Below are positions 1 to 49,346 of a DNA stretch of 49,346 nucleotides, piece by piece. Source of the DNA: Planctomycetia bacterium (GTDB lineage: Bacteria > Planctomycetota > Planctomycetia > Pirellulales > PNKZ01); NCBI GenBank assembly GCA_021413845.1, contig JAIOPP010000027.1, positions 1-49,346 on the forward strand. The letters run 5' to 3'. Position 1 is the first letter of the stretch; every line of letters starts with the position of its first letter. The notes beneath the pieces are model-generated. The model saw only the letters and a program-made list of their open reading frames with translations, made no database searches and had not been told where the DNA came from. The position numbers and the translations under genes were made by a program.

Positions 1-1
1 G

Positions 2-136
2 CTCGTCGAGCGTTGGAAGGTTGAATACAACACGATCCGTCCGCATAGCTCGTTGGGCTATCGACCCCCGGCTCCCGAGGCCGTTCAAGCTTGGTCTTTT
101 CGCTACGCTGCGCTCCGCGAAAAGACCAAGCTTGAT
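2..136 (+). CDS. IS3-family transposase, C-terminal fragment (cut by window start)
   Basis: The frame read from base 2 gives the end of a DDE integrase-core (OrfB-type) transposase: the motif 'YNTIRPHSSLGYRPP' is the classic C-terminal signature of IS3/IS481-type transposases. Only about 44 residues are visible because the window starts inside the gene, so intactness cannot be judged. The reading frame runs through a long hairpin (86-135) and stops at its 3' foot, so the last 15 or so residues are hairpin-encoded and probably not part of the original protein. It lies at the outer edge of an accessory block that also carries a serine recombinase. Family assignment is firm; the exact IS group is not. 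Confidence 0.8.
86..135. repeat. Perfect 15-bp inverted repeat (hairpin) at transposase 3' end
   Basis: CAAGCTTGGTCTTTT (86-100) is the exact reverse complement of 121-135. The 20-nt loop carries an additional CGC/GCG pairing. The hairpin spans the last codons and stop of the transposase fragment. It could act as a bidirectional terminator or mark an IS end or junction; no clear T-run follows on the plus strand. Confidence 0.75.
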
Positions 137-165
137 TCTTGTAGAAACTAACGCAACACTTGGTA

Positions 166-1311
166 TCACGCGTGGGGGCAGGTCAACTCCGCCGCAAAAC
201 CGGCTTTCAGCAAGCGGCGGCCGGTGCGGTGGCGCTGACCCTGTTCGTCGAGCTGCAGGGTCGTCACATCAAGATCACTTCGCCGACCGAGGCGCTCCGT
301 TTCTAAAGACTCGCGGTAAAAATCGGCCGTGACCCCCAACGCATGCAATAGACGGGGAAACGCCCGGCGAGCGTCCTCACCGAGATAGTCGGCGAGCAGC
401 TTCTTGCCGGTCTCAGTGCGGATCAGTAGGCCACCGATCGGGTGCAATGCCAAGATATGGCCATGCAGTAGGTGGCACGGGCGATTGCGATCGTTTGAAG
501 GAACCTGGAGCTCTAAGTTCCACATCCGATGAAATCGGCTCGATTCTCGACTCAGGCCGTACTTCTTTTCGAGATGCCCAAGGAGCACACCCCAGGCAGC
601 GGAGTAGCAGCGATGCAACGCGGCGCGGCATTCGTAGGAGAGCAGATCAAGGGCGATCTTCTCGTCCTCGCACCCCCGACGCCGTCCGACGGAGCGAGTC
701 AGGTCGGCCCAAACAGTTCCGGCCGCCTCCAACGCATCTCGGCCCGATGTATTCATCGCGCTGCGACCGGCATCCATCAGCTGCGAATGAAAGTCATCGT
801 AGGCCGCACCCGTTTTCGGCCCCCAATCGGGACAGCCCAACACCTTCTCGGTAAAGCGGTGGAATTGCGCCGGGGTCATTTCTTGAGACGCTGACTCGAC
901 CAGAAGTTTTTCCAGCATCGCGCGTTCTTGTACGCCACCGCGTGGCGAACGCTTCGGAATTGCGTCCTGAAACGTCCGGCCGGCGCCGTTGCGGCGCGTA
1001 ATCGGCAGCAGTTTCGCCATGAGATAGCTCTCTTGCACTTCCGGCTCGTGATTCGTTCCACCGAGCCGACACAGCGCTCGAAAGAACTCGACGATCGTTT
1101 CACGGCGGCGCGCTCCATCGCGACCGCCGTACAGACTCCGCGTATCCATCCAAAACTGGTCGATGACGGTTTCGGAGAGACGAGTTGTCTTGTGATACAG
1201 TTCGAATGAGAACGTCTGAAGCTGCAACATCGGCTGCTTTGGTTCCGGACCGGTCGGCGCATCCGGCTGAAGCTCCAGAATAACGATCTTCTCGACGGTC
1301 TTCGTAGGCAT
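166..1311 (-). CDS. Hypothetical protein, 381 aa, in mobile region
   Basis: I do not recognise this protein. The start at 1311 is supported by a good Shine-Dalgarno (GGAGGAG six bases upstream of the ATG). The product has no signal peptide or membrane segment and looks soluble and mostly helical, with many charged residues and scattered Cys (for example 'YECRAALHRCYSAAW' and 'LGCPDW'). Nothing visible amounts to a metal site or catalytic motif. It follows the sigma-like gene (ending at 1480) on the same strand with a 168-bp gap and ends about 30 bp from the IS3 fragment. Its place beside a recombinase suggests an accessory gene of the integrated element. No function is assigned. Confidence 0.6.
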   Translation of the reverse strand: MPTKTVEKIVILELQPDAPTGPEPKQPMLQLQTFSFELYHKTTRLSETVIDQFWMDTRSLYGGRDGARRRETIVEFFRALCRLGGTNHEPEVQESYLMAKLLPITRRNGAGRTFQDAIPKRSPRGGVQERAMLEKLLVESASQEMTPAQFHRFTEKVLGCPDWGPKTGAAYDDFHSQLMDAGRSAMNTSGRDALEAAGTVWADLTRSVGRRRGCEDEKIALDLLSYECRAALHRCYSAAWGVLLGHLEKKYGLSRESSRFHRMWNLELQVPSNDRNRPCHLLHGHILALHPIGGLLIRTETGKKLLADYLGEDARRAFPRLLHALGVTADFYRESLETERLGRRSDLDVTTLQLDEQGQRHRTGRRLLKAGFAAELTCPHA

Positions 1312-1479
1312 GTCTGTCTCCTCCCCGGCGCTTGAATGATAGCTTCGCTCGGTCCCAATGGTCGCATTCAGCCATATCCAACAAATGCGAGCAATACGAA
1401 TATTCGCGGCCGATTCGTTTTAGTGTTGAGCGCCGGAGCGAGAAGGTTTCGCGCTGATGCGAAAATGACATCGGATTTT

Positions 1480-2073
1480 TCAATTCGTGTCGTATGCGCC
1501 CCCGCAGTAGTTGCTCCAGTGGTTATGGAGCTCGCGACGGATCTGACTGATTCGTCCGGAACTCAGACGGTGTCGTTGGGCTACCGTGCCGACAGACTCG
1601 CCATCGCGAAGCGACGCCACGATTTTGCGCTCACGTTGAGGAAGAGTTCGTAGCCAAGCGTCGAAGTCGCAGCGGAAGCCGACTTGATCGGTAACGGCAG
1701 GCGAATGGTCGACGAGAGCGGCATCGCTTCGGCGCCCTCCGTCATCGGCGAAGTCGATCAATCGCCGGACTTGAATGCGTCGGCGGCGCTGTGCCGCCGG
1801 CGACATGACGTCACATAAGGTGAACCGACAACCGATACGACGACCGGCATGGAATTGTCGTACGGCGTAACGAACCAAGGTGACAGGCTGCGCTAACGGC
1901 CGAAGGCGGCGTTCGCACAGTCTTCGAAAAGCTAGATAGCAATGTGCGGTCGCTTCGCAAATCGCGTCTTCCCGATCGGCGGGGCGTAAGTCACGGAAGG
2001 CCCGATGAAGTCGAACTTCAATTTCGGGCAGTAGCTCGAGAAAAGAATCTTGGGCGTAGACGGCCCGCTTCAT
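1480..2073 (-). CDS. Sigma-70 region 4-like / HTH protein of mobile element
   Basis: A 197-aa protein whose C-terminal ~50 residues look like sigma-factor region 4: 'LPQRERKIVASLRDGESV' followed by a helix-turn-helix ('GTVAQRHRLSSGRISQIRR'). The N-terminal half ('DREDAICEATAHCYLAFRRL') resembles a degenerate sigma region 2. GGAGG precedes the ATG at a short spacing. It probably binds DNA and may direct or modulate transcription of the element; whether it is a true sigma factor is open because the core-binding region is poorly conserved. It is divergent from the small ORF and recombinase at 2366-4070, an arrangement I associate with planctomycete mobile elements. A 63-codon frame ending at 2070 overlaps its start but is not convincing. 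Confidence 0.6.
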   Translation of the reverse strand: MKRAVYAQDSFLELLPEIEVRLHRAFRDLRPADREDAICEATAHCYLAFRRLCERRLRPLAQPVTLVRYAVRQFHAGRRIGCRFTLCDVMSPAAQRRRRIQVRRLIDFADDGGRRSDAALVDHSPAVTDQVGFRCDFDAWLRTLPQRERKIVASLRDGESVGTVAQRHRLSSGRISQIRRELHNHWSNYCGGAYDTN

Positions 2074-2365
2074 GGTACCTCCGTGGGCTGTGAAATCGAG
2101 ACTCGGCGAGACGACGAGTCGGCCGCACGCATGCCGGATCGTTTGATAGCAACTCGGATGCTCATTCGATATGCCGCGAAAATCGCGTTAATTAAGCGGC
2201 CGTGAGGACTTAAGACCGCAACTCGACGGTTGCCGCTAAAAATTTCGACAAAACGCGTCATCCTCCAAGAAAGCCTCCGCGCGCAAATGCCTAGTCGTTG
2301 AGAGCGGTTCCTGATGCGCCTTCGTACTCTGCTCTCGGCGCCATCGACGTCTCATAGGCCTGGCA

Positions 2366-2614
2366 ATGCCGAGGGGCTCGCAAGCCGAACGTTCCGCTAC
2401 GGTACCTACCGCGTCGCTCCCTCCGGGCGCGCCCGCGTGGGTCACGACGGAGCTGTTGGCGAACACGATCGCCGTGTGGCAACCGTATTACTCGGAACCG
2501 TTGTCCGACCAAACCGCGCTGGATCTGGTGCTGGGGGTCGGTCGCCTGTTCGCTGCTTTGGGAGACGTTGATGAAGATGCGCAGGAAGTACCTCGCCCTC
2601 GCACGGGTCAGTAG
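2366..2614 (+). CDS. Small conserved ORF upstream of serine recombinase
   Basis: An 82-aa product with a plausible conserved core: 'LPPGAPAWVTTELLANTI', then 'AVWQPYYSEPLSDQTALDLV', then 'VGRLFAAL'. The 3' end overlaps the recombinase start by about 44 bp in another frame, which suggests translational coupling. From memory, short proteins of this type sit directly before site-specific recombinases in planctomycetes; their role is unknown, with a recombination-directionality or regulatory role a guess. The start codon is uncertain: the first ~17 residues look poorly conserved and a later start is possible. There is no membrane segment. Confidence 0.5.
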   Translation: MPRGSQAERSATVPTASLPPGAPAWVTTELLANTIAVWQPYYSEPLSDQTALDLVLGVGRLFAALGDVDEDAQEVPRPRTGQ

Positions 2615-4070
2615 TCGCGAGCAGGAACGCGAGGGATTCAGCCTCGAAGTGCAAGAATCCGCGCTAGAGCGTTATGCCGAGCAGCACGACGGCAAGATCG
2701 TCAAGCTGTTCCGCATCGCCGAAACCGCTAGCAAGCCGCAAGAGCGGCAGGCCTTCAAAGACTTGCTCGTCTACGCGAAGAAGCATTCCAGCGAGCTCGA
2801 CGGTGTGTTGTTCTTCAAAGTCGACCGCGCGGCCCGTAATCTCTTCGACTACGTCGAGCTGGAGCGTCTGGAGTTTGAGCACAAGCTCGAAGTCATCTAT
2901 GTCACGCAGACGACCGAGAACACGCCGGCCGGGCGCATGATGCGCCGCACGCTCGCCAACATGGCGAGCTTCTACACGGAGCAGCAATCGCTCGACGTCA
3001 AGGACGGCTTAGAGCGGCGCGTTCAAGATGGACTGTTCGTCGGTAAGGCACCCTACGGCTACGCGAACGTGCGACGAGACGGACGCGGCTTGATCGAGGT
3101 CTATGCCGAGCGTGCCGCCAACATCCGGCGCATCTTCGACCTTTACGCCTATCACGGCTTCTCGGTCGACGGGCTCGGCCGCAAGCTCTTCGCGGAAGGG
3201 ATCTTTTATACGCCTAGTGCGCCGCGGTTCGCCCGCAGTAAACTCCACACGATTCTGCGCGATCGCGCCTACATCGGCGAAGTTTTCCATCAAGGTCAAT
3301 GGCACCGTGGCACGCACGAACCGCTGATCGATCGTGGTACGTTCGATCGCGTGCAGGTTCTCCTCGGAAACAAGGTTTATCAAAGCCACGAGCTGACGTA
3401 TGCCGGGGAGCTCATCAAATGTGATCACTGCGGCTATCCCATCACCGGCGAGCGCAAGACAAAGCCGACGAAGAACGGGCCTAAGGATTATATCTACTAT
3501 CGCTGCAGCCGGTACAACACCCCGGACCACCCTCGGGTTCGCGTACAGGAAGCGGACATCGAGCGCCAGGTCTTAGAGATGTTCGAGCGGATTCGGATAA
3601 AGGATCAAGCGGTCCGCGATTGGTTCGCCCAGGTGCTCCGCGCGAAGAATAAGTCGAGCTTGCAAACGAACAAGGATCGGATCGCCGAGCTGACGCGACA
3701 GATCACGAGCCTGCGCGACCAAGAAGAGCGACTGCTCAACCTGCGCCTGCTGGAAGAGATCGATAGCTCGACCTACTCGCGAAAGAGCACGGAGCTTCGT
3801 GATCGCACGGCGCAGCTCAGTCTGCAGATCGACGCCTGCGATCGTGATCGCGCCGAATACGGCGACTTGGCCGAGAAAGTGTTTGAACTTTCGCAAAGCC
3901 TTACCGAGAAGTGGCTTAATGCGGATGTTCGTGCCAAACGTCGATTACTCGAAATCGTCTGTTTGAACTTTTCTCTCGTCGACGTAACTCTCGTTGCCGA
4001 AATGAGAAAGCCCTTCGACGTGCTCGTCGAAGGGCTTGTTTCTAACAACAGTCGGGGCGACAGGATTTGA
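2571..4070 (+). CDS. Large serine recombinase (resolvase/integrase family)
   Basis: A site-specific DNA recombinase of about 499 aa. The N-terminal resolvase domain begins 'YLALARVSSREQ' with the nucleophilic serine near residue 14, and continues with 'FFKVDRAARN' (arginine-containing active-site segment) and 'MASFYTEQQS'. The Recombinase domain follows ('GKAPYGYANVRRDGRGLIEV', then 'LHTILRDRAYIGEV'). A zinc beta-ribbon comes next with CxxC near 284-287 and one Cys near 312; the fourth ligand may be His near 320. A coiled coil spans roughly 355-440. ATG 2571 or 2577 is preferred to the TTG at 2568. The 3' end is unusual: the final codons are encoded by a 13-bp hairpin and by a tRNA-Pro 3'-half remnant. 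It probably integrates or excises the element to its left. Confidence 0.9.
   Translation: MKMRRKYLALARVSSREQEREGFSLEVQESALERYAEQHDGKIVKLFRIAETASKPQERQAFKDLLVYAKKHSSELDGVLFFKVDRAARNLFDYVELERLEFEHKLEVIYVTQTTENTPAGRMMRRTLANMASFYTEQQSLDVKDGLERRVQDGLFVGKAPYGYANVRRDGRGLIEVYAERAANIRRIFDLYAYHGFSVDGLGRKLFAEGIFYTPSAPRFARSKLHTILRDRAYIGEVFHQGQWHRGTHEPLIDRGTFDRVQVLLGNKVYQSHELTYAGELIKCDHCGYPITGERKTKPTKNGPKDYIYYRCSRYNTPDHPRVRVQEADIERQVLEMFERIRIKDQAVRDWFAQVLRAKNKSSLQTNKDRIAELTRQITSLRDQEERLLNLRLLEEIDSSTYSRKSTELRDRTAQLSLQIDACDRDRAEYGDLAEKVFELSQSLTEKWLNADVRAKRRLLEIVCLNFSLVDVTLVAEMRKPFDVLVEGLVSNNSRGDRI
4008..4037 (-). terminator. 13-bp perfect hairpin, terminator-like for the tRNA-Pro remnant
   Basis: AAGCCCTTCGACG (4008-4020) pairs exactly with 4025-4037 across a TGCT loop. 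Read on the minus strand, the hairpin lies about 13 nt past the 3' end of the tRNA-Pro remnant and is followed by TTCTCATTT, the arrangement of a tRNA gene's own terminator. On the plus strand it lies inside the last codons of the recombinase. Confidence 0.6.
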
Positions 4071-4102
4071 AACCGCGACCTCTTGGACCCCATCCAAGCG
4101 CG
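4051..4102 (-). other. tRNA-Pro(GGG) 3'-half remnant, likely attachment site
   Basis: On the minus strand the sequence gives an anticodon arm (CTTGG, loop ATGGGGT, CCAAG) with anticodon GGG, a variable region, a T-arm with loop TTCAAAT, and the acceptor 3' strand GTCGCCCCGAC. The 5' half (acceptor 5' strand and D-arm) is not recognisable, so this is not a functional tRNA. The T-stem also carries a change (GGTTTC where GGGTTC is expected). It overlaps the last codons and stop of the serine recombinase, as expected of an att site carried or captured by an integrating element. Confidence 0.65.
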
Positions 4103-4187
4103 TTTTGCTTACGTACGCGGCTGAAGCGGTGCTCCTCCGATGGAAAAATCGACAACAACGGCGCGTAGCGATGCCTGCTTATTTCGT

Positions 4188-4249
4188 GGCCAAAAACTTT
4201 GTCTTAGCCGGCCAGGCACTTTGTCTCAAAGGCCAAAAACTATGTCCCA
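4188..4249. repeat. Three direct repeats at 21-22 bp spacing (IS21-type end?)
   Basis: Three copies of a 19-bp unit start at 4188, 4210 and 4231: GGCCAAAAACTTTGTCTTA, GGCCAGGCACTTTGTCTCA and GGCCAAAAACTATGTCCCA. Spacing is close to two helical turns, as in the multiple transposase-binding repeats at the ends of IS21-family elements. No transposase is adjacent, so this would be a solo end or scar. The IS21 link is inference. Confidence 0.55.
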
Positions 4250-4285
4250 CACCACGCGGTATAATTGTCAGTTATCCCGTCTGTT

Positions 4286-4855
4286 TTACTCGCGAACGCG
4301 TTCGACGTATTCGCCGGTGCGGGTGTCGATGCGGATCATTTCGCCTTGTTCGCAGAAAGCAGGCACGACCATTTCCGCGCCGGTTTCGAGCTTCACCGGC
4401 TTCGACAAGTTCGTCGCCGTGTTGCCGCGCACGGCCGGCTCGGCGTATTCGATCTTCAAGACGACGTGGTTCGGCGGCGAGATCGTGATCGGGTTCTCGT
4501 TGAACAGGATCACCGAGCAGACCATCCCTTCCTTCAGATACTTCCACGCTTCGTCGACTTGCTCAGGCGACATTTCGTATTGCTCGTAGGACTTGTTGTC
4601 CATGAACACGAATTTGTCCCCTTGGCGGTAGAGATATTGCGCTTCGATTTCCGAAACGTCGGCGCTCTCGAGCGAGTCGCCCCCCTTCAAGGTTCGTTCC
4701 AGCGTGGTGCCGCGGATCAAGTTCTTCATCCGGCATTTGTAGAGGGCGTTCCCCTTACCCGGCTTCACGAAGTTGCACTCGACCATCAAATACGGCTCGC
4801 CGTCGATCTGAATCTTGATGCCTTTTTTGAAGTCGCTGGTGTTATAAGTTCCCAC
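4286..4855 (-). CDS. efp: Translation elongation factor P
   Basis: A full-length EF-P (189 aa) that relieves ribosome stalling at polyproline by binding between the P and E sites. The N-terminal KOW-like domain carries the modified-lysine loop 'KPGKGNAL' with Lys34 at the usual place. Two OB-type domains follow, ending in 'MIRIDTRTGEYVERV', a typical EF-P C-terminus. The start is GTG (4855), giving 'MGTYNTSDFKKG', the usual EF-P N-terminus. It is divergent from an EpmB-type lysine 2,3-aminomutase (118-bp shared gap), which supports beta-lysylation of Lys34. No EpmA (GenX) gene is visible in the window. Identification is secure; the modification chemistry is inferred from the neighbour. Confidence 0.97.
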   Translation of the reverse strand: MGTYNTSDFKKGIKIQIDGEPYLMVECNFVKPGKGNALYKCRMKNLIRGTTLERTLKGGDSLESADVSEIEAQYLYRQGDKFVFMDNKSYEQYEMSPEQVDEAWKYLKEGMVCSVILFNENPITISPPNHVVLKIEYAEPAVRGNTATNLSKPVKLETGAEMVVPAFCEQGEMIRIDTRTGEYVERVRE

Positions 4856-4973
4856 GGGCGTCGATCCTGTCGTAAAGAAAAAATGGGGGCGTGTCGCTCA
4901 CCGCACTCGGGCGGCAGCGCAGACCGGGCGTGGGTCTGTCCGCTCCCTCTGGTTTGGTTTAGATTGAACGAAT

Positions 4974-6086
4974 ATGGCATTATCCACGAAACCAGCCCCG
5001 CTTGTCAGCCCCAAATTTCCGCCTGACGGAGCGGAAATCGGCGGGTCGAACGACGATCGAAGCGCCGATTTCGTCGCTGCCCCAACCAGCTCTTGGCGGC
5101 GTACGCTGAAGGAGGCGATTCGCGACCCCGAAGAGCTTTGCCGCTTGCTCGACTTGCCCTCGTCGCTAGTGCCCGCCGCACGCCGCGCCGCGGAGCAGTT
5201 CGGGCTCTTCGTGCCGCGCGGCTATGTGAACCGGATGCGGCGCGGCGATCCGGCCGATCCGTTGCTGCGCCAAGTCTTACCACTCGGCGAAGAACTCGTC
5301 GACGTCGCCGGCTTCACCACCGATCCCGTCGGCGATCGACCGGCCGAGCTTGTGCCGGGCCTGCTGCAAAAATACGAATCGCGCGCGCTGCTCATCGCCA
5401 CCGGCGCATGTGCGGTCCATTGCCGCTACTGCTTTCGCCGACACTACCCCTACGACACCGCGCCGAAATCGCTCGCGCAATGGGAACGAGCGCTTGCGGC
5501 CATCGCGGCCGATCCTGCGATCGACGAAGTTATTCTCAGCGGCGGCGATCCTTGGACGCTGGTCGATGATTTGCTCGCGCCGCTCGCGGCGCGCATCGCC
5601 GACATTCCGCATGTGCGCCGGCTGCGCGTTCATACGCGCTTGCCGATCTTCATCCCGGAGCGTGTTTGCGACTCGCTCTTGGAATGGTTCTCGAAAGCCG
5701 CGCTCTCGAAGACAGGGTCGCAACTCACGCCGATCTGCGTCATCCATGCCAATCATGCCGCGGAGCTTGATGATGAGGTTGCCGCGGCCTTGGCTCGCTT
5801 GCAGCAAGCCGGCGTCATGTTGCTCAATCAGACGGTGCTGCTGCGCGGCGTGAACGACTCCATTGCCGCGCTCGACGGGCTCTGCCGCCGGCTCGTCGAT
5901 CTGGGTGTGGTCCCTTACTATCTGCATCAGCTTGACCGTGTCGCCGGCGCCGCGCATTTCGAGGTGCCCGAGGCGGATGGCTTGAGGCTGGTGGAAGCGT
6001 TGCGAGCCCGATTGCCCGGGTATGCGGTGCCGCGCTATGTGCGCGAGGTTCCCGGCGCCGGCTCCAAAACGCCGTTGGGCCTTTAA
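4974..6086 (+). CDS. epmB: EF-P beta-lysylation protein EpmB (lysine 2,3-aminomutase-like radical SAM)
   Basis: A radical SAM enzyme of the KamA/YjeK family, 370 aa. The 4Fe-4S-binding motif is 'CAVHCRYC' with C146, C150 and C153; 'VILSGGDPW' is the GGD SAM-binding segment. The C-terminal 'PYYLHQLDRVAGAAHFEV' contains the family's PLP/substrate-region pattern. EpmB converts (S)-alpha-lysine to (R)-beta-lysine, which EpmA attaches to EF-P. Its length suits EpmB rather than clostridial lysine degradation KamA (about 416 aa, usually with kamD/E), and the adjacent efp makes EpmB the better call. The first ~40 residues are not part of the core fold and the true start could be slightly downstream. 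Confidence 0.9.
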   Translation: MALSTKPAPLVSPKFPPDGAEIGGSNDDRSADFVAAPTSSWRRTLKEAIRDPEELCRLLDLPSSLVPAARRAAEQFGLFVPRGYVNRMRRGDPADPLLRQVLPLGEELVDVAGFTTDPVGDRPAELVPGLLQKYESRALLIATGACAVHCRYCFRRHYPYDTAPKSLAQWERALAAIAADPAIDEVILSGGDPWTLVDDLLAPLAARIADIPHVRRLRVHTRLPIFIPERVCDSLLEWFSKAALSKTGSQLTPICVIHANHAAELDDEVAAALARLQQAGVMLLNQTVLLRGVNDSIAALDGLCRRLVDLGVVPYYLHQLDRVAGAAHFEVPEADGLRLVEALRARLPGYAVPRYVREVPGAGSKTPLGL

Positions 6087-6182
6087 TACGTCCGACTTAG
6101 CGATGCAAGTTGTGAATCGCGGGGTAGAATAGACTTACCCAAAATAGGCATTCGGTCCGGCACCCATGATTCGGAGGCATCT

Positions 6183-7094
6183 ATGAAGGTCTTCTTCGCC
6201 GTGGATGGCTCCCATGGTTCGACGGCGGCAGTCCGTCAGGTCGGCGAACTCCTTTCGCCGCAAAACGATACAGTTGCGTTTTATTTCGCGCCGCCGGAGA
6301 TCATCGTCCGCCACGCAGCCGCTGCCGAAGAAACACGCGAACGGGCCCGAAAGGCGATCGCCGATGCCGTGTTCGACGAGGGGCGCACTTCATTGCCGCC
6401 GTTGCTCGCCGCCACAAGCACCGAGATCCTAGCCGAGCACACGGCCGCCGAAGGCATCCTGATCGAAGCCCGAAAATGGAACGCCGAGCTGATCGTCCTC
6501 GGCGCGCAAGGGATGTCGGCCTGGGAACAACTCCTGCTCGGCAGCGTGTCGCAAGCGGTCGCACACAACTCAACGCTTCCGGTTTGCATCGTTCGCCCAA
6601 GGCCTGCCGATCGACAGGCCGAGCCGCTACGCGTGCTGTTTGCCTACGACGGCTCCACGGGCTCGGCCGCCGCTCTGGCAACGGCCGAGCGCCTGACCTT
6701 TCCGACAGGGACGCAAGTCTTCGCGCTGGCGGTCGTCGAATCGATCGCTTGCGGTTCCGTTCCGGCATGGCTTATGCAAAAGGCGCGGCATGCCGATGCG
6801 ACGGCGATGGCCGACGCTTGGGGGCGTGAACACGAAGACGACAAGCGTCAGGCGCACGATCAACTCGCCGAGCACATGGCGAAACAACCGGCGCCGTTTT
6901 CGAGTGCCGAGTCGATCGTCGCCGAAGGGCACGCGGCGGAGCAAATTCTTCGCGTCGTGCATGAACGACGTATCGACCTCGTCGTGCTCGGCTCGCACGG
7001 CAAGGGAATGATCGAACGCCTGCTCATCGGCAGCACGAGCAGCAAGGTGCTCGCAGGCTCCCCTTGCTCGGTATTACTCGCGCGCGGCAAATAA
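6183..7094 (+). CDS. Tandem universal stress protein (two UspA domains)
   Basis: A cytoplasmic 303-aa protein with two consecutive UspA domains. Domain 1 (about 1-142) begins 'MKVFFAVDGSHGSTAA' and ends with the nucleotide-binding signature 'GAQGMSAWEQLLLGSVSQ'. Domain 2 (about 150-303) begins 'VLFAYDGSTGSAAA' and ends 'GSHGKGMIERLLIGSTSS'. Both keep the G-x2-G-x9-G-S/T ATP-binding pattern. GGAGG at 6173-6177 lies five bases before the ATG and fixes the start. Tandem Usps typically act in stress survival by ATP- or ligand-dependent signalling; the specific trigger cannot be read. It appears monocistronic, or followed by the methyltransferase 42 bp downstream. Confidence 0.9.
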   Translation: MKVFFAVDGSHGSTAAVRQVGELLSPQNDTVAFYFAPPEIIVRHAAAAEETRERARKAIADAVFDEGRTSLPPLLAATSTEILAEHTAAEGILIEARKWNAELIVLGAQGMSAWEQLLLGSVSQAVAHNSTLPVCIVRPRPADRQAEPLRVLFAYDGSTGSAAALATAERLTFPTGTQVFALAVVESIACGSVPAWLMQKARHADATAMADAWGREHEDDKRQAHDQLAEHMAKQPAPFSSAESIVAEGHAAEQILRVVHERRIDLVVLGSHGKGMIERLLIGSTSSKVLAGSPCSVLLARGK

Positions 7095-7136
7095 TCGCGC
7101 ATTCATCACGCATTCATCAAGTGATCAAGCATTCTC

Positions 7137-7766
7137 ATGAGTATTCTTAGTTCTTTCATGTCGACGGTTCTTACTCCTTTCCGACCGGCGGTGCTGGCGA
7201 TCGGCGAAGATTATCGCCGGCGCTTGATTCCGTATCTCGCGGAAACGATTCCTCCGGCGGCTACGTTGCTCGACGTCGGCTGCGACGACGGTAAGGTCGG
7301 CTCCGGCGTTCGCGCGCTACGTCCGGAGCTCGACGTTCGCGGCTGCGACATCCAAGACTTACGGCCGTGCCTGGTTCCTCGCACGCTGTACGACGGCAAA
7401 ACCTTGCCGTTTCCCGACGATTCGTTCGATGCGGTCATGGCCGTCGACGTGCTGCATCATACGCGCGACATCCCAATGATGCTGCGAGAGATGACGCGCG
7501 TGTCGCGGCGCTGGGTCGTCGTGAAGGACCACCAAGTCGGCGGGACGCTCGCCTATTGGCGAATCGGATTCGGCGACTTCATCCTCAATGCGACTTGGGG
7601 CATCCCCTGCACGTTCAACTACCCTCGTCGCGGTGGATGGCAGAAGATGTTCGCCGAGTCCGGCCTCGCGATCCATCGCGAGCGCGAAGACCTGGATATG
7701 GGCCGGATGAACTGGGCGATCGAACACCCGATCTTCGTCGGCGAGAAGGTTGCAAGTTCGCGATAA
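7137..7766 (+). CDS. Class I SAM-dependent methyltransferase
   Basis: A 209-aa Rossmann-fold methyltransferase of the Methyltransf_11 type. Motif I is 'LLDVGCDDGKVGSG', the following acidic strand is 'DVRGCDIQDL', and motif II/III is 'DDSFDAVMAVDVLHHT'. 'LREMTRVSRRWVVVKDHQ' matches the usual post-catalytic strand. The substrate cannot be deduced; relatives methylate lipids, quinones or small molecules. The C-terminal 'IEHPIFVGEKV' carries no extra domain. It follows the stress protein on the same strand with a 42-bp gap, so co-transcription is possible but not evidently functional. Confidence 0.8.
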   Translation: MSILSSFMSTVLTPFRPAVLAIGEDYRRRLIPYLAETIPPAATLLDVGCDDGKVGSGVRALRPELDVRGCDIQDLRPCLVPRTLYDGKTLPFPDDSFDAVMAVDVLHHTRDIPMMLREMTRVSRRWVVVKDHQVGGTLAYWRIGFGDFILNATWGIPCTFNYPRRGGWQKMFAESGLAIHREREDLDMGRMNWAIEHPIFVGEKVASSR

Positions 7767-7821
7767 GTCGCGATGCAACGCAACGTCGAAGGCTCGGCGT
7801 CCCGTTATTTCCGCTGCACGA

Positions 7822-8685
<864 letters not shown>

Positions 8686-8696
8686 GAGCGGCGGAA

Positions 8697-8729
8697 GGGG
8701 TCAGAGGTCAGGAGTCGGGGGTCAGAGGA
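8697..8729. repeat. Period-7 repeat, GGGGTC family
   Basis: Four to five heptamers of the form GGGGTCA / GAGGTCA / GGAGTCG / GGGGTCA lie in the 74-bp gap between the FAH gene and the pseudouridine synthase. The same family recurs at 13061, 15779/15898 (inverted), 21124, and 48281/48538 (inverted). Confidence 0.8.
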
Positions 8730-8759
8730 GATGGGTCCGATTTTCCGGAACATCGCCGC

Positions 8760-9752
8760 TTAACGCAAGGCGCGAAATTGGATCAAAGCGTCGAGCGTCC
8801 GCTGCATATCGTCGGGCAAGGCCGCCTCGAACGTCAACTCGCGGTCGTCCGTCGGGTGCCGGATCGTAAGCCGCCGCGCATGCAACGCTTGGCGCTCGAG
8901 CAACGGCGTCTCGTCTTTCGGATCGCGACGAATCTCGCCGAGCGTCAATCGCGCGCGGCTGCCGTACAGTCGATCGCACAACACCGGAGCGCCGACGCTC
9001 GCCAAATGCAGCCGAATCTGATGCGTCCGACCGGTCTTCGGGAGGATGCGCACCGCGCCGTAGCCGTCGAAGTGTCGCTCGATCTCATAGAAACTTTGCG
9101 CCGGTCGGGCCAACGGATGATCGCGACGGATCGCCATTTTTTCGCGCTGATACGGATGCGGTCCGATCGGCTGATCGATCAGGTCGCGGTCGCAGTCGGG
9201 GGCGCCGACCGTGATCGCGAAGTATTCCTTGCTCACCGTGCGCCCCTCGAATTGCTCGGCCACGCGCTTATGCGCCGCGTCGGTCTTAGCGATCAGGATC
9301 ACGCCGCTCGTATCGCGATCCAAGCGATGCACGATGCCGGGCCGTGTGGGGCCGCCGTATTCGCTGAGCTCGTCGAAGTGGTGTCGCAGAGCGGAAGCGA
9401 GTGTTCCCTCCCAATGGCCGCGGCCCGGATGCACGACCATGCCCGGCGGCTTATTGATGACGGCGATCGCTTCGTCTTCATAGACGACATCGAGCGGAAT
9501 GGCAGCCGGGAGCGGACCTTCCTTCGCCAGTTCCGGCAGCGAGACGTTCACGACATCGCCGGTGGCGACATGCTGCGCGGCCTTCGAGTGTCGGCCGTTG
9601 AGGCGCACCCCTTGCGAATTGATCGACTTGCGAATGTGGGTCCGGCTATACGACGGAAACGTCTGCGCAATGAACCAATCGAGCCGCGCGCCGGAGTATT
9701 GCTCCGGAACCACGATATCGACCGGGCCCTTCGACGGATCGGGAGACGACAT
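8760..9752 (-). CDS. rluD: RluA/RluD-family 23S rRNA pseudouridine synthase
   Basis: A 330-aa enzyme that isomerises specific uridines of rRNA (RluD type: helix 69 of 23S rRNA) or tRNA. An S4 RNA-binding domain (about 20-80) contains 'ARLDWFIAQTFPSYSRTHI'. The catalytic domain carries 'HRLDRDTSG' with the catalytic Asp at residue 145, preceded by 'NKPPGMVVHPG' and followed by 'KEYFAIT' and 'LPKTGRTHQIRLHLA'. The order S4 then PseudoU_synth_2 and the length fit RluD better than RluA or RluC, but the target position is not proven. It follows the YfgM-like gene (ending at 9809) on the same strand and could share a transcript. Confidence 0.88.
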   Translation of the reverse strand: MSSPDPSKGPVDIVVPEQYSGARLDWFIAQTFPSYSRTHIRKSINSQGVRLNGRHSKAAQHVATGDVVNVSLPELAKEGPLPAAIPLDVVYEDEAIAVINKPPGMVVHPGRGHWEGTLASALRHHFDELSEYGGPTRPGIVHRLDRDTSGVILIAKTDAAHKRVAEQFEGRTVSKEYFAITVGAPDCDRDLIDQPIGPHPYQREKMAIRRDHPLARPAQSFYEIERHFDGYGAVRILPKTGRTHQIRLHLASVGAPVLCDRLYGSRARLTLGEIRRDPKDETPLLERQALHARRLTIRHPTDDRELTFEAALPDDMQRTLDALIQFRALR

Positions 9753-9808
9753 GATAAGAAACGCTCGATTCTCAATGCCGAATGGGCGTTTCCATCACAC
9801 GCAACTTT

Positions 9809-10663
9809 TTACTTCGGCGGCGTGGCCGAAGGGGTCGCCGTAGGGGTAACAGTCGGGGAAGCCGAGGGGCTCAGTGCCGGCGTGGCGCTCGGAGTCGCGA
9901 CCGCAGCGGTCGTCGCTGCCGTGGCGGTAGGCGTAGCCGCAGGAGTACCTGTCGGTGTTGCGCCGGATGTCGTCGCCGGCGGGAAGCTTGCTTCGGTGTT
10001 CGGCAGCGTACTCAAGTTGTGAGGATCGAAGAGTGCCGTGCCGCTCGGCTTCGGTTTCGGCTTTTGATCCCGATACCATTTCGCAAACGCCAAGGTCGCG
10101 GGCTTTTCCAGATACGCAAGCTTCTGGGCGGCGACGTCGTGATACAGGCCTCCCTTCCAATCCTTCAGAGTCGTGTATTGCGCCTTCGCGTCGTCGATCA
10201 AACCCATCGATTCGTAGTAGCGGGCCAGTCCCAAGGCGGCTCGCTCTTGCAGTCGATCGTCGCTCTTATATCCCTTCAGATCGGTGTAGAACTTCTTCGC
10301 TTCGGCGAGCCGCTTTTCTCCGGCTTCGCGATCGGACGAGAGCAGATCGATTCCTTCGTTGAGTGCGATATCGGCCAGCACCATATCCGCCATCTGGCCG
10401 GCGAGCAGATCGGAGTCGGCTTTGGCGAGTGTTTCCAGCCCGGTGGTGTTGTCGCTCGCCGTCGCGCTGAAGAATGAATTCCAGGCCGAAGCGGCCCGTT
10501 CTTCCTTACGATTGCTGAGCACCAAGAAGACGACGGCGACGATCAACACGCCGACGACACTGCCCGCGAGCAGTCTCGCGTTCTCTTCACACCATTGAAG
10601 CGAGTGACCTAGCCAATCGGCCAATTGATTCTTTTCGAGCTCGTGGCGTCGTTCCGTCTTCAT
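9809..10663 (-). CDS. YfgM-like membrane-anchored TPR protein with low-complexity tail
   Basis: A 284-aa protein with a cytoplasmic N-terminus, one transmembrane helix at about 32-50 ('LLAGSVVGVLIVAVVFLVL'), then a helical-repeat region (about 55-195: 'AASAWNSFF', 'GQMADMVLADIALNEGID', 'ERAALGLARYYESMGLID') of the TPR_21/YfgM kind. In proteobacteria YfgM binds SecYEG and periplasmic chaperones. From about residue 209 the tail is almost pure Ala/Thr/Pro/Ser, a style common in planctomycete envelope proteins. Function in this organism is unproven; a role in envelope protein handling is plausible from the fold. The 298-bp gap upstream (10664-10961) shows no other recognisable feature. Confidence 0.75.
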   Translation of the reverse strand: MKTERRHELEKNQLADWLGHSLQWCEENARLLAGSVVGVLIVAVVFLVLSNRKEERAASAWNSFFSATASDNTTGLETLAKADSDLLAGQMADMVLADIALNEGIDLLSSDREAGEKRLAEAKKFYTDLKGYKSDDRLQERAALGLARYYESMGLIDDAKAQYTTLKDWKGGLYHDVAAQKLAYLEKPATLAFAKWYRDQKPKPKPSGTALFDPHNLSTLPNTEASFPPATTSGATPTGTPAATPTATAATTAAVATPSATPALSPSASPTVTPTATPSATPPK

Positions 10664-10961
10664 ATAAGGGGCGCTAATGCGAGGAGGCTAAAAGGATGTA
10701 ATCGAAAAATCGTGCGATCGGTCAGTGAGCAACGCGCGGCAGCGGCGCGCGGGCGGCATCGCGTAGCCGCTCGGCTCCTCTTCCCGGTCTTGCGGCGAAA
10801 AAGGGAAGCCGGAAGTATATGCCCCGTCGCCGAACTACGTCAACCCAAGCAAGTTACGGCGAGCGGTCATGCTATCGCACGTTTACGCCCCCATCGCTCC
10901 CTTGTGACGAATTCGGCCGACCTCCATAATCGACGGGCTACTCTTCTTCCGCAGATCGTAA

Positions 10962-13055
10962 GTGACGGAGCACTCCGCTGTGGCCTCGATGGACGACGGG
11001 CTCAATCCCCCGCAACGGGAAGCGGTTAACACGCTTTCGGGCCCCCTTTTGGTGCTCGCCGGCGCCGGCACCGGGAAGACGCGCGTCGTCACGTTCCGCA
11101 TCGCTCGGCTCATTAAAAACGGCACGCGGCCGAGCCGGATCCTCGCCGTCACCTTCACGAACAAAGCCGCCGGCGAAATGCAGGAAAGGGCCGGCGCCAT
11201 CCTCGGCAAGGCGGGGCCCGCCAAGCCGGGCTCCGGCGGAAAGCCGGACAAGCCCGAGATCTCGACGTTTCATTCGCTCTGCGTGCGCGTGCTCCGGCGG
11301 CATATCGAAAAGCTCGGCTATCCGCAACAGTTCGCCATCTACGATCGCGGCGATCAAGAAAGCACGGCGCGCAGCGTACTGCGCGAGATTCATGTGCCGA
11401 ACGAAGTGTTGCGGCCGAGCGACTTGCTGAGCATCATCGGCAATTGGAAAACGAAATGTATTCGACCGCACCAAGCCGAGAACGTCGCCGAGACCGATAA
11501 GGAGCATCTCGCCGCAATGGCCTATCGGCGCTATCAAGCGCAGCTCAAAGCCTCGGGCGCGGTCGACTTCGACGACTTGCTTCTTTGCACGGAAGAACTC
11601 TTTACCGGCTTCAAGGAAGTGCGGGCCGTCGAAGCGAAGCGGTTCGATCATCTGCTCGTCGACGAATATCAAGACACGAACGGCTCGCAGTATCGCATTA
11701 TCAAAGCGCTCGCCGAAGAGCACCGCAATCTGTGCGTCGTCGGCGACGACGATCAATCGATCTACGGCTGGCGCGGTGCCGAGGTAACCCACATCCTCGG
11801 GTTCCGCCGCGACTGGCCCGAGGCGAAGATCGTACGGCTCGAAGACAACTACCGTTCGACCGCGCCGATTCTCGAACTCTCGAACCGCTTGATCGCGCAC
11901 AATAAAAACCGCTACGACAAGGTACTTCGCTCGTCGCGCGAAGGGGGCGAGAAGCCGCGGATCTTGCAGTTCGAGGATGAAGAAGCCGAAGCGACGAACG
12001 TGGTCGACGAGATCGACGGCCTGATCAAGCAAGGGCTTCCGCCGAAAAGCGTCGCCATCTTGTTTCGCACGAACGAGCAACCGCGCGCGTTCGAGGCCGA
12101 GCTGCGTCGCGCGAAGGTCCCTTATACGCTCATCGGCGGGATGTCGTTCTACGACCGCAAGGAAGTGCGCGATGTCTTGAGCTATTTGAAGATCATCGCC
12201 AATCCGAAAGATGAAGTCTCGCTGCTGAGAATCATCAACACGCCGGCCCGAGGCTTGGGGCGCGGCGCGATCGAAGCGATGGTGAAACGGGCCACGACCG
12301 ACGGCGTGCCGCTGTGGGAAATCTTGCCGCAAGGGCGAAGCATTCCGGAGCTCTCGCAAGCGTCCGTCGACGGCGCGATGGAGCTACGCGATTTGATCGT
12401 CCAATGCCAAAAGCGATTGCAGAAGAAAGAAGATCCGCTGGTCGATGTCGTGCGCGAGCTGCTCGAAGACATTCGCTATCGAGCCGAGATCGATCGCAAC
12501 TACAAAGAGCCCGCCGACCGGGATGCGCGTTGGAACACGGTCGAGGAACTGGTCAACGCGATCGGCATCTATGAAGGACGCGGCTCGAAGCAGAAGTCGC
12601 TCGCCGGCTTTCTCGACGAAGTGGCGCTGAATGCCCGCGATCAGGAAGAAGACAAAGAGACGAAAGTCGGCCGGAACGCGGTCGTGCTGATGACGATGCA
12701 CAGCGCGAAAGGCTTGGAGTTTCCGCATGTCTATCTCGTCGGCATGGAAGAGGGTCTGCTGCCGCATCGCAGGAGCGTCGCGGTCGATGGGACGGCGATC
12801 GACGAAGAGCGGCGGCTGTGCTACGTCGGCGTGACGCGCGCCCAAGATCGGCTGACGCTCACGCTCGCCCTCTCGCGATTCAAGTGGGGCCGCAAGAAGC
12901 CGACGATCCCAAGCCGATTCCTCTTCGAGCTCAACGGCAAGGCCGACAACCCCCAAGCGAAAAAGGCGCTGCAAGCCGCACGACAAGAGTTCTTGCCGGA
13001 AGACGCGAAGAAGAAACTTGCCAAGGACGCGGCGATGAAGAAGGGGAAGAGATAG
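10962..13055 (+). CDS. pcrA: UvrD/PcrA-type superfamily 1 DNA helicase
   Basis: An SF1A 3'-5' DNA helicase, up to 697 aa, acting in nucleotide excision and mismatch repair and in removing stalled complexes. Motif Ia/Walker A is 'VLAGAGTGKTR', motif II 'LLVDEYQDTN', motif III 'VVGDDDQSIYGWRGA', motif IV 'LEDNYRST', motif V 'MTMHSAKGLEFPHVYL' and motif VI 'CYVGVTRAQDRL'. The start is ambiguous: GTG 10962 gives nine extra residues, while ATG 10989 gives 'MDDGLNPPQREAV', a more typical N-terminus. The C-terminus is short and Lys-rich ('AKKKLAKDAAMKKGKR') and seems to lack the full Tudor-like RNA-polymerase-binding domain of PcrA, so UvrD or Rep-like naming is equally possible. Confidence 0.92.
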   Translation: MTEHSAVASMDDGLNPPQREAVNTLSGPLLVLAGAGTGKTRVVTFRIARLIKNGTRPSRILAVTFTNKAAGEMQERAGAILGKAGPAKPGSGGKPDKPEISTFHSLCVRVLRRHIEKLGYPQQFAIYDRGDQESTARSVLREIHVPNEVLRPSDLLSIIGNWKTKCIRPHQAENVAETDKEHLAAMAYRRYQAQLKASGAVDFDDLLLCTEELFTGFKEVRAVEAKRFDHLLVDEYQDTNGSQYRIIKALAEEHRNLCVVGDDDQSIYGWRGAEVTHILGFRRDWPEAKIVRLEDNYRSTAPILELSNRLIAHNKNRYDKVLRSSREGGEKPRILQFEDEEAEATNVVDEIDGLIKQGLPPKSVAILFRTNEQPRAFEAELRRAKVPYTLIGGMSFYDRKEVRDVLSYLKIIANPKDEVSLLRIINTPARGLGRGAIEAMVKRATTDGVPLWEILPQGRSIPELSQASVDGAMELRDLIVQCQKRLQKKEDPLVDVVRELLEDIRYRAEIDRNYKEPADRDARWNTVEELVNAIGIYEGRGSKQKSLAGFLDEVALNARDQEEDKETKVGRNAVVLMTMHSAKGLEFPHVYLVGMEEGLLPHRRSVAVDGTAIDEERRLCYVGVTRAQDRLTLTLALSRFKWGRKKPTIPSRFLFELNGKADNPQAKKALQAARQEFLPEDAKKKLAKDAAMKKGKR

Positions 13056-13060
13056 GAGTA

Positions 13061-13097
13061 GGGGTCGGAGGTCAGGGGTCGGGGGTCAGAGGTCTGA
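13061..13097. repeat. Period-7 repeat, GGGGTC family
   Basis: About five heptamers (GGGGTCG, GAGGTCA, GGGGTCG, GGGGTCA, GAGGTCT) lie in the short gap between the convergent helicase and ABC-permease genes. Confidence 0.8.
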
Positions 13098-13131
13098 TGC
13101 CGGCGCGGGTTTTCGACCCATGACCTCTTGC

Positions 13132-14472
13132 TCAACGCAACGCGTTGAGGATCCTCAACCGGACCGCTTGAAACGCCGGGAGCACGCCGCCGAGGATTCC
13201 CATCGCCAGGGCGAGCAGCATCGCTTTGGCGAGCGTGTCGGCGTTCACGGTGAGTCGCAGCACGACCAGTTTGCCTCCTCCTTGCCCGCCGCTGACGACG
13301 CTGTTGGCGGTCAAGCCGTCGGTGAGTTGTCCGAGCGCGCACCCCAGCGCTCCGCCGATGAGTGCGATCATGATCGACTCCAGGAGAAACGAGATCAGCA
13401 CTTGCGGTCGGTTGAAGCCTAATAGTCGGAGCACGCCGATGTCGCGCGTCCGCTGGGCGACGGCGGCGTACATCGTGTTCATCACTCCGAACACCCCACC
13501 GATCCCCATGAAGACGGTAAGAAAGATCAACGAAATGAGAAACTGTTTGTTCGTTTGCGAGAGCCCGGCATAGTAGTCGGTTTCGATCAGCGCGTTGACG
13601 GCCGCTTTCTTGTAGTCGTTGTTGAAGAAGATCTTGAGCTTCGCCGCTTCGTCGACGCCGGCCGTTTGCGCGACGAGCGACGAATAACTCTCCTTGCCGA
13701 ACATCGGACCGATCAACGTTCGCTTAGCCCAAAGCTCGGAGTCGAACGTCAGCCCTTCCGATTTCATGATGCCGACGACGATCCAGGTCCGATCGTTTAG
13801 ATGAAACGTGTCGCCGACCGTGAGCGCCGTTTTGCCGGCATCACGCATCGTTTGATCTCGGGCCAGTTCGCGCGCGAGCCCTTCGCCGACGACGACCTCG
13901 ATATTCGCAGCTCCCGCTTGCCCCTTCGCGCCGTCGCTCACCCCCGCCGCGGAAAACCAGCGCCCCCCTTCATACAGTTGCAGCCCATGCACGCGTCCGC
14001 TGATCTCGGGATCGTCGACGCCGCGCATCGAAAGAAAACGACGTTTCGGCCGGCCGGGAAGTGCGTTCTCGATCGGTTGCGTGACGATGATGTAGGTTTC
14101 GCGGCTGACCAGCGGCCGCGCGCCGTCGCGCAGGATCCCCGCTTGGTTTTCCAACTCGCCGACGTCGGAATACCCGAGGTTGCTGAAGGCTTCATCGGTC
14201 GAGCCTTCCGCCATGATCACGATGTTGCCCGGCCGACCGCTCCCGAGCAGCAAGGCCTCCATGCCGTTGACGACCGCCTGCATCGCCACGAGCAGCGTGG
14301 TCACGAGCGTAAACGCCAACACGGTGAGAAACGTCGTTCGCCAGCGGGCGATTAAGTTGTAGTAGTTGTAGGAAAGGGGAACTCGCCCGGCGAGCAACAG
14401 CAACGCGACCAGCGCCGCGCCGATTGCGACGGGTGTGTAGAGGGAGCCTGAGATAAGGAGGGATTGGGACAA
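13132..14472 (-). CDS. ABC transporter permease (FtsX/MacB-LolC type), second subunit
   Basis: A 446-aa permease of the FtsX-domain family. An N-terminal membrane helix ('TFLTVLAFTLVTTLLVAMQA', about 48-67) leads into a large extracytoplasmic domain (about 70-310), then three C-terminal helices that make up FtsX: 'FLISLIFLTVFMGIGGVFGV', 'FLLESIMIALIGGALGC' and 'LALAMGILGGVLPAFQA'. 'RTRDIGVLRLLGFNR' is the family's coupling segment. It is the last gene of a run ATPase-permease-permease (16634 to 13132). Such exporters move lipoproteins (Lol), peptides or siderophores, or drive envelope remodelling; the cargo cannot be told. Confidence 0.87.
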   Translation of the reverse strand: MSQSLLISGSLYTPVAIGAALVALLLLAGRVPLSYNYYNLIARWRTTFLTVLAFTLVTTLLVAMQAVVNGMEALLLGSGRPGNIVIMAEGSTDEAFSNLGYSDVGELENQAGILRDGARPLVSRETYIIVTQPIENALPGRPKRRFLSMRGVDDPEISGRVHGLQLYEGGRWFSAAGVSDGAKGQAGAANIEVVVGEGLARELARDQTMRDAGKTALTVGDTFHLNDRTWIVVGIMKSEGLTFDSELWAKRTLIGPMFGKESYSSLVAQTAGVDEAAKLKIFFNNDYKKAAVNALIETDYYAGLSQTNKQFLISLIFLTVFMGIGGVFGVMNTMYAAVAQRTRDIGVLRLLGFNRPQVLISFLLESIMIALIGGALGCALGQLTDGLTANSVVSGGQGGGKLVVLRLTVNADTLAKAMLLALAMGILGGVLPAFQAVRLRILNALR

Positions 14473-14520
14473 GAAAGTTGAGGGATCCGAGGTCAGTTCA
14501 GGCGAGGTGATGTGTTGAAA

Positions 14521-15768
14521 TTAAGTGACGCGAGCGAACACGTCCGATACTCGTACGCTGCGGGCCGACCAGGCCGGAACGAAGCTGCCGAGAAACGCGG
14601 TCGCCGTGCCGATTGCCGGACCCCACGCGAGCGCCGCCGCCGGGATGAAGAAGCGGCCGAAGAAGGCGATCGGAAAGGGGACGCCGCCGAAGAGTTTGTT
14701 CACGACGAGATAGGTCAGTCCTGCGCTGCTGAAACCGGCGAGGCTGCCGAGCACGATTGATTCGCCGAGTACCATCAACAGTAAATGGTTCGGCTGGAAC
14801 CCGAGCACCTTCATCACGGCGAACTCGCGCTGCCGCTCGCGGACGCTGATACTGATCGCGTTGGCGATCACCATCGCGAGCGTCGCCATGATGGCCGGCG
14901 CGAGGACGACGCGCATGCCCCAGATCAGATCGCGATACCCTTCGAGCGCCGCGCCGATGCCGGAGGCGAGCGTTTCGACTTTGACCGTCGGATTGCTGAA
15001 CGAAGGATTACGCGTGATCTGCTCGCTCGCTTTTTGAAACGCTGCCATGTCGGGCAGCCGGAGCCAGACGAGATTCAGCGATTTGCTTTCGAGCGGATGG
15101 GGCGTGTTGCGATGATTGCGCTTGTAGGCATCGAGCGACGTCATCAAGTAGTCGATATCGACGACCGCGTTGTTGTTATAGCGACCGTCGGGAAACGTGC
15201 CGACGATCTCCAACTCGAGATCGATGTCTTTATAATTCAAACCGTAGAGCACGATCCGCTCCCCGACTTGTTTTTTGATCGCCTTCAAGCGGTCGAGCCC
15301 CAAGATGATTCCTTGCCGGTTCCGCTTGAGCTTCTCGACCACGGCCGTGAATGCGGCTTGCTCGGCCGGCGGGAGGTCGTCGAGTTCGTCCATCATCGTC
15401 AGCAGTTTTTCCGGCTCCATGCAGAAAGCGAAGAGCATGTTCTCGCGGCTCCGCTTCGGGTCGAGCGAGCCGCCGTAGAACGACCAACTCATCGAGTCGA
15501 GCGGACGGATATCGCCCGGCTCGCGCGCGCCGGCTTCGCGCAAGCCTTGAGAATATGCGAACGGCATCTGACTCGGAGCGCGCCACTTCTCGCTGATGAT
15601 CGCCTTGAAGTTGTTGCTCTTCTCCGCCATCTGGTCGTCGAGATAAGACAAGATCGACCAGATCAACGTCACGACCATCACCAACATCATCGTACCGAGC
15701 ATCGTCAGCACCGTGCGCAACGGATTGCGCCCGAGGTTCTGAAAGACGAGGAGAGTGAGTTGGAGCAT
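14521..15768 (-). CDS. ABC transporter permease (FtsX/MacB-LolC type), first subunit
   Basis: A 415-aa FtsX-type permease paralogous in layout to its downstream neighbour. N-terminal helix 'TMLGTMMLVMVVTLIWSIL' (about 22-40), extracytoplasmic domain (about 45-265), then helices 'VVLAPAIMATLAMVIANAIS', 'VLGESIVLGSLAGFSSAG' and 'ALAWGPAIGTATAFLGSF'. 'RQREFAVMKVLGFQPNHLLL' is the ATPase-coupling motif. It is 48 bp from the next permease and 161 bp from the ATPase gene; that gap holds a 31-bp perfect inverted repeat that would form in the shared mRNA. Two different permeases plus one ATPase suggests a heterodimeric LolCDE/DevBC-like exporter. Confidence 0.87.
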   Translation of the reverse strand: MLQLTLLVFQNLGRNPLRTVLTMLGTMMLVMVVTLIWSILSYLDDQMAEKSNNFKAIISEKWRAPSQMPFAYSQGLREAGAREPGDIRPLDSMSWSFYGGSLDPKRSRENMLFAFCMEPEKLLTMMDELDDLPPAEQAAFTAVVEKLKRNRQGIILGLDRLKAIKKQVGERIVLYGLNYKDIDLELEIVGTFPDGRYNNNAVVDIDYLMTSLDAYKRNHRNTPHPLESKSLNLVWLRLPDMAAFQKASEQITRNPSFSNPTVKVETLASGIGAALEGYRDLIWGMRVVLAPAIMATLAMVIANAISISVRERQREFAVMKVLGFQPNHLLLMVLGESIVLGSLAGFSSAGLTYLVVNKLFGGVPFPIAFFGRFFIPAAALAWGPAIGTATAFLGSFVPAWSARSVRVSDVFARVT

Positions 15769-15778
15769 GGGGAGAGGA

Positions 15779-15928
15779 AGGGGTCGGAGGTCAGGGGTCG
15801 GGGGTCAGTAGAAGAGGTCGCTTGCTTCGATTTTCGTCATTCGTGCTTCGTCATTCTTTCGTCATTAGAAATTCGACATTCGTCATTCCGCATCCCAACT
15901 GACCCCCGACCCCTGACCTCCGACCCCT
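15779..15928. repeat. 31-bp perfect inverted repeat of period-7 units inside ABC operon
   Basis: 15779-15809 (four heptamers of the GGGGTC family) is the exact reverse complement of 15898-15928. The 88-nt loop is itself built of another period-7 family (TTCGTCA / ATTCGTC units, about 15830-15888). It lies between the ABC ATPase and the first permease, so the transcript should carry a long hairpin there. Confidence 0.9.
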
Positions 15929-15929
15929 G

Positions 15930-16634
15930 CTAATGCATACTCGCCGCCGTGTCGCTCACCAGTCTTCCCTTTTCAAGATGTAAGATTCGGTTCGCGTGGG
16001 CGGCTGCTCGGGGGTCGTGGGTGACCATGATGATCGTCTTTCCCATGGCCGTGCGCAGCTCGTTCATCAGCGCCAGGATTTCTTCCGCGCTATGCGAGTC
16101 GAGATCGCCAGTCGGCTCGTCGGCGACGATCAGCATCGGATCGGTCACTATGGCCCGAGCGATGCCGACCCGTTGTTGTTGTCCGCCGGAAAGCTGGCCC
16201 GGCTTGTGATGAATGCGGTCGGAGAGCCCGACGATATCGAGTGCCGTGAGGACTTGCTTCTTGCGCTGCGCCGCCGACATCGAAAGCAACAGGAGCGGCA
16301 ACTCGACGTTGCGATACGCGCTCAACACCGGCATGAGATGATAAAACTGAAACACGAAACCGACGCTGCGCGTGCGCCAGCGCGCAAGCTGCGCCTCGCT
16401 CATTTCGGAGATACACTGATCGCCGATCCAAATCTCTCCCTCGCTCGGCTGATCGAGCCCGGCGATGAGATTCAGCAGCGTCGTTTTACCGGAACCGCTC
16501 GGGCCCATCAGGGCGAGAAAGTCCGCCGCCGGCACGTCGAGCGAAAGGTCTTGCAACACATCGACACGTTCGCTGCCGCGCGTGAAGTACTTATGAATGT
16601 GGCTGACGCGAACGAGCGGAGAAGATTCCGGCAT
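15930..16634 (-). CDS. ABC transporter ATP-binding protein (LolD/MacB type)
   Basis: A 234-aa ATPase energising the two FtsX permeases downstream. Walker A is 'GPSGSGKT' (44-51), Q-loop region 'VGFVFQFYHLMPVLSA', signature 'LSGGQQQRVGIARA', Walker B 'MLIVADEPTGDLDS' and switch His 'IIMVTHDPRAAA'. The 'QFYHLMPVLSAYRNVELPL' stretch is typical of the LolD/MacB/SalX subfamily, whose members export lipoproteins, peptides or drugs by mechanotransmission. It lies 39 bp after the DNA methyltransferase on the same strand, so an extended transcript is possible. No periplasmic adaptor (MacA/DevB) gene is present in this run; it may be elsewhere. Confidence 0.93.
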   Translation of the reverse strand: MPESSPLVRVSHIHKYFTRGSERVDVLQDLSLDVPAADFLALMGPSGSGKTTLLNLIAGLDQPSEGEIWIGDQCISEMSEAQLARWRTRSVGFVFQFYHLMPVLSAYRNVELPLLLLSMSAAQRKKQVLTALDIVGLSDRIHHKPGQLSGGQQQRVGIARAIVTDPMLIVADEPTGDLDSHSAEEILALMNELRTAMGKTIIMVTHDPRAAAHANRILHLEKGRLVSDTAASMH

Positions 16635-16673
16635 GACGTCGAGAATCCGGGCGGCGAAGTGGAAGTGGGCGAA

Positions 16674-17795
16674 TTATGACACGCCGGCCCGCTTGCGTCG
16701 ACCGGCCGTGGCCTTTAAGTCGGTCTTCGTCGCTCGTGGTTTTGCGAGCGCCTTCGCAGCGCGCGGCTTCGTCGCATACGATTCCAAATGCTTGCGTACA
16801 TGGCGGGCGATGGCTTCGGCAAAGACCGGCGGCACGGCATTGCCGATTTGCATCGCGATCCGAATCTTCGTGCCGCACCAGAGAAAGTCGTCGGGAAAAC
16901 TCTGAATGCGGGCCGCTTCCCAATGCGTGATCGGACGATGCTCCGACGGATGGAGATAGCGTCCCTTCTCGGGCTTATAAAACTCGCAACGAATCGTGCA
17001 GCGCGCCGGCTGATCCCAATCGAGACGCCCGAAGAGGTCGGTCCCCCCCTCCGTTTTGCGTAGCCAGCAACCAGGCGTGAGCTCCGGCGCGAGGCGCTGC
17101 AAGTCGAAGCGATTGCCTCCAGGAGGAATGAGCTGGTAGCGCGCGTACGAGACCGGCGTCGGGCTGCGCGCGATGTGCAGATCGGGCCCGGTAGCGGGTT
17201 GGCTGTGTAGGTCGTTATGCGTCGGCTTCAAGGGAACGCCGGCGAGTGCTTCGCGCACCGTTCGTCGCACGCCGGTCGGCTCGGGCAACGTGATCGGACC
17301 GAGCCGCGAGCCGATGATGATTGCTCGGCGCCGGTTCTGCGGCACGCCGTAGTCGCTCGCGAGGAGGACGGCGCTCGCCGTGTGGAACCCGAGCTGTTTC
17401 GCGCGGCGCAGGATCGCGTTTCCTTCCGGCGCGGTGAGCAGATTGCGCACGTTTTCGACGACAAATACCTTACACTCGGTCGACTCGACGACGTCCATGT
17501 AGAATCGCCACATGGCCCGGCGCGGGTCGTTGGCTCGGTTGCCCGTCAGGTTCGAGAACCCTTGGCATGGGGGGCCGCCGATGACGACGTCGGCCTTCGT
17601 TTGGATGCCGCCGCGGTCGACGATCGATGCGATGTCTTCGGCCAGGACGTGCGGCCCGAAGTTGGCGGCGTAGGTGGCGGCGAAGTCGGGTTCTTTCTCG
17701 ACGGCCAGGGTCGGCCTAAACCCGGCCCGCGTGAAGCCGAGCGTCATGCCTCCGGCGCCGGCGAAGAGATCGACGAGGTTGTAGGGCCGAGGCAT
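16674..17795 (-). CDS. C5-cytosine DNA methyltransferase (Dcm-type), orphan
   Basis: Methylates cytosine C5 in a specific DNA sequence. With the ATG at 17795 it has 373 aa, starting 'MPRPYNLVDLFAGAGG' (motif I). Motif IV is 'GGPPCQGFSN' with catalytic Cys77, motif VI 'VVENVRN', motif VIII 'QNRRRAIIIG' and motif X 'QIGNAVPPVFAEAIA'. An in-frame upstream extension of 58 codons exists but is repeat- and gap-derived and lacks protein character, so I reject it. The C-terminal tail ('AAKALAKPRATKTDLKA') is Lys/Ala-rich. No restriction endonuclease or Vsr gene is adjacent, so it looks like an orphan methylase; the recognition site cannot be read. Confidence 0.92.
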   Translation of the reverse strand: MPRPYNLVDLFAGAGGMTLGFTRAGFRPTLAVEKEPDFAATYAANFGPHVLAEDIASIVDRGGIQTKADVVIGGPPCQGFSNLTGNRANDPRRAMWRFYMDVVESTECKVFVVENVRNLLTAPEGNAILRRAKQLGFHTASAVLLASDYGVPQNRRRAIIIGSRLGPITLPEPTGVRRTVREALAGVPLKPTHNDLHSQPATGPDLHIARSPTPVSYARYQLIPPGGNRFDLQRLAPELTPGCWLRKTEGGTDLFGRLDWDQPARCTIRCEFYKPEKGRYLHPSEHRPITHWEAARIQSFPDDFLWCGTKIRIAMQIGNAVPPVFAEAIARHVRKHLESYATKPRAAKALAKPRATKTDLKATAGRRKRAGVS

Positions 17796-18142
17796 GCGAA
17801 TCCTTTCGGTTGCCGGAATTTGCGACGATACAGTGTAACCTTCCAAGGCCTCCGGTGAATACCTAGGGTTCCGCGCGGCTGCTTGGAGCGCTCCCCCCAG
17901 GGTTGCACGTGGGGCTATTGAACGGGCTACTGAACGAAGGAATTGCCGAAAGTAGCAGGCACGTTCCACGTGCCGTCCGCCACGAACGATTTCGGGCAGC
18001 GCGGCACGACCCCATCGGCGAACGACGCAAGTTGCTACGGCACGTGGAACGTGCCTGCTGTATTTTCTTGCGTTGCTTGTCGCTCGGCCGTATGCGACTA
18101 TGTGTTCTCCCCGATATTTCCCGCCTCTCCGCCGGCCTGCCG
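17796..18142. repeat. Divergent intergenic region with palindromic repeats
   Basis: The 347-bp gap between the methylase and the DUF58 gene holds no convincing gene. 17893-17925 is a CAATAGCC-family palindrome ending GGGGCTATTGAACGG. 17949-17982 and 18035-18067 are an inverted pair of the second family, each with the GGCACGT..ACGTGCC core. The 17949-17982 copy is identical to 29049-29082. Any promoters for the two genes must lie here; I see no clear -35/-10. Confidence 0.75.
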
Positions 18143-19054
18143 ATGTCGCATAGCATTCTCAATCGTTACCTCGACCCGACGACGCTCGGCCGGCTTTCTC
18201 AGCGCACCGTCGATCCGCGCGGACTCGTGCTCGGGCACTTGGCCGGGAGCCACAAGTCGCCGCTGGCCGGCTTCGCCGTCGAGTTTGCAGGGCACCGCGA
18301 GTATGTCGCCGGCGACGATCTGCGCCATCTCGATTGGCGGGTCTACTATCGGCACGAGAAGTTTTTCATCAAGCAATACGAGATGGAAACGAACCTCACG
18401 TGCCATCTCGTGCTCGACCATAGCGAGAGCATGCGCTACGGCGAAGACGACGAACAAAAGCTCCTCTACGCCCAGCGCATGGTCACGATTCTCGCCAAGC
18501 TTATCACCGCGCAAAGCGATCGGGTGTCGCTGGCCGCGATCGATGAAGGGCTCACCGCCGCCGTGCCGCCGGGCAATTCCGGAGCGCAGGTGATTCGCTT
18601 CGTCGAAGAGATGCACAAGCTCGAGCCGCGGAAGAAGACGAAGCTCGAAGACGGCATCAACGAGCTCGTAGGACGGATGGGCCGGCGCGAGATCGTGATG
18701 ATCTTCAGCGATTTCCTGGTCGACCTCGAAGCGCTGGAGCCGGCCTTGCAACGGCTGCGCTATCAGCGCCACGAAGTCGTGTTGTTTCATGTGCTGCATC
18801 ACGACGAGCTGACGTTTCAGTTCGAAGGGCAAGTGAAGTTCCGCGGCCTCGAAGCGCTCGAAGAACTCACGACGCAGCCCGAAGAACTTCGCGCGCTCTA
18901 CCTGCAAGCTCTCGGCGAATTCAATACGAAGTTCGACGACCTATGCCGCCGCAACCACATCGAACGGGTGCCGGTCGACACGAGCCGCACGGTCGGCGAC
19001 GTGCTGCTCGACTATCTCAACGAGCGAAGCCGGGTGCGGAGCGCGAAGTTTTAA
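18143..19054 (+). CDS. DUF58 domain-containing protein
   Basis: A 303-aa soluble protein of the DUF58 family (von Willebrand A-like fold), whose genes usually accompany MoxR AAA+ ATPases. Seen: 'SPLAGFAVEFAGHREYVAGD' then 'DLRHLDWRVYYR' (the DUF58 signature), 'HLVLDHSESMRYG' (MIDAS-like DxSxS) and 'EIVMIFSDFLVD'. The true start is ATG 18143 ('MSHSILNRYLDPTTL'); the 80 upstream in-frame codons run through repeats. No MoxR or BatA-like membrane gene is adjacent here, which is unusual for the family. Its cellular role is probably metal- or complex-assembly related, but this is family knowledge only. Confidence 0.88.
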   Translation: MSHSILNRYLDPTTLGRLSQRTVDPRGLVLGHLAGSHKSPLAGFAVEFAGHREYVAGDDLRHLDWRVYYRHEKFFIKQYEMETNLTCHLVLDHSESMRYGEDDEQKLLYAQRMVTILAKLITAQSDRVSLAAIDEGLTAAVPPGNSGAQVIRFVEEMHKLEPRKKTKLEDGINELVGRMGRREIVMIFSDFLVDLEALEPALQRLRYQRHEVVLFHVLHHDELTFQFEGQVKFRGLEALEELTTQPEELRALYLQALGEFNTKFDDLCRRNHIERVPVDTSRTVGDVLLDYLNERSRVRSAKF

Positions 19055-19225
19055 CCGCCGCAATCCGCTTGGCGCCGGCTCCCTGCGGCGACCTTCCGAA
19101 GTCGTAGTCTTTTAGCCGCTTGCAATCGTCGGTGGTCGCCGTCTAATATCGGCAGATGAGCGGCGGCCATTCCCGGCCGTTAAGTTGGAGAACATGGATG
19201 GTTCCGGGCTAGGGAGTCTTGCGAT

Positions 19226-20461
19226 ATGGAAAACGTGTTGGCAGTCGTGTTGGCCGGCGGCAAGGGTTCGCGGCTCGAGCCTTTGACGCGCGATCGGGCC
19301 AAGCCCGCCGTGCCGTTCGGCGGCAGTTACCGCATCATCGACTTCACGCTTTCCAACTGCTTGCACAGCCGAATCCGCAAGATTCTCGTGCTTACGCAAT
19401 ACAAGGCGGCCAGTCTCGATCGGCACATCAACATCGGCTGGCGGCATCTCTTCTGTCGCGAACTCGGCGAGTTTATCGACGTCGTGCCGCCGCAGCAGCG
19501 CATCGACGAGAACTGGTATCTCGGCACTGCCGACGCCGTGTATCAGAACATCTACACGATCGAGAAAGAACGCCCGCAGTACATCGTCATTCTCGCCGGC
19601 GACCACATCTATAAGATGAACTACGAGAAGTTGGTCGAGGCGCACATCGCCAACCAAGCCGACATGACAGTCGCTTCGCTTCGCGTGACGAAGGCCGAGG
19701 CGCGCGAGTTCGGCGTGATGGCGGTCGACGAGCAGAACCGCGTCGTCGGGTTCGAGGAGAAGAAGCAAAACCCGAAGACCATTCCCGGCGATCCCGAGCA
19801 TTGCTTGGCGTCGATGGGGGTCTACGTCTTCACCGCGAAGTTCATGTTCGATCAGCTTTGCCGCGACGCCACGGTCGACGAAAGCCAGCACGACTTCGGG
19901 CGCAATATCATCCCGTCGATCATCGATAGCCATCGGGTCTTCGCGTTTCCGTTTAAGGACGAAAACCTCAAGAGCGATGCCTATTGGCGCGACGTCGGCA
20001 CGCTCGACGCTTATTATGAAGCGAACATGGACCTCGTTTCGGTCGATCCGCTGCTGAATGTGTACGACGAACATTGGCCGCTCCGAACCTATCATCCGAA
20101 CTATCCGCCGCCGAAGTTCGTCTTCGCCGGCGAAGGACACGACGCCCGCCGCGGGCAAGCGCTCGACAGCATCGTCTGCATGGGCTCGATCGTTTCCGGC
20201 GGAACGGTCGCCGGCTCGATCGTCGGCTCCAATTGTCGCATCAATAGCTATGCGCTCGTGCAAGATTCGATTCTGTTCGAAGGGGTCAACGTCGGTCGCC
20301 ACGCGAAAGTGCGCCGCGCGATCATCGATAAGGGCGTGCATATCCCGGCCGGAATCGAGATCGGCTACGACGTCGAACAAGACCGAGCCCGAGGCTTCAC
20401 CTTCAGCGAGGGGGGCATCGTCGTGATCGCGAAGGCGGACGGGGTGGAGCACTTTACTTAG
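19226..20461 (+). CDS. glgC: Glucose-1-phosphate adenylyltransferase
   Basis: Makes ADP-glucose from ATP and glucose-1-phosphate, the committed step of bacterial glycogen synthesis. A 411-aa protein: the nucleotide-binding N-terminus reads 'VVLAGGKGSRLEPLTRDRAK' followed by 'PAVPFGGSYRIIDF'. 'GTADAVYQNIYTIEKERPQY' and 'LAGDHIYKMNY' are GlgC signatures, and the C-terminal left-handed beta-helix ends 'EQDRARGFTFSEGGIVVIAK'. The length and the 'SQHDFGRNIIPS' motif fit a full homotetrameric bacterial GlgC. No other glycogen gene is in the window. It is followed by a period-7 inverted repeat and then the SugE gene, so it is probably transcribed alone. Confidence 0.97.
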   Translation: MENVLAVVLAGGKGSRLEPLTRDRAKPAVPFGGSYRIIDFTLSNCLHSRIRKILVLTQYKAASLDRHINIGWRHLFCRELGEFIDVVPPQQRIDENWYLGTADAVYQNIYTIEKERPQYIVILAGDHIYKMNYEKLVEAHIANQADMTVASLRVTKAEAREFGVMAVDEQNRVVGFEEKKQNPKTIPGDPEHCLASMGVYVFTAKFMFDQLCRDATVDESQHDFGRNIIPSIIDSHRVFAFPFKDENLKSDAYWRDVGTLDAYYEANMDLVSVDPLLNVYDEHWPLRTYHPNYPPPKFVFAGEGHDARRGQALDSIVCMGSIVSGGTVAGSIVGSNCRINSYALVQDSILFEGVNVGRHAKVRRAIIDKGVHIPAGIEIGYDVEQDRARGFTFSEGGIVVIAKADGVEHFT

Positions 20462-20566
20462 GAAAGTCAAAAGTCAGAATGCAAAAGGCAAAACGACGGA
20501 GCTGCTTTGCCTGTTACGATCTCCATTTCTCACTTTTGCATTCTGCATTTTAACTTCTGACTTTCC
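20462..20566. repeat. Period-7 inverted repeat, AAAGTC/AATGC family
   Basis: 20462-20493 (GAAAGTC AAAAGTC AGAATGC AAAAGGC) and 20531-20566 are imperfect reverse complements separated by about 37 nt; the second arm has one extra heptamer. They fill the whole gap between glgC and sugE and begin right after the glgC stop. Confidence 0.8.
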
Positions 20567-20569
20567 CCC

Positions 20570-20887
20570 ATGGCTTGGTTCCTCCTGATCATCGCCGGCC
20601 TCCTCGAAGTCGGGTGGGCGATCGGGCTCAAGTACACCGAGGGCTTCACGAAGCCGATACCGTCGCTTCTCACGATCCTCGGCATCGGCCTGAGCATGTT
20701 CCTGCTCTCGGTCGCCGCGCGAACGCTTCCCATCGGCACCGCCTACGCCGTCTGGGTCGGCATCGGAGCGGTCGGCACGGCGATCCTCGGGATCGTGCTG
20801 CTCAACGAACCAGCCGGCACCGCGCGATTGGCGTTCCTGGCGCTCATGATCGTCGCGCTCGTGGGCCTCAAGGCGACATCGCACTAA
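20570..20887 (+). CDS. sugE: SMR-family guanidinium exporter (SugE/Gdx)
   Basis: A 105-aa small multidrug resistance protein with four membrane helices. Helix 1 is '[20 protein letters not shown]' with the essential Glu14 in the proton/substrate site, and the '[20 protein letters not shown]' segment is the SMR signature. The Gdx subtype is supported by '[20 protein letters not shown]' and '[20 protein letters not shown]'; this subtype exports guanidinium by proton antiport rather than bulky drugs. The start at 20570 directly follows the repeat. I found no guanidine riboswitch in the 108 bp upstream. Probably monocistronic. Confidence 0.92.
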
Positions 20888-21234
20888 GCGGCGCCTCGCG
20901 CAGAGTGCGATCGCCAAGCGTTCGCTCGCAAAGCGTGCCTCCTTCAATAGCCGGGGATGAATATCCCCGGCACCCCGACATCGTGGCCCTCGAGAAGTCG
21001 CCCATCCGCGGATATTCATCCGCGGCTATCGATGGGAGCGTGCTTCGTAGTGATATCTCTTTGCGCTCCGAGCGTTTGCGCTTCGACAGGCGTTGAAGTA
21101 TCACGCCGCGAGAGACTTCCTATCTGACCCCCGACCCCTGACCCCCGACCCTTCCTTCAACCCATTTGCCAATCCTGCTTTCTTCCCGATAATACGGGAT
21201 TACCCAAAACCGCCGTTTGCGAGTTTGTCGAACC
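20888..21234. repeat. Intergenic region with paired palindromes and a period-7 repeat
   Basis: The 347-bp gap before guaB holds three items. A palindrome at 20941-20972 (CCTTCAATAGCCGGGGAT..ATCCCCGGCA) and an inverted partner at 21006-21029 (CCGCGGAT..ATCCGCGGCTAT) make up one pair. 21124-21151 is a GGGGTC-family period-7 tract in reverse orientation. No gene is credible here. Confidence 0.8.
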
Positions 21235-22716
21235 ATGCAAGAGCTCATCAAGTACCAAGGCATCACTTTCGACGACGTTCTGCTGGAGCCGGCTTATAGC
21301 GAAGTCGTGCCGGCGGATTGCAGCGTGAAGACCCGACTGACGAAGCGGATCGAGCTCAATATCCCGCTCGTCAGCTCGCCGATGGACACCGTTACCGAGA
21401 GCGAGATGGCGATCGCCTTGGCTCAGGAAGGGGGCCTCGGCGTCATTCACAAGAATATGTCGATCGAGCGCCAGACCGACGAAGTCGACAAGGTGAAGCG
21501 TTCCGCCAACGGCATCATCGTCGACCCGGTGACGCTGCCGCCGACCGATACGGTGCGCAAGGCGCGCGAAACCATGGCGCAGTTTAACGTTTCGGGCGTG
21601 CCGATCACCGAAGCCGGCGGCCGGCTCGTCGGAATTCTTACGCGCCGCGACCTTCGTTTTCTCGAGAACGACGACACCCCGATTCTTGAGGTAATGAGCA
21701 AAAATCAGCTCGTAACGGCTACGGGGACCGTAACGCTTGAGCAAGCTGAAAAGATTTTGATGGTAAATAAGGTCGAGAAACTTTTACTGGTTGACGAAAA
21801 CTACAAACTGACCGGCCTTATTACGATCAAAGACATCGATAAGCTCCGCCGTTTCCCGAATGCTTGCAAAGATAAGCTGGGAAGACTTCGCGTCGGAGCC
21901 GCCGTCGGTGTTTACGAAACGGAGCGAGTCGCCGGTCTGATCGCCAAGGGGGTCGATGTCCTGATCGTCGATAGTGCCCACGGGCACTCCTCGAACGTGT
22001 TGGAAACGATCCGCTCGATCAAGAAGCAATGGGACATTGACGTCGTTGCCGGCAATGTCGCTACCGAAGAAGGTGCGCTCGATCTGATCCGCGCAGGTGC
22101 CGATGCCGTGAAAGTCGGAATCGGTCCCGGTTCGATCTGTACGACGCGCGTCATCTCCGGTGTCGGCGTGCCGCAAATCACGGCGATCTTCCGCGCTACG
22201 CAAGCCGCCAAGGCCGCGGGAGTGCCGGTCATCGCCGACGGAGGAATTCGCTACTCGGGAGACATCACGAAAGCCATCGCCGCCGGTGCCAGTTGTTGCA
22301 TGATCGGCGGGCTCTTCGCAGGCTTGGATGAAAGTCCCGGCGACACGATTCTCTTCCAAGGCCGAACATTCAAACAGTATCGAGGAATGGGTTCGCTCGG
22401 AGCGATGGTTAAAGGCTCCAGCGAGCGCTACAGACAAGGAAGTAGTGAGCGAGGCACGAACAAATTCGTTCCCGAAGGGGTCGAAGGTCGTGTCCCGTTC
22501 AAAGGCAATTTGAGCGGTTTCGTCTATCAGCTCGTCGGCGGCCTCAGGGCCGGAATGGGCTATTGCGGAACGAGGAATATCGACGAGCTGCGCACCAACG
22601 CGCGGTTCATTCAAGTCTCAGCAGCCAGCGTTCGGGAGAGCCACCCACATGACATCGCGATTACACAAGAGTCGCCGAACTATAGTACGGAGCGCGCCAC
22701 GGGCGACGGAGCCTAA
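21235..22716 (+). CDS. guaB: Inosine-5'-monophosphate dehydrogenase
   Basis: Oxidises IMP to XMP with NAD+, the first committed step of GMP synthesis. From ATG 21235 it has 493 aa, beginning '[20 protein letters not shown]'. The TIM barrel is interrupted by a CBS pair (about 93-205: '[18 protein letters not shown]', '[18 protein letters not shown]'). The catalytic loop is '[18 protein letters not shown]' with nucleophile Cys302, and the flap is '[13 protein letters not shown]'. A TTG six codons upstream is possible but less likely. The normal family end ('[13 protein letters not shown]') is followed by eight extra residues that overlap the next gene by 68 bp, suggesting coupled expression. 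Confidence 0.97.
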
Positions 22717-23761
22717 CGGCCGTCCGCCGTTGGATGTCGTACCCGAACGTTTCCCTTCGGCCGACATCGAACAGTCCCTCGAGCGGAACCAGGAATATCG
22801 ACGCACCGCGACTCTCGCGTTTGCCATCGTCATCGGGCTGATCCCGCTGCTTTATTACTTCACCTCGACGGCCGACGGAGCGGAACCGACCCGCTCGACG
22901 AGCCGCCCTTCCGGCAAGTCGCCGAACGGATCGTCGCTCAAGTGGCGCGCCGCCGGCAGTCGAGCTTCGGCATCCAGCCCGACGGTCGACGAAGCCGCTG
23001 CGGTGGAAGCGACGCCGGCCGAACCGAAGCAACTCGAAGCCGCTGCCGATGCGAAGCCGATCACTGCCAAATCGAGCGAGCCCGAAGCCAAACGTGCGCC
23101 CGAATTACGTCGCGACAACCAGATCCGGCTGACGCAAGCGACGAACCCGCTCGCGAATCCGCTTGCCGACCCGTTCGGCGATGCCAAACCGACAGCCCCG
23201 GCGCCGCGCCTGCTCACCACTGAGCCGAAGTCGCCGCTGAATAGCAACGCGACGGTTCCGCCCCTGCCGAGAGCCGACCAATTGGCGATCATCAACGGCG
23301 GCTTTCAACAAGAAGAGTGCCCGAAGCTGAGCGACCTGAAACCGATCTCTAAGATCTCGAACGTCATCGCCGCCTCGCAAGGCGACTTGCCTCGCGAGTG
23401 CTACTTCGACGAGACCGTGATCGGGCCGATGAATCGCAATTGGCTGGCGACGACCTATACATGGAAAGCCTCCGGACTGTGTCACAAGCCGCTCTACTTT
23501 GAAGAAGTGGCGCTCGAACGCTACGGCCATTCGACCGGCCCGATCTCGCAGCCGATCGTCAGCGGTGCCCACTTTTTCGCCACGCTTCCGCTCCTGCCGT
23601 ACAAGATGGGCCTGAACCCGCCGTGGGAATGCAAATACGCCCTCGGCTACTATCGCCCGGGGAGTTGTGCTCCTTATATCGTGCCGCCGATTCCGATCAG
23701 CGGACGAGCCATCGCGGCCGAAGCGGCTGCCGTGTCGGGTGCGATCTTCCTCTTCCCGTAA
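22649..23761 (+). CDS. Planctomycete-type membrane-anchored conserved protein
   Basis: A 370-aa protein with one membrane helix at about 53-72 ('[19 protein letters not shown]'), a long disordered Ala/Pro/Ser-rich linker (about 75-240) and a compact C-terminal domain (about 255-370) with '[20 protein letters not shown]', '[17 protein letters not shown]', and '[17 protein letters not shown]'. I associate this C-terminal pattern with conserved planctomycete proteins of unknown function; three or four conserved Cys may form disulfides outside the cytoplasm. It overlaps guaB by 68 bp in a different frame and ends just before a strong terminator, so guaB and this gene probably form one transcript. 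Confidence 0.75.
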
Positions 23762-23795
23762 GCGGAATAGCAAGGCCTGCCTAAACGACTTTCGA

Positions 23796-23830
23796 GGGGC
23801 GTCGATCGCAAAGATCGACGCCCCTTTTTT
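23796..23830 (+). terminator. Rho-independent terminator
   Basis: GGGGCGTCGATC (23796-23807) pairs perfectly with 23813-23824 across a GCAAA loop and is followed by six T. It lies 35 bp after the stop of the gene ending at 23761 and should end the guaB transcript. Confidence 0.93.
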
Positions 23831-23956
23831 CGTTGAACTGCCACGCGTATTCTTTTGCAATGAAGGCAATCGTCGCCAGAGGTTCGAGCAGCCGCAACAG
23901 ACCGTTCCTCGCTTGCGAGTTCGCGAGCCCGCAACATCGCCCGACAAACTGCAATC

Positions 23957-24658
23957 ATGCCCGAACTCATCCTCACGCGCGAACAAGCACGCCAAGTCGA
24001 CGTGCTCGCGATCGAACGCTACGGAATGACCGGGCTCGTACTGATGGAGAACGCCGGCCGCGGAGCAGCCGAAATCATTCGTGACTTATACGCGAACGAA
24101 CTCCGCACCTCGGGCCCGATCGCGATCTGCTGCGGCAAGGGAAACAACGGCGGCGACGGCTTCGTGATCGCGCGGCACTTGAACAATCGCGAGATTCCCG
24201 TAAGCGTGCTGCTGTTCTGCGATCCCGCCAAGCTCACGGGGGACGCCGCCGCGAACTACGAGATCGCCCGTCGCGCAGGGCTGCCGATCGAAGTCTTCGC
24301 CGCCGTTGCGGATAGGACGTTCGATATCGCGCGACTCCAAGCCTCGCTTTCCGGTACCGGGATCCTCGTCGATGCGCTGCTCGGCACCGGCTCGCACGGC
24401 GACCCTCGCCCGCCACTCGATCACGTCATCGACACGCTCAATTCCCACACCGCGCCGAAGATCGCACTCGACATCCCCAGCGGCCTCGACTGCGACACCG
24501 GCCGACCATCTGCGCATACGGTTCGCGCGACACACACGCTGACGTTCGTCGCCCGCAAGATAGGGTTCCGCGAAGCAACGGCGCAAGAGTATCTCGGCCA
24601 AGTCCACATTGTCGATATCGGCGTGCCCCGCAAACTACTTCGCGAATTATCGTTGTAG
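23957..24658 (+). CDS. nnrE: NAD(P)H-hydrate epimerase (YjeF_N domain)
   Basis: A 233-aa epimerase that interconverts the R and S forms of hydrated NAD(P)H for repair by the dehydratase NnrD. Motifs: 'MTGLVLMENAGRGAAEII', 'CCGKGNNGGDGFVIARHL' (nucleotide-binding glycine loop), 'DALLGTGSHGDP' and 'ALDIPSGLDCDTG' (catalytic Asp region). Only the N-terminal YjeF domain is present; the ADP-dependent dehydratase domain fused to it in many bacteria is absent and not nearby. Probably monocistronic: a terminator precedes it by about 125 bp and repeats start at its stop codon. Confidence 0.93.
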   Translation: MPELILTREQARQVDVLAIERYGMTGLVLMENAGRGAAEIIRDLYANELRTSGPIAICCGKGNNGGDGFVIARHLNNREIPVSVLLFCDPAKLTGDAAANYEIARRAGLPIEVFAAVADRTFDIARLQASLSGTGILVDALLGTGSHGDPRPPLDHVIDTLNSHTAPKIALDIPSGLDCDTGRPSAHTVRATHTLTFVARKIGFREATAQEYLGQVHIVDIGVPRKLLRELSL

Positions 24659-24855
24659 GCACGCTCCGCGTGCCGTCACTCTCTTCGCATCGATGCGCGA
24701 ACCAACTTCGCAACGCACAACGCTCCGATCCATAGCCGGGGGTGGATACCCCCGGCAAAACGACGCTGCGTAATTCGACATCGCGAAGACGAAGGAGTCG
24801 TGAAGCGCGATCGCGCGGAGAGCCCCCAGGTATGCACCTGGGGCTATTGAACGGA
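24653..24855. repeat. Cluster of three palindromic repeats after nnrE
   Basis: 24653-24678 is a GGCACGC..GCGTGCC unit overlapping the nnrE stop. 24732-24757 (ATAGCCGGGGGT..ACCCCCGGCA) and 24821-24855 (AGCCCCCAGGT..ACCTGGGGCTATTGAACGGA) are CAATAGCC-family palindromes in opposite orientation. They fill the gap between the convergent nnrE and glnS genes. Confidence 0.85.
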
Positions 24856-24869
24856 CGACTGGAATTCGT

Positions 24870-26561
24870 CTACCCTTTCTTCTCGATCTTCCCCCACGAA
24901 TCGCGGAGCGCTACCGTTCGGTTGAACACCGGCTTGCCCGGCTGCGAGTCGACCGTGTCGACGCAGAAGTAGCCGACGCGCTCGAACTGCACGCGTGTGC
25001 CCGGCACGGCGGTCGCCAAGCTCGGTTCGAGTTTGCAATCGGGGAGCGTGACGAGTGAGTCGGGATTGAGGTTCGTCTTGTAATCGACGCCCGGCTTCAC
25101 ATCCTCGGGTGCCGGAACCTTGAAGAGGTGATCGTACAACCGCACTTCGGCGCTCAGCGCGTGCGCGGCCGAGACCCAATGGATCGTTCCTTGCACCTTC
25201 CGGCCGTCGGGTGCGTTGCCGCCGCGCGTCGCGGGGTCATACGTGCAATGGATCTCGGTGACTTCGCCCGTCGCGGGATCTTTCACGACGTCGGTGCAGC
25301 GGACCAAATAGCCCCACCGGAGCCGAACTTCTTGGCCCGGCGTGAGGCGATAGTATTTCTTCGGCGCCACTTCGCGGAAGTCGTCTTGTTCGACATACAG
25401 CTCCCGCGAAAACGGCACTTCGCGCGTCCCGGCCGCAGGATCGTCCGGGTTGTTCACCGCGCTGAGCATCTCCGTCTGGCCTTCCGGATAGTTCGTAATC
25501 ACGACCTTCAACGGATGCAGCACCGCCATGACGCGCGGCGCGGTCTTGTTCAAATGCTCGCGAACCGCATTCTCCAACACATTGATCTCGATCACGCCGT
25601 CGTACTTCGACACGCCGATCTGCACGCAGAACGCACGCATCGCCTCGGGCGTATAGCCGCGGCGTCGAATGCCCGCGAGCGTCGGCATGCGCGGATCGTT
25701 CCAACCGCTTACATGGCCGTCGCGTACGAGCTCCAAGAGCTTCCGCTTGCTCATCACCATATACGTCAGGTTCAAACGCGCAAACTCGATTTGCTGCGGC
25801 TTGAAGATGCCGATCGCGTCGATGTACCACTCATAGAGCGGGCGATGGTTCTCGAACTCGAGCGTGCAGATCGAGTGCGTAATGCGCTCGATCGAGTCGC
25901 TCTCGCCGTGCGTATAGTCGTACATCGGATAGATGCACCAAGCATCGCCGGTTCGATGATGCTCGGCGTGCAGGATGCGGTACATCACCGGATCGCGCAG
26001 GTTGAAGTTCGGCGAATTCATGTCGATCTTCGCGCGGAGCGTGCGCGCGCCGTCGGCGAACTCGCCGGCTTTCATCCGCTCGAACAAGTCGAGGTTCTCG
26101 GCCGGAGTCCGATCGCGATATGGGCTGTTCTTGCCCGGCTCACTGAGCGTGCCGCGCGTCTCGCGCACTTGATCGCCCGTGAGATCGCAGACGTAGGCCT
26201 TGCCGTCGCGGATCATCTGCACGGCCCAATCGTAGAGCTGCTGGAAGTAGTCGGAAGCGAAGTGAAGCTCGTCCCACTCGAAGCCGAGCCAGCGGACGTC
26301 TTCCATGATCGAGTCGACGTATTCCTGCTCTTCCTTCGCCGGGTTCGTATCGTCGAACCGCAGGTTGCACTTGCCGTTGTAATCGCGGGCGATGCCGAAA
26401 TTCAGGCAGATGCTCTTCGCATGCCCGATATGGAGGTAGCCGTTCGGCTCCGGAGGAAACCGAGTCTGCACCCGCCCGGCATGCTTTCCCGAGGCGTTGT
26501 CTTCGTTGATGATCGTCCGAATAAAATCGGTCGAAATCGGACGTGGTTCTTCGTTCGACAT
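24870..26561 (-). CDS. glnS: Glutaminyl-tRNA synthetase
   Basis: Charges tRNA-Gln with glutamine. A 563-aa class Ib synthetase: '[17 protein letters not shown]' carries the HIGH motif (44-47); '[11 protein letters not shown]' is the KMSKS-equivalent. '[18 protein letters not shown]' and '[19 protein letters not shown]' are GlnRS-specific. The C-terminal beta-barrel anticodon-binding domains are complete ('[19 protein letters not shown]'). A dedicated GlnRS suggests this bacterium does not rely only on the GatCAB transamidation route for Gln-tRNA. It follows the HNH gene (ending at 26657) by 95 bp on the same strand. Confidence 0.97.
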
Positions 26562-26656
26562 AGCAATTACAAAACCAGCGGTTTACGGCATTAAAACGGC
26601 CCGCATTGTAAACGCAAACGAACGATTCGCGAACGCCAAACCGACCAGGGTCTCAT

Positions 26657-27064
26657 TCATGCTTGAGCGTCGGGGGGCGCAATGGCATTCCATTGTTCGC
26701 GCATTCGCAATCGGATGGGCGCATTCATTCGTAGTAAATGCACCGTCGCTCTACCGACGGGCGACAGCCCCTCGATGAAAGCGCCATTCAGGCGAAAATG
26801 CTCGGTCCACTCTTCTCTTCGAGGATGGAACAGCAGAACGACTTGAAGACTCTGGGGATCAACGGCCGAAAGGTTCGGTCCCTTGTAGAGGTTACATCGA
26901 TCACAGGCTAGCGCAAGATTCGTGAGTTGGTCGTCGCCGCCATGCTGCTTCGCCGTGATATGTTCGATGTGGAAAGTCTGCTCGAGGGCCGACTCAGGCA
27001 GCAAGCAGTATTCACAACGGCCGCCGGCACGTTCGCGAACCGAGCTGCGTGCAGCGGCATCCAT
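26657..27064 (-). CDS. HNH endonuclease
   Basis: A 135-aa HNH nuclease. An N-terminal CxxC is in 'AGGRCEYCLLPESA', the catalytic core 'FHIEHITAKQHGGDDQLTNL' and the second Cys pair 'ACDRCNLYKG', giving a zinc-stabilised beta-beta-alpha-metal fold. The C-terminal 60 residues ('HPRREEWTEHFRLNGAFIEG') match a widespread small-HNH type seen in cyanobacteria and planctomycetes. The ATG immediately follows the TGA of the upstream 82-aa gene (TGAATG), so the two are surely co-translated. Whether it is a defence or toxin nuclease, or a domesticated intron- or phage-type enzyme, cannot be decided. Confidence 0.9.
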   Translation of the reverse strand: MDAAARSSVRERAGGRCEYCLLPESALEQTFHIEHITAKQHGGDDQLTNLALACDRCNLYKGPNLSAVDPQSLQVVLLFHPRREEWTEHFRLNGAFIEGLSPVGRATVHLLRMNAPIRLRMREQWNAIAPPDAQA

Positions 27065-27313
27065 TCAATCGACTTTCGAATCTAACGTGCGCCTCGCTTG
27101 CACTTTCAGCGCAGCGACGAAGTCGAGCGTGTCGACGAACTCCTCGTATTCCGCTAGTTCGTTATTCGTAAGAGTCCCTTCGTTCGCCTTGACGCGCAGT
27201 TCCGTCAAGCGAGACTCCGCGGAAACGTCCGGACGGAAATCTATGATCCGCCGCGCGACGTCGGGTGTAAAGCAAGCTGCCAACGGCTGAAGATAGGCTT
27301 CCGTGAGAGTCAT
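27065..27313 (-). CDS. Small conserved partner of HNH endonuclease
   Basis: An 82-aa acidic protein from ATG 27313 ('MTLTEAYLQPLAACFTPDV'); a longer in-frame start exists 35 codons upstream but overlaps the gltX end and looks non-coding. The core 'VKANEGTLTNNELAEYEEFV' then 'LDFVAALKVQARRTL' belongs to a family I recall as commonly preceding this HNH type. It is helical, without catalytic residues. The stop abuts the HNH start, so an inhibitor/antitoxin or specificity partner is a reasonable hypothesis, but no function is known to me. Confidence 0.75.
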   Translation of the reverse strand: MTLTEAYLQPLAACFTPDVARRIIDFRPDVSAESRLTELRVKANEGTLTNNELAEYEEFVDTLDFVAALKVQARRTLDSKVD

Positions 27314-27392
27314 GGGCTCATGTCCCCTTTCCGTCTCTATTTTATCCGCTGTTTCTCTCGCTTGCCACAGCGAAAGCCCGTCTGCGCCAACT

Positions 27393-28952
27393 CTAGATCC
27401 GTTTAATCGCCAACTCAATCCGTTTTTGCGACCGCTCGCGCCCCAAGATCACTAGCGTGTCGAATAGCCCAAGGCCGACTCCTTTGCCCGTCAGTGCCAC
27501 GCGTAACGGGTGGATCAGCTCGCCGATTTTTTTTCCTTCCGCCGCGATAAACGCTTGCGTGAATGCTTCCAGTGGGGCGACTTCGTACGGTTCGACCGTG
27601 GCGAGCTGCGAGCTGTATTTCGTCAGCAGTTCGACGGCCCCCGGCGCACGGATGCTCTTGTCGAAGGCCGGCTCGTCGTACGTGAGTTGCTCGTCGGCGG
27701 TGAAGAAATTGGTGTAATCCAAAATGTCGCCGAATGTTTTCACGCGGTTGCCGGCCGCTTCGAGGATCTTCGTCAAGATCGGCGCGGTGTCGCAGGACGG
27801 CGGCGTGGTGATGAAGCCGGCTCGTTGCAGGTACGGCAGCACCTTCGCCACCTTCTGCTTGATCGGAAACTGCTGCATATAATGGTCTTGGAACGACCAC
27901 AGCTTTTTCGGGTCGAAGCTCGCCGGCGCTTTTGTGACGCGCTCGAGCGTGAAGTTCGCGATCATCTCATCGCGCGTGAAAAACTCGGTCTTATCGTCGA
28001 GCGACCAGCCGAGCAGCACTAAGTAGTTCAAGATCGCGTCGGGCAGATACCCGACCTGCTCGTAAAAGTCGACGATCACCGGATTGAACGTATCGGCGTT
28101 CGTCGTGAGCCCCATCGCTTGCGCGATGACGTTGCCGTGTTCGTTCACCTTCTTGAAGTCGGGGTTCTTGAGATACTGCGCGATCTTCCGCTTGCTCAGC
28201 TTGTTCTTGCTCCCCGGCTCGGCCACGTACGGCAGATGCGCGTACTGCGGCAGCGGGTATCCGAGCGACTGCGCAATAAAAATTTGGCGTGGCGTGTTCG
28301 AGAGGTGTTCTTCGGCCCGAATGACGTGCGAGATCTCGAAATCGAAATCGTCGACGACACTTGCTAAGTGATAAAGGCACGTGCCGTCGGCCCGTTGGAC
28401 GACGTGGTCTTGTTCGCGCGACCACTCGAACGTCACATCGCCGCGCACGAGATCGGGGATCAGCAGCGAACCTTCGCGGGGCATCTTCAACCGGACGACG
28501 CCGAGCCGGCCTTCCGCCTCATACGCCTTCGCTTGGGCCTCGGTTTCGGCCATCCACCGGCGACTGTAGGTATACGGCCGCTTCTCGGCTTCGGCCGCGT
28601 CGCGTTCCGCTTTCAGCTCGTCGGGCGTGGCGAAGTCGCGATAGGCGTGGCCCGAGGCGAGCAGCTTCTTCGCGGCGTCTTGGTAGCGCGGCAAACGTTG
28701 CGATTGATAATACGGTGCGTGCTTGCCGCCGACTTCCGGTCCTTCGTCCCAATCGAGCCCGAGCCAGCGGAAGCCGTGTAAGATCGGCGCCAGGGCCGCT
28801 TCGACGTTACGCTCTTGGTCCGTGTCGTCGATGCGCAGCAAGAACTGCCCGCCGTGGCGGCGCGCGAAGAGCCAGTTGAACAGCGCCGTGCGGACGCCGC
28901 CGATGTGCAAATAACCGGTCGGGCTGGGAGCGAAGCGAGTGCGTACCGTCAT
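27393..28952 (-). CDS. gltX: Glutamyl-tRNA synthetase
   Basis: Charges tRNA-Glu with glutamate. A 519-aa class Ib enzyme beginning 'MTVRTRFAPSPTGYLHIGG' (HIGH-equivalent HIGG at 16-19), with 'LLRIDDTDQERN', 'GTCLYHLASVVDDFDFEISH' and the KMSKS-equivalent 'NKLSKRKIAQYL'. The C-terminal anticodon-binding helical domain ends 'RVALTGKGVGLGLFDTLVIL'. It is the first gene of a same-strand series gltX, 82-aa partner, HNH, glnS. Having both GluRS and GlnRS in one locus suggests GluRS is discriminating for tRNA-Glu here. Confidence 0.97.
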   Translation of the reverse strand: MTVRTRFAPSPTGYLHIGGVRTALFNWLFARRHGGQFLLRIDDTDQERNVEAALAPILHGFRWLGLDWDEGPEVGGKHAPYYQSQRLPRYQDAAKKLLASGHAYRDFATPDELKAERDAAEAEKRPYTYSRRWMAETEAQAKAYEAEGRLGVVRLKMPREGSLLIPDLVRGDVTFEWSREQDHVVQRADGTCLYHLASVVDDFDFEISHVIRAEEHLSNTPRQIFIAQSLGYPLPQYAHLPYVAEPGSKNKLSKRKIAQYLKNPDFKKVNEHGNVIAQAMGLTTNADTFNPVIVDFYEQVGYLPDAILNYLVLLGWSLDDKTEFFTRDEMIANFTLERVTKAPASFDPKKLWSFQDHYMQQFPIKQKVAKVLPYLQRAGFITTPPSCDTAPILTKILEAAGNRVKTFGDILDYTNFFTADEQLTYDEPAFDKSIRAPGAVELLTKYSSQLATVEPYEVAPLEAFTQAFIAAEGKKIGELIHPLRVALTGKGVGLGLFDTLVILGRERSQKRIELAIKRI

Positions 28953-29048
28953 AACGTGCGAGACCTAAGCGAAGCGAATAGCAGGGCAATCCGAATGCTT
29001 AGCTTAATGCGCAACCGGAAACTTGGCGAGCGGGGTGCCGTGAAGCCC

Positions 29049-29176
29049 AAAGTAGCAGGCACGTTCCACGTGCCGTCCGCCACCCGTCGCACTGCAGCGA
29101 AGAGCGCGGATCGGCTCCCAGCATGCGCTCCATTGGCGCGTGTGGTTACGGCACGCGGAGCGTGCCTACAACTTTA
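29049..29176. repeat. Inverted pair of GGCACG..CGTGCC palindromic repeats
   Basis: 29049-29082 (AAAGTAGCAGGCACGTTCC then ACGTGCCGTCCGCCA) is identical over 34 bases to 17949-17982. 29146-29176 is a diverged copy in reverse orientation whose end reaches the stop codon of the 434-aa gene. They fill the gap between gltX and that gene. Confidence 0.85.
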
Positions 29177-30478
29177 GTCGCCGTAGCCGCGACGTTCCGA
29201 TTCCTTCTGCCGGCGCAGCGCCTTGCGATCGGCCTTGCTGAGCTTGCGATTGTCGCCCCGTTCTTCATCGTCGTCCTCGTCGAGATCGGCGGCGAAGTCG
29301 GTCTTCACTTTCTTAAACCGATTGACGGAAGCTTCGGCCGCGGCTTCGTCGCGCGAGCGAAATGCCGACGACGACGCAACCTTCTCCGCTTTCGGCGCGG
29401 TGTCTAAATCGCTGGTTTTGCGCGCCGGCGCAGTGGGGGTCTTATGCGGCGGATCGATCTTCGCGCGGCGGAACCAACCGCCGAGGCCGCCCGAGGGTTT
29501 CGCTTCGGCGGTCGCTTTGGCAGTCTCGACTTTTTCCGCTTTGCCGGCTTCGGCTTTGACGACGGTCTTCGGCTTCTCTTTCTTCGGCTTCACGGCCCGC
29601 GGCGTAATCTCGCCTTGCGCTTCGAGGATCACGTAGCGAGCATGCACGAGCATCGACGTAAGCAAGAACAGATTGCCGACCATCTCCATGCCTTCTTTAA
29701 GCATCACGGTATACGTGTTCGGCAAGTGCGGCAGCCAGCCTCGTTCGACGTTCAACACGACGACCGTCGTCGCCACGTAGCAAACCGCCGTCAGGCCGAG
29801 CGCCACGGTCGACGTACGGCATTCGCGCATATCGAGCAGCAACCGGACGCCGACGACCGTGAGCACCAGGCCATACGCGCCGATCCACCAGATGGAACCG
29901 TCGCCGAAGCCGTGTTGGCCCGTCGTGCCGATCATCAGATCGCGAAACGCTTCGTGCAGGCTCGCCGATTCATCGACGCCGAGAAACAACCACGCCAACG
30001 CCGCACCGAGCCACACTCGGTAGCGGCCGTGGTAGTCGTCGGCCCGATGTTTGCGAACGGAATAAACGACCCACGCCGCGAAGGCCGCGAGCGAGAGGGT
30101 CGTCGTCGAGAACCACGCCGCGAGGCTTCCTTCGCCCGACAGGTTCAGCGCGTCGATCCGTCCGGAGGCGGAGTGTGCAGATAGCAACGGCAAATAGTAA
30201 TAACCGGCTTCCAGCCCTGCGATGAACAGCACGCCGACGAAAAACGCGAGCGCGAGCATGCCGTAGGATTGCGGCAGGAGATCGGTGACACGATTTTGCC
30301 GTTCCATGCGCGCCGTAGCTCCGTAGCGATTCGAAGATTTGACGACATTGCGTGCGGCGCGGGTCGGCTCGGCATCGTCAGGGCCGTCGGCGCTTGAGGC
30401 CTTCGTGCCGCCGGCGATGTTTTCATCCGTCAATAAACGACGACGACGGTCGTCGGACGATCGGCCGCTTCCCAACAT
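29174..30478 (-). CDS. Multi-pass membrane protein with charged C-terminal tail
   Basis: A 434-aa protein I do not recognise. The N-terminal ~60 residues are soluble; about six membrane helices follow ('MLALAFFVGVLFIAGLEA', 'TTTLSLAAFAAWVVYSV', 'VWLGAALAWLFLGVDES', 'GAYGLVLTVVGVRLLL', 'LGLTAVCYVATTVVVLNV', 'VGNLFLLTSMLVHARYVI'). After about residue 295 comes a long Lys/Ala/Glu-rich cytoplasmic tail ending 'LRRQKESERRGYGD'. 'FLGVDESASLHEAFRDLM' lies between helices 3 and 4 and has a DE/H pattern that could bind a metal. An envelope function is likely; nothing more can be said. Confidence 0.75.
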   Translation of the reverse strand: MLGSGRSSDDRRRRLLTDENIAGGTKASSADGPDDAEPTRAARNVVKSSNRYGATARMERQNRVTDLLPQSYGMLALAFFVGVLFIAGLEAGYYYLPLLSAHSASGRIDALNLSGEGSLAAWFSTTTLSLAAFAAWVVYSVRKHRADDYHGRYRVWLGAALAWLFLGVDESASLHEAFRDLMIGTTGQHGFGDGSIWWIGAYGLVLTVVGVRLLLDMRECRTSTVALGLTAVCYVATTVVVLNVERGWLPHLPNTYTVMLKEGMEMVGNLFLLTSMLVHARYVILEAQGEITPRAVKPKKEKPKTVVKAEAGKAEKVETAKATAEAKPSGGLGGWFRRAKIDPPHKTPTAPARKTSDLDTAPKAEKVASSSAFRSRDEAAAEASVNRFKKVKTDFAADLDEDDDEERGDNRKLSKADRKALRRQKESERRGYGD

Positions 30479-30484
30479 GCGCGT

Positions 30485-30769
30485 TCACGCGAAGGCGAGC
30501 TCTCGCTCGACTTTCCCTGTAGGCGCATCTTCACCCCACACGCAGGCGATGCGCAAACGAAGACGTCCTTCTAGATCACCGGGACCATCCCTGATCCGTG
30601 TATAGCTCATTTCGGCTTTTCCAGGTGCGAACGTCAGTCGGGCTCTTCCGGGTTTCGAAAATACCGCCGGCACTGCTTGCATTCGTGCATAAAGACCTAT
30701 GTAGACATCACGCGCCGGCAACTCACGTTGACCATGCCGACGGAGAGGTTTACGCTTCCGCACCGCCAT
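30485..30769 (-). CDS. Possible small protein upstream of membrane protein gene
   Basis: A 94-codon frame from ATG 30769 with an excellent Shine-Dalgarno (AAAGGAG, six bases before the start) and a stop 6 bp before the 434-aa membrane-protein ORF, which would make an operon. The product is basic with a plausible folded core ('RARLTFAPGKAEMSYTRIRD'). Against it, third-position GC is lower than in neighbours, and another frame of the same strand shows suggestive Cys pairs ('MHECKQCRRYF') broken by stops. It may be a real small gene or a decayed one. Confidence 0.35.
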   Translation of the reverse strand: MAVRKRKPLRRHGQRELPARDVYIGLYARMQAVPAVFSKPGRARLTFAPGKAEMSYTRIRDGPGDLEGRLRLRIACVWGEDAPTGKVERELAFA

Positions 30770-30797
30770 TCTTTTCTCCTTTCGTCGTCCGACAGAC

Positions 30798-32444
30798 ATG
30801 CTATCGCGCGCTTCGATCCTTGCGCTGCTCATGCTCCTGAGCTTGGCTCAGCAGTGGCGGCTGATTGCGCATGCGCCGCTGCCTGCACAGGACGCCGTCG
30901 AGTTCGTCGGCATCGCGCAACAGATCCAGTTCGACGGAGCGGCGGCGACCATACGCAGTCAGCCCGTCGCGCCGTTGTTTCCCCTCCTGCTCTATGCGAC
31001 CCACGCAGCACTCACCGGCGTCGGCTTACTCGACGACGCAGCCTGGGGGCGAGCCGCGCAAGTCGCTGCGGCGCTGCCGTTGCTACTCGCCGTCGTCCCG
31101 GTTGGTCTGCTGTCGTGGCGGCTGGTCGGTCGTGAGGCGGGGCTGCTCGCGGCGATTCTCTTTTGCGTGCTTCCCGCGTCGTCTCGTTTGGGGGCCGATG
31201 GGATCAGCGATAGCTTGCATCTTTGCTTGGCCGCGTGGAGCTTGTGGGCTCTCGTCGTTGCGAGCGAGCGCGTCGGCCGGAGTGCTTGCGCGTGGTCGCT
31301 GCTGAGTGGAGCGCTGGTCGGGGCGGCGCTGCTTTGCCGTGCCGAGGCGCTGGTCATCGCGGGCGCGGTGGCGCTCGCTACGGTGCCTGTGCTCGGCGCT
31401 CGCTGGCGCTACTCGGCGGCTTTCGCCTGCGGTTGTCTCGTATGCTTAGTTCCTTACGTCGCGAGCGGAGTTACCGGAGCGACGGAGATCGCGGAGCGTT
31501 TGCGCGGCGGTGCGACGGCTTCCTCAGAACGACCGTTGAACCGGAACAGCGTGAGCGATGACCGGATTTCTTCGGAGACGGAGTCAGCGGAAGCTGCGCC
31601 GCTCTATCAAGACGAGAAGCCGCTATTGTTCGGACGAAAGGATCGCTCGCGAAGCATTCGGCTACAAAACATCTGGGCCGTCACCCTTGCTTACTGTGGA
31701 GAATTCCTTCAGGCCGGCGGCTACTTCGTGCTGCCGTTGGCCGTGATCGGCATAGGAGCGCTCCGTCACCGCAAGTTGCATCCGTCGTTCTCGTTGCTCG
31801 GTTTATTTACGGCGATCTTTTGCCTAGTCGCATTTATTTTCGCCGCGCGGCAAGGCTACATCGCGAGCAGGCATTTCTTGTTGCCGGTCTTGGCGATGCT
31901 TCCTTATGCCTCTGCCGGGCTGGTCGCGATCGGGCAGCAATTGCGAACGCGGTTCTTCGCCGATAGCGATACACGCGGCATCGCGCGCGGCCTCACTACG
32001 GCTCTCGCCGGCGCGTGCGTGCTCGTCACGTTGCGTCCGCTGCATGGCACGCACACGGCGCATCGCCGCGCAGCCGATTGGCTTCGTTCGAGCGCGGCGG
32101 TCGAAGGGACCGTACTCGATCAACATGGCTGGACCGCGCTCTTCACCGGTCGTCCGACCTATCGGTTCGACGCCGCCGAAAAAGCACTCGTCGACCGACA
32201 ACTGCGATACGTCTTAGTCGATCGTATCGATCTAGAAGCCGAGAGTCGCCGCGGCGAGTCGCTCCGCGCGGTGCTCGGCTCGGCCGACCGCGCAGACGTT
32301 TGCTTCCCCGACGCTCGGGGCCGCTGCGATCACGATGTACTTCTGTTTCATCGCACCGCTCAAGACAACGACGAGGTACGGCTCGCCTCGGATCACGCTC
32401 GTTTCCGACTTACCGCTCATCGTGAGATGTCCCATGCGCGATAA
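30798..32444 (+). CDS. GT39-like membrane glycosyltransferase
   Basis: A 548-aa protein with about nine to eleven membrane helices in the pattern of the PMT/ArnT/GT-C family (polyprenyl-phosphate sugar donors). The first loop has 'LPAQDAVEFVGIAQQIQFDG', where the acidic residues occupy the place of the catalytic Asp. Helices include 'LLAVVPVGLLSWRLVG', 'GLLAAILFCVLPASSRLGAD', 'GALVGAALLCRAEALVIAG' and 'LLGLFTAIFCLVAFIFAAR'. The C-terminal ~150 residues are extracytoplasmic ('ADWLRSSAAVEGTVLDQHGW'). The sugar and acceptor are unknown. It overlaps the next methyltransferase gene by 11 bp, so the two probably act in the same surface-glycan modification. Confidence 0.78.
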   Translation: MLSRASILALLMLLSLAQQWRLIAHAPLPAQDAVEFVGIAQQIQFDGAAATIRSQPVAPLFPLLLYATHAALTGVGLLDDAAWGRAAQVAAALPLLLAVVPVGLLSWRLVGREAGLLAAILFCVLPASSRLGADGISDSLHLCLAAWSLWALVVASERVGRSACAWSLLSGALVGAALLCRAEALVIAGAVALATVPVLGARWRYSAAFACGCLVCLVPYVASGVTGATEIAERLRGGATASSERPLNRNSVSDDRISSETESAEAAPLYQDEKPLLFGRKDRSRSIRLQNIWAVTLAYCGEFLQAGGYFVLPLAVIGIGALRHRKLHPSFSLLGLFTAIFCLVAFIFAARQGYIASRHFLLPVLAMLPYASAGLVAIGQQLRTRFFADSDTRGIARGLTTALAGACVLVTLRPLHGTHTAHRRAADWLRSSAAVEGTVLDQHGWTALFTGRPTYRFDAAEKALVDRQLRYVLVDRIDLEAESRRGESLRAVLGSADRADVCFPDARGRCDHDVLLFHRTAQDNDEVRLASDHARFRLTAHREMSHAR

Positions 32445-33189
32445 CATTCGCTCGTTCGTCGCTTCCGCCGCCGAAAGCTTTCCGACCGTCGGAACGGTCT
32501 ATGAGTTCGGCTCGTACATCGTGCCGGGCCAAGAGCGAATCGGCGATCTACGGTCCCTGTTTCCGGGCCGCAAGTACGTCGGTTGCGATATGCGCGCGGG
32601 GCCGGGGGTCGATCGGATCGAAGACTTGGGGAGCCTCACGCTGCCCGACAATTCGGCATCGACGATCGTCTGCGTCGAAACCCTGGAGCACGTGTTCGAA
32701 GTTCGACGTGCGGCCGATGAACTGATGCGCGTTCTCGCGCCGGGAGGCGTGCTGCTGATCAGCACCCCGTTCAACTTCTATCTCCACAACCATCCCGACG
32801 ATTATTGGCGGCTTACGCCGTCGTGTCTGCAAAGCCTGTTAGCACCTCTCTCCGCGACGCTCGTCGGCTGGCAAGGAGTCGATAGTTTTCCGCACACGGT
32901 CTTCGCGGTCGCGTGTAAGGCGCCGGTGCCCGAGTGGTTTGCGACCGGCATCGGACGATTCACGACCTCGTTCCAAAGTCGGCTGCGCGCGTTGGAAGCG
33001 GCCGAGCCGTGGCAGAAGAAGCTGAAAAGTCGCCTAACCGGCTGGCTGCGCTCGAAGGGGGAACGCCGCCGCGAGCAAAGTTACTACCGCTCGCAATGGA
33101 TGGCTTCGTATTCGATGGCCGAACCAGCGACGAAAGTCGGCTTGCGGACTTTGCAGAAGGTTGCGGTCGGCCTGCAAGACTCGAAGTGA
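32434..33189 (+). CDS. Class I SAM-dependent methyltransferase, glycan-locus type
   Basis: A 251-aa protein starting 'MRDNIRSFVASAAESFPTVG' at ATG 32434 inside the end of the GT39-like gene. The Rossmann core is Methyltransf_11-like: 'VYEFGSYIVPGQERIGDLR' (variant motif I), 'YVGCDMRAGPGVDRIEDL', 'ASTIVCVETLEHVFEV' and 'LAPGGVLLISTPFNFYLHNH'. 'NHPDDYWRLTP' is typical of methyltransferases acting on sugars or lipids in polysaccharide loci. The C-terminal 80 residues are basic and may bind membrane or partner. The 11-bp overlap implies coupled translation with the glycosyltransferase; substrate is inferred, not shown. Confidence 0.82.
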   Translation: MRDNIRSFVASAAESFPTVGTVYEFGSYIVPGQERIGDLRSLFPGRKYVGCDMRAGPGVDRIEDLGSLTLPDNSASTIVCVETLEHVFEVRRAADELMRVLAPGGVLLISTPFNFYLHNHPDDYWRLTPSCLQSLLAPLSATLVGWQGVDSFPHTVFAVACKAPVPEWFATGIGRFTTSFQSRLRALEAAEPWQKKLKSRLTGWLRSKGERRREQSYYRSQWMASYSMAEPATKVGLRTLQKVAVGLQDSK

Positions 33190-33215
33190 CGAACCGGTTT
33201 CGATGCTAAGCTGAA

Positions 33216-34280
33216 TCAGAGATCGAGGTCGTCGAGGCGGTCCATCAGCTTATCGAGATCGTCTTTCGGGGCGACCGACTTGGCGGGTTGACGTTTCGGA
33301 ATGCCGACCGTCAGACCGACGGCCGCGCGGCCTACCGCCGTCAACTCGACGTCGCGCTCGAGCGCAGCTTGCTCCAGCGCGTTCGGTGCGCCGAAGAGTT
33401 TCGAGAGATCGATCTTAAAGCTTCCGGCATCTCCTTCCGGACTCCCCGCAATCGCCGGCGACTTGTGTTGCGGAAAGATGATCGCGTTCTCAGGACAAAC
33501 CCGACTACAGGCCGGGCAACCCTTGCGGCAATTGTCGGGCTGTTCGACGAGAATCGTATCGACCTTGTCGACGCCGTAGACGCCGAACAAGCAAAAATCG
33601 ATGCACTCCATGCAGTTCGTGCAGCGGCCGTAGTCGATCACCGGATACCAACGGCGATCGGGAGCTTCGGCGACGATCGTCGGTTGCGCTGGAGGTAACG
33701 GTTCGGCAGCTTCGAGGGTCCGCGAAACCGCAAGCGATGCGACGGTATCGTTTGGTGGAGCGGCGGTGTTGGAGTTGCCGCCGAGGATGCCTAACAGCGT
33801 GACCGGCTGCACCGCTTGCTCGGTCTTGATCCGAACGATCTCTTCGAGGAACGGCTTGGCCGTGTCTCGTGCTTTGAGATCGAGGCACCAAATCGTGCGA
33901 CTCGGCAGATCGCGACTTTCGAGCACGCGAGGTTTTACGTCCTTCGCCTTCGCATCGGCTTCCGCGTCGTCTTCGTCGTCCGTCTCTTCCGATTCGTTCA
34001 CGAGCAGCGTCTTGCCTTCACGACCTCGGATGCCGTTGCGGTCGAGGGTCCAAAACGCTCCGCGGCTGAAGAGCCAACTCACGACGACGATGTCCCCCGC
34101 GATTCCTTGCAGGCAGAGCATCCCGGTGCCGTCGGGCGTGAGGTCGTAAAGGTGCGGGACGACCGTGACTTCCAGGCCGCGCTCGAACAGCAACCCCGCG
34201 ACGATCTCTTCTTCCAACCGGCGCTTCGCCGGCTGAGCGCTTTGACCCTGGGATACGACAACGGTGAGTGGACGAGCCAT
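33216..34280 (-). CDS. Ferredoxin-domain (4Fe-4S) protein
   Basis: A 354-aa protein from ATG 34280 ('MARPLTVVVSQGQS'). Residues 1-90 form an alpha/beta domain; an acidic linker (about 99-115, 'NESEETDDEDDAEADAK') follows. The 4Fe-4S region is at about 237-296: 'YGRCTNCMECIDFCLFGVYG' then 'NCRKGCPACSRVCPENAI'. This gives one CxxCxxCxxxC set and a second, loosely spaced one, so one or two clusters. The C-terminal 'DDLDKLMDRLDDLDL' is a short coiled coil. It is the last gene of the minus-strand cluster with the radical SAM enzyme and could supply electrons for SAM cleavage; this is inferred from context. Confidence 0.75.
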   Translation of the reverse strand: MARPLTVVVSQGQSAQPAKRRLEEEIVAGLLFERGLEVTVVPHLYDLTPDGTGMLCLQGIAGDIVVVSWLFSRGAFWTLDRNGIRGREGKTLLVNESEETDDEDDAEADAKAKDVKPRVLESRDLPSRTIWCLDLKARDTAKPFLEEIVRIKTEQAVQPVTLLGILGGNSNTAAPPNDTVASLAVSRTLEAAEPLPPAQPTIVAEAPDRRWYPVIDYGRCTNCMECIDFCLFGVYGVDKVDTILVEQPDNCRKGCPACSRVCPENAIIFPQHKSPAIAGSPEGDAGSFKIDLSKLFGAPNALEQAALERDVELTAVGRAAVGLTVGIPKRQPAKSVAPKDDLDKLMDRLDDLDL

Positions 34281-34403
34281 GGAAAAACCAGAAACCAGAA
34301 GGCAGAAACTAGAAGGGGAAAAGGGATCGCAGGCCGCAAGCTCGAACACGATTCGTCGTCTCTGTTTCCTTTCTCTTCTGGTTTCTAGTTTTTAGTTTCT
34401 AAT
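34281..34403. repeat. Period-7 inverted repeat, CCAGAAA family
   Basis: 34281-34320 carries heptamers CCAGAAA / CCAGAAG / GCAGAAA / CTAGAAG. 34374-34403 carries the complement (TCTTCTGG TTTCTAG TTTTTAG TTTCTAA). They flank a short unique stretch and fill the gap between the ferredoxin and lipoyl-carrier genes. Confidence 0.85.
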
Positions 34404-34409
34404 TTGCCG

Positions 34410-34898
34410 TCACTCGTTCATCTGCCCTTTAATCGTGCGCTCGGCGATGAGCCAGGCGGCGGCGAGATGTTCCAGGTACTTGTCGGGAGTGAGCAGGCCG
34501 GCCCTTTCGCAGGTCATTTCGAACAACCAACCGTCGCCGTAGGTGTCGACGTTGATCGGGGTCGGGTCTTTCAATAATTTATCGTTGAACGCGGTCAAGC
34601 AGCCGGTCGTCGGAGCATACAACTCGCTCTCCGCTTTCGAGCTTTCGATCGCACCGCAAGCTTGCTTCTCGCGTAAGTTCGTCCCTACGTCGACCGTCCA
34701 TTCTAAGAAGTACACATCTTGCAACAACCGCACCGCATAGGCCGAGAAACCGAAGCGATACCCGCCGGCGGATTGCTCGTTGGCGAGGGGCAGCGCCCAC
34801 ATGTGATTTCTCGCATACAAGCGATCGGTCGGCACGTGCGCTGCGAACTTTCCCATCATGAAGATGAGATCGCCCGTCGTTCCCGCCGTGTCCGTCAT
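34410..34898 (-). CDS. GcvH-like lipoyl carrier protein
   Basis: A 162-aa protein of the glycine-cleavage-H (lipoyl/biotinyl) fold, starting at ATG 34898 within the stop of the radical SAM gene (ATGA overlap). 'ACGAIESSKAESELYAPTTG' holds the expected lipoylated lysine (K88), and 'RFGFSAYAVRLLQDVYFLEW' matches the GcvH strand pattern. No gcvT or gcvP lies near, so it is unlikely to serve glycine cleavage. GcvH-like proteins outside gcv operons act as lipoate donors or specialised carriers. Its coupling to a radical SAM enzyme suggests it carries an acyl or aminomethyl-type intermediate or thiol-based electrons for that enzyme (inference). Confidence 0.83.
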   Translation of the reverse strand: MTDTAGTTGDLIFMMGKFAAHVPTDRLYARNHMWALPLANEQSAGGYRFGFSAYAVRLLQDVYFLEWTVDVGTNLREKQACGAIESSKAESELYAPTTGCLTAFNDKLLKDPTPINVDTYGDGWLFEMTCERAGLLTPDKYLEHLAAAWLIAERTIKGQMNE

Positions 34899-36214
34899 GT
34901 GTAGCGAACTCCCTGCATCTCCGGCTCGAAGAAGGCGGGAAGCAAGCCATCGACGCAGAGCAGCCCATCGCGCGTGAGCTTCACGCGGTCGGGCTCGATC
35001 GAGAGCAGACCTTCGCCTTCGTATTCTTTCCAAACATCGTGCCAACGTTCGACGACGTCGACGCCGAACTTGTTGCGGAAGTACGGTAGTTCGAGATAAC
35101 CCTTCTTCAATTGCAGGATCATTTCGCGTACGAGTTTCTGATGTTCCGTGATCTTCAACGCGCGATGCAGCGGCAGCTTGCCGGCTTCGAGCGACGTGAG
35201 ATATTGCTCCCATTCGGGCAAGTTCTGATAGTGAACTCCCGACACGTGCCCGAAGCTCGCGACACCGGTGGCGAGCAGATCGGAGCCGCGCCAGAGATTG
35301 TCGCGGTAGCTGAAGTTGACGCGGTTCTTATCTTTGACGAGCGTATATCCGCTGGAGACGTGGTAGCCGGCGGCCAGGAGCTCGTCGTAAGCGTAGGTGA
35401 CCCAGGCCCGCTTCGTCGGCCAATCGGCGACCGGCGTCTCGACGTGGTTGCCGAGAATGTCTTTCGAGTAGGTCGTGTTGAACGGCAACTCCATCTGGTA
35501 GATGGTTACGCTTTCCGGCGCGAGTGCGACCGTTTTGCGAACGGTCTCGCGCCACTGATCCCATGTCTCGCCGACCATGCCGGAAATGAGATCGATGTTG
35601 ACGTTCGGAAAGCCGACGTCGCGGATCCAGTCCCAGGCTTTGTAGATTTCGGGCGAGAGATGGGCTCGGCCGTTTTCTTCGAGCACGCTATCGGAAAAGT
35701 TTTCGACGCCGAGGCTCAACCGCGTCACGCCGAGTTCCTTAAGCGTTTGCAGCTTGCTATGCGACAGCGTGCCGGGCTCGCACTCGAACGTCACTTCTTC
35801 GGCTTTGTCCCAATTGATGTTGGCGCGGAGCCGATCGACGAGCGACGTGAGTTGCTTGGCACTGAGGAACGACGGCGTTCCCCCGCCGAAATAAACGAAG
35901 CGAAACGGCCGGCCTCCCATGACGGGGAGCTTGCTGACGAGCTCGATCTCGCGCGACAGGGCCGACACATACCGCTCGACATCCGGCGCGGCCTTGTCGG
36001 TGTAGACGCGGAAGTAGCAGAACTTACAGCGCTTGCGACAAAACGGAATGTGCAGATAGAGCCCCAGCGGCGTCGACTCGCCGTTCACCTTGAGGGGCGG
36101 CGCATGCAGCGCTTGCTCGACGTCGGCCACGCCTTCAGCGGTCCATTGGGAGAACGGCGGATAGTTGGCGATGAAGTAGCTGCCGACTTCGGTTTTCTTG
36201 AGTTCGACGGTCAT
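34895..36214 (-). CDS. HemN/HemW-family radical SAM enzyme
   Basis: A 439-aa radical SAM protein of the coproporphyrinogen-oxidase-like group. The cluster motif is 'CRKRCKFC' (C59, C63, C66) after 'GLYLHIPF'; 'VYFGGGTPSFLSAKQL' and 'EVTFECEPGTL' are the GGTP and SAM-ribose-binding segments; 'RLSLGVENFSDSVLEENGR' is HemN-like (usual 'GVQSF', here 'GVENF'). A HemN_C-like winged region occupies the C-terminal ~90 residues. The aromatic after the motif is Tyr-Phe ('FCYF'), like HemW and the class C methylases/cyclopropanases. It is unlikely to be the housekeeping HemN/HemW: it overlaps a lipoyl carrier and lies with dehydrogenases. Chemistry unknown. Confidence 0.85.
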   Translation of the reverse strand: MTVELKKTEVGSYFIANYPPFSQWTAEGVADVEQALHAPPLKVNGESTPLGLYLHIPFCRKRCKFCYFRVYTDKAAPDVERYVSALSREIELVSKLPVMGGRPFRFVYFGGGTPSFLSAKQLTSLVDRLRANINWDKAEEVTFECEPGTLSHSKLQTLKELGVTRLSLGVENFSDSVLEENGRAHLSPEIYKAWDWIRDVGFPNVNIDLISGMVGETWDQWRETVRKTVALAPESVTIYQMELPFNTTYSKDILGNHVETPVADWPTKRAWVTYAYDELLAAGYHVSSGYTLVKDKNRVNFSYRDNLWRGSDLLATGVASFGHVSGVHYQNLPEWEQYLTSLEAGKLPLHRALKITEHQKLVREMILQLKKGYLELPYFRNKFGVDVVERWHDVWKEYEGEGLLSIEPDRVKLTRDGLLCVDGLLPAFFEPEMQGVRYT

Positions 36215-36233
36215 GAGCCTGTGTTCCCTGATT

Positions 36234-37451
36234 TCATTTCGCGCCGAAGCAGTAGAGGTGTCCGTCGATGTCGCCGATGACGAGCCGCCCGGCGGCGACC
36301 GCCGGCGAAGCGACGATATCGGAGCCCGCCTCGTAGTCCCAAACGAGCTCGCCGGTTTTCACATCGACGGCGTATAAGCGTCCGTCGCTCGAGCCGACGA
36401 AGGCTCGCGAGCCGACGACGACCGGCGAGGATTCGATATTTCCCTTCGCGGCGAACGTCCACGCTTCTTTGCCGTCGTCCATCCGGATGCCGCGCAGCTG
36501 TCGATCGTTGCAGCCGAGCACGACCAGCCCTTCGGAGAGCGCGGCCGACGATTTATATTCTTGCTTGCGGCGGCCGGCCACGTAGGTCCAAGCGATCTCG
36601 GGCTTCCGCCAATCGATTCCGAGCACGCCGGCGCCGAGCGTGCCGAAGTAAGCGCGGTCGCCGATCACGGCCGGCGCGTTACCGGTCTGCACGCCGATAT
36701 CTACGACCGCGACCGCCTTGCCCGTATCGAGATCGATGACGTGAAACGCCGAATCGCAACCGCCGAGAAACACCCGATTCTCGACGATCGTCGGGGCGCA
36801 ATAAAGCGGCTGGTCGATCTTGTATTCCCACACCAGCTTGCCGTCGGCCCCGTTGAGGCAGTAGAGCGCGCCGTCTTCCGACGTAAACAGAACTTGGTCG
36901 CGATAGAAGTTTGGGCCGCCGTGGATCGTGGCCTTGGCTTCGAATCCCCAGAGCGGTTTACCCGCGGCATCGAGACAATAGCAGCGACCCTCGAAGTTGC
37001 CGACGTAGATCCGGCCGCCTCGCAATCCGGCGGCCGAGCTGAATCCGGCATCGCTATGAAACTTCCACTTCTCCGCGCCGTCGGCGAGCGAGAGAGCCAA
37101 CAGGTCGCCCGAGGCGTCGCTGTTGTTCGTGCCGATGTAGATGATTCCATCTTGGATAACGGCCGTGGCTTCGAACGCGGCATCCTTGAAGGTCTTCTTC
37201 CACAGCACCTCGGGCTTCTCCGGCAGCGGCGACACGGCCACGCCTCGAGCCTGGGCATCACCCCGGAACAACGGCCAAGAGTCGGCGGTAACTTGCAACG
37301 GTTCCTGAGCAGCTCCGGCGCCGGCTGGAGGGGGCGCCGCCACGGGAGTCGGATCAGCGGCAAGCGCCCGAGAGATCGCAACGAAACAGAGCCCCGCAGT
37401 GACGAGCCGGAGACGACGCCTAATGCGAGAGAATAAAATCGCGACCTGCAT
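36234..37451 (-). CDS. Secreted PQQ-repeat beta-propeller protein (BamB-like)
   Basis: A 405-aa exported protein. An arginine-rich start and hydrophobic segment ('LVTAGLCFVAISRALA', about 17-32) form a signal peptide with probable cleavage after 'ALA'. The rest is an eight-bladed PQQ_2-type propeller with repeats such as 'GTNNSDASGDLLALSLADGA', 'GGCDSAFHVIDLDTGKAVAV' and 'GSSDGRLYAVDVKTGELVWD'. Such planctomycete proteins are usually scaffolds without bound PQQ, but true quinoprotein dehydrogenases exist; I see no clear catalytic Asp/Ca site. It lies between the radical SAM gene (19 bp away) and the Fe-alcohol dehydrogenase. Confidence 0.88.
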   Translation of the reverse strand: MQVAILFSRIRRRLRLVTAGLCFVAISRALAADPTPVAAPPPAGAGAAQEPLQVTADSWPLFRGDAQARGVAVSPLPEKPEVLWKKTFKDAAFEATAVIQDGIIYIGTNNSDASGDLLALSLADGAEKWKFHSDAGFSSAAGLRGGRIYVGNFEGRCYCLDAAGKPLWGFEAKATIHGGPNFYRDQVLFTSEDGALYCLNGADGKLVWEYKIDQPLYCAPTIVENRVFLGGCDSAFHVIDLDTGKAVAVVDIGVQTGNAPAVIGDRAYFGTLGAGVLGIDWRKPEIAWTYVAGRRKQEYKSSAALSEGLVVLGCNDRQLRGIRMDDGKEAWTFAAKGNIESSPVVVGSRAFVGSSDGRLYAVDVKTGELVWDYEAGSDIVASPAVAAGRLVIGDIDGHLYCFGAK

Positions 37452-37546
37452 AGCGCTGATTCTCCCGAATGAAGCGGTGTAGTTTGAAACGGTGTAGTTG
37501 GAACTGTGTCAACGAAGTCGAACCGTGCGACGACCGACCTTACATT

Positions 37547-38698
37547 CTAATAAGCGGCTCGATACAGGGCGAGAAAATCATCGGTCGTTAACGGGCGGGG
37601 ATTGAACGTTCCGGTCCATTGCTTGGCCGCATCGGCCGCCATTTGCGGCAAGATTCCTTCATCGACGTCGCAAGCGGAGAGCTTTCCGGCGAGGCCGGCC
37701 GTGTCGACCATTTGGGCGAGGAAATCCGCCAGCCCGGCCGGACCCGACGCCACGGAGGGGGCTCCATTCGTGCCGGACACATAGGCCAACAGCTCGCAAT
37801 ACCAATCGCGGTGCTGCTCGCCGTTGAAGCGAATCACATGCGGCAACATGAGGGCGATCGCTTGGCCGTGAGGGATGCCGAAGTGGGCCGTAAGCGGATT
37901 CGCCAGCGCGTGCGTGGCACCGAGCATCGAGTTTTCGATCGCGGTGCCCGCGAGAAATGCGCCGAGTTGCATCTTGCCGCGCGCATCCAAATCGTCCGGC
38001 TCGCGCAGCACTCGCAAGAAATTCTTCTCCAGCAACCGCCATGCCTCGCGGCTCAGCAAGATCGACATGAAGTTGCGCTTCGTCGTCACGTAGGTCTCGA
38101 GCGCATGGGCGACGGCGTCGATGCCGGTGAGCGCCGTGACGCGTGTCGGCTGCGTGACGGTGAGCGTCGGATCCAACAGCGCGACCTTGCACGCGGCCTT
38201 CTTATCGCCGCATGCCATCTTCACGTGCGTCTCGGCATCACTGATCAGCGCAAACGATTGGGCTTCGCTGCCGGTGCCGGCCGTCGTCGGCACGGCGATC
38301 ATCGGCAGCATCGGCTTCGTCGCTTTGCCGATTCCCCAATAATCTTGCATCCGTCCGCCGCACGAATAGACGAAGTTGATCCCCTTCGCGCAGTCCATGC
38401 TGCTGCCGCCGCCGAGGCCGACGACCAGGTCGGGCCGGAACTCCCGCGCCACGGCCGTGCCTCGTTCGACATGCTCCGTCGTTGGGTTCTCGCCGACGTC
38501 GGAGTAGATCAGCGTCTCGAGGCCGGCTTTGTGTAACGCATCGACTCCGCGCGCCGTGTGCCCGGCGCGAATGATGCCGGGATCGCTCACGACCAGCACG
38601 CGACTCCCACCGAACTCCTTCGCCAAATCCCCAAGCTGCTCGATCCGATTCGGACCGAAGACAAGGCGGGTCTGCAGCAGGTAGTCGAAAGGTGCCAT
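37547..38698 (-). CDS. Iron-containing alcohol dehydrogenase
   Basis: A 383-aa group III alcohol dehydrogenase. 'VVGLGGGSSMDCAKGINF' is the NAD(P)-binding GGGS motif and 'VPTTAGTGSEAQSFALI' the next signature. Metal ligands are expected in 'GIDAVAHALETYVT' (Asp, His) and in 'GATHALANPLTAHFGIPHGQ' (two His). These enzymes interconvert alcohols and aldehydes or ketones. Paired with an aldehyde dehydrogenase 136 bp upstream, it could reduce the aldehyde product to an alcohol or run the reverse route; the substrate is not deducible. It may be co-transcribed with the propeller gene 95 bp downstream. Confidence 0.93.
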   Translation of the reverse strand: MAPFDYLLQTRLVFGPNRIEQLGDLAKEFGGSRVLVVSDPGIIRAGHTARGVDALHKAGLETLIYSDVGENPTTEHVERGTAVAREFRPDLVVGLGGGSSMDCAKGINFVYSCGGRMQDYWGIGKATKPMLPMIAVPTTAGTGSEAQSFALISDAETHVKMACGDKKAACKVALLDPTLTVTQPTRVTALTGIDAVAHALETYVTTKRNFMSILLSREAWRLLEKNFLRVLREPDDLDARGKMQLGAFLAGTAIENSMLGATHALANPLTAHFGIPHGQAIALMLPHVIRFNGEQHRDWYCELLAYVSGTNGAPSVASGPAGLADFLAQMVDTAGLAGKLSACDVDEGILPQMAADAAKQWTGTFNPRPLTTDDFLALYRAAY

Positions 38699-38703
38699 GC
38701 GGG

Positions 38704-38858
38704 GAAAACCAGAAACCAGAAACTAGAAACCAGAAGAAATACGAATCATGAAACGATGCCTCGACTCCGGCATTGAAATTCGACCTTCCCTTTTCTAGTT
38801 TCTGTCTTCTGGTTTCTGATTTTATTTTTGGTTTCTAGTTTTTGGTTTCTAGTTTCTT
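38704..38858. repeat. Period-7 inverted repeat, CCAGAAA family, running into a coding region
   Basis: 38704-38738 has heptamers CCAGAAA CCAGAAA CTAGAAA CCAGAAG. 38790-38858 has the complementary TTTCTAG / TTTCTGG units, interrupted by a short TTTTATTTTT stretch. The second arm crosses the stop codon of the aldehyde dehydrogenase and encodes its last residues ('KKLETKN'). Confidence 0.85.
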
Positions 38859-40283
38859 GAGCCGTTCCGGCGTCGTTTGATAGGCACGATTCCGGAACAG
38901 GAACTCGACGATGTTGCCTTCGTGCGGTTGCAGCCAATCGAGGCGGATCGTCGGAACGGGGCCAATGTTCAAGCGGTCGATGTGGACGGCGTCGGTTAGT
39001 TTGCGGGCCCAAGCTTCGTCGTTGGTGATGGCCGTGCAAACGAGGGTCGGGCCGATCTGTTCGAGCATTTGATCTTGCGCGCATTTCACGACCGTCGTGA
39101 ACGGGAACATGAACTCGTCTTTCGCGATGCCGGCGGAAGATGAGTCGCAATGCACGACCGTCGGCCGCAAGTAGGCACAGCGCTCAAGCTCGACCAAGCG
39201 TGGGCCGTATTTCTCGGTGGCGTGCGTAACGCCCGACTCCGCGAACTTGCTTTCGATGAGCTTCCAAATCGATTGCGCAGCGCCGGGAACCGTGAATGCT
39301 GCGAGCGCGGCAGCCGGATCTTCCGGCGGCTTCGCTTCGATCGGCCCGATACGCTCGGCCAATGCCGCTGCGATCTCTTTCGTGTGCCTTGAGGCCCAAA
39401 TGCCCGAGGCGTTGATGCAACCACGACCGCTGTTGGCGAAGACGCTGTCGACCATCACGTCGAGATACTTCGGCCAATCGTCGACGATGTCGTCGCCGAG
39501 GAGAATCTTCGAGAAGCCCGGCCCGTGGGCCTGCACCTTCGGGTTCCCCTTATAGCGCTCGATGGTGGCGGTGCCGCCGAAGATCATACTGCGATCGCAA
39601 TGCGAAAGCACGGCGGGGCCGACATCGTGGCCGCCGGGATAGATCGAGATCGCTTCGCGGGGAATGCCGGCTTCGTAGAACGCCGAGGTAAGACGATACG
39701 GAGTCCAAGGCTCTTGCGCGCCGGGCTTGAGCACCAAGCCGATCTGGAGCGGAATCATCGGAAGCCACAGCGTGTGGACGCCCGGCGAATTCGAGGGGAG
39801 CACGAGCCCGACGACCGGCGATTGCGCTTGGTAGCTGACGATCACATTGCGGCTCTCCATGCCGAAGCCACGGCTCAAGATGTTGGGATCGAGCCCCCGC
39901 GTGAGAGCGTCGATCATCTTGTCCATATTCGTGAGAACGAAATGGTTCTTCGTCATGTTGGCCTTCGCCATCGCGACGGGCAGGCCGGTGCTGGCCGACT
40001 GTTGCTTCGCAAAGTCGTCGGGCGTTTGCACGCCGTCGCCCATCGGCAGCGTGCCGGTGAGATAGAGATCGGCGGCTTTCTTAATGCGCTGCAGCAACTC
40101 GGCAGGAGGAATTTCGCGCAACACATCGCGTGCGCGCTGTGCGAATCGCATATCGCGCTGCAGCAACCCACCGTTGGCTTGGCTTACCTTGGCGATCGTC
40201 TCGCCGGTGAGGAAGTGCTTGACTTCGCTGACTTCGAGCGATTCATACGGCTTGCCCCAACGGAGCACGGGGATGTTGAGCAC
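38835..40283 (-). CDS. Aldehyde dehydrogenase superfamily protein
   Basis: A 482-aa NAD(P)-dependent aldehyde dehydrogenase-fold enzyme. The cofactor-binding segment is 'GLVLPSNSPGVHTLWLPMI' followed by 'LVLKPGAQEPWTPYRLTSAF', 'MIFGGTATIERYKG' stands for the usual FTGS region, and the catalytic cysteine is C289 in 'VFANSGRGCINASGIWAS'. 'SGRGCINASG' differs from standard ALDHs ('GQxC'), and the usual general-base Glu is not obvious, so it may be an acyl-thioester reductase (LuxC/AdhE-like) rather than an oxidising ALDH. Its last residues ('KKLETKN') lie in a period-7 repeat, so the C-terminus looks recently altered. Neighbours: alcohol dehydrogenase downstream, HicAB upstream. Confidence 0.87.
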   Translation of the reverse strand: MLNIPVLRWGKPYESLEVSEVKHFLTGETIAKVSQANGGLLQRDMRFAQRARDVLREIPPAELLQRIKKAADLYLTGTLPMGDGVQTPDDFAKQQSASTGLPVAMAKANMTKNHFVLTNMDKMIDALTRGLDPNILSRGFGMESRNVIVSYQAQSPVVGLVLPSNSPGVHTLWLPMIPLQIGLVLKPGAQEPWTPYRLTSAFYEAGIPREAISIYPGGHDVGPAVLSHCDRSMIFGGTATIERYKGNPKVQAHGPGFSKILLGDDIVDDWPKYLDVMVDSVFANSGRGCINASGIWASRHTKEIAAALAERIGPIEAKPPEDPAAALAAFTVPGAAQSIWKLIESKFAESGVTHATEKYGPRLVELERCAYLRPTVVHCDSSSAGIAKDEFMFPFTTVVKCAQDQMLEQIGPTLVCTAITNDEAWARKLTDAVHIDRLNIGPVPTIRLDWLQPHEGNIVEFLFRNRAYQTTPERLKKLETKN

Positions 40284-40333
40284 TGGCGGAAACTACCTTA
40301 TTTACGTGTCAAAGAGAGCAACAAGCACTTTAG

Positions 40334-40615
40334 CTACGACGCAACCGATTGATTCAGCTCAACCTCAACCCAAGTGCAAAATTCTTCATCGGACTGATCG
40401 TCGAACGAAAACTCGATGTGATGCGACGGCGTGGGAATCGCTTCGCCTCCGGCGGCCATAATTTCAAGATGCCCCTCAAGCGCTTGCGAAATCATTTCCC
40501 GTGCATGATCGATCGTTGTCGCAGTCGCTACGCACCCCGGAACGTCCGGCACATCGACGCTGAAGCCCGTGCGAGTCCGACGAATCATCACTGCGTAACG
40601 GAGAGTATGGCTCAT
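40334..40615 (-). CDS. hicB: HicB-family antitoxin (module 1)
   Basis: A 93-aa HicB antitoxin from ATG 40615. The degenerate RNase H-like fold reads 'MIRRTRTGFSVDVPDVPGCV' then 'TIDHAREMISQALEGHLEIM'. It overlaps the hicA stop by ATGA. The C-terminal part ('FSFDDQSDEEFCTWVEVELN') is not a recognisable HTH or RHH, so it may bind DNA weakly or not at all. It should neutralise HicA, but the toxin frame here has a nonsense codon. The module is 50 bp upstream of the aldehyde dehydrogenase and within its transcript direction. Confidence 0.85.
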   Translation of the reverse strand: MSHTLRYAVMIRRTRTGFSVDVPDVPGCVATATTIDHAREMISQALEGHLEIMAAGGEAIPTPSHHIEFSFDDQSDEEFCTWVEVELNQSVAS

Positions 40616-40806
40616 GGCTTTAATCCCGCTTGCTTCAGAATAGTTGCGACGGTTCGTGGATGCATATCTTCGCCTGGTCGACCGGCTACCGTCACCGTCC
40701 CTTTTTTCGTCGGATGGTGATAATGACGATGACTGCCGGTTTGTCGCACGAAAAATCATCCGTCGTCATGCAACAAACGGAGGATTTCGCGAACCTTCGC
40801 AGGCAT
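40612..40806 (-). pseudogene. hicA: HicA-family toxin with in-frame TGA at codon 17
   Basis: From ATG 40806 the minus strand reads 'MPAKVREILRLLHDDG', then TGA (40758-40756), then 'FFVRQTGSHRHYHHPTKKG' and 'TVTVAGRPGEDMHPRTVATI' up to a stop overlapping hicB. This is otherwise a complete HicA: the dsRNA-binding-like fold with catalytic His26 in 'GSHRHY'. HicA proteins have Trp at the interrupted position ('DGW'), so a single TGG-to-TGA change explains it. It is therefore a broken toxin, unless TGA is read through or the base is a sequencing error. It begins 2 bp after the stop of the AMP-forming ligase gene. Confidence 0.85.
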
Positions 40807-40808
40807 CG

Positions 40809-41915
40809 TTAGTACACACCCACGGTTGTCGCTTCGGCCAATTCGTGGAACGGGCGAACGCCGCTTACGCCGTCCCAAGGGTACTTCTCGAACGGCATTT
40901 CGCGCTCTCCTTCGTCGCGCTCCATGAAGCCCGGCACGAAGAGTTCCTTGGTGAGCGTCGTGAGCTTTACGCGGCCCGTCTTGCCGTAGCCGACCGTGGT
41001 GTTGTAGTCGTTGAACTCGACGACTTCCGTGCAGGCTCGAGGCTGCGGGGCGTAGTAGGAAATCTTGTATCCGTCGGCCGCCGTGACCGGCTTCGAGCAG
41101 GCGAGGCCCATCAGCGTGTTGCCGTAGGTCGGGGTCATGTAGACGCCGTCGAGATATTCTTCGGTGACGAAGCGGGTCCACTGCGGCGTGAACTCGGTGC
41201 CGCCGGAGAAGATGCCCTTAATGCCGACGCTCTTTAAGGTCTTGCCTTGCTTCTCGAGCGCTTGGCAGAGGCTTTCCAAGAGCTTCGGCGTCGTGAACAT
41301 GCACTGCACGTTGTGATCGGCGCTGAGGATCGTCAGGGCTTGGTCGATGCAGTGCTTTTTGTATTCTTCGAGGTGTTCCATCCACCCCTTCTTGATGAGC
41401 TTGATGACCCAGCGAGGGTCTAAGTCGACGCAGAAGCTGATCCCGCCGCGCACTTGCGCGAGATGTTCGACGGCGAGCCTTAAGCGTCGCGGGCCGCTCG
41501 GGCCGAGCATCAGCCAGTTTGCTCCGCGCGGGAAGTATTCGTCCGACAGCGTTTCGCTGAAGTTCGAGTAGTCGGTGCGCCAGTCGTCGTGCGAGACGCG
41601 GCTCTTAGGAATGCCGGTCGTGCCGCCGGTTTCGAACACGTAGAGGGGCTTGTCTTGCAGTTGCTTCGGCACCCAACGCCGTACCGGACCGCCGCGGAGC
41701 CACTCGTCTTGAAACTCCGGGAACTTCTTCAGGTCGTCGTAGACCTTCACTTCCTTGAGCGGGTCGAACTTGAGCGACTTTGCATACTCCAGCCAGAACG
41801 GGCAACCGGTCGATTCGTGAAAATGCCACTGCACGATCTTATGCGTGTGGGCATCGAGCCGTTTCTTAGCGGCATCGGCTTTCGACTGGATCTCGGGAGT
41901 AAGCGACTGGCTCAT
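40809..41915 (-). CDS. AMP-forming acid-activating enzyme (CoF synthetase/LuxE-like)
   Basis: A 368-aa adenylate-forming enzyme of the phenylacetate-CoA-ligase/coenzyme F390 synthetase/LuxE branch. 'FETGGTTGIPKSR' (about 94-106) is the ATP-binding P-loop (usual TSGTTGxPK). 'GIFSGGTEFTPQW', 'DGVYMTPTYGNTLMGLACSK' and 'VGYGKTGRVKLTTLTKELF' are the A4/A5 and A7-like segments. It lacks a full C-terminal ligase subdomain, like LuxE acyl-protein synthetase. It should activate a carboxylate as acyl-AMP and pass it to a thiol (CoA, enzyme Cys or a carrier). It leads the minus-strand cluster containing ALDH, ADH, radical SAM and lipoyl carrier. Substrate unknown. Confidence 0.75.
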   Translation of the reverse strand: MSQSLTPEIQSKADAAKKRLDAHTHKIVQWHFHESTGCPFWLEYAKSLKFDPLKEVKVYDDLKKFPEFQDEWLRGGPVRRWVPKQLQDKPLYVFETGGTTGIPKSRVSHDDWRTDYSNFSETLSDEYFPRGANWLMLGPSGPRRLRLAVEHLAQVRGGISFCVDLDPRWVIKLIKKGWMEHLEEYKKHCIDQALTILSADHNVQCMFTTPKLLESLCQALEKQGKTLKSVGIKGIFSGGTEFTPQWTRFVTEEYLDGVYMTPTYGNTLMGLACSKPVTAADGYKISYYAPQPRACTEVVEFNDYNTTVGYGKTGRVKLTTLTKELFVPGFMERDEGEREMPFEKYPWDGVSGVRPFHELAEATTVGVY

Positions 41916-42341
41916 GTGTTTTCCTCAGACGGTGCTATGACGAGCGGAGTTTCTATTGGGTGACCAAACGGTGTTCGGTGCCGGCGCAAGCGGAATTCAA
42001 CGACCGACGACTCACGGCCTGCTCGGCGGCGCATGCCGCGAGGGAAAGGCCCGACGAACGATCGGCTGATGGTGGGATGATTGCGGAGGGGCGGGGGTCG
42101 GCCGCCCGCTGTGTACAGCACTGCGGAAGGGCCGAAACCAGGAGCCTTTACGTTACCCCAGCCGCCGACCGCTCGCAACCGCCCGATATAACCCATCCAA
42201 ACGGGCACATTCGGGCCAAATTAAGAGCGTTGCGAGTTGATTTCTTCGCACACTAGAATTCGCCCTTCGTTCGGGTGGATTACGTCAGCGATTTTGAGCT
42301 GAAATTATGCATGAAGTCGGCTAAAGAAATCGTTTGAAAAT
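41916..42341. other. Gene-free gap upstream of the acid-activating enzyme and hicAB module 2
   Basis: The gap separates divergent genes. Reading frames here (for example about 41960-42256) are shadow-like and lack start signals or recognisable protein features. I see no repeat family and no clear promoter, though promoters for both directions must be here. Confidence 0.5.
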
Positions 42342-42359
42342 GTATAGCCTGGGATATAC
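42342..42359. promoter_or_regulatory. Candidate operator for hicAB module 2
   Basis: GTATA (42342-42346) and TATAC (42355-42359) form an inverted repeat with an 8-bp spacer, ending 3 bp before the hicA ATG. HicB proteins with a DNA-binding C-terminus autoregulate through such sites; this is inference from position and symmetry. Confidence 0.35.
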
Positions 42360-42362
42360 TCA

Positions 42363-42566
42363 ATGGCGGGCGAGCGCAGATTCAGCGAAGTGCGGGCCAT
42401 GCTGGAGGCGGCGGGTTATCAACTCGATCGGATCCACGGCTCTCACCACATTTTCACGAAGCCCGCGGCACCGCTGTTCTCGATTCCCGTTCATCACGGC
42501 AAGGTTAAACCGTTTTATGTGCGCCAAGTCGCGAAACTCACGGAACGTGGACCGGAGCCGGGCTGA
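42363..42566 (+). CDS. hicA: HicA-family toxin (module 2)
   Basis: A 67-aa HicA mRNA interferase: 'FSEVRAMLEAAGYQLDRIHG' followed by 'SHHIFTKPAAPLFSIPVHHG' and 'KVKPFYVRQVAKL'. The catalytic His is in 'GSHHIF'. The frame is intact, unlike module 1. It overlaps the next gene (hicB) by 20 bp. HicA-type toxins cleave mRNA and tmRNA. The order toxin-first is the classical hicAB arrangement. Confidence 0.88.
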   Translation: MAGERRFSEVRAMLEAAGYQLDRIHGSHHIFTKPAAPLFSIPVHHGKVKPFYVRQVAKLTERGPEPG

Positions 42567-42930
42567 GGCCGCGAAAAGTTTGCGGGCCGAGGCCAAACGC
42601 TACGCCGACTCGTATCAAATCATCCTGCAATTTGAAGACGGCGAATGGTACGGTCGCGGCTTGGAGTTGCCGCAGGTATTCGGCGACGGCAAGACGCCCG
42701 AGGCTTGCGTGGAGAATACGCGCGAGGCGCTGGAGGGGGCCGTCGCGTTTTTGCTCGAACAAGGCCAACGACCTCCGGCAGCGGCAACGACCGGCCAACG
42801 AACCGAGCAAGTGAACGTTCGCCTCACGGCCGAGGAGAAAGTCTTGCTCGAAGCCTCGGCGAAGCGGAAAGGATTCAGCGGTCTCAGCGAGTTCGTGCGC
42901 GCAGCCGCCATCGAGGCGACGACGACTTAG
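42547..42930 (+). CDS. hicB: HicB-family antitoxin with C-terminal DNA-binding segment (module 2)
   Basis: About 127 aa from GTG 42547, which overlaps the toxin end by 20 bp; the exact start is uncertain. HicB-like core: 'SYQIILQFEDGEWYGRGLEL' and 'GDGKTPEACVENTREALEGA'. The C-terminal 50 residues ('QVNVRLTAEEKVLLEASAKR' then 'KGFSGLSEFVRAAAIEA') resemble a ribbon-helix-helix/CopG-type DNA-binding region, suitable for autorepression through the upstream inverted repeat. Its stop overlaps the convergent hydrolase stop by a few bases. Confidence 0.83.
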   Translation: MDRSRAEAAKSLRAEAKRYADSYQIILQFEDGEWYGRGLELPQVFGDGKTPEACVENTREALEGAVAFLLEQGQRPPAAATTGQRTEQVNVRLTAEEKVLLEASAKRKGFSGLSEFVRAAAIEATTT

Positions 42931-43826
42931 CTGAGCTTGCCGAGCCACCGCTCGATCGAGTCGAGGAGCGCCCCTTGCACGCCTGTGTAATGGTGGTCGC
43001 CACCGGCGATTACGGCGATGTGGAGCTTGGCTCCTTGGTCTTTCGCTTCTTGCAGCGCTTCGGGGAATCCACGAAAGGCGATTCCTTGCATCACTTCCTG
43101 CGAGCCGAACGTGAATAGGGTCGGCAGCGCGAGGCGGTCGAGGTAGCGGAGCAGGTTGTATTGCTCGCTCGGGCCGTATTTTTCGAGGTAGCCCGAGGCC
43201 GTGATGACGTAGGGGAGTGGGAAGCGGATCTGCATCAGGGCGTCGGGCTCTCCGGCGGCGATGTGGCGCTCGGCCGTGGCGAGTTCTTCCAAGAAGCCCG
43301 GTGCGCGGACGCTTGCGGCGAAGTGGGAATACGACAACCGCGGCGGCGACACGACGACCACGGCTGCAATGCCCGGCAGCGGGCCATGCACGGCGGCATA
43401 CACGCACTTCACCGCTCCCAGGCTGTGCCCGACGAGTGCGATACGTCGGTAGCCGCGCTCGGCTAAGAGTTGGCACCAAGCCGCGAGATCGAGCCGACAT
43501 TCGTCGACGCGCTCGTAGGCCGAGCCGATCGTCCGGCTGCCGGTCGAGCCGTCGGGATTGCGAACCAGGGCCGAGCAGATTTGATCGTGGCCGCGCGTAT
43601 TAACGACGAGCGCCGCGAGGCCGCGCGCGGTGAACCGCTGCGCGATATAGGTAAGGAACCGGGAGCCGTAGAAGTTGCTACCGGTGCCGTGGATGATGAG
43701 CGCGGCATCGAAGCCTGAGAGACCGAAGCCGGAACCGTCGGTAGCTTGTTCCGATTGCGGAAGATGTAATGCGCCGTCGAGGCGAAGTCCGTCGCCGGCC
43801 GTGGCGTCGACGAGTTCTTGGCCCAC
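42927..43826 (-). CDS. Alpha/beta hydrolase
   Basis: A 299-aa alpha/beta-hydrolase-fold enzyme. Nucleophile elbow 'LVGHSLGAVK' (Ser about 150), oxyanion loop 'IIHGTGSNFYGSRFL', acid near 'PTLFTFGSQEVMQG', and catalytic His in 'IAGGDHHYTG'. 'VVNTRGHDQ' is typical of the DUF1749/AB-hydrolase type with esterase-like activity; no natural substrate is evident. Starts with GTG at 43826, whose G is shared with the upstream gene's TAG stop (TAGTG), so it is translationally coupled to the 154-aa gene. No signal peptide. Confidence 0.85.
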   Translation of the reverse strand: MGQELVDATAGDGLRLDGALHLPQSEQATDGSGFGLSGFDAALIIHGTGSNFYGSRFLTYIAQRFTARGLAALVVNTRGHDQICSALVRNPDGSTGSRTIGSAYERVDECRLDLAAWCQLLAERGYRRIALVGHSLGAVKCVYAAVHGPLPGIAAVVVVSPPRLSYSHFAASVRAPGFLEELATAERHIAAGEPDALMQIRFPLPYVITASGYLEKYGPSEQYNLLRYLDRLALPTLFTFGSQEVMQGIAFRGFPEALQEAKDQGAKLHIAVIAGGDHHYTGVQGALLDSIERWLGKLS

Positions 43827-44290
43827 TAGCCGTTCGACGGGTTACTGCTCAACGTCGCCAGGACTTGCAGCACGCCGTTTAAGTGGGCCATGCGCGGGCC
43901 GAAGCGGTCGACGAACTCGTTGAGCATGAAGTCGCCGTCGGTCAGGGCCTCGGCGTTGGTGTTCACTTCGCGGGTCATCGTCTTCAGGAATTCCGTCTGC
44001 ACGCGCGAGAGGGTCTCGGCGGCGCGGCGGCAGCTACGAACTAGGCCCGGGTTCGCGGCCTTCCATTGAGCTAGTTCTTGGTTGCGCTGACGTTGGTTGT
44101 GGCAGAGGTGGCTCACCAACTCTTCCATGAGCTCGGTTTGCTTGTCGAGCGAGTCGCGAATGTCTTTGAGAACTTGCGAGGTCGGCTCCGGAGCTTCCGG
44201 TGCCTGGGCCTCGCCCAAGTGTTGGGGGAGCGCCGCCGAAACTTCCAACTGCGTGTAAATCGGCGGACGGGAATGGCTTTCGTGCGACAT
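43826..44290 (-). CDS. Conserved coiled-coil-like hypothetical protein
   Basis: A 154-aa helical protein I cannot assign. The first 40 residues are Pro/Glu-rich and disordered; then 'TSQVLKDIRDSLDKQTELME' and 'LVSHLCHNQRQRNQELAQWK' give strong heptad character. The C-terminal part ('GDFMLNEFVDRFGPRMAHLN') is amphipathic. It is coupled to the alpha/beta hydrolase by a shared base (TAGTG). A structural or adaptor role is possible; no evidence beyond layout. Confidence 0.65.
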   Translation of the reverse strand: MSHESHSRPPIYTQLEVSAALPQHLGEAQAPEAPEPTSQVLKDIRDSLDKQTELMEELVSHLCHNQRQRNQELAQWKAANPGLVRSCRRAAETLSRVQTEFLKTMTREVNTNAEALTDGDFMLNEFVDRFGPRMAHLNGVLQVLATLSSNPSNG

Positions 44291-44705
44291 CGAGCTTGCC
44301 CCTGGCGGATCCTATTCTCTAAGGGTGCCAGTATAGGCGTCGGCCGCGCGACATGTCGAGCAGTTTGTAACGGCCCTAAGGAAAATCGGGCCGACATTTA
44401 CGCCGTATTTGTTTTGATCTGCCGGAACGATCCTGACAATTTGCCCAAGTTAAGGCTTTCTTCGGAGGTCCTATCGGGCGAGGGCTCTCCAGAGATCTGC
44501 ATTCGTGGCTCCGGAAGGAGACGGAATGCGTGGAGTACCGCAGGTTGCCGGAAAACTTTGCCGGCACCGCTGCGCCCGGTGCGGTTTGTCGTTTCAAGTC
44601 CTTCGACCCGCGACCCGATACCTACCGCAGCGAAGGCCGTTCGCGAAGGATCGCGAGCAATGCCGGCAGCTATCGAGTGGTTAGCGCAAGGGAGGGGGGC
44701 AGCGC
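44291..44705. other. Intergenic region with no recognised gene or repeat
   Basis: The 415-bp gap separates the divergent 154-aa and 185-aa genes. I see no repeat family, RNA gene or credible reading frame. A purine-rich Shine-Dalgarno (GGGAGGGGGG) lies at its right end, just before ATG 44706. Confidence 0.5.
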
Positions 44706-45263
44706 ATGAGTTCGGGTGACAAGAAGGCAGCTTCAGCCATCGGTTTCTACACGGTTGTCTCGCACGAGCAGCATGGGCTGTTCGGCGGCTTCCTGCTGCT
44801 GAACCGTACCGGTCGCCCCCTCGAATTCCACTGCACCGCCCCGATCCGCCCCAATCGGGCCCAGGAAATCCTGTACGGCACCTCGCTCGAATCGTATCTC
44901 TACGGCGAGGCGATCGGGAGCACGCTCCTGTCGAAAGCTTCGTGTCCGATCGACTTTTTGTGCGTCGAAACGCCGGCGGCTTTGGCCGTGCGGGAGTTTT
45001 GCGAAGCGCCGGTCGCGCTGATTTCGCGCCGCGGACAAACGGCCGACACGTCGTTGCCGCTCTATCGGGTCGATGCCGCGCATGAGCGTGGGTTATACCA
45101 TTTCGATATCGGGCCCCATTCAGCCGCCGTCGCTCGCCGCTATGCCGACGACGCCGCGACCCTGACCGAGCGGTTCCCGAAACTAGCCGAGAACTTCGAT
45201 CTCGAGGAACCCTTCGTGCGGATTCGCGGCGCTATCGAAGAAGCGCAGCGAGGAGGCCGATGA
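44706..45263 (+). CDS. Conserved hypothetical protein coupled to SNF2 helicase
   Basis: A 185-aa soluble protein I do not recognise. Features: an N-terminal beta-rich stretch ('AIGFYTVVSHEQHGLFGGFL' then 'LLNRTGRPLEFHCTAPI'), 'ILYGTSLESYLYGEAIGSTL' and a C-terminal helical region ending 'AIEEAQRGGR'. The strong SD (GGGAGGGG) fixes the start. Its last four bases overlap the start of the SNF2-family gene (ATGA), so the two are co-translated and probably form a complex. It has no nuclease, protease or nucleotide-binding signature I can see. Confidence 0.75.
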   Translation: MSSGDKKAASAIGFYTVVSHEQHGLFGGFLLLNRTGRPLEFHCTAPIRPNRAQEILYGTSLESYLYGEAIGSTLLSKASCPIDFLCVETPAALAVREFCEAPVALISRRGQTADTSLPLYRVDAAHERGLYHFDIGPHSAAVARRYADDAATLTERFPKLAENFDLEEPFVRIRGAIEEAQRGGR

Positions 45264-47041
45264 GCGAGCCTAGATTGGATCTCACGCCGGCCGTTCGGTC
45301 GACGACCTTCGAGCCGTCGAACGACTCGTCGGGCATGTCGCTGCTGCTCGTCCCTACCGTAACGACGCTTGCTTGCTGCGTGCCGAAGATCGGCGTCGCC
45401 TCTTTGCCGATTCGGGCAGACAAGCTCAAGGTTCGCAGCTTCTACTTTCCGCAGAGCGGTAACTGGCGCGAGAAGTTCCTCGCCGCGCAGGCAGCCGCGC
45501 AAGGCGGGTTGCAAGGGAAACCGAGCGCTGAGGCCTCGGCTGCCGAAGCTGCGAAGAAAATCGCGAGCGCAATGCCGAAATCGTCGACGCATATTGCGCC
45601 GCCGAAAGATATCGTGAAGCTCGAAGACCGACTGTATTACGTCTTACAACCGCCGCTCGAATCGGTCTTCACCGGCGGCACGCTCGACTTTCCGTTTACG
45701 CCGTTCCCGTACCAGTTCGAGGGGATCGCGTTTCTCTATCCGCGCTTCGCCGCGATCTTGGCCGACGAGATGGGCCTCGGTAAGACGATGCAGGCGATTA
45801 CGACGATTCGCTTGTTGCTGCATGCCGGCGAAGTGCGCAGCGTGTTGATGGTCTGCCCGAAGCCGCTGGTGACGAACTGGCAGCGCGAATTCGCCACATG
45901 GGCACCGGAGCTCCCGATCACGATCATCGAAGGAGACCAGGCGAAGCGGCGCTGGCAATGGAGCCAAACCGAGTCGCCGATCAAGATCGCCAACTATGAA
46001 GTCGTCGTGCGCGATCGCGAGATGATCGAAGACCCTGAATTGAAGTTCGATTTGTGCGTGCTTGATGAGTCGCAACGGATTAAAAACCGCAACGGCACGA
46101 CGGCCGAAGTCGTCTGCTCGATCCACCGGACGCGCAGTTGGGCGCTCACCGGAACGCCGGTCGAAAACTGCGCGGACGACTTAGTCGGCATCTTCGAGTT
46201 TCTGCAGCCGGGCTATCTCACGCCGGGCATGAAACCCCGAGCGATGGGAAAACTCGCCGCCGACTACATCATCCGCCGTACGAAAGACAAAGTCCTCACC
46301 GAGCTGCCGCCGAAGATGTTTCGCGACGTCGAGATCGAACTCACGACGCATCAACGCGAGACCTATCGCATCGCCGAAGAAGAAGGGACGGTTCGGCTCA
46401 CCGACATGGGGCCCGGCGCGACGATTCAGAACGTCTTCGAGCTCGTCATGCGGCTCAAGCAAATCTGCAATTTCGACTCCTTCACCGGTGAAAGTGCCAA
46501 GCTCGAACGGCTCGAAGCGGATCTGGAAGAGGTCGTCGCCAACGGTCGCAAAGCGCTGATTTTCAGCCAATGGGTCGACACGCTCGAGCGCCTCGGAGAG
46601 CGGCTCGCGCATCTCAACCCCCTCTACTACCACGGAAAAATTCCGCACAAGAAGCGCGATGGCGTCATTCAGGAGTTTAAGCAAAGCAAAGATCGCCACG
46701 TCCTGCTGATGAGCTACGGTGCGGGAAGCGTCGGTCTGAACCTGCAATTCTCGCAATACGTGTTTCTGTATGACCGCTGGTGGAATCCGGCGATCGAAGA
46801 CCAGGCGATCAATCGGGCCCATCGGATCGGCGCGGCGGGCCCTGTGACCGTCACACGCTTCATCGCCGCCGATACGATCGAGCAACGGATCGACCAACTA
46901 CTCCGCGACAAGCGCGAGCTGTTCGACACGATCTTCTCCGACGCCGAACCGACCGCCGTGAACGCCGGCCTGACGCACGACGAAATCTTCGGCCTCTTCA
47001 AGCTCCGCAGCCCTCAAGGCCCGATCAAGTTCGCGGCTTGA
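45260..47041 (+). CDS. SNF2-family (SWI2/SNF2) helicase/ATPase
   Basis: A 593-aa SF2 ATPase. After a ~145-residue N-terminal region (including an Ala-rich stretch 'LAAQAAAQGGLQGKPSAEAS') comes the SNF2_N domain with Walker A 'DEMGLGKT' (169-176), 'VCPKPLVTNWQREFATW' and motif II 'LCVLDESQRIKN'. Motif II is DESQ rather than DEAH/DEGH. Motif III is 'WALTGTPVENCADDL'; Helicase_C (about 420-560) has 'LMSYGAGSVGLNLQFSQYVF' and 'YDRWWNPAIEDQAINRAHRI' then 'GAAGPVTVTRFIA'. It likely remodels DNA-protein complexes or transcription machinery (RapA/HepA-like). Coupled to the 185-aa protein by ATGA. Confidence 0.9.
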   Translation: MSEPRLDLTPAVRSTTFEPSNDSSGMSLLLVPTVTTLACCVPKIGVASLPIRADKLKVRSFYFPQSGNWREKFLAAQAAAQGGLQGKPSAEASAAEAAKKIASAMPKSSTHIAPPKDIVKLEDRLYYVLQPPLESVFTGGTLDFPFTPFPYQFEGIAFLYPRFAAILADEMGLGKTMQAITTIRLLLHAGEVRSVLMVCPKPLVTNWQREFATWAPELPITIIEGDQAKRRWQWSQTESPIKIANYEVVVRDREMIEDPELKFDLCVLDESQRIKNRNGTTAEVVCSIHRTRSWALTGTPVENCADDLVGIFEFLQPGYLTPGMKPRAMGKLAADYIIRRTKDKVLTELPPKMFRDVEIELTTHQRETYRIAEEEGTVRLTDMGPGATIQNVFELVMRLKQICNFDSFTGESAKLERLEADLEEVVANGRKALIFSQWVDTLERLGERLAHLNPLYYHGKIPHKKRDGVIQEFKQSKDRHVLLMSYGAGSVGLNLQFSQYVFLYDRWWNPAIEDQAINRAHRIGAAGPVTVTRFIAADTIEQRIDQLLRDKRELFDTIFSDAEPTAVNAGLTHDEIFGLFKLRSPQGPIKFAA

Positions 47042-47087
47042 TTTCCGGTCGCTCGGGGCCGAAATCGATGCGCTTACGATACGCGCC

Positions 47088-47100
47088 GTGATATAATCAC
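47088..47100 (+). promoter_or_regulatory. hicB: Promoter -10 with overlapping palindromic operator for hicBA module 3
   Basis: A consensus -10 (TATAAT, 47092-47097) lies 39 bp before the hicB ATG. It is embedded in a perfect palindrome GTGAT-ATA-ATCAC (47088-47100). The -35 region at about 47069-47074 is weak. The overlap suggests autorepression by blocking RNA polymerase. Confidence 0.6.
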
Positions 47101-47136
47101 TTGTAGGCGACATTCTCAGCTTTCCGAGTTCTTCCG

Positions 47137-47346
47137 ATGCATACTTACACCGCCGTCATCGAAAAGTGCGGACAGACGGGCCTCTACGTCGGCTACGTTC
47201 CCGGCTTTCCGGGTGCGCATTCGCAAGGCGAAAGCCTGGAAGAACTGCGCGAAAACCTGACGGAAGTGATTTCGATGCTCATCGAAGACGGGGAACCGAA
47301 ACTCGAAGCAGAGTTTATCGGTACGCAAACCGTCAGCGTTCGCTAG
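47137..47346 (+). CDS. hicB: HicB-family antitoxin, short type (module 3)
   Basis: A 69-aa HicB of the short type: 'TAVIEKCGQTGLYVGYVPGF' then 'SLEELRENLTEVISMLIEDG', the degenerate RNase H-like fold. There is no C-terminal DNA-binding domain, so autoregulation would depend on the HicA-HicB complex. Antitoxin-first gene order, unlike modules 1 and 2. A palindrome over a TATAAT box precedes it. Confidence 0.88.
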   Translation: MHTYTAVIEKCGQTGLYVGYVPGFPGAHSQGESLEELRENLTEVISMLIEDGEPKLEAEFIGTQTVSVR

Positions 47347-47354
47347 GTGTTGCG

Positions 47355-47582
47355 ATGCCCCCGGTGCCGGTCTTAAAGCCTCACGAAGTCGTCGCGCTGC
47401 TGACGGCGTTGGGTTTTATCGAGGTGCGGCAAAAGGGTTCGCATAAACAGTTCCGACACGCCGACGGCCGAGGCACTACGGTCCCTTATCATCGTGGCCG
47501 CGATATTTCTCCGATTCTCTTACGCAAGATCGCTCGCGATGTCGGGCTGAACGTCGAGGACTTGCTGCGCGCCGGCAAGTAG
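47355..47582 (+). CDS. hicA: HicA-family toxin (module 3)
   Basis: A 75-aa HicA from ATG 47355, 8 bp after the hicB stop: 'LKPHEVVALLTALGFIEVRQ' then 'KGSHKQFRHADGRGTTVPYH' with catalytic His in 'GSHKQF', ending 'RKIARDVGLNVEDLLRAGK'. The YcfA/HicA fold is intact, and the Trp position reads Phe ('GFIEVRQ'), which is common in this subgroup. The module is intact and probably active. Confidence 0.88.
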   Translation: MPPVPVLKPHEVVALLTALGFIEVRQKGSHKQFRHADGRGTTVPYHRGRDISPILLRKIARDVGLNVEDLLRAGK

Positions 47583-47857
47583 AGCGCCGGCTCTCGCGTA
47601 GCCGCCCAAGCTGGAAACTTTGTTAAAGTTATCCGCTTGACCATCGAGCCGATCCTACGCGCGATAGGGTTTTCCGTCGTGGCTCGCCAATTGGGCGATT
47701 TGCATTTCGGCATTGACCGCAAGGGGAGGCTTTTCGGAAAATTTGCGTAACTGATCGATCCCTTGTACTGTCAAGGGTGTCTTAGTTCCGGCTCCCGGCT
47801 AGGCACGGATCTCTGGGCTCGGCCCGCGGAGTAATTCTTCGGAGGAGAACGTTCGGT

Positions 47858-48277
47858 ATGCTCAAACATATCGCCGCAGGGATTGCGGCCATCGGTCTCG
47901 CCATGCAGGGATCTCTCGCATGGGGTGCAACCACGGCTCCGCCGGTGCCGCCGAGTTGCATGCTTTCTCCCGGCGATTACGTGCTCAGCATCCGCCTGTT
48001 CGACGACGAGTCGTCGCACCATGAAGAAGAGGAAGTCGAAGTCGTTATTCAACGGGGCAAAGTCTTGTTGAAGCTGACCGACGATCCTCAAGTTCACTTC
48101 ACCGGCCAGATGCCGCTCTCGACGCTCACCTTCCGCTTCGGCGACGGCCAAGACGACGTCGTCCTCCGCGGCAACCTCACGACCGACGACGCCCTCGAAG
48201 GAATCTTCGTCGTCGAATCGTTCGGTGTCGGCACCGAACACGGCACCTTCACGTTGAAGAAGACGGGGAAAAAGTAA
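47858..48277 (+). CDS. Secreted small hypothetical protein
   Basis: A 139-aa protein with a clear signal peptide ('MLKHIAAGIAAIGLAMQGSL', cleavage probably after 'AWGA'). The mature part is beta-rich and acidic, with a His/Glu stretch ('ESSHHEEEEVEVVI') that may bind metal, 'FTGQMPLSTLTFRFGDGQDD' and a closing 'GTEHGTFTLKKTGKK'. I do not recognise a family. A Shine-Dalgarno (GGAGGAG at about 47840) precedes the start. Period-7 repeats begin right after the stop. Role unknown; extracytoplasmic. Confidence 0.7.
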   Translation: MLKHIAAGIAAIGLAMQGSLAWGATTAPPVPPSCMLSPGDYVLSIRLFDDESSHHEEEEVEVVIQRGKVLLKLTDDPQVHFTGQMPLSTLTFRFGDGQDDVVLRGNLTTDDALEGIFVVESFGVGTEHGTFTLKKTGKK

Positions 48278-48280
48278 GAG

Positions 48281-48570
48281 CAGGGATCAGGGGTCGGTGA
48301 TCAGGGCTCAAATGAAGAAGCCAGCTTGCGCCTCGATCTTCCTCTCGACTTCCTTCAATAGCCCGGGGTGCATACCCCGGGGCGCCGCGCTTCGCCCCTG
48401 CTCATATCATTCGTGAGCCTGCTTTACGCTGCGTGGCAATCAAGCAGCGCGCTTCGTTGTTGATTTCCCCGGGGTATCCACCCCGGGCTATTGAACGGAG
48501 AATAGCGCGCGATTGACTTCGCTACGCGCTTTCTCGTCTGACCCCTGATCTCCGACCCCTGACCCCTCTC
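48281..48570. repeat. Nested composite of period-7 and palindromic repeats
   Basis: The outer pair 48281-48310 (GGATCAG GGGTCGG TGATCAG GGCTCA) and 48538-48570 are GGGGTC-family period-7 tracts in opposite orientation. Inside them 48354-48383 (TTCAATAGCCCGGGGT..ACCCCGGGGC) and 48467-48495 (..GGGCTATTGAA) are inverted CAATAGCC palindromes. The whole gap between the 139-aa gene and the permease is thus a four-part nested inverted structure. Confidence 0.85.
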
Positions 48571-48576
48571 CGCCCC

Positions 48577-49346
48577 CTACCCGATCACCACGCGAGGTTG
48601 TCGTTCCGGGTCGTTTTGGGCTTTGTTGATCAAGGCCCGCACCATCCACGGCACGTTCCCTTCGCCGAACAGTAGGAAGCTGAAGCTTGCGGCCAGCGGG
48701 CTTTCGTCGGACCAGCCGAAGTGAATCTCCGGCGGCTTGCCGAACACCGAGAGTTCCAGCGCCGCGGCAGCCACGGCGTGGGCGATCGAGACGCAGCGCG
48801 TGATCCGGATAATGAACTTCCCTTCGGTCTCGATCACTTCCAACAGAGGAATGTGTCCGAACTCGCTCGGGTCGCCCAACTCCGCCTCGACGAACACGAC
48901 CGGCACTTCCGGCGGCAGGCGATGCAGAATGCGAATCGCTTGTTCTTTCTCTTCGAGTCCGCGCCGGCCCGGCCGATGCGGCACGAGCACCGGGAACTCC
49001 AGATGCTTGAGACTGTCCCAGAGGAACTTCGAAGTTGCATCGGCGAAGGCGAAGCCGTCGAAGCGCATCTCGGTGCTGCGCGAAAGGCGCGACGCGAACG
49101 ACAAGATCAACACCGCCACGATGAAGCACGCGGCGATCTTGATGCCGTCGGGCCGTTCGAGCATGTTGGCCCCGGTCGTGTACACGAACACGACACCGAT
49201 CGCCAAATACTTCCACGGAATGCGGAACAAGATGAATTTGCCTGCGCGGCTGCGGTACACATCGATCACCGTCGCCACGCACGCACTGCTCATCAACACG
49301 AGCACGCCCGTCGCGTAGGCGCCACCTTGCGCGCTGACGTCGGCGT
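48577..49346 (-). CDS. APC-family permease, C-terminal part (runs off window)
   Basis: The frame continues through the window end with no start, so the gene is truncated by the window, not broken. The visible ~255 residues begin 'DVSAQGGAYATGVLVLMSSA', typical of an APC-superfamily transporter, with helices 'AIGVVFVYTTGANML' and 'IKIAACFIVAVLILSFASRL'. They end in a ~150-residue soluble C-terminal domain ('PPEVPVVFVEAELGDPSEFG', 'RQPRVVIG'). That soluble tail is longer than in amino-acid permeases and recalls KUP-type or UspA-like regulatory tails. Substrate not determinable. Confidence 0.7.
   Translation of the reverse strand, partial: ADVSAQGGAYATGVLVLMSSACVATVIDVYRSRAGKFILFRIPWKYLAIGVVFVYTTGANMLERPDGIKIAACFIVAVLILSFASRLSRSTEMRFDGFAFADATSKFLWDSLKHLEFPVLVPHRPGRRGLEEKEQAIRILHRLPPEVPVVFVEAELGDPSEFGHIPLLEVIETEGKFIIRITRCVSIAHAVAAAALELSVFGKPPEIHFGWSDESPLAASFSFLLFGEGNVPWMVRALINKAQNDPERQPRVVIG

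Follow-up and report, generated by a model that had tools for sequence, protein, structure and literature searches.

A planctomycete serine integrase gene that ends inside its tRNA target, with a putative built-in terminator and a C-terminal tail that integration may remove

The window analysed here, 49,346 nucleotides of Planctomycetia bacterium DNA (assembly GCA_021413845.1, contig JAIOPP010000027.1), is the entire contig C27 of the genome that we denote G000. Near its left end lies a gene for a large serine recombinase that runs into the antisense strand of a partial tRNA-Pro(GGG) gene (Table 1). Pfam searches revealed a Resolvase catalytic domain followed by Recombinase and Zn-ribbon domains, PHROG annotates the protein as 'integrase', and a 45-sequence alignment shows invariant residues. 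The minus strand of positions 4051-4102 corresponds to the 3' half of tRNA-Pro(GGG), with the D arm truncated, and matches the intact tRNA-Pro(GGG) gene of the same genome (C6, 18162-18236) with 96% identity over 54 bp (E 8.5e-19). The recombinase open reading frame terminates at a TGA 20 nt within this remnant. A previous sequence-only reading of the stretch had recognised the tRNA-Pro(GGG) remnant and had proposed that tRNA sequence codes the integrase C-terminus, and both points were confirmed, the former by alignment, with the qualification that the copy is truncated, mutated and damaged: it carries two T-stem substitutions, its homology ends at 4102, ARAGORN did not call it as a gene in the window and Rfam returned no match above its cut-offs there. 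Probably the tRNA was truncated after integration and the att site at this position is dead. The same reading had traced a recurring spurious GATGFE peptide to such an arrangement, and indeed another frame over the tRNA reads VGATGFETATSWTPSKRV.

Table 1. Features at the left end of the window (positions of the whole contig; strand left empty where none applies)
Feature	Position	Strand	Basis
381-aa protein, probably cargo of the element	166..1311	-	Homolog upstream of the integrase in L086, 41% identity
Sigma-factor-like protein, probably cargo of the element	1480..2073	-	Sigma70_r4 E 4e-4, below the Pfam cutoff
Small ORF, 82 aa (WVTTELLANTIAVWQPYYSEPLS...), overlapping the integrase start	2366..2614	+	Homologs near the integrase start at 25 of 34 distinct integrase loci searched
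Large serine recombinase (integrase), 499 aa	2571..4070	+	ORF, Pfam, PHROG 'integrase'; model of homolog L157
Arg-Lys codons AGA AAG, antisense of which is the U-rich tract of the predicted tRNA-strand terminator	4005..4010	+	Codon use
Predicted terminator hairpin within the KPFDVLVEGL codons, 12-13 bp stem	4008..4037		Fold, covariation
Spacer in the element's left att arm, with antisense TTAGAA-like motif	4038..4050	+	Constant spacing; motif by inspection
tRNA acceptor 3' strand, attributed to the element; codes integrase Ser-Arg-Gly	4051..4059	-	attL/attR comparisons, tRNA-Ser (G562) and tRNA-Pro(TGG) (G037)
Remaining tRNA-Pro(GGG) remnant of the former target: T arm, variable loop, anticodon arm	4060..4102	-	Alignment
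Integrase stop TGA, antisense of the T loop	4068..4070	+	Direct reading; also seen in relatives whose T loop is TTCAA

The 82-aa product encoded upstream of the integrase has no Pfam family over the cutoff and no PHROG, and its position makes it a candidate accessory factor or recombination directionality factor (RDF); on a viral contig (locus L276), a distant serine recombinase carries at its C-terminus a fused stretch that resembles it by eye. The 381-aa protein matched neither Pfam nor PHROG, and the sigma-factor-like protein also has a homolog upstream of the integrase in L086 (46% identity). The contig starts inside an IS-like transposase fragment (window 1-160, by inspection), which is probably the reason why the assembly stops there. 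To the right of the tRNA remnant, a repeat of ~90 bp (4166-4254, 90% identical to C146 10775-10863 of the same genome) precedes the elongation factor P gene; it may be the end of an insertion element responsible for the damage to the tRNA. Homology to the compared relatives starts at the elongation factor P gene, with G006 also showing short matches to the repeat.

Homology searches gave matches at E <= 1e-30 in 39 of 196 relatives and at E <= 1e-40 in 51 of 392 genomes of the phylum, and a scan of database contigs added two relatives, one of them apparently from an organism already represented. L086 and L057 look like the same organism. From these sources we compiled 60 loci with flanks, representing the best matches and not all of them, and inspected every C-terminus. 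In 40 of the 60 an intact tRNA or tmRNA gene adjoins the integrase, the targets being tRNA-Pro (all three anticodons), tRNA-Met, tRNA-Ala, tRNA-Glu, tRNA-Lys and tmRNA; a truncated tRNA, or a contig end inside one, was seen in 14 (L075 and L085 are degenerate), and the remaining six continue into a non-tRNA tail. The hallmark of tRNA islands, an intact tRNA at the integrase end, is thus displayed by these 40 best-match relatives but not by the window copy. The integrase and the RNA gene overlap by exactly 20 nt in 24 of the 40 loci with an intact RNA gene, and in five loci whose T loop reads TTCGA, not TTCAA, there is no TGA at this position and the overlap extends to 56-58 nt (88 nt in a sixth such locus, L161). 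Similarly, of 32 IMG/VR loci examined (from 43, with 11 partial or weak loci left out), 28 terminate within a tRNA or at the stop that its T loop provides (an intact tRNA-Pro is present in 14, two of them near-identical, and a truncated one in four, and ten contigs end at the stop or inside the tRNA), one locus is open at the contig end and three distant ones (28-30%) have no tRNA. Plasmid and phage relatives are distant only, with all records below 60% identity. The structure predicted for L157, a tailed homolog of 531 aa, has the overall fold of a large serine integrase, including the long coiled coil (helices 343-390 and 396-447; pTM 0.40), and its best Foldseek matches are the solved Bxb1, phiC31 and A118 integrases and other serine integrases, with long alignments at low TM-scores that probably reflect domain movement. 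Judged by these comparisons, tRNA targeting, as the sequence-only reading had suggested for the recombinase, is a family trait, as are the tRNA-coded C-terminus and a hairpin placed like a terminator.

This hairpin is formed by the integrase codons for RKPFDVLVEGL, just before the tRNA, and its placement as a tRNA terminator, likewise noticed earlier, held up. Folding of a 141-nt region gave z = -2.96 versus shuffles, and hairpin and tRNA end occur together in 30 of the 196 relatives, compared to none with a reversed-pattern control. In an alignment of 42 of the 45 distinct sequences (pairing is good in two of the other three and poor in L168), 80% of cells pair, and two-sided changes were observed in 21 cells versus 7.1 in shuffles, with none of 500 shuffles as high. 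In eight sequences a silent CCC to CCG change (Pro) is accompanied by a GGG to CGG change in the partner that converts Gly to Arg, so that the stem is preserved at the protein's cost. Moreover, 49 of 56 homolog loci use AGA for the Arg before the hairpin; in 23 of these genes, this codon accounts for 2.8% of the 1186 Arg codons elsewhere. AGA-AAG reads CUUUCU on the tRNA strand, where it would serve as the U-rich tract of the terminator. We take these patterns to mean that the sequence is under selection as a hairpin, which may terminate the tRNA transcript. The possibility that the terminator was copied from the host tRNA was rejected, as the flank of the intact tRNA-Pro(GGG) gene is unrelated; since tRNA similarity stops just past the 3' end, the hairpin belongs to the recombinase gene and not to a copied host flank. 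The expected likeness to the intact gene was found for the 3' half but not for the terminator and flank, which show no similarity to 4008-4050. This dissimilarity does not refute tRNA targeting because the element would contribute no more of the tRNA than its final ~9 nt, along with its own terminator, and a tiny shared core is expected of a serine integrase.

Junctions of the attP type helped to position the crossover. In G562, four such junctions within 11 kb before an intact tRNA-Ser(GGA) gene are the same as the tRNA through GCGGAGAGG and then diverge, and in G037 a tRNA-Pro(TGG) gene and a far junction 1.3 kb apart are identical through TCGGGGCG(A) before diverging. The acceptor 3' strand would therefore come from the element and the rest from the chromosome. 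These comparisons narrow the recombination core to the last bases before the acceptor/T-stem boundary and suggest that strand exchange takes place there, which at the window site would correspond to the 4059/4060 boundary. A crossover at the GA in the T loop, our first reading based on G005, was rejected because the tRNA-Ser array and G037 diverge right after the acceptor strand. The earlier idea that integration keeps the tRNA at one side and the integrase stop at the other was not upheld: both lie at the same end, with the stop derived from the T loop of the target. A NTNGAAC motif is located 15 nt from GTCGG in 31 of 31 tRNA-Pro sites (for seven of them, after allowing for the different 3' ends set by ARAGORN) and 20 nt from GTCGG at attP-type junctions. 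The 20-nt spacing also holds at five junctions found without the tail pattern described below (L157, L165, L083, L124 and L175), the motif being absent at L076 and L078 (two of the six tail-type loci) and at junction L126. It seems that the zinc-domain motif of attP is located 5 bp further out than that of attB, as in large serine integrases. The T-loop sequence is found in nearly all tRNAs, and its use as the attB motif would explain the target range.

The single-contig genome G300 harbours a 78-kb element with an intact tRNA-Pro(CGG) gene at the integrase and a tRNA end plus tail at the other end, its cargo including a conjugative coupling protein, a ParA/MipZ-like ATPase and an efflux pump, and in G408 the integrase and a far end composed of tRNA end plus tail are 28 kb apart. 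A displaced tRNA 3' fragment marks the far end in G300, G005, G408, G037 and G562. Among ten long stretches around integrase genes, two had a clean far end (G300 and G005), three had none within 80 kb (G051, G069 and G474) and five showed degenerate, mismatched or other junctions (G092, G191, G498, G554 and G011). A candidate far end 27 kb away in G498 was not used, since its junction is without the 20-nt motif and could be part of a different element; junctions in G092 mismatch the present tRNA halves, and the candidate in G011 has another tail type, with the right-hand 100 kb containing no tRNA or further integrase. Arrays of ~1-4 kb units between attP-type junctions were seen in G562 (C82 15166-25796, tRNA-Ser) and G037 (C343 1324-2725, tRNA-Pro), some of them retaining only the last integrase codons; these units are apparently non-autonomous cassettes.

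At attP-type junctions the integrase frame continues through a further ~23-45 residues that form a conserved tail, a feature that is not visible from the window and is absent from the sequence-only reading. The common (type-1) tail reads T(A/P)(I/L)ELF(I/V)AGVRGWE..LRR, and other families read EPW... or, in the window's genome, LEPL..DA.AWPG. Type-1 tails are known from tandem arrays, decayed integrase copies and far ends; neither a circular form nor an intact full-length integrase with such a tail was seen. In integrated elements the tail stretch is positioned at the far end, behind a tRNA fragment, where no integrase gene is present. Pattern searches detected eight sites in 5 of 392 genomes (reversed control, one) and nine sites in 5 of 196 genomes (reversed control, three), the two lists comprising 592 names and overlapping, and exact sites numbered only 17 in 10 genomes versus four with the reversed control. 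Such low numbers relative to the control imply that tails vary widely, are frequently lost, or escaped the search. A clear tRNA 3' end precedes 15 of the 17 sites and a degenerate one precedes L215; L203 has none before it and was dropped from the codon test. The nine tails of this test, one per genome, were chosen after a wider comparison of 21 tails had been seen; they come from the 17 tails that remained in that comparison once four with poor alignments (L218, L205, G191 and G498) had been excluded from its pairwise counts. In codons 8-19 the ratio of synonymous to nonsynonymous single differences was 122:60 in the integrase frame versus 30:115 and 56:108 in the other frames, counts that are taken over pairs and hence not independent, and one of 5000 column shuffles reached a fraction as high as that observed. 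The tail thus appears to be under purifying selection in the integrase frame; as it is so selected although located at the far end without the integrase gene, it would be translated where the two are joined, that is on circles or in tandem arrays. In L157 the tail is predicted to be helical, albeit poorly (pLDDT about 50). The window's genome itself has four tail junctions (on contigs C80, C85, C131 and C157) with 0-1 mismatch to a 17-base spaced pattern, taken from 11 sites at <=2 mismatches and compared to ~0.08 expected from base composition. None of them can be assigned to the window integrase because the contig starts inside the IS-like fragment, and neither a partner att site nor a far end was found for the element in the window.

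Several other explanations were weighed against these data. That the recombinase is unrelated to the tRNA remnant, the latter being left by a tyrosine-integrase element and adjacent by chance, could draw on tRNA-Pro(CGG) halves with breaks close to the anticodon loop on contig C26 of the window's genome, one of which adjoins a tyrosine-recombinase-like ORF of 603 aa (family by inspection), and on several fragments beside serine integrase genes that break in the T or anticodon loop. It is extremely improbable, and at the family level already refuted, given that 40 of the 60 best-match homologs adjoin intact tRNA or tmRNA genes of several kinds, 24 of them overlapping by exactly 20 nt, and that attP-type junctions break elsewhere and carry integrase codons. 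The hairpin might also act for the integrase mRNA instead of the tRNA, on the basis that its stem is symmetric and able to act on both strands and that the integrase gene ends ~33 nt past it. We regard this as very unlikely, for termination at the hairpin would drop the integrase stop codon, the sequence past the hairpin on the integrase strand is variable, and a rare codon, AGA in 49 of 56 loci, fixes the U-tract of the tRNA strand.

Two further alternatives accept tRNA targeting and concern the tail. The tail could be nothing but the outer DNA arm of attP, its frame having no protein function. In support of such a role, the first seven tail codons include the DNA motif GAACTTTTTNTCG, in which synonymous sites are conserved as well, although part of this motif had itself been used to find the tail loci, and tail families vary between elements. 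By contrast, codons 8-19 hold their amino acids while the codons vary (Gly9 is conserved in 17 of 17 tails, using four codons), hardly any shuffle (1 in 5000) scores as high, and in-frame tails of several unrelated types exist, so that we consider a mere DNA arm unlikely. Alternatively, the tail could be a degradation tag as in phage BPs, rendering the free-form integrase short-lived and the integrated form stable. In BPs, integration removes a 33-residue C-terminal piece with an ssrA-like tag (extracts of PMC4557955 and PMC9262239), and two of our tails (G191 and G498) end in LAA; yet the other 19 of 21 do not, and conservation resides in the first ~19 residues and not at the extreme end. A tag has a low probability, below that of a role in directionality.

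On balance, we think it highly probable that the window holds attL, the integrase end of a mobile element whose integration into a tRNA gene rebuilds the tRNA and its terminator and exchanges the integrase tail for a stop. Comparison shows the tRNA targeting, the overlap, hairpin selection, the junction sequences and in-frame conservation of the tail. In this model the large serine integrase would insert the element into a tRNA gene at the acceptor/T-stem boundary, the conserved T-loop sequence forming half of the chromosomal attB, and the element arm would supply the tRNA's final ~9 nt together with a short spacer and the terminator hairpin made of the C-terminal integrase codons, such that both tRNA and terminator are restored. 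On the free circle the frame would cross attP into the conserved tail and yield a long integrase, and integration would replace the tail by the T-loop-derived stop to give a short one, the tail being cut off because the 5-bp difference brings the TGA of the T loop into frame. The long form, from an incoming or excised circle, would perform integration, and the short form, made thereafter, would be held there unless an accessory factor acts, perhaps the small upstream protein. We think that the tail controls either the direction or the lifetime of the recombinase; a role in directionality specifically is a proposal to which we give slightly less than even weight. Equally tentative, and held with somewhat under half of our confidence, is the wider picture of a phylum-wide group of serine integrases that use the T loop as half of attB to enter many tRNA targets, whose circle-only tail, cut at integration, provides built-in directionality and whose ends are shared by small non-autonomous units (down to ~1.3 kb) in tRNA-anchored arrays.

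Directionality control is a central question and a practical limit of serine integrases. An integrase that alters its own C-terminus by integrating would make directionality directly testable, with two natural isoforms that have the same active site and differ by ~30 residues. The family would also provide integrases aimed at a conserved RNA-gene motif, offer a DNA segment constrained in three ways at once (as protein, terminator and att site) and explain a class of spurious tRNA-antisense annotations.

The planctomycete family shares domains and fold with large serine integrases such as A118/LI, TP901-1, Bxb1 and phiC31, and also the 5-bp shift between attB and attP motifs, a displacement of the zinc-domain motif that an extract of PMC3783163 reports for A118-type (LI) integrases. 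It differs from them in its tRNA/tmRNA targets, in integrase codons that double as tRNA end and (putative) terminator, and in a frame that crosses attP. Serine-integrase mycobacteriophages do not use tRNA genes, according to the part of PMC9262239 consulted. Rare precedents for serine integration into tRNA genes do exist: the Mycobacterium serine-recombinase AICEs (tRNA-Leu) and phage phiRSM (tRNA-Ser), as partially available sources describe them, likewise combine a serine recombinase with a tRNA target. For phiRSM, 13 bp shared with tRNA-Ser are placed at the 3' end in the portion of PMC3218068 consulted and in a table of PMC4471427, whereas the text of PMC4471427, in the excerpt at hand, puts the identity at the 5' end. 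The partial descriptions of AICEs and phiRSM, on which this comparison is based, mention no overlap of integrase and tRNA, coded terminator or tail swap. Integration-dependent immunity of BPs also involves an attP within a coding gene, a tRNA target and the loss of 33 C-terminal residues (excerpts of PMC4557955 and PMC9262239); there, in the same excerpts, the switched protein is the repressor, paired with a tyrosine integrase, whereas here attP lies in the gene of a serine integrase that would itself be switched. Archaeal suicidal tyrosine integrases (SSV1, pTN3 and pT26-2) similarly contain attP in the integrase gene, which integration alters, but they are split into int(N) and int(C), as outlined in the section of PMC8371274 consulted, and the planctomycete ORF would lose only its tail and leave the catalytic enzyme whole. 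Within the open-access PMC literature, searches found nothing on planctomycete tRNA-targeting serine integrases, on a tRNA terminator made of integrase codons or on an integrase that loses its tail when it integrates, and no match for the combination of a tail swap with a built-in terminator.

A second recombinase, 34-49% identical, is encoded just upstream of the tRNA-overlapping one in G191, G011, G474, G498, G087 and G128; in the four of these that were read, its C-terminus is short, RTPLELFRAG* (G191 and G011), RTRLELFRAG* (G498) or GTPLGQLSA* (G474), and involves no tRNA. Finally, the 603-aa tyrosine-recombinase-like ORF on C26 (L052, 14836-16647; also L003 and L006) ends in a tRNA-Pro(CGG) 3' half directly preceded by a hairpin, with a second CGG remnant 10 kb away and restriction-type genes in between (families by inspection), and is a parallel solution by a tyrosine integrase.
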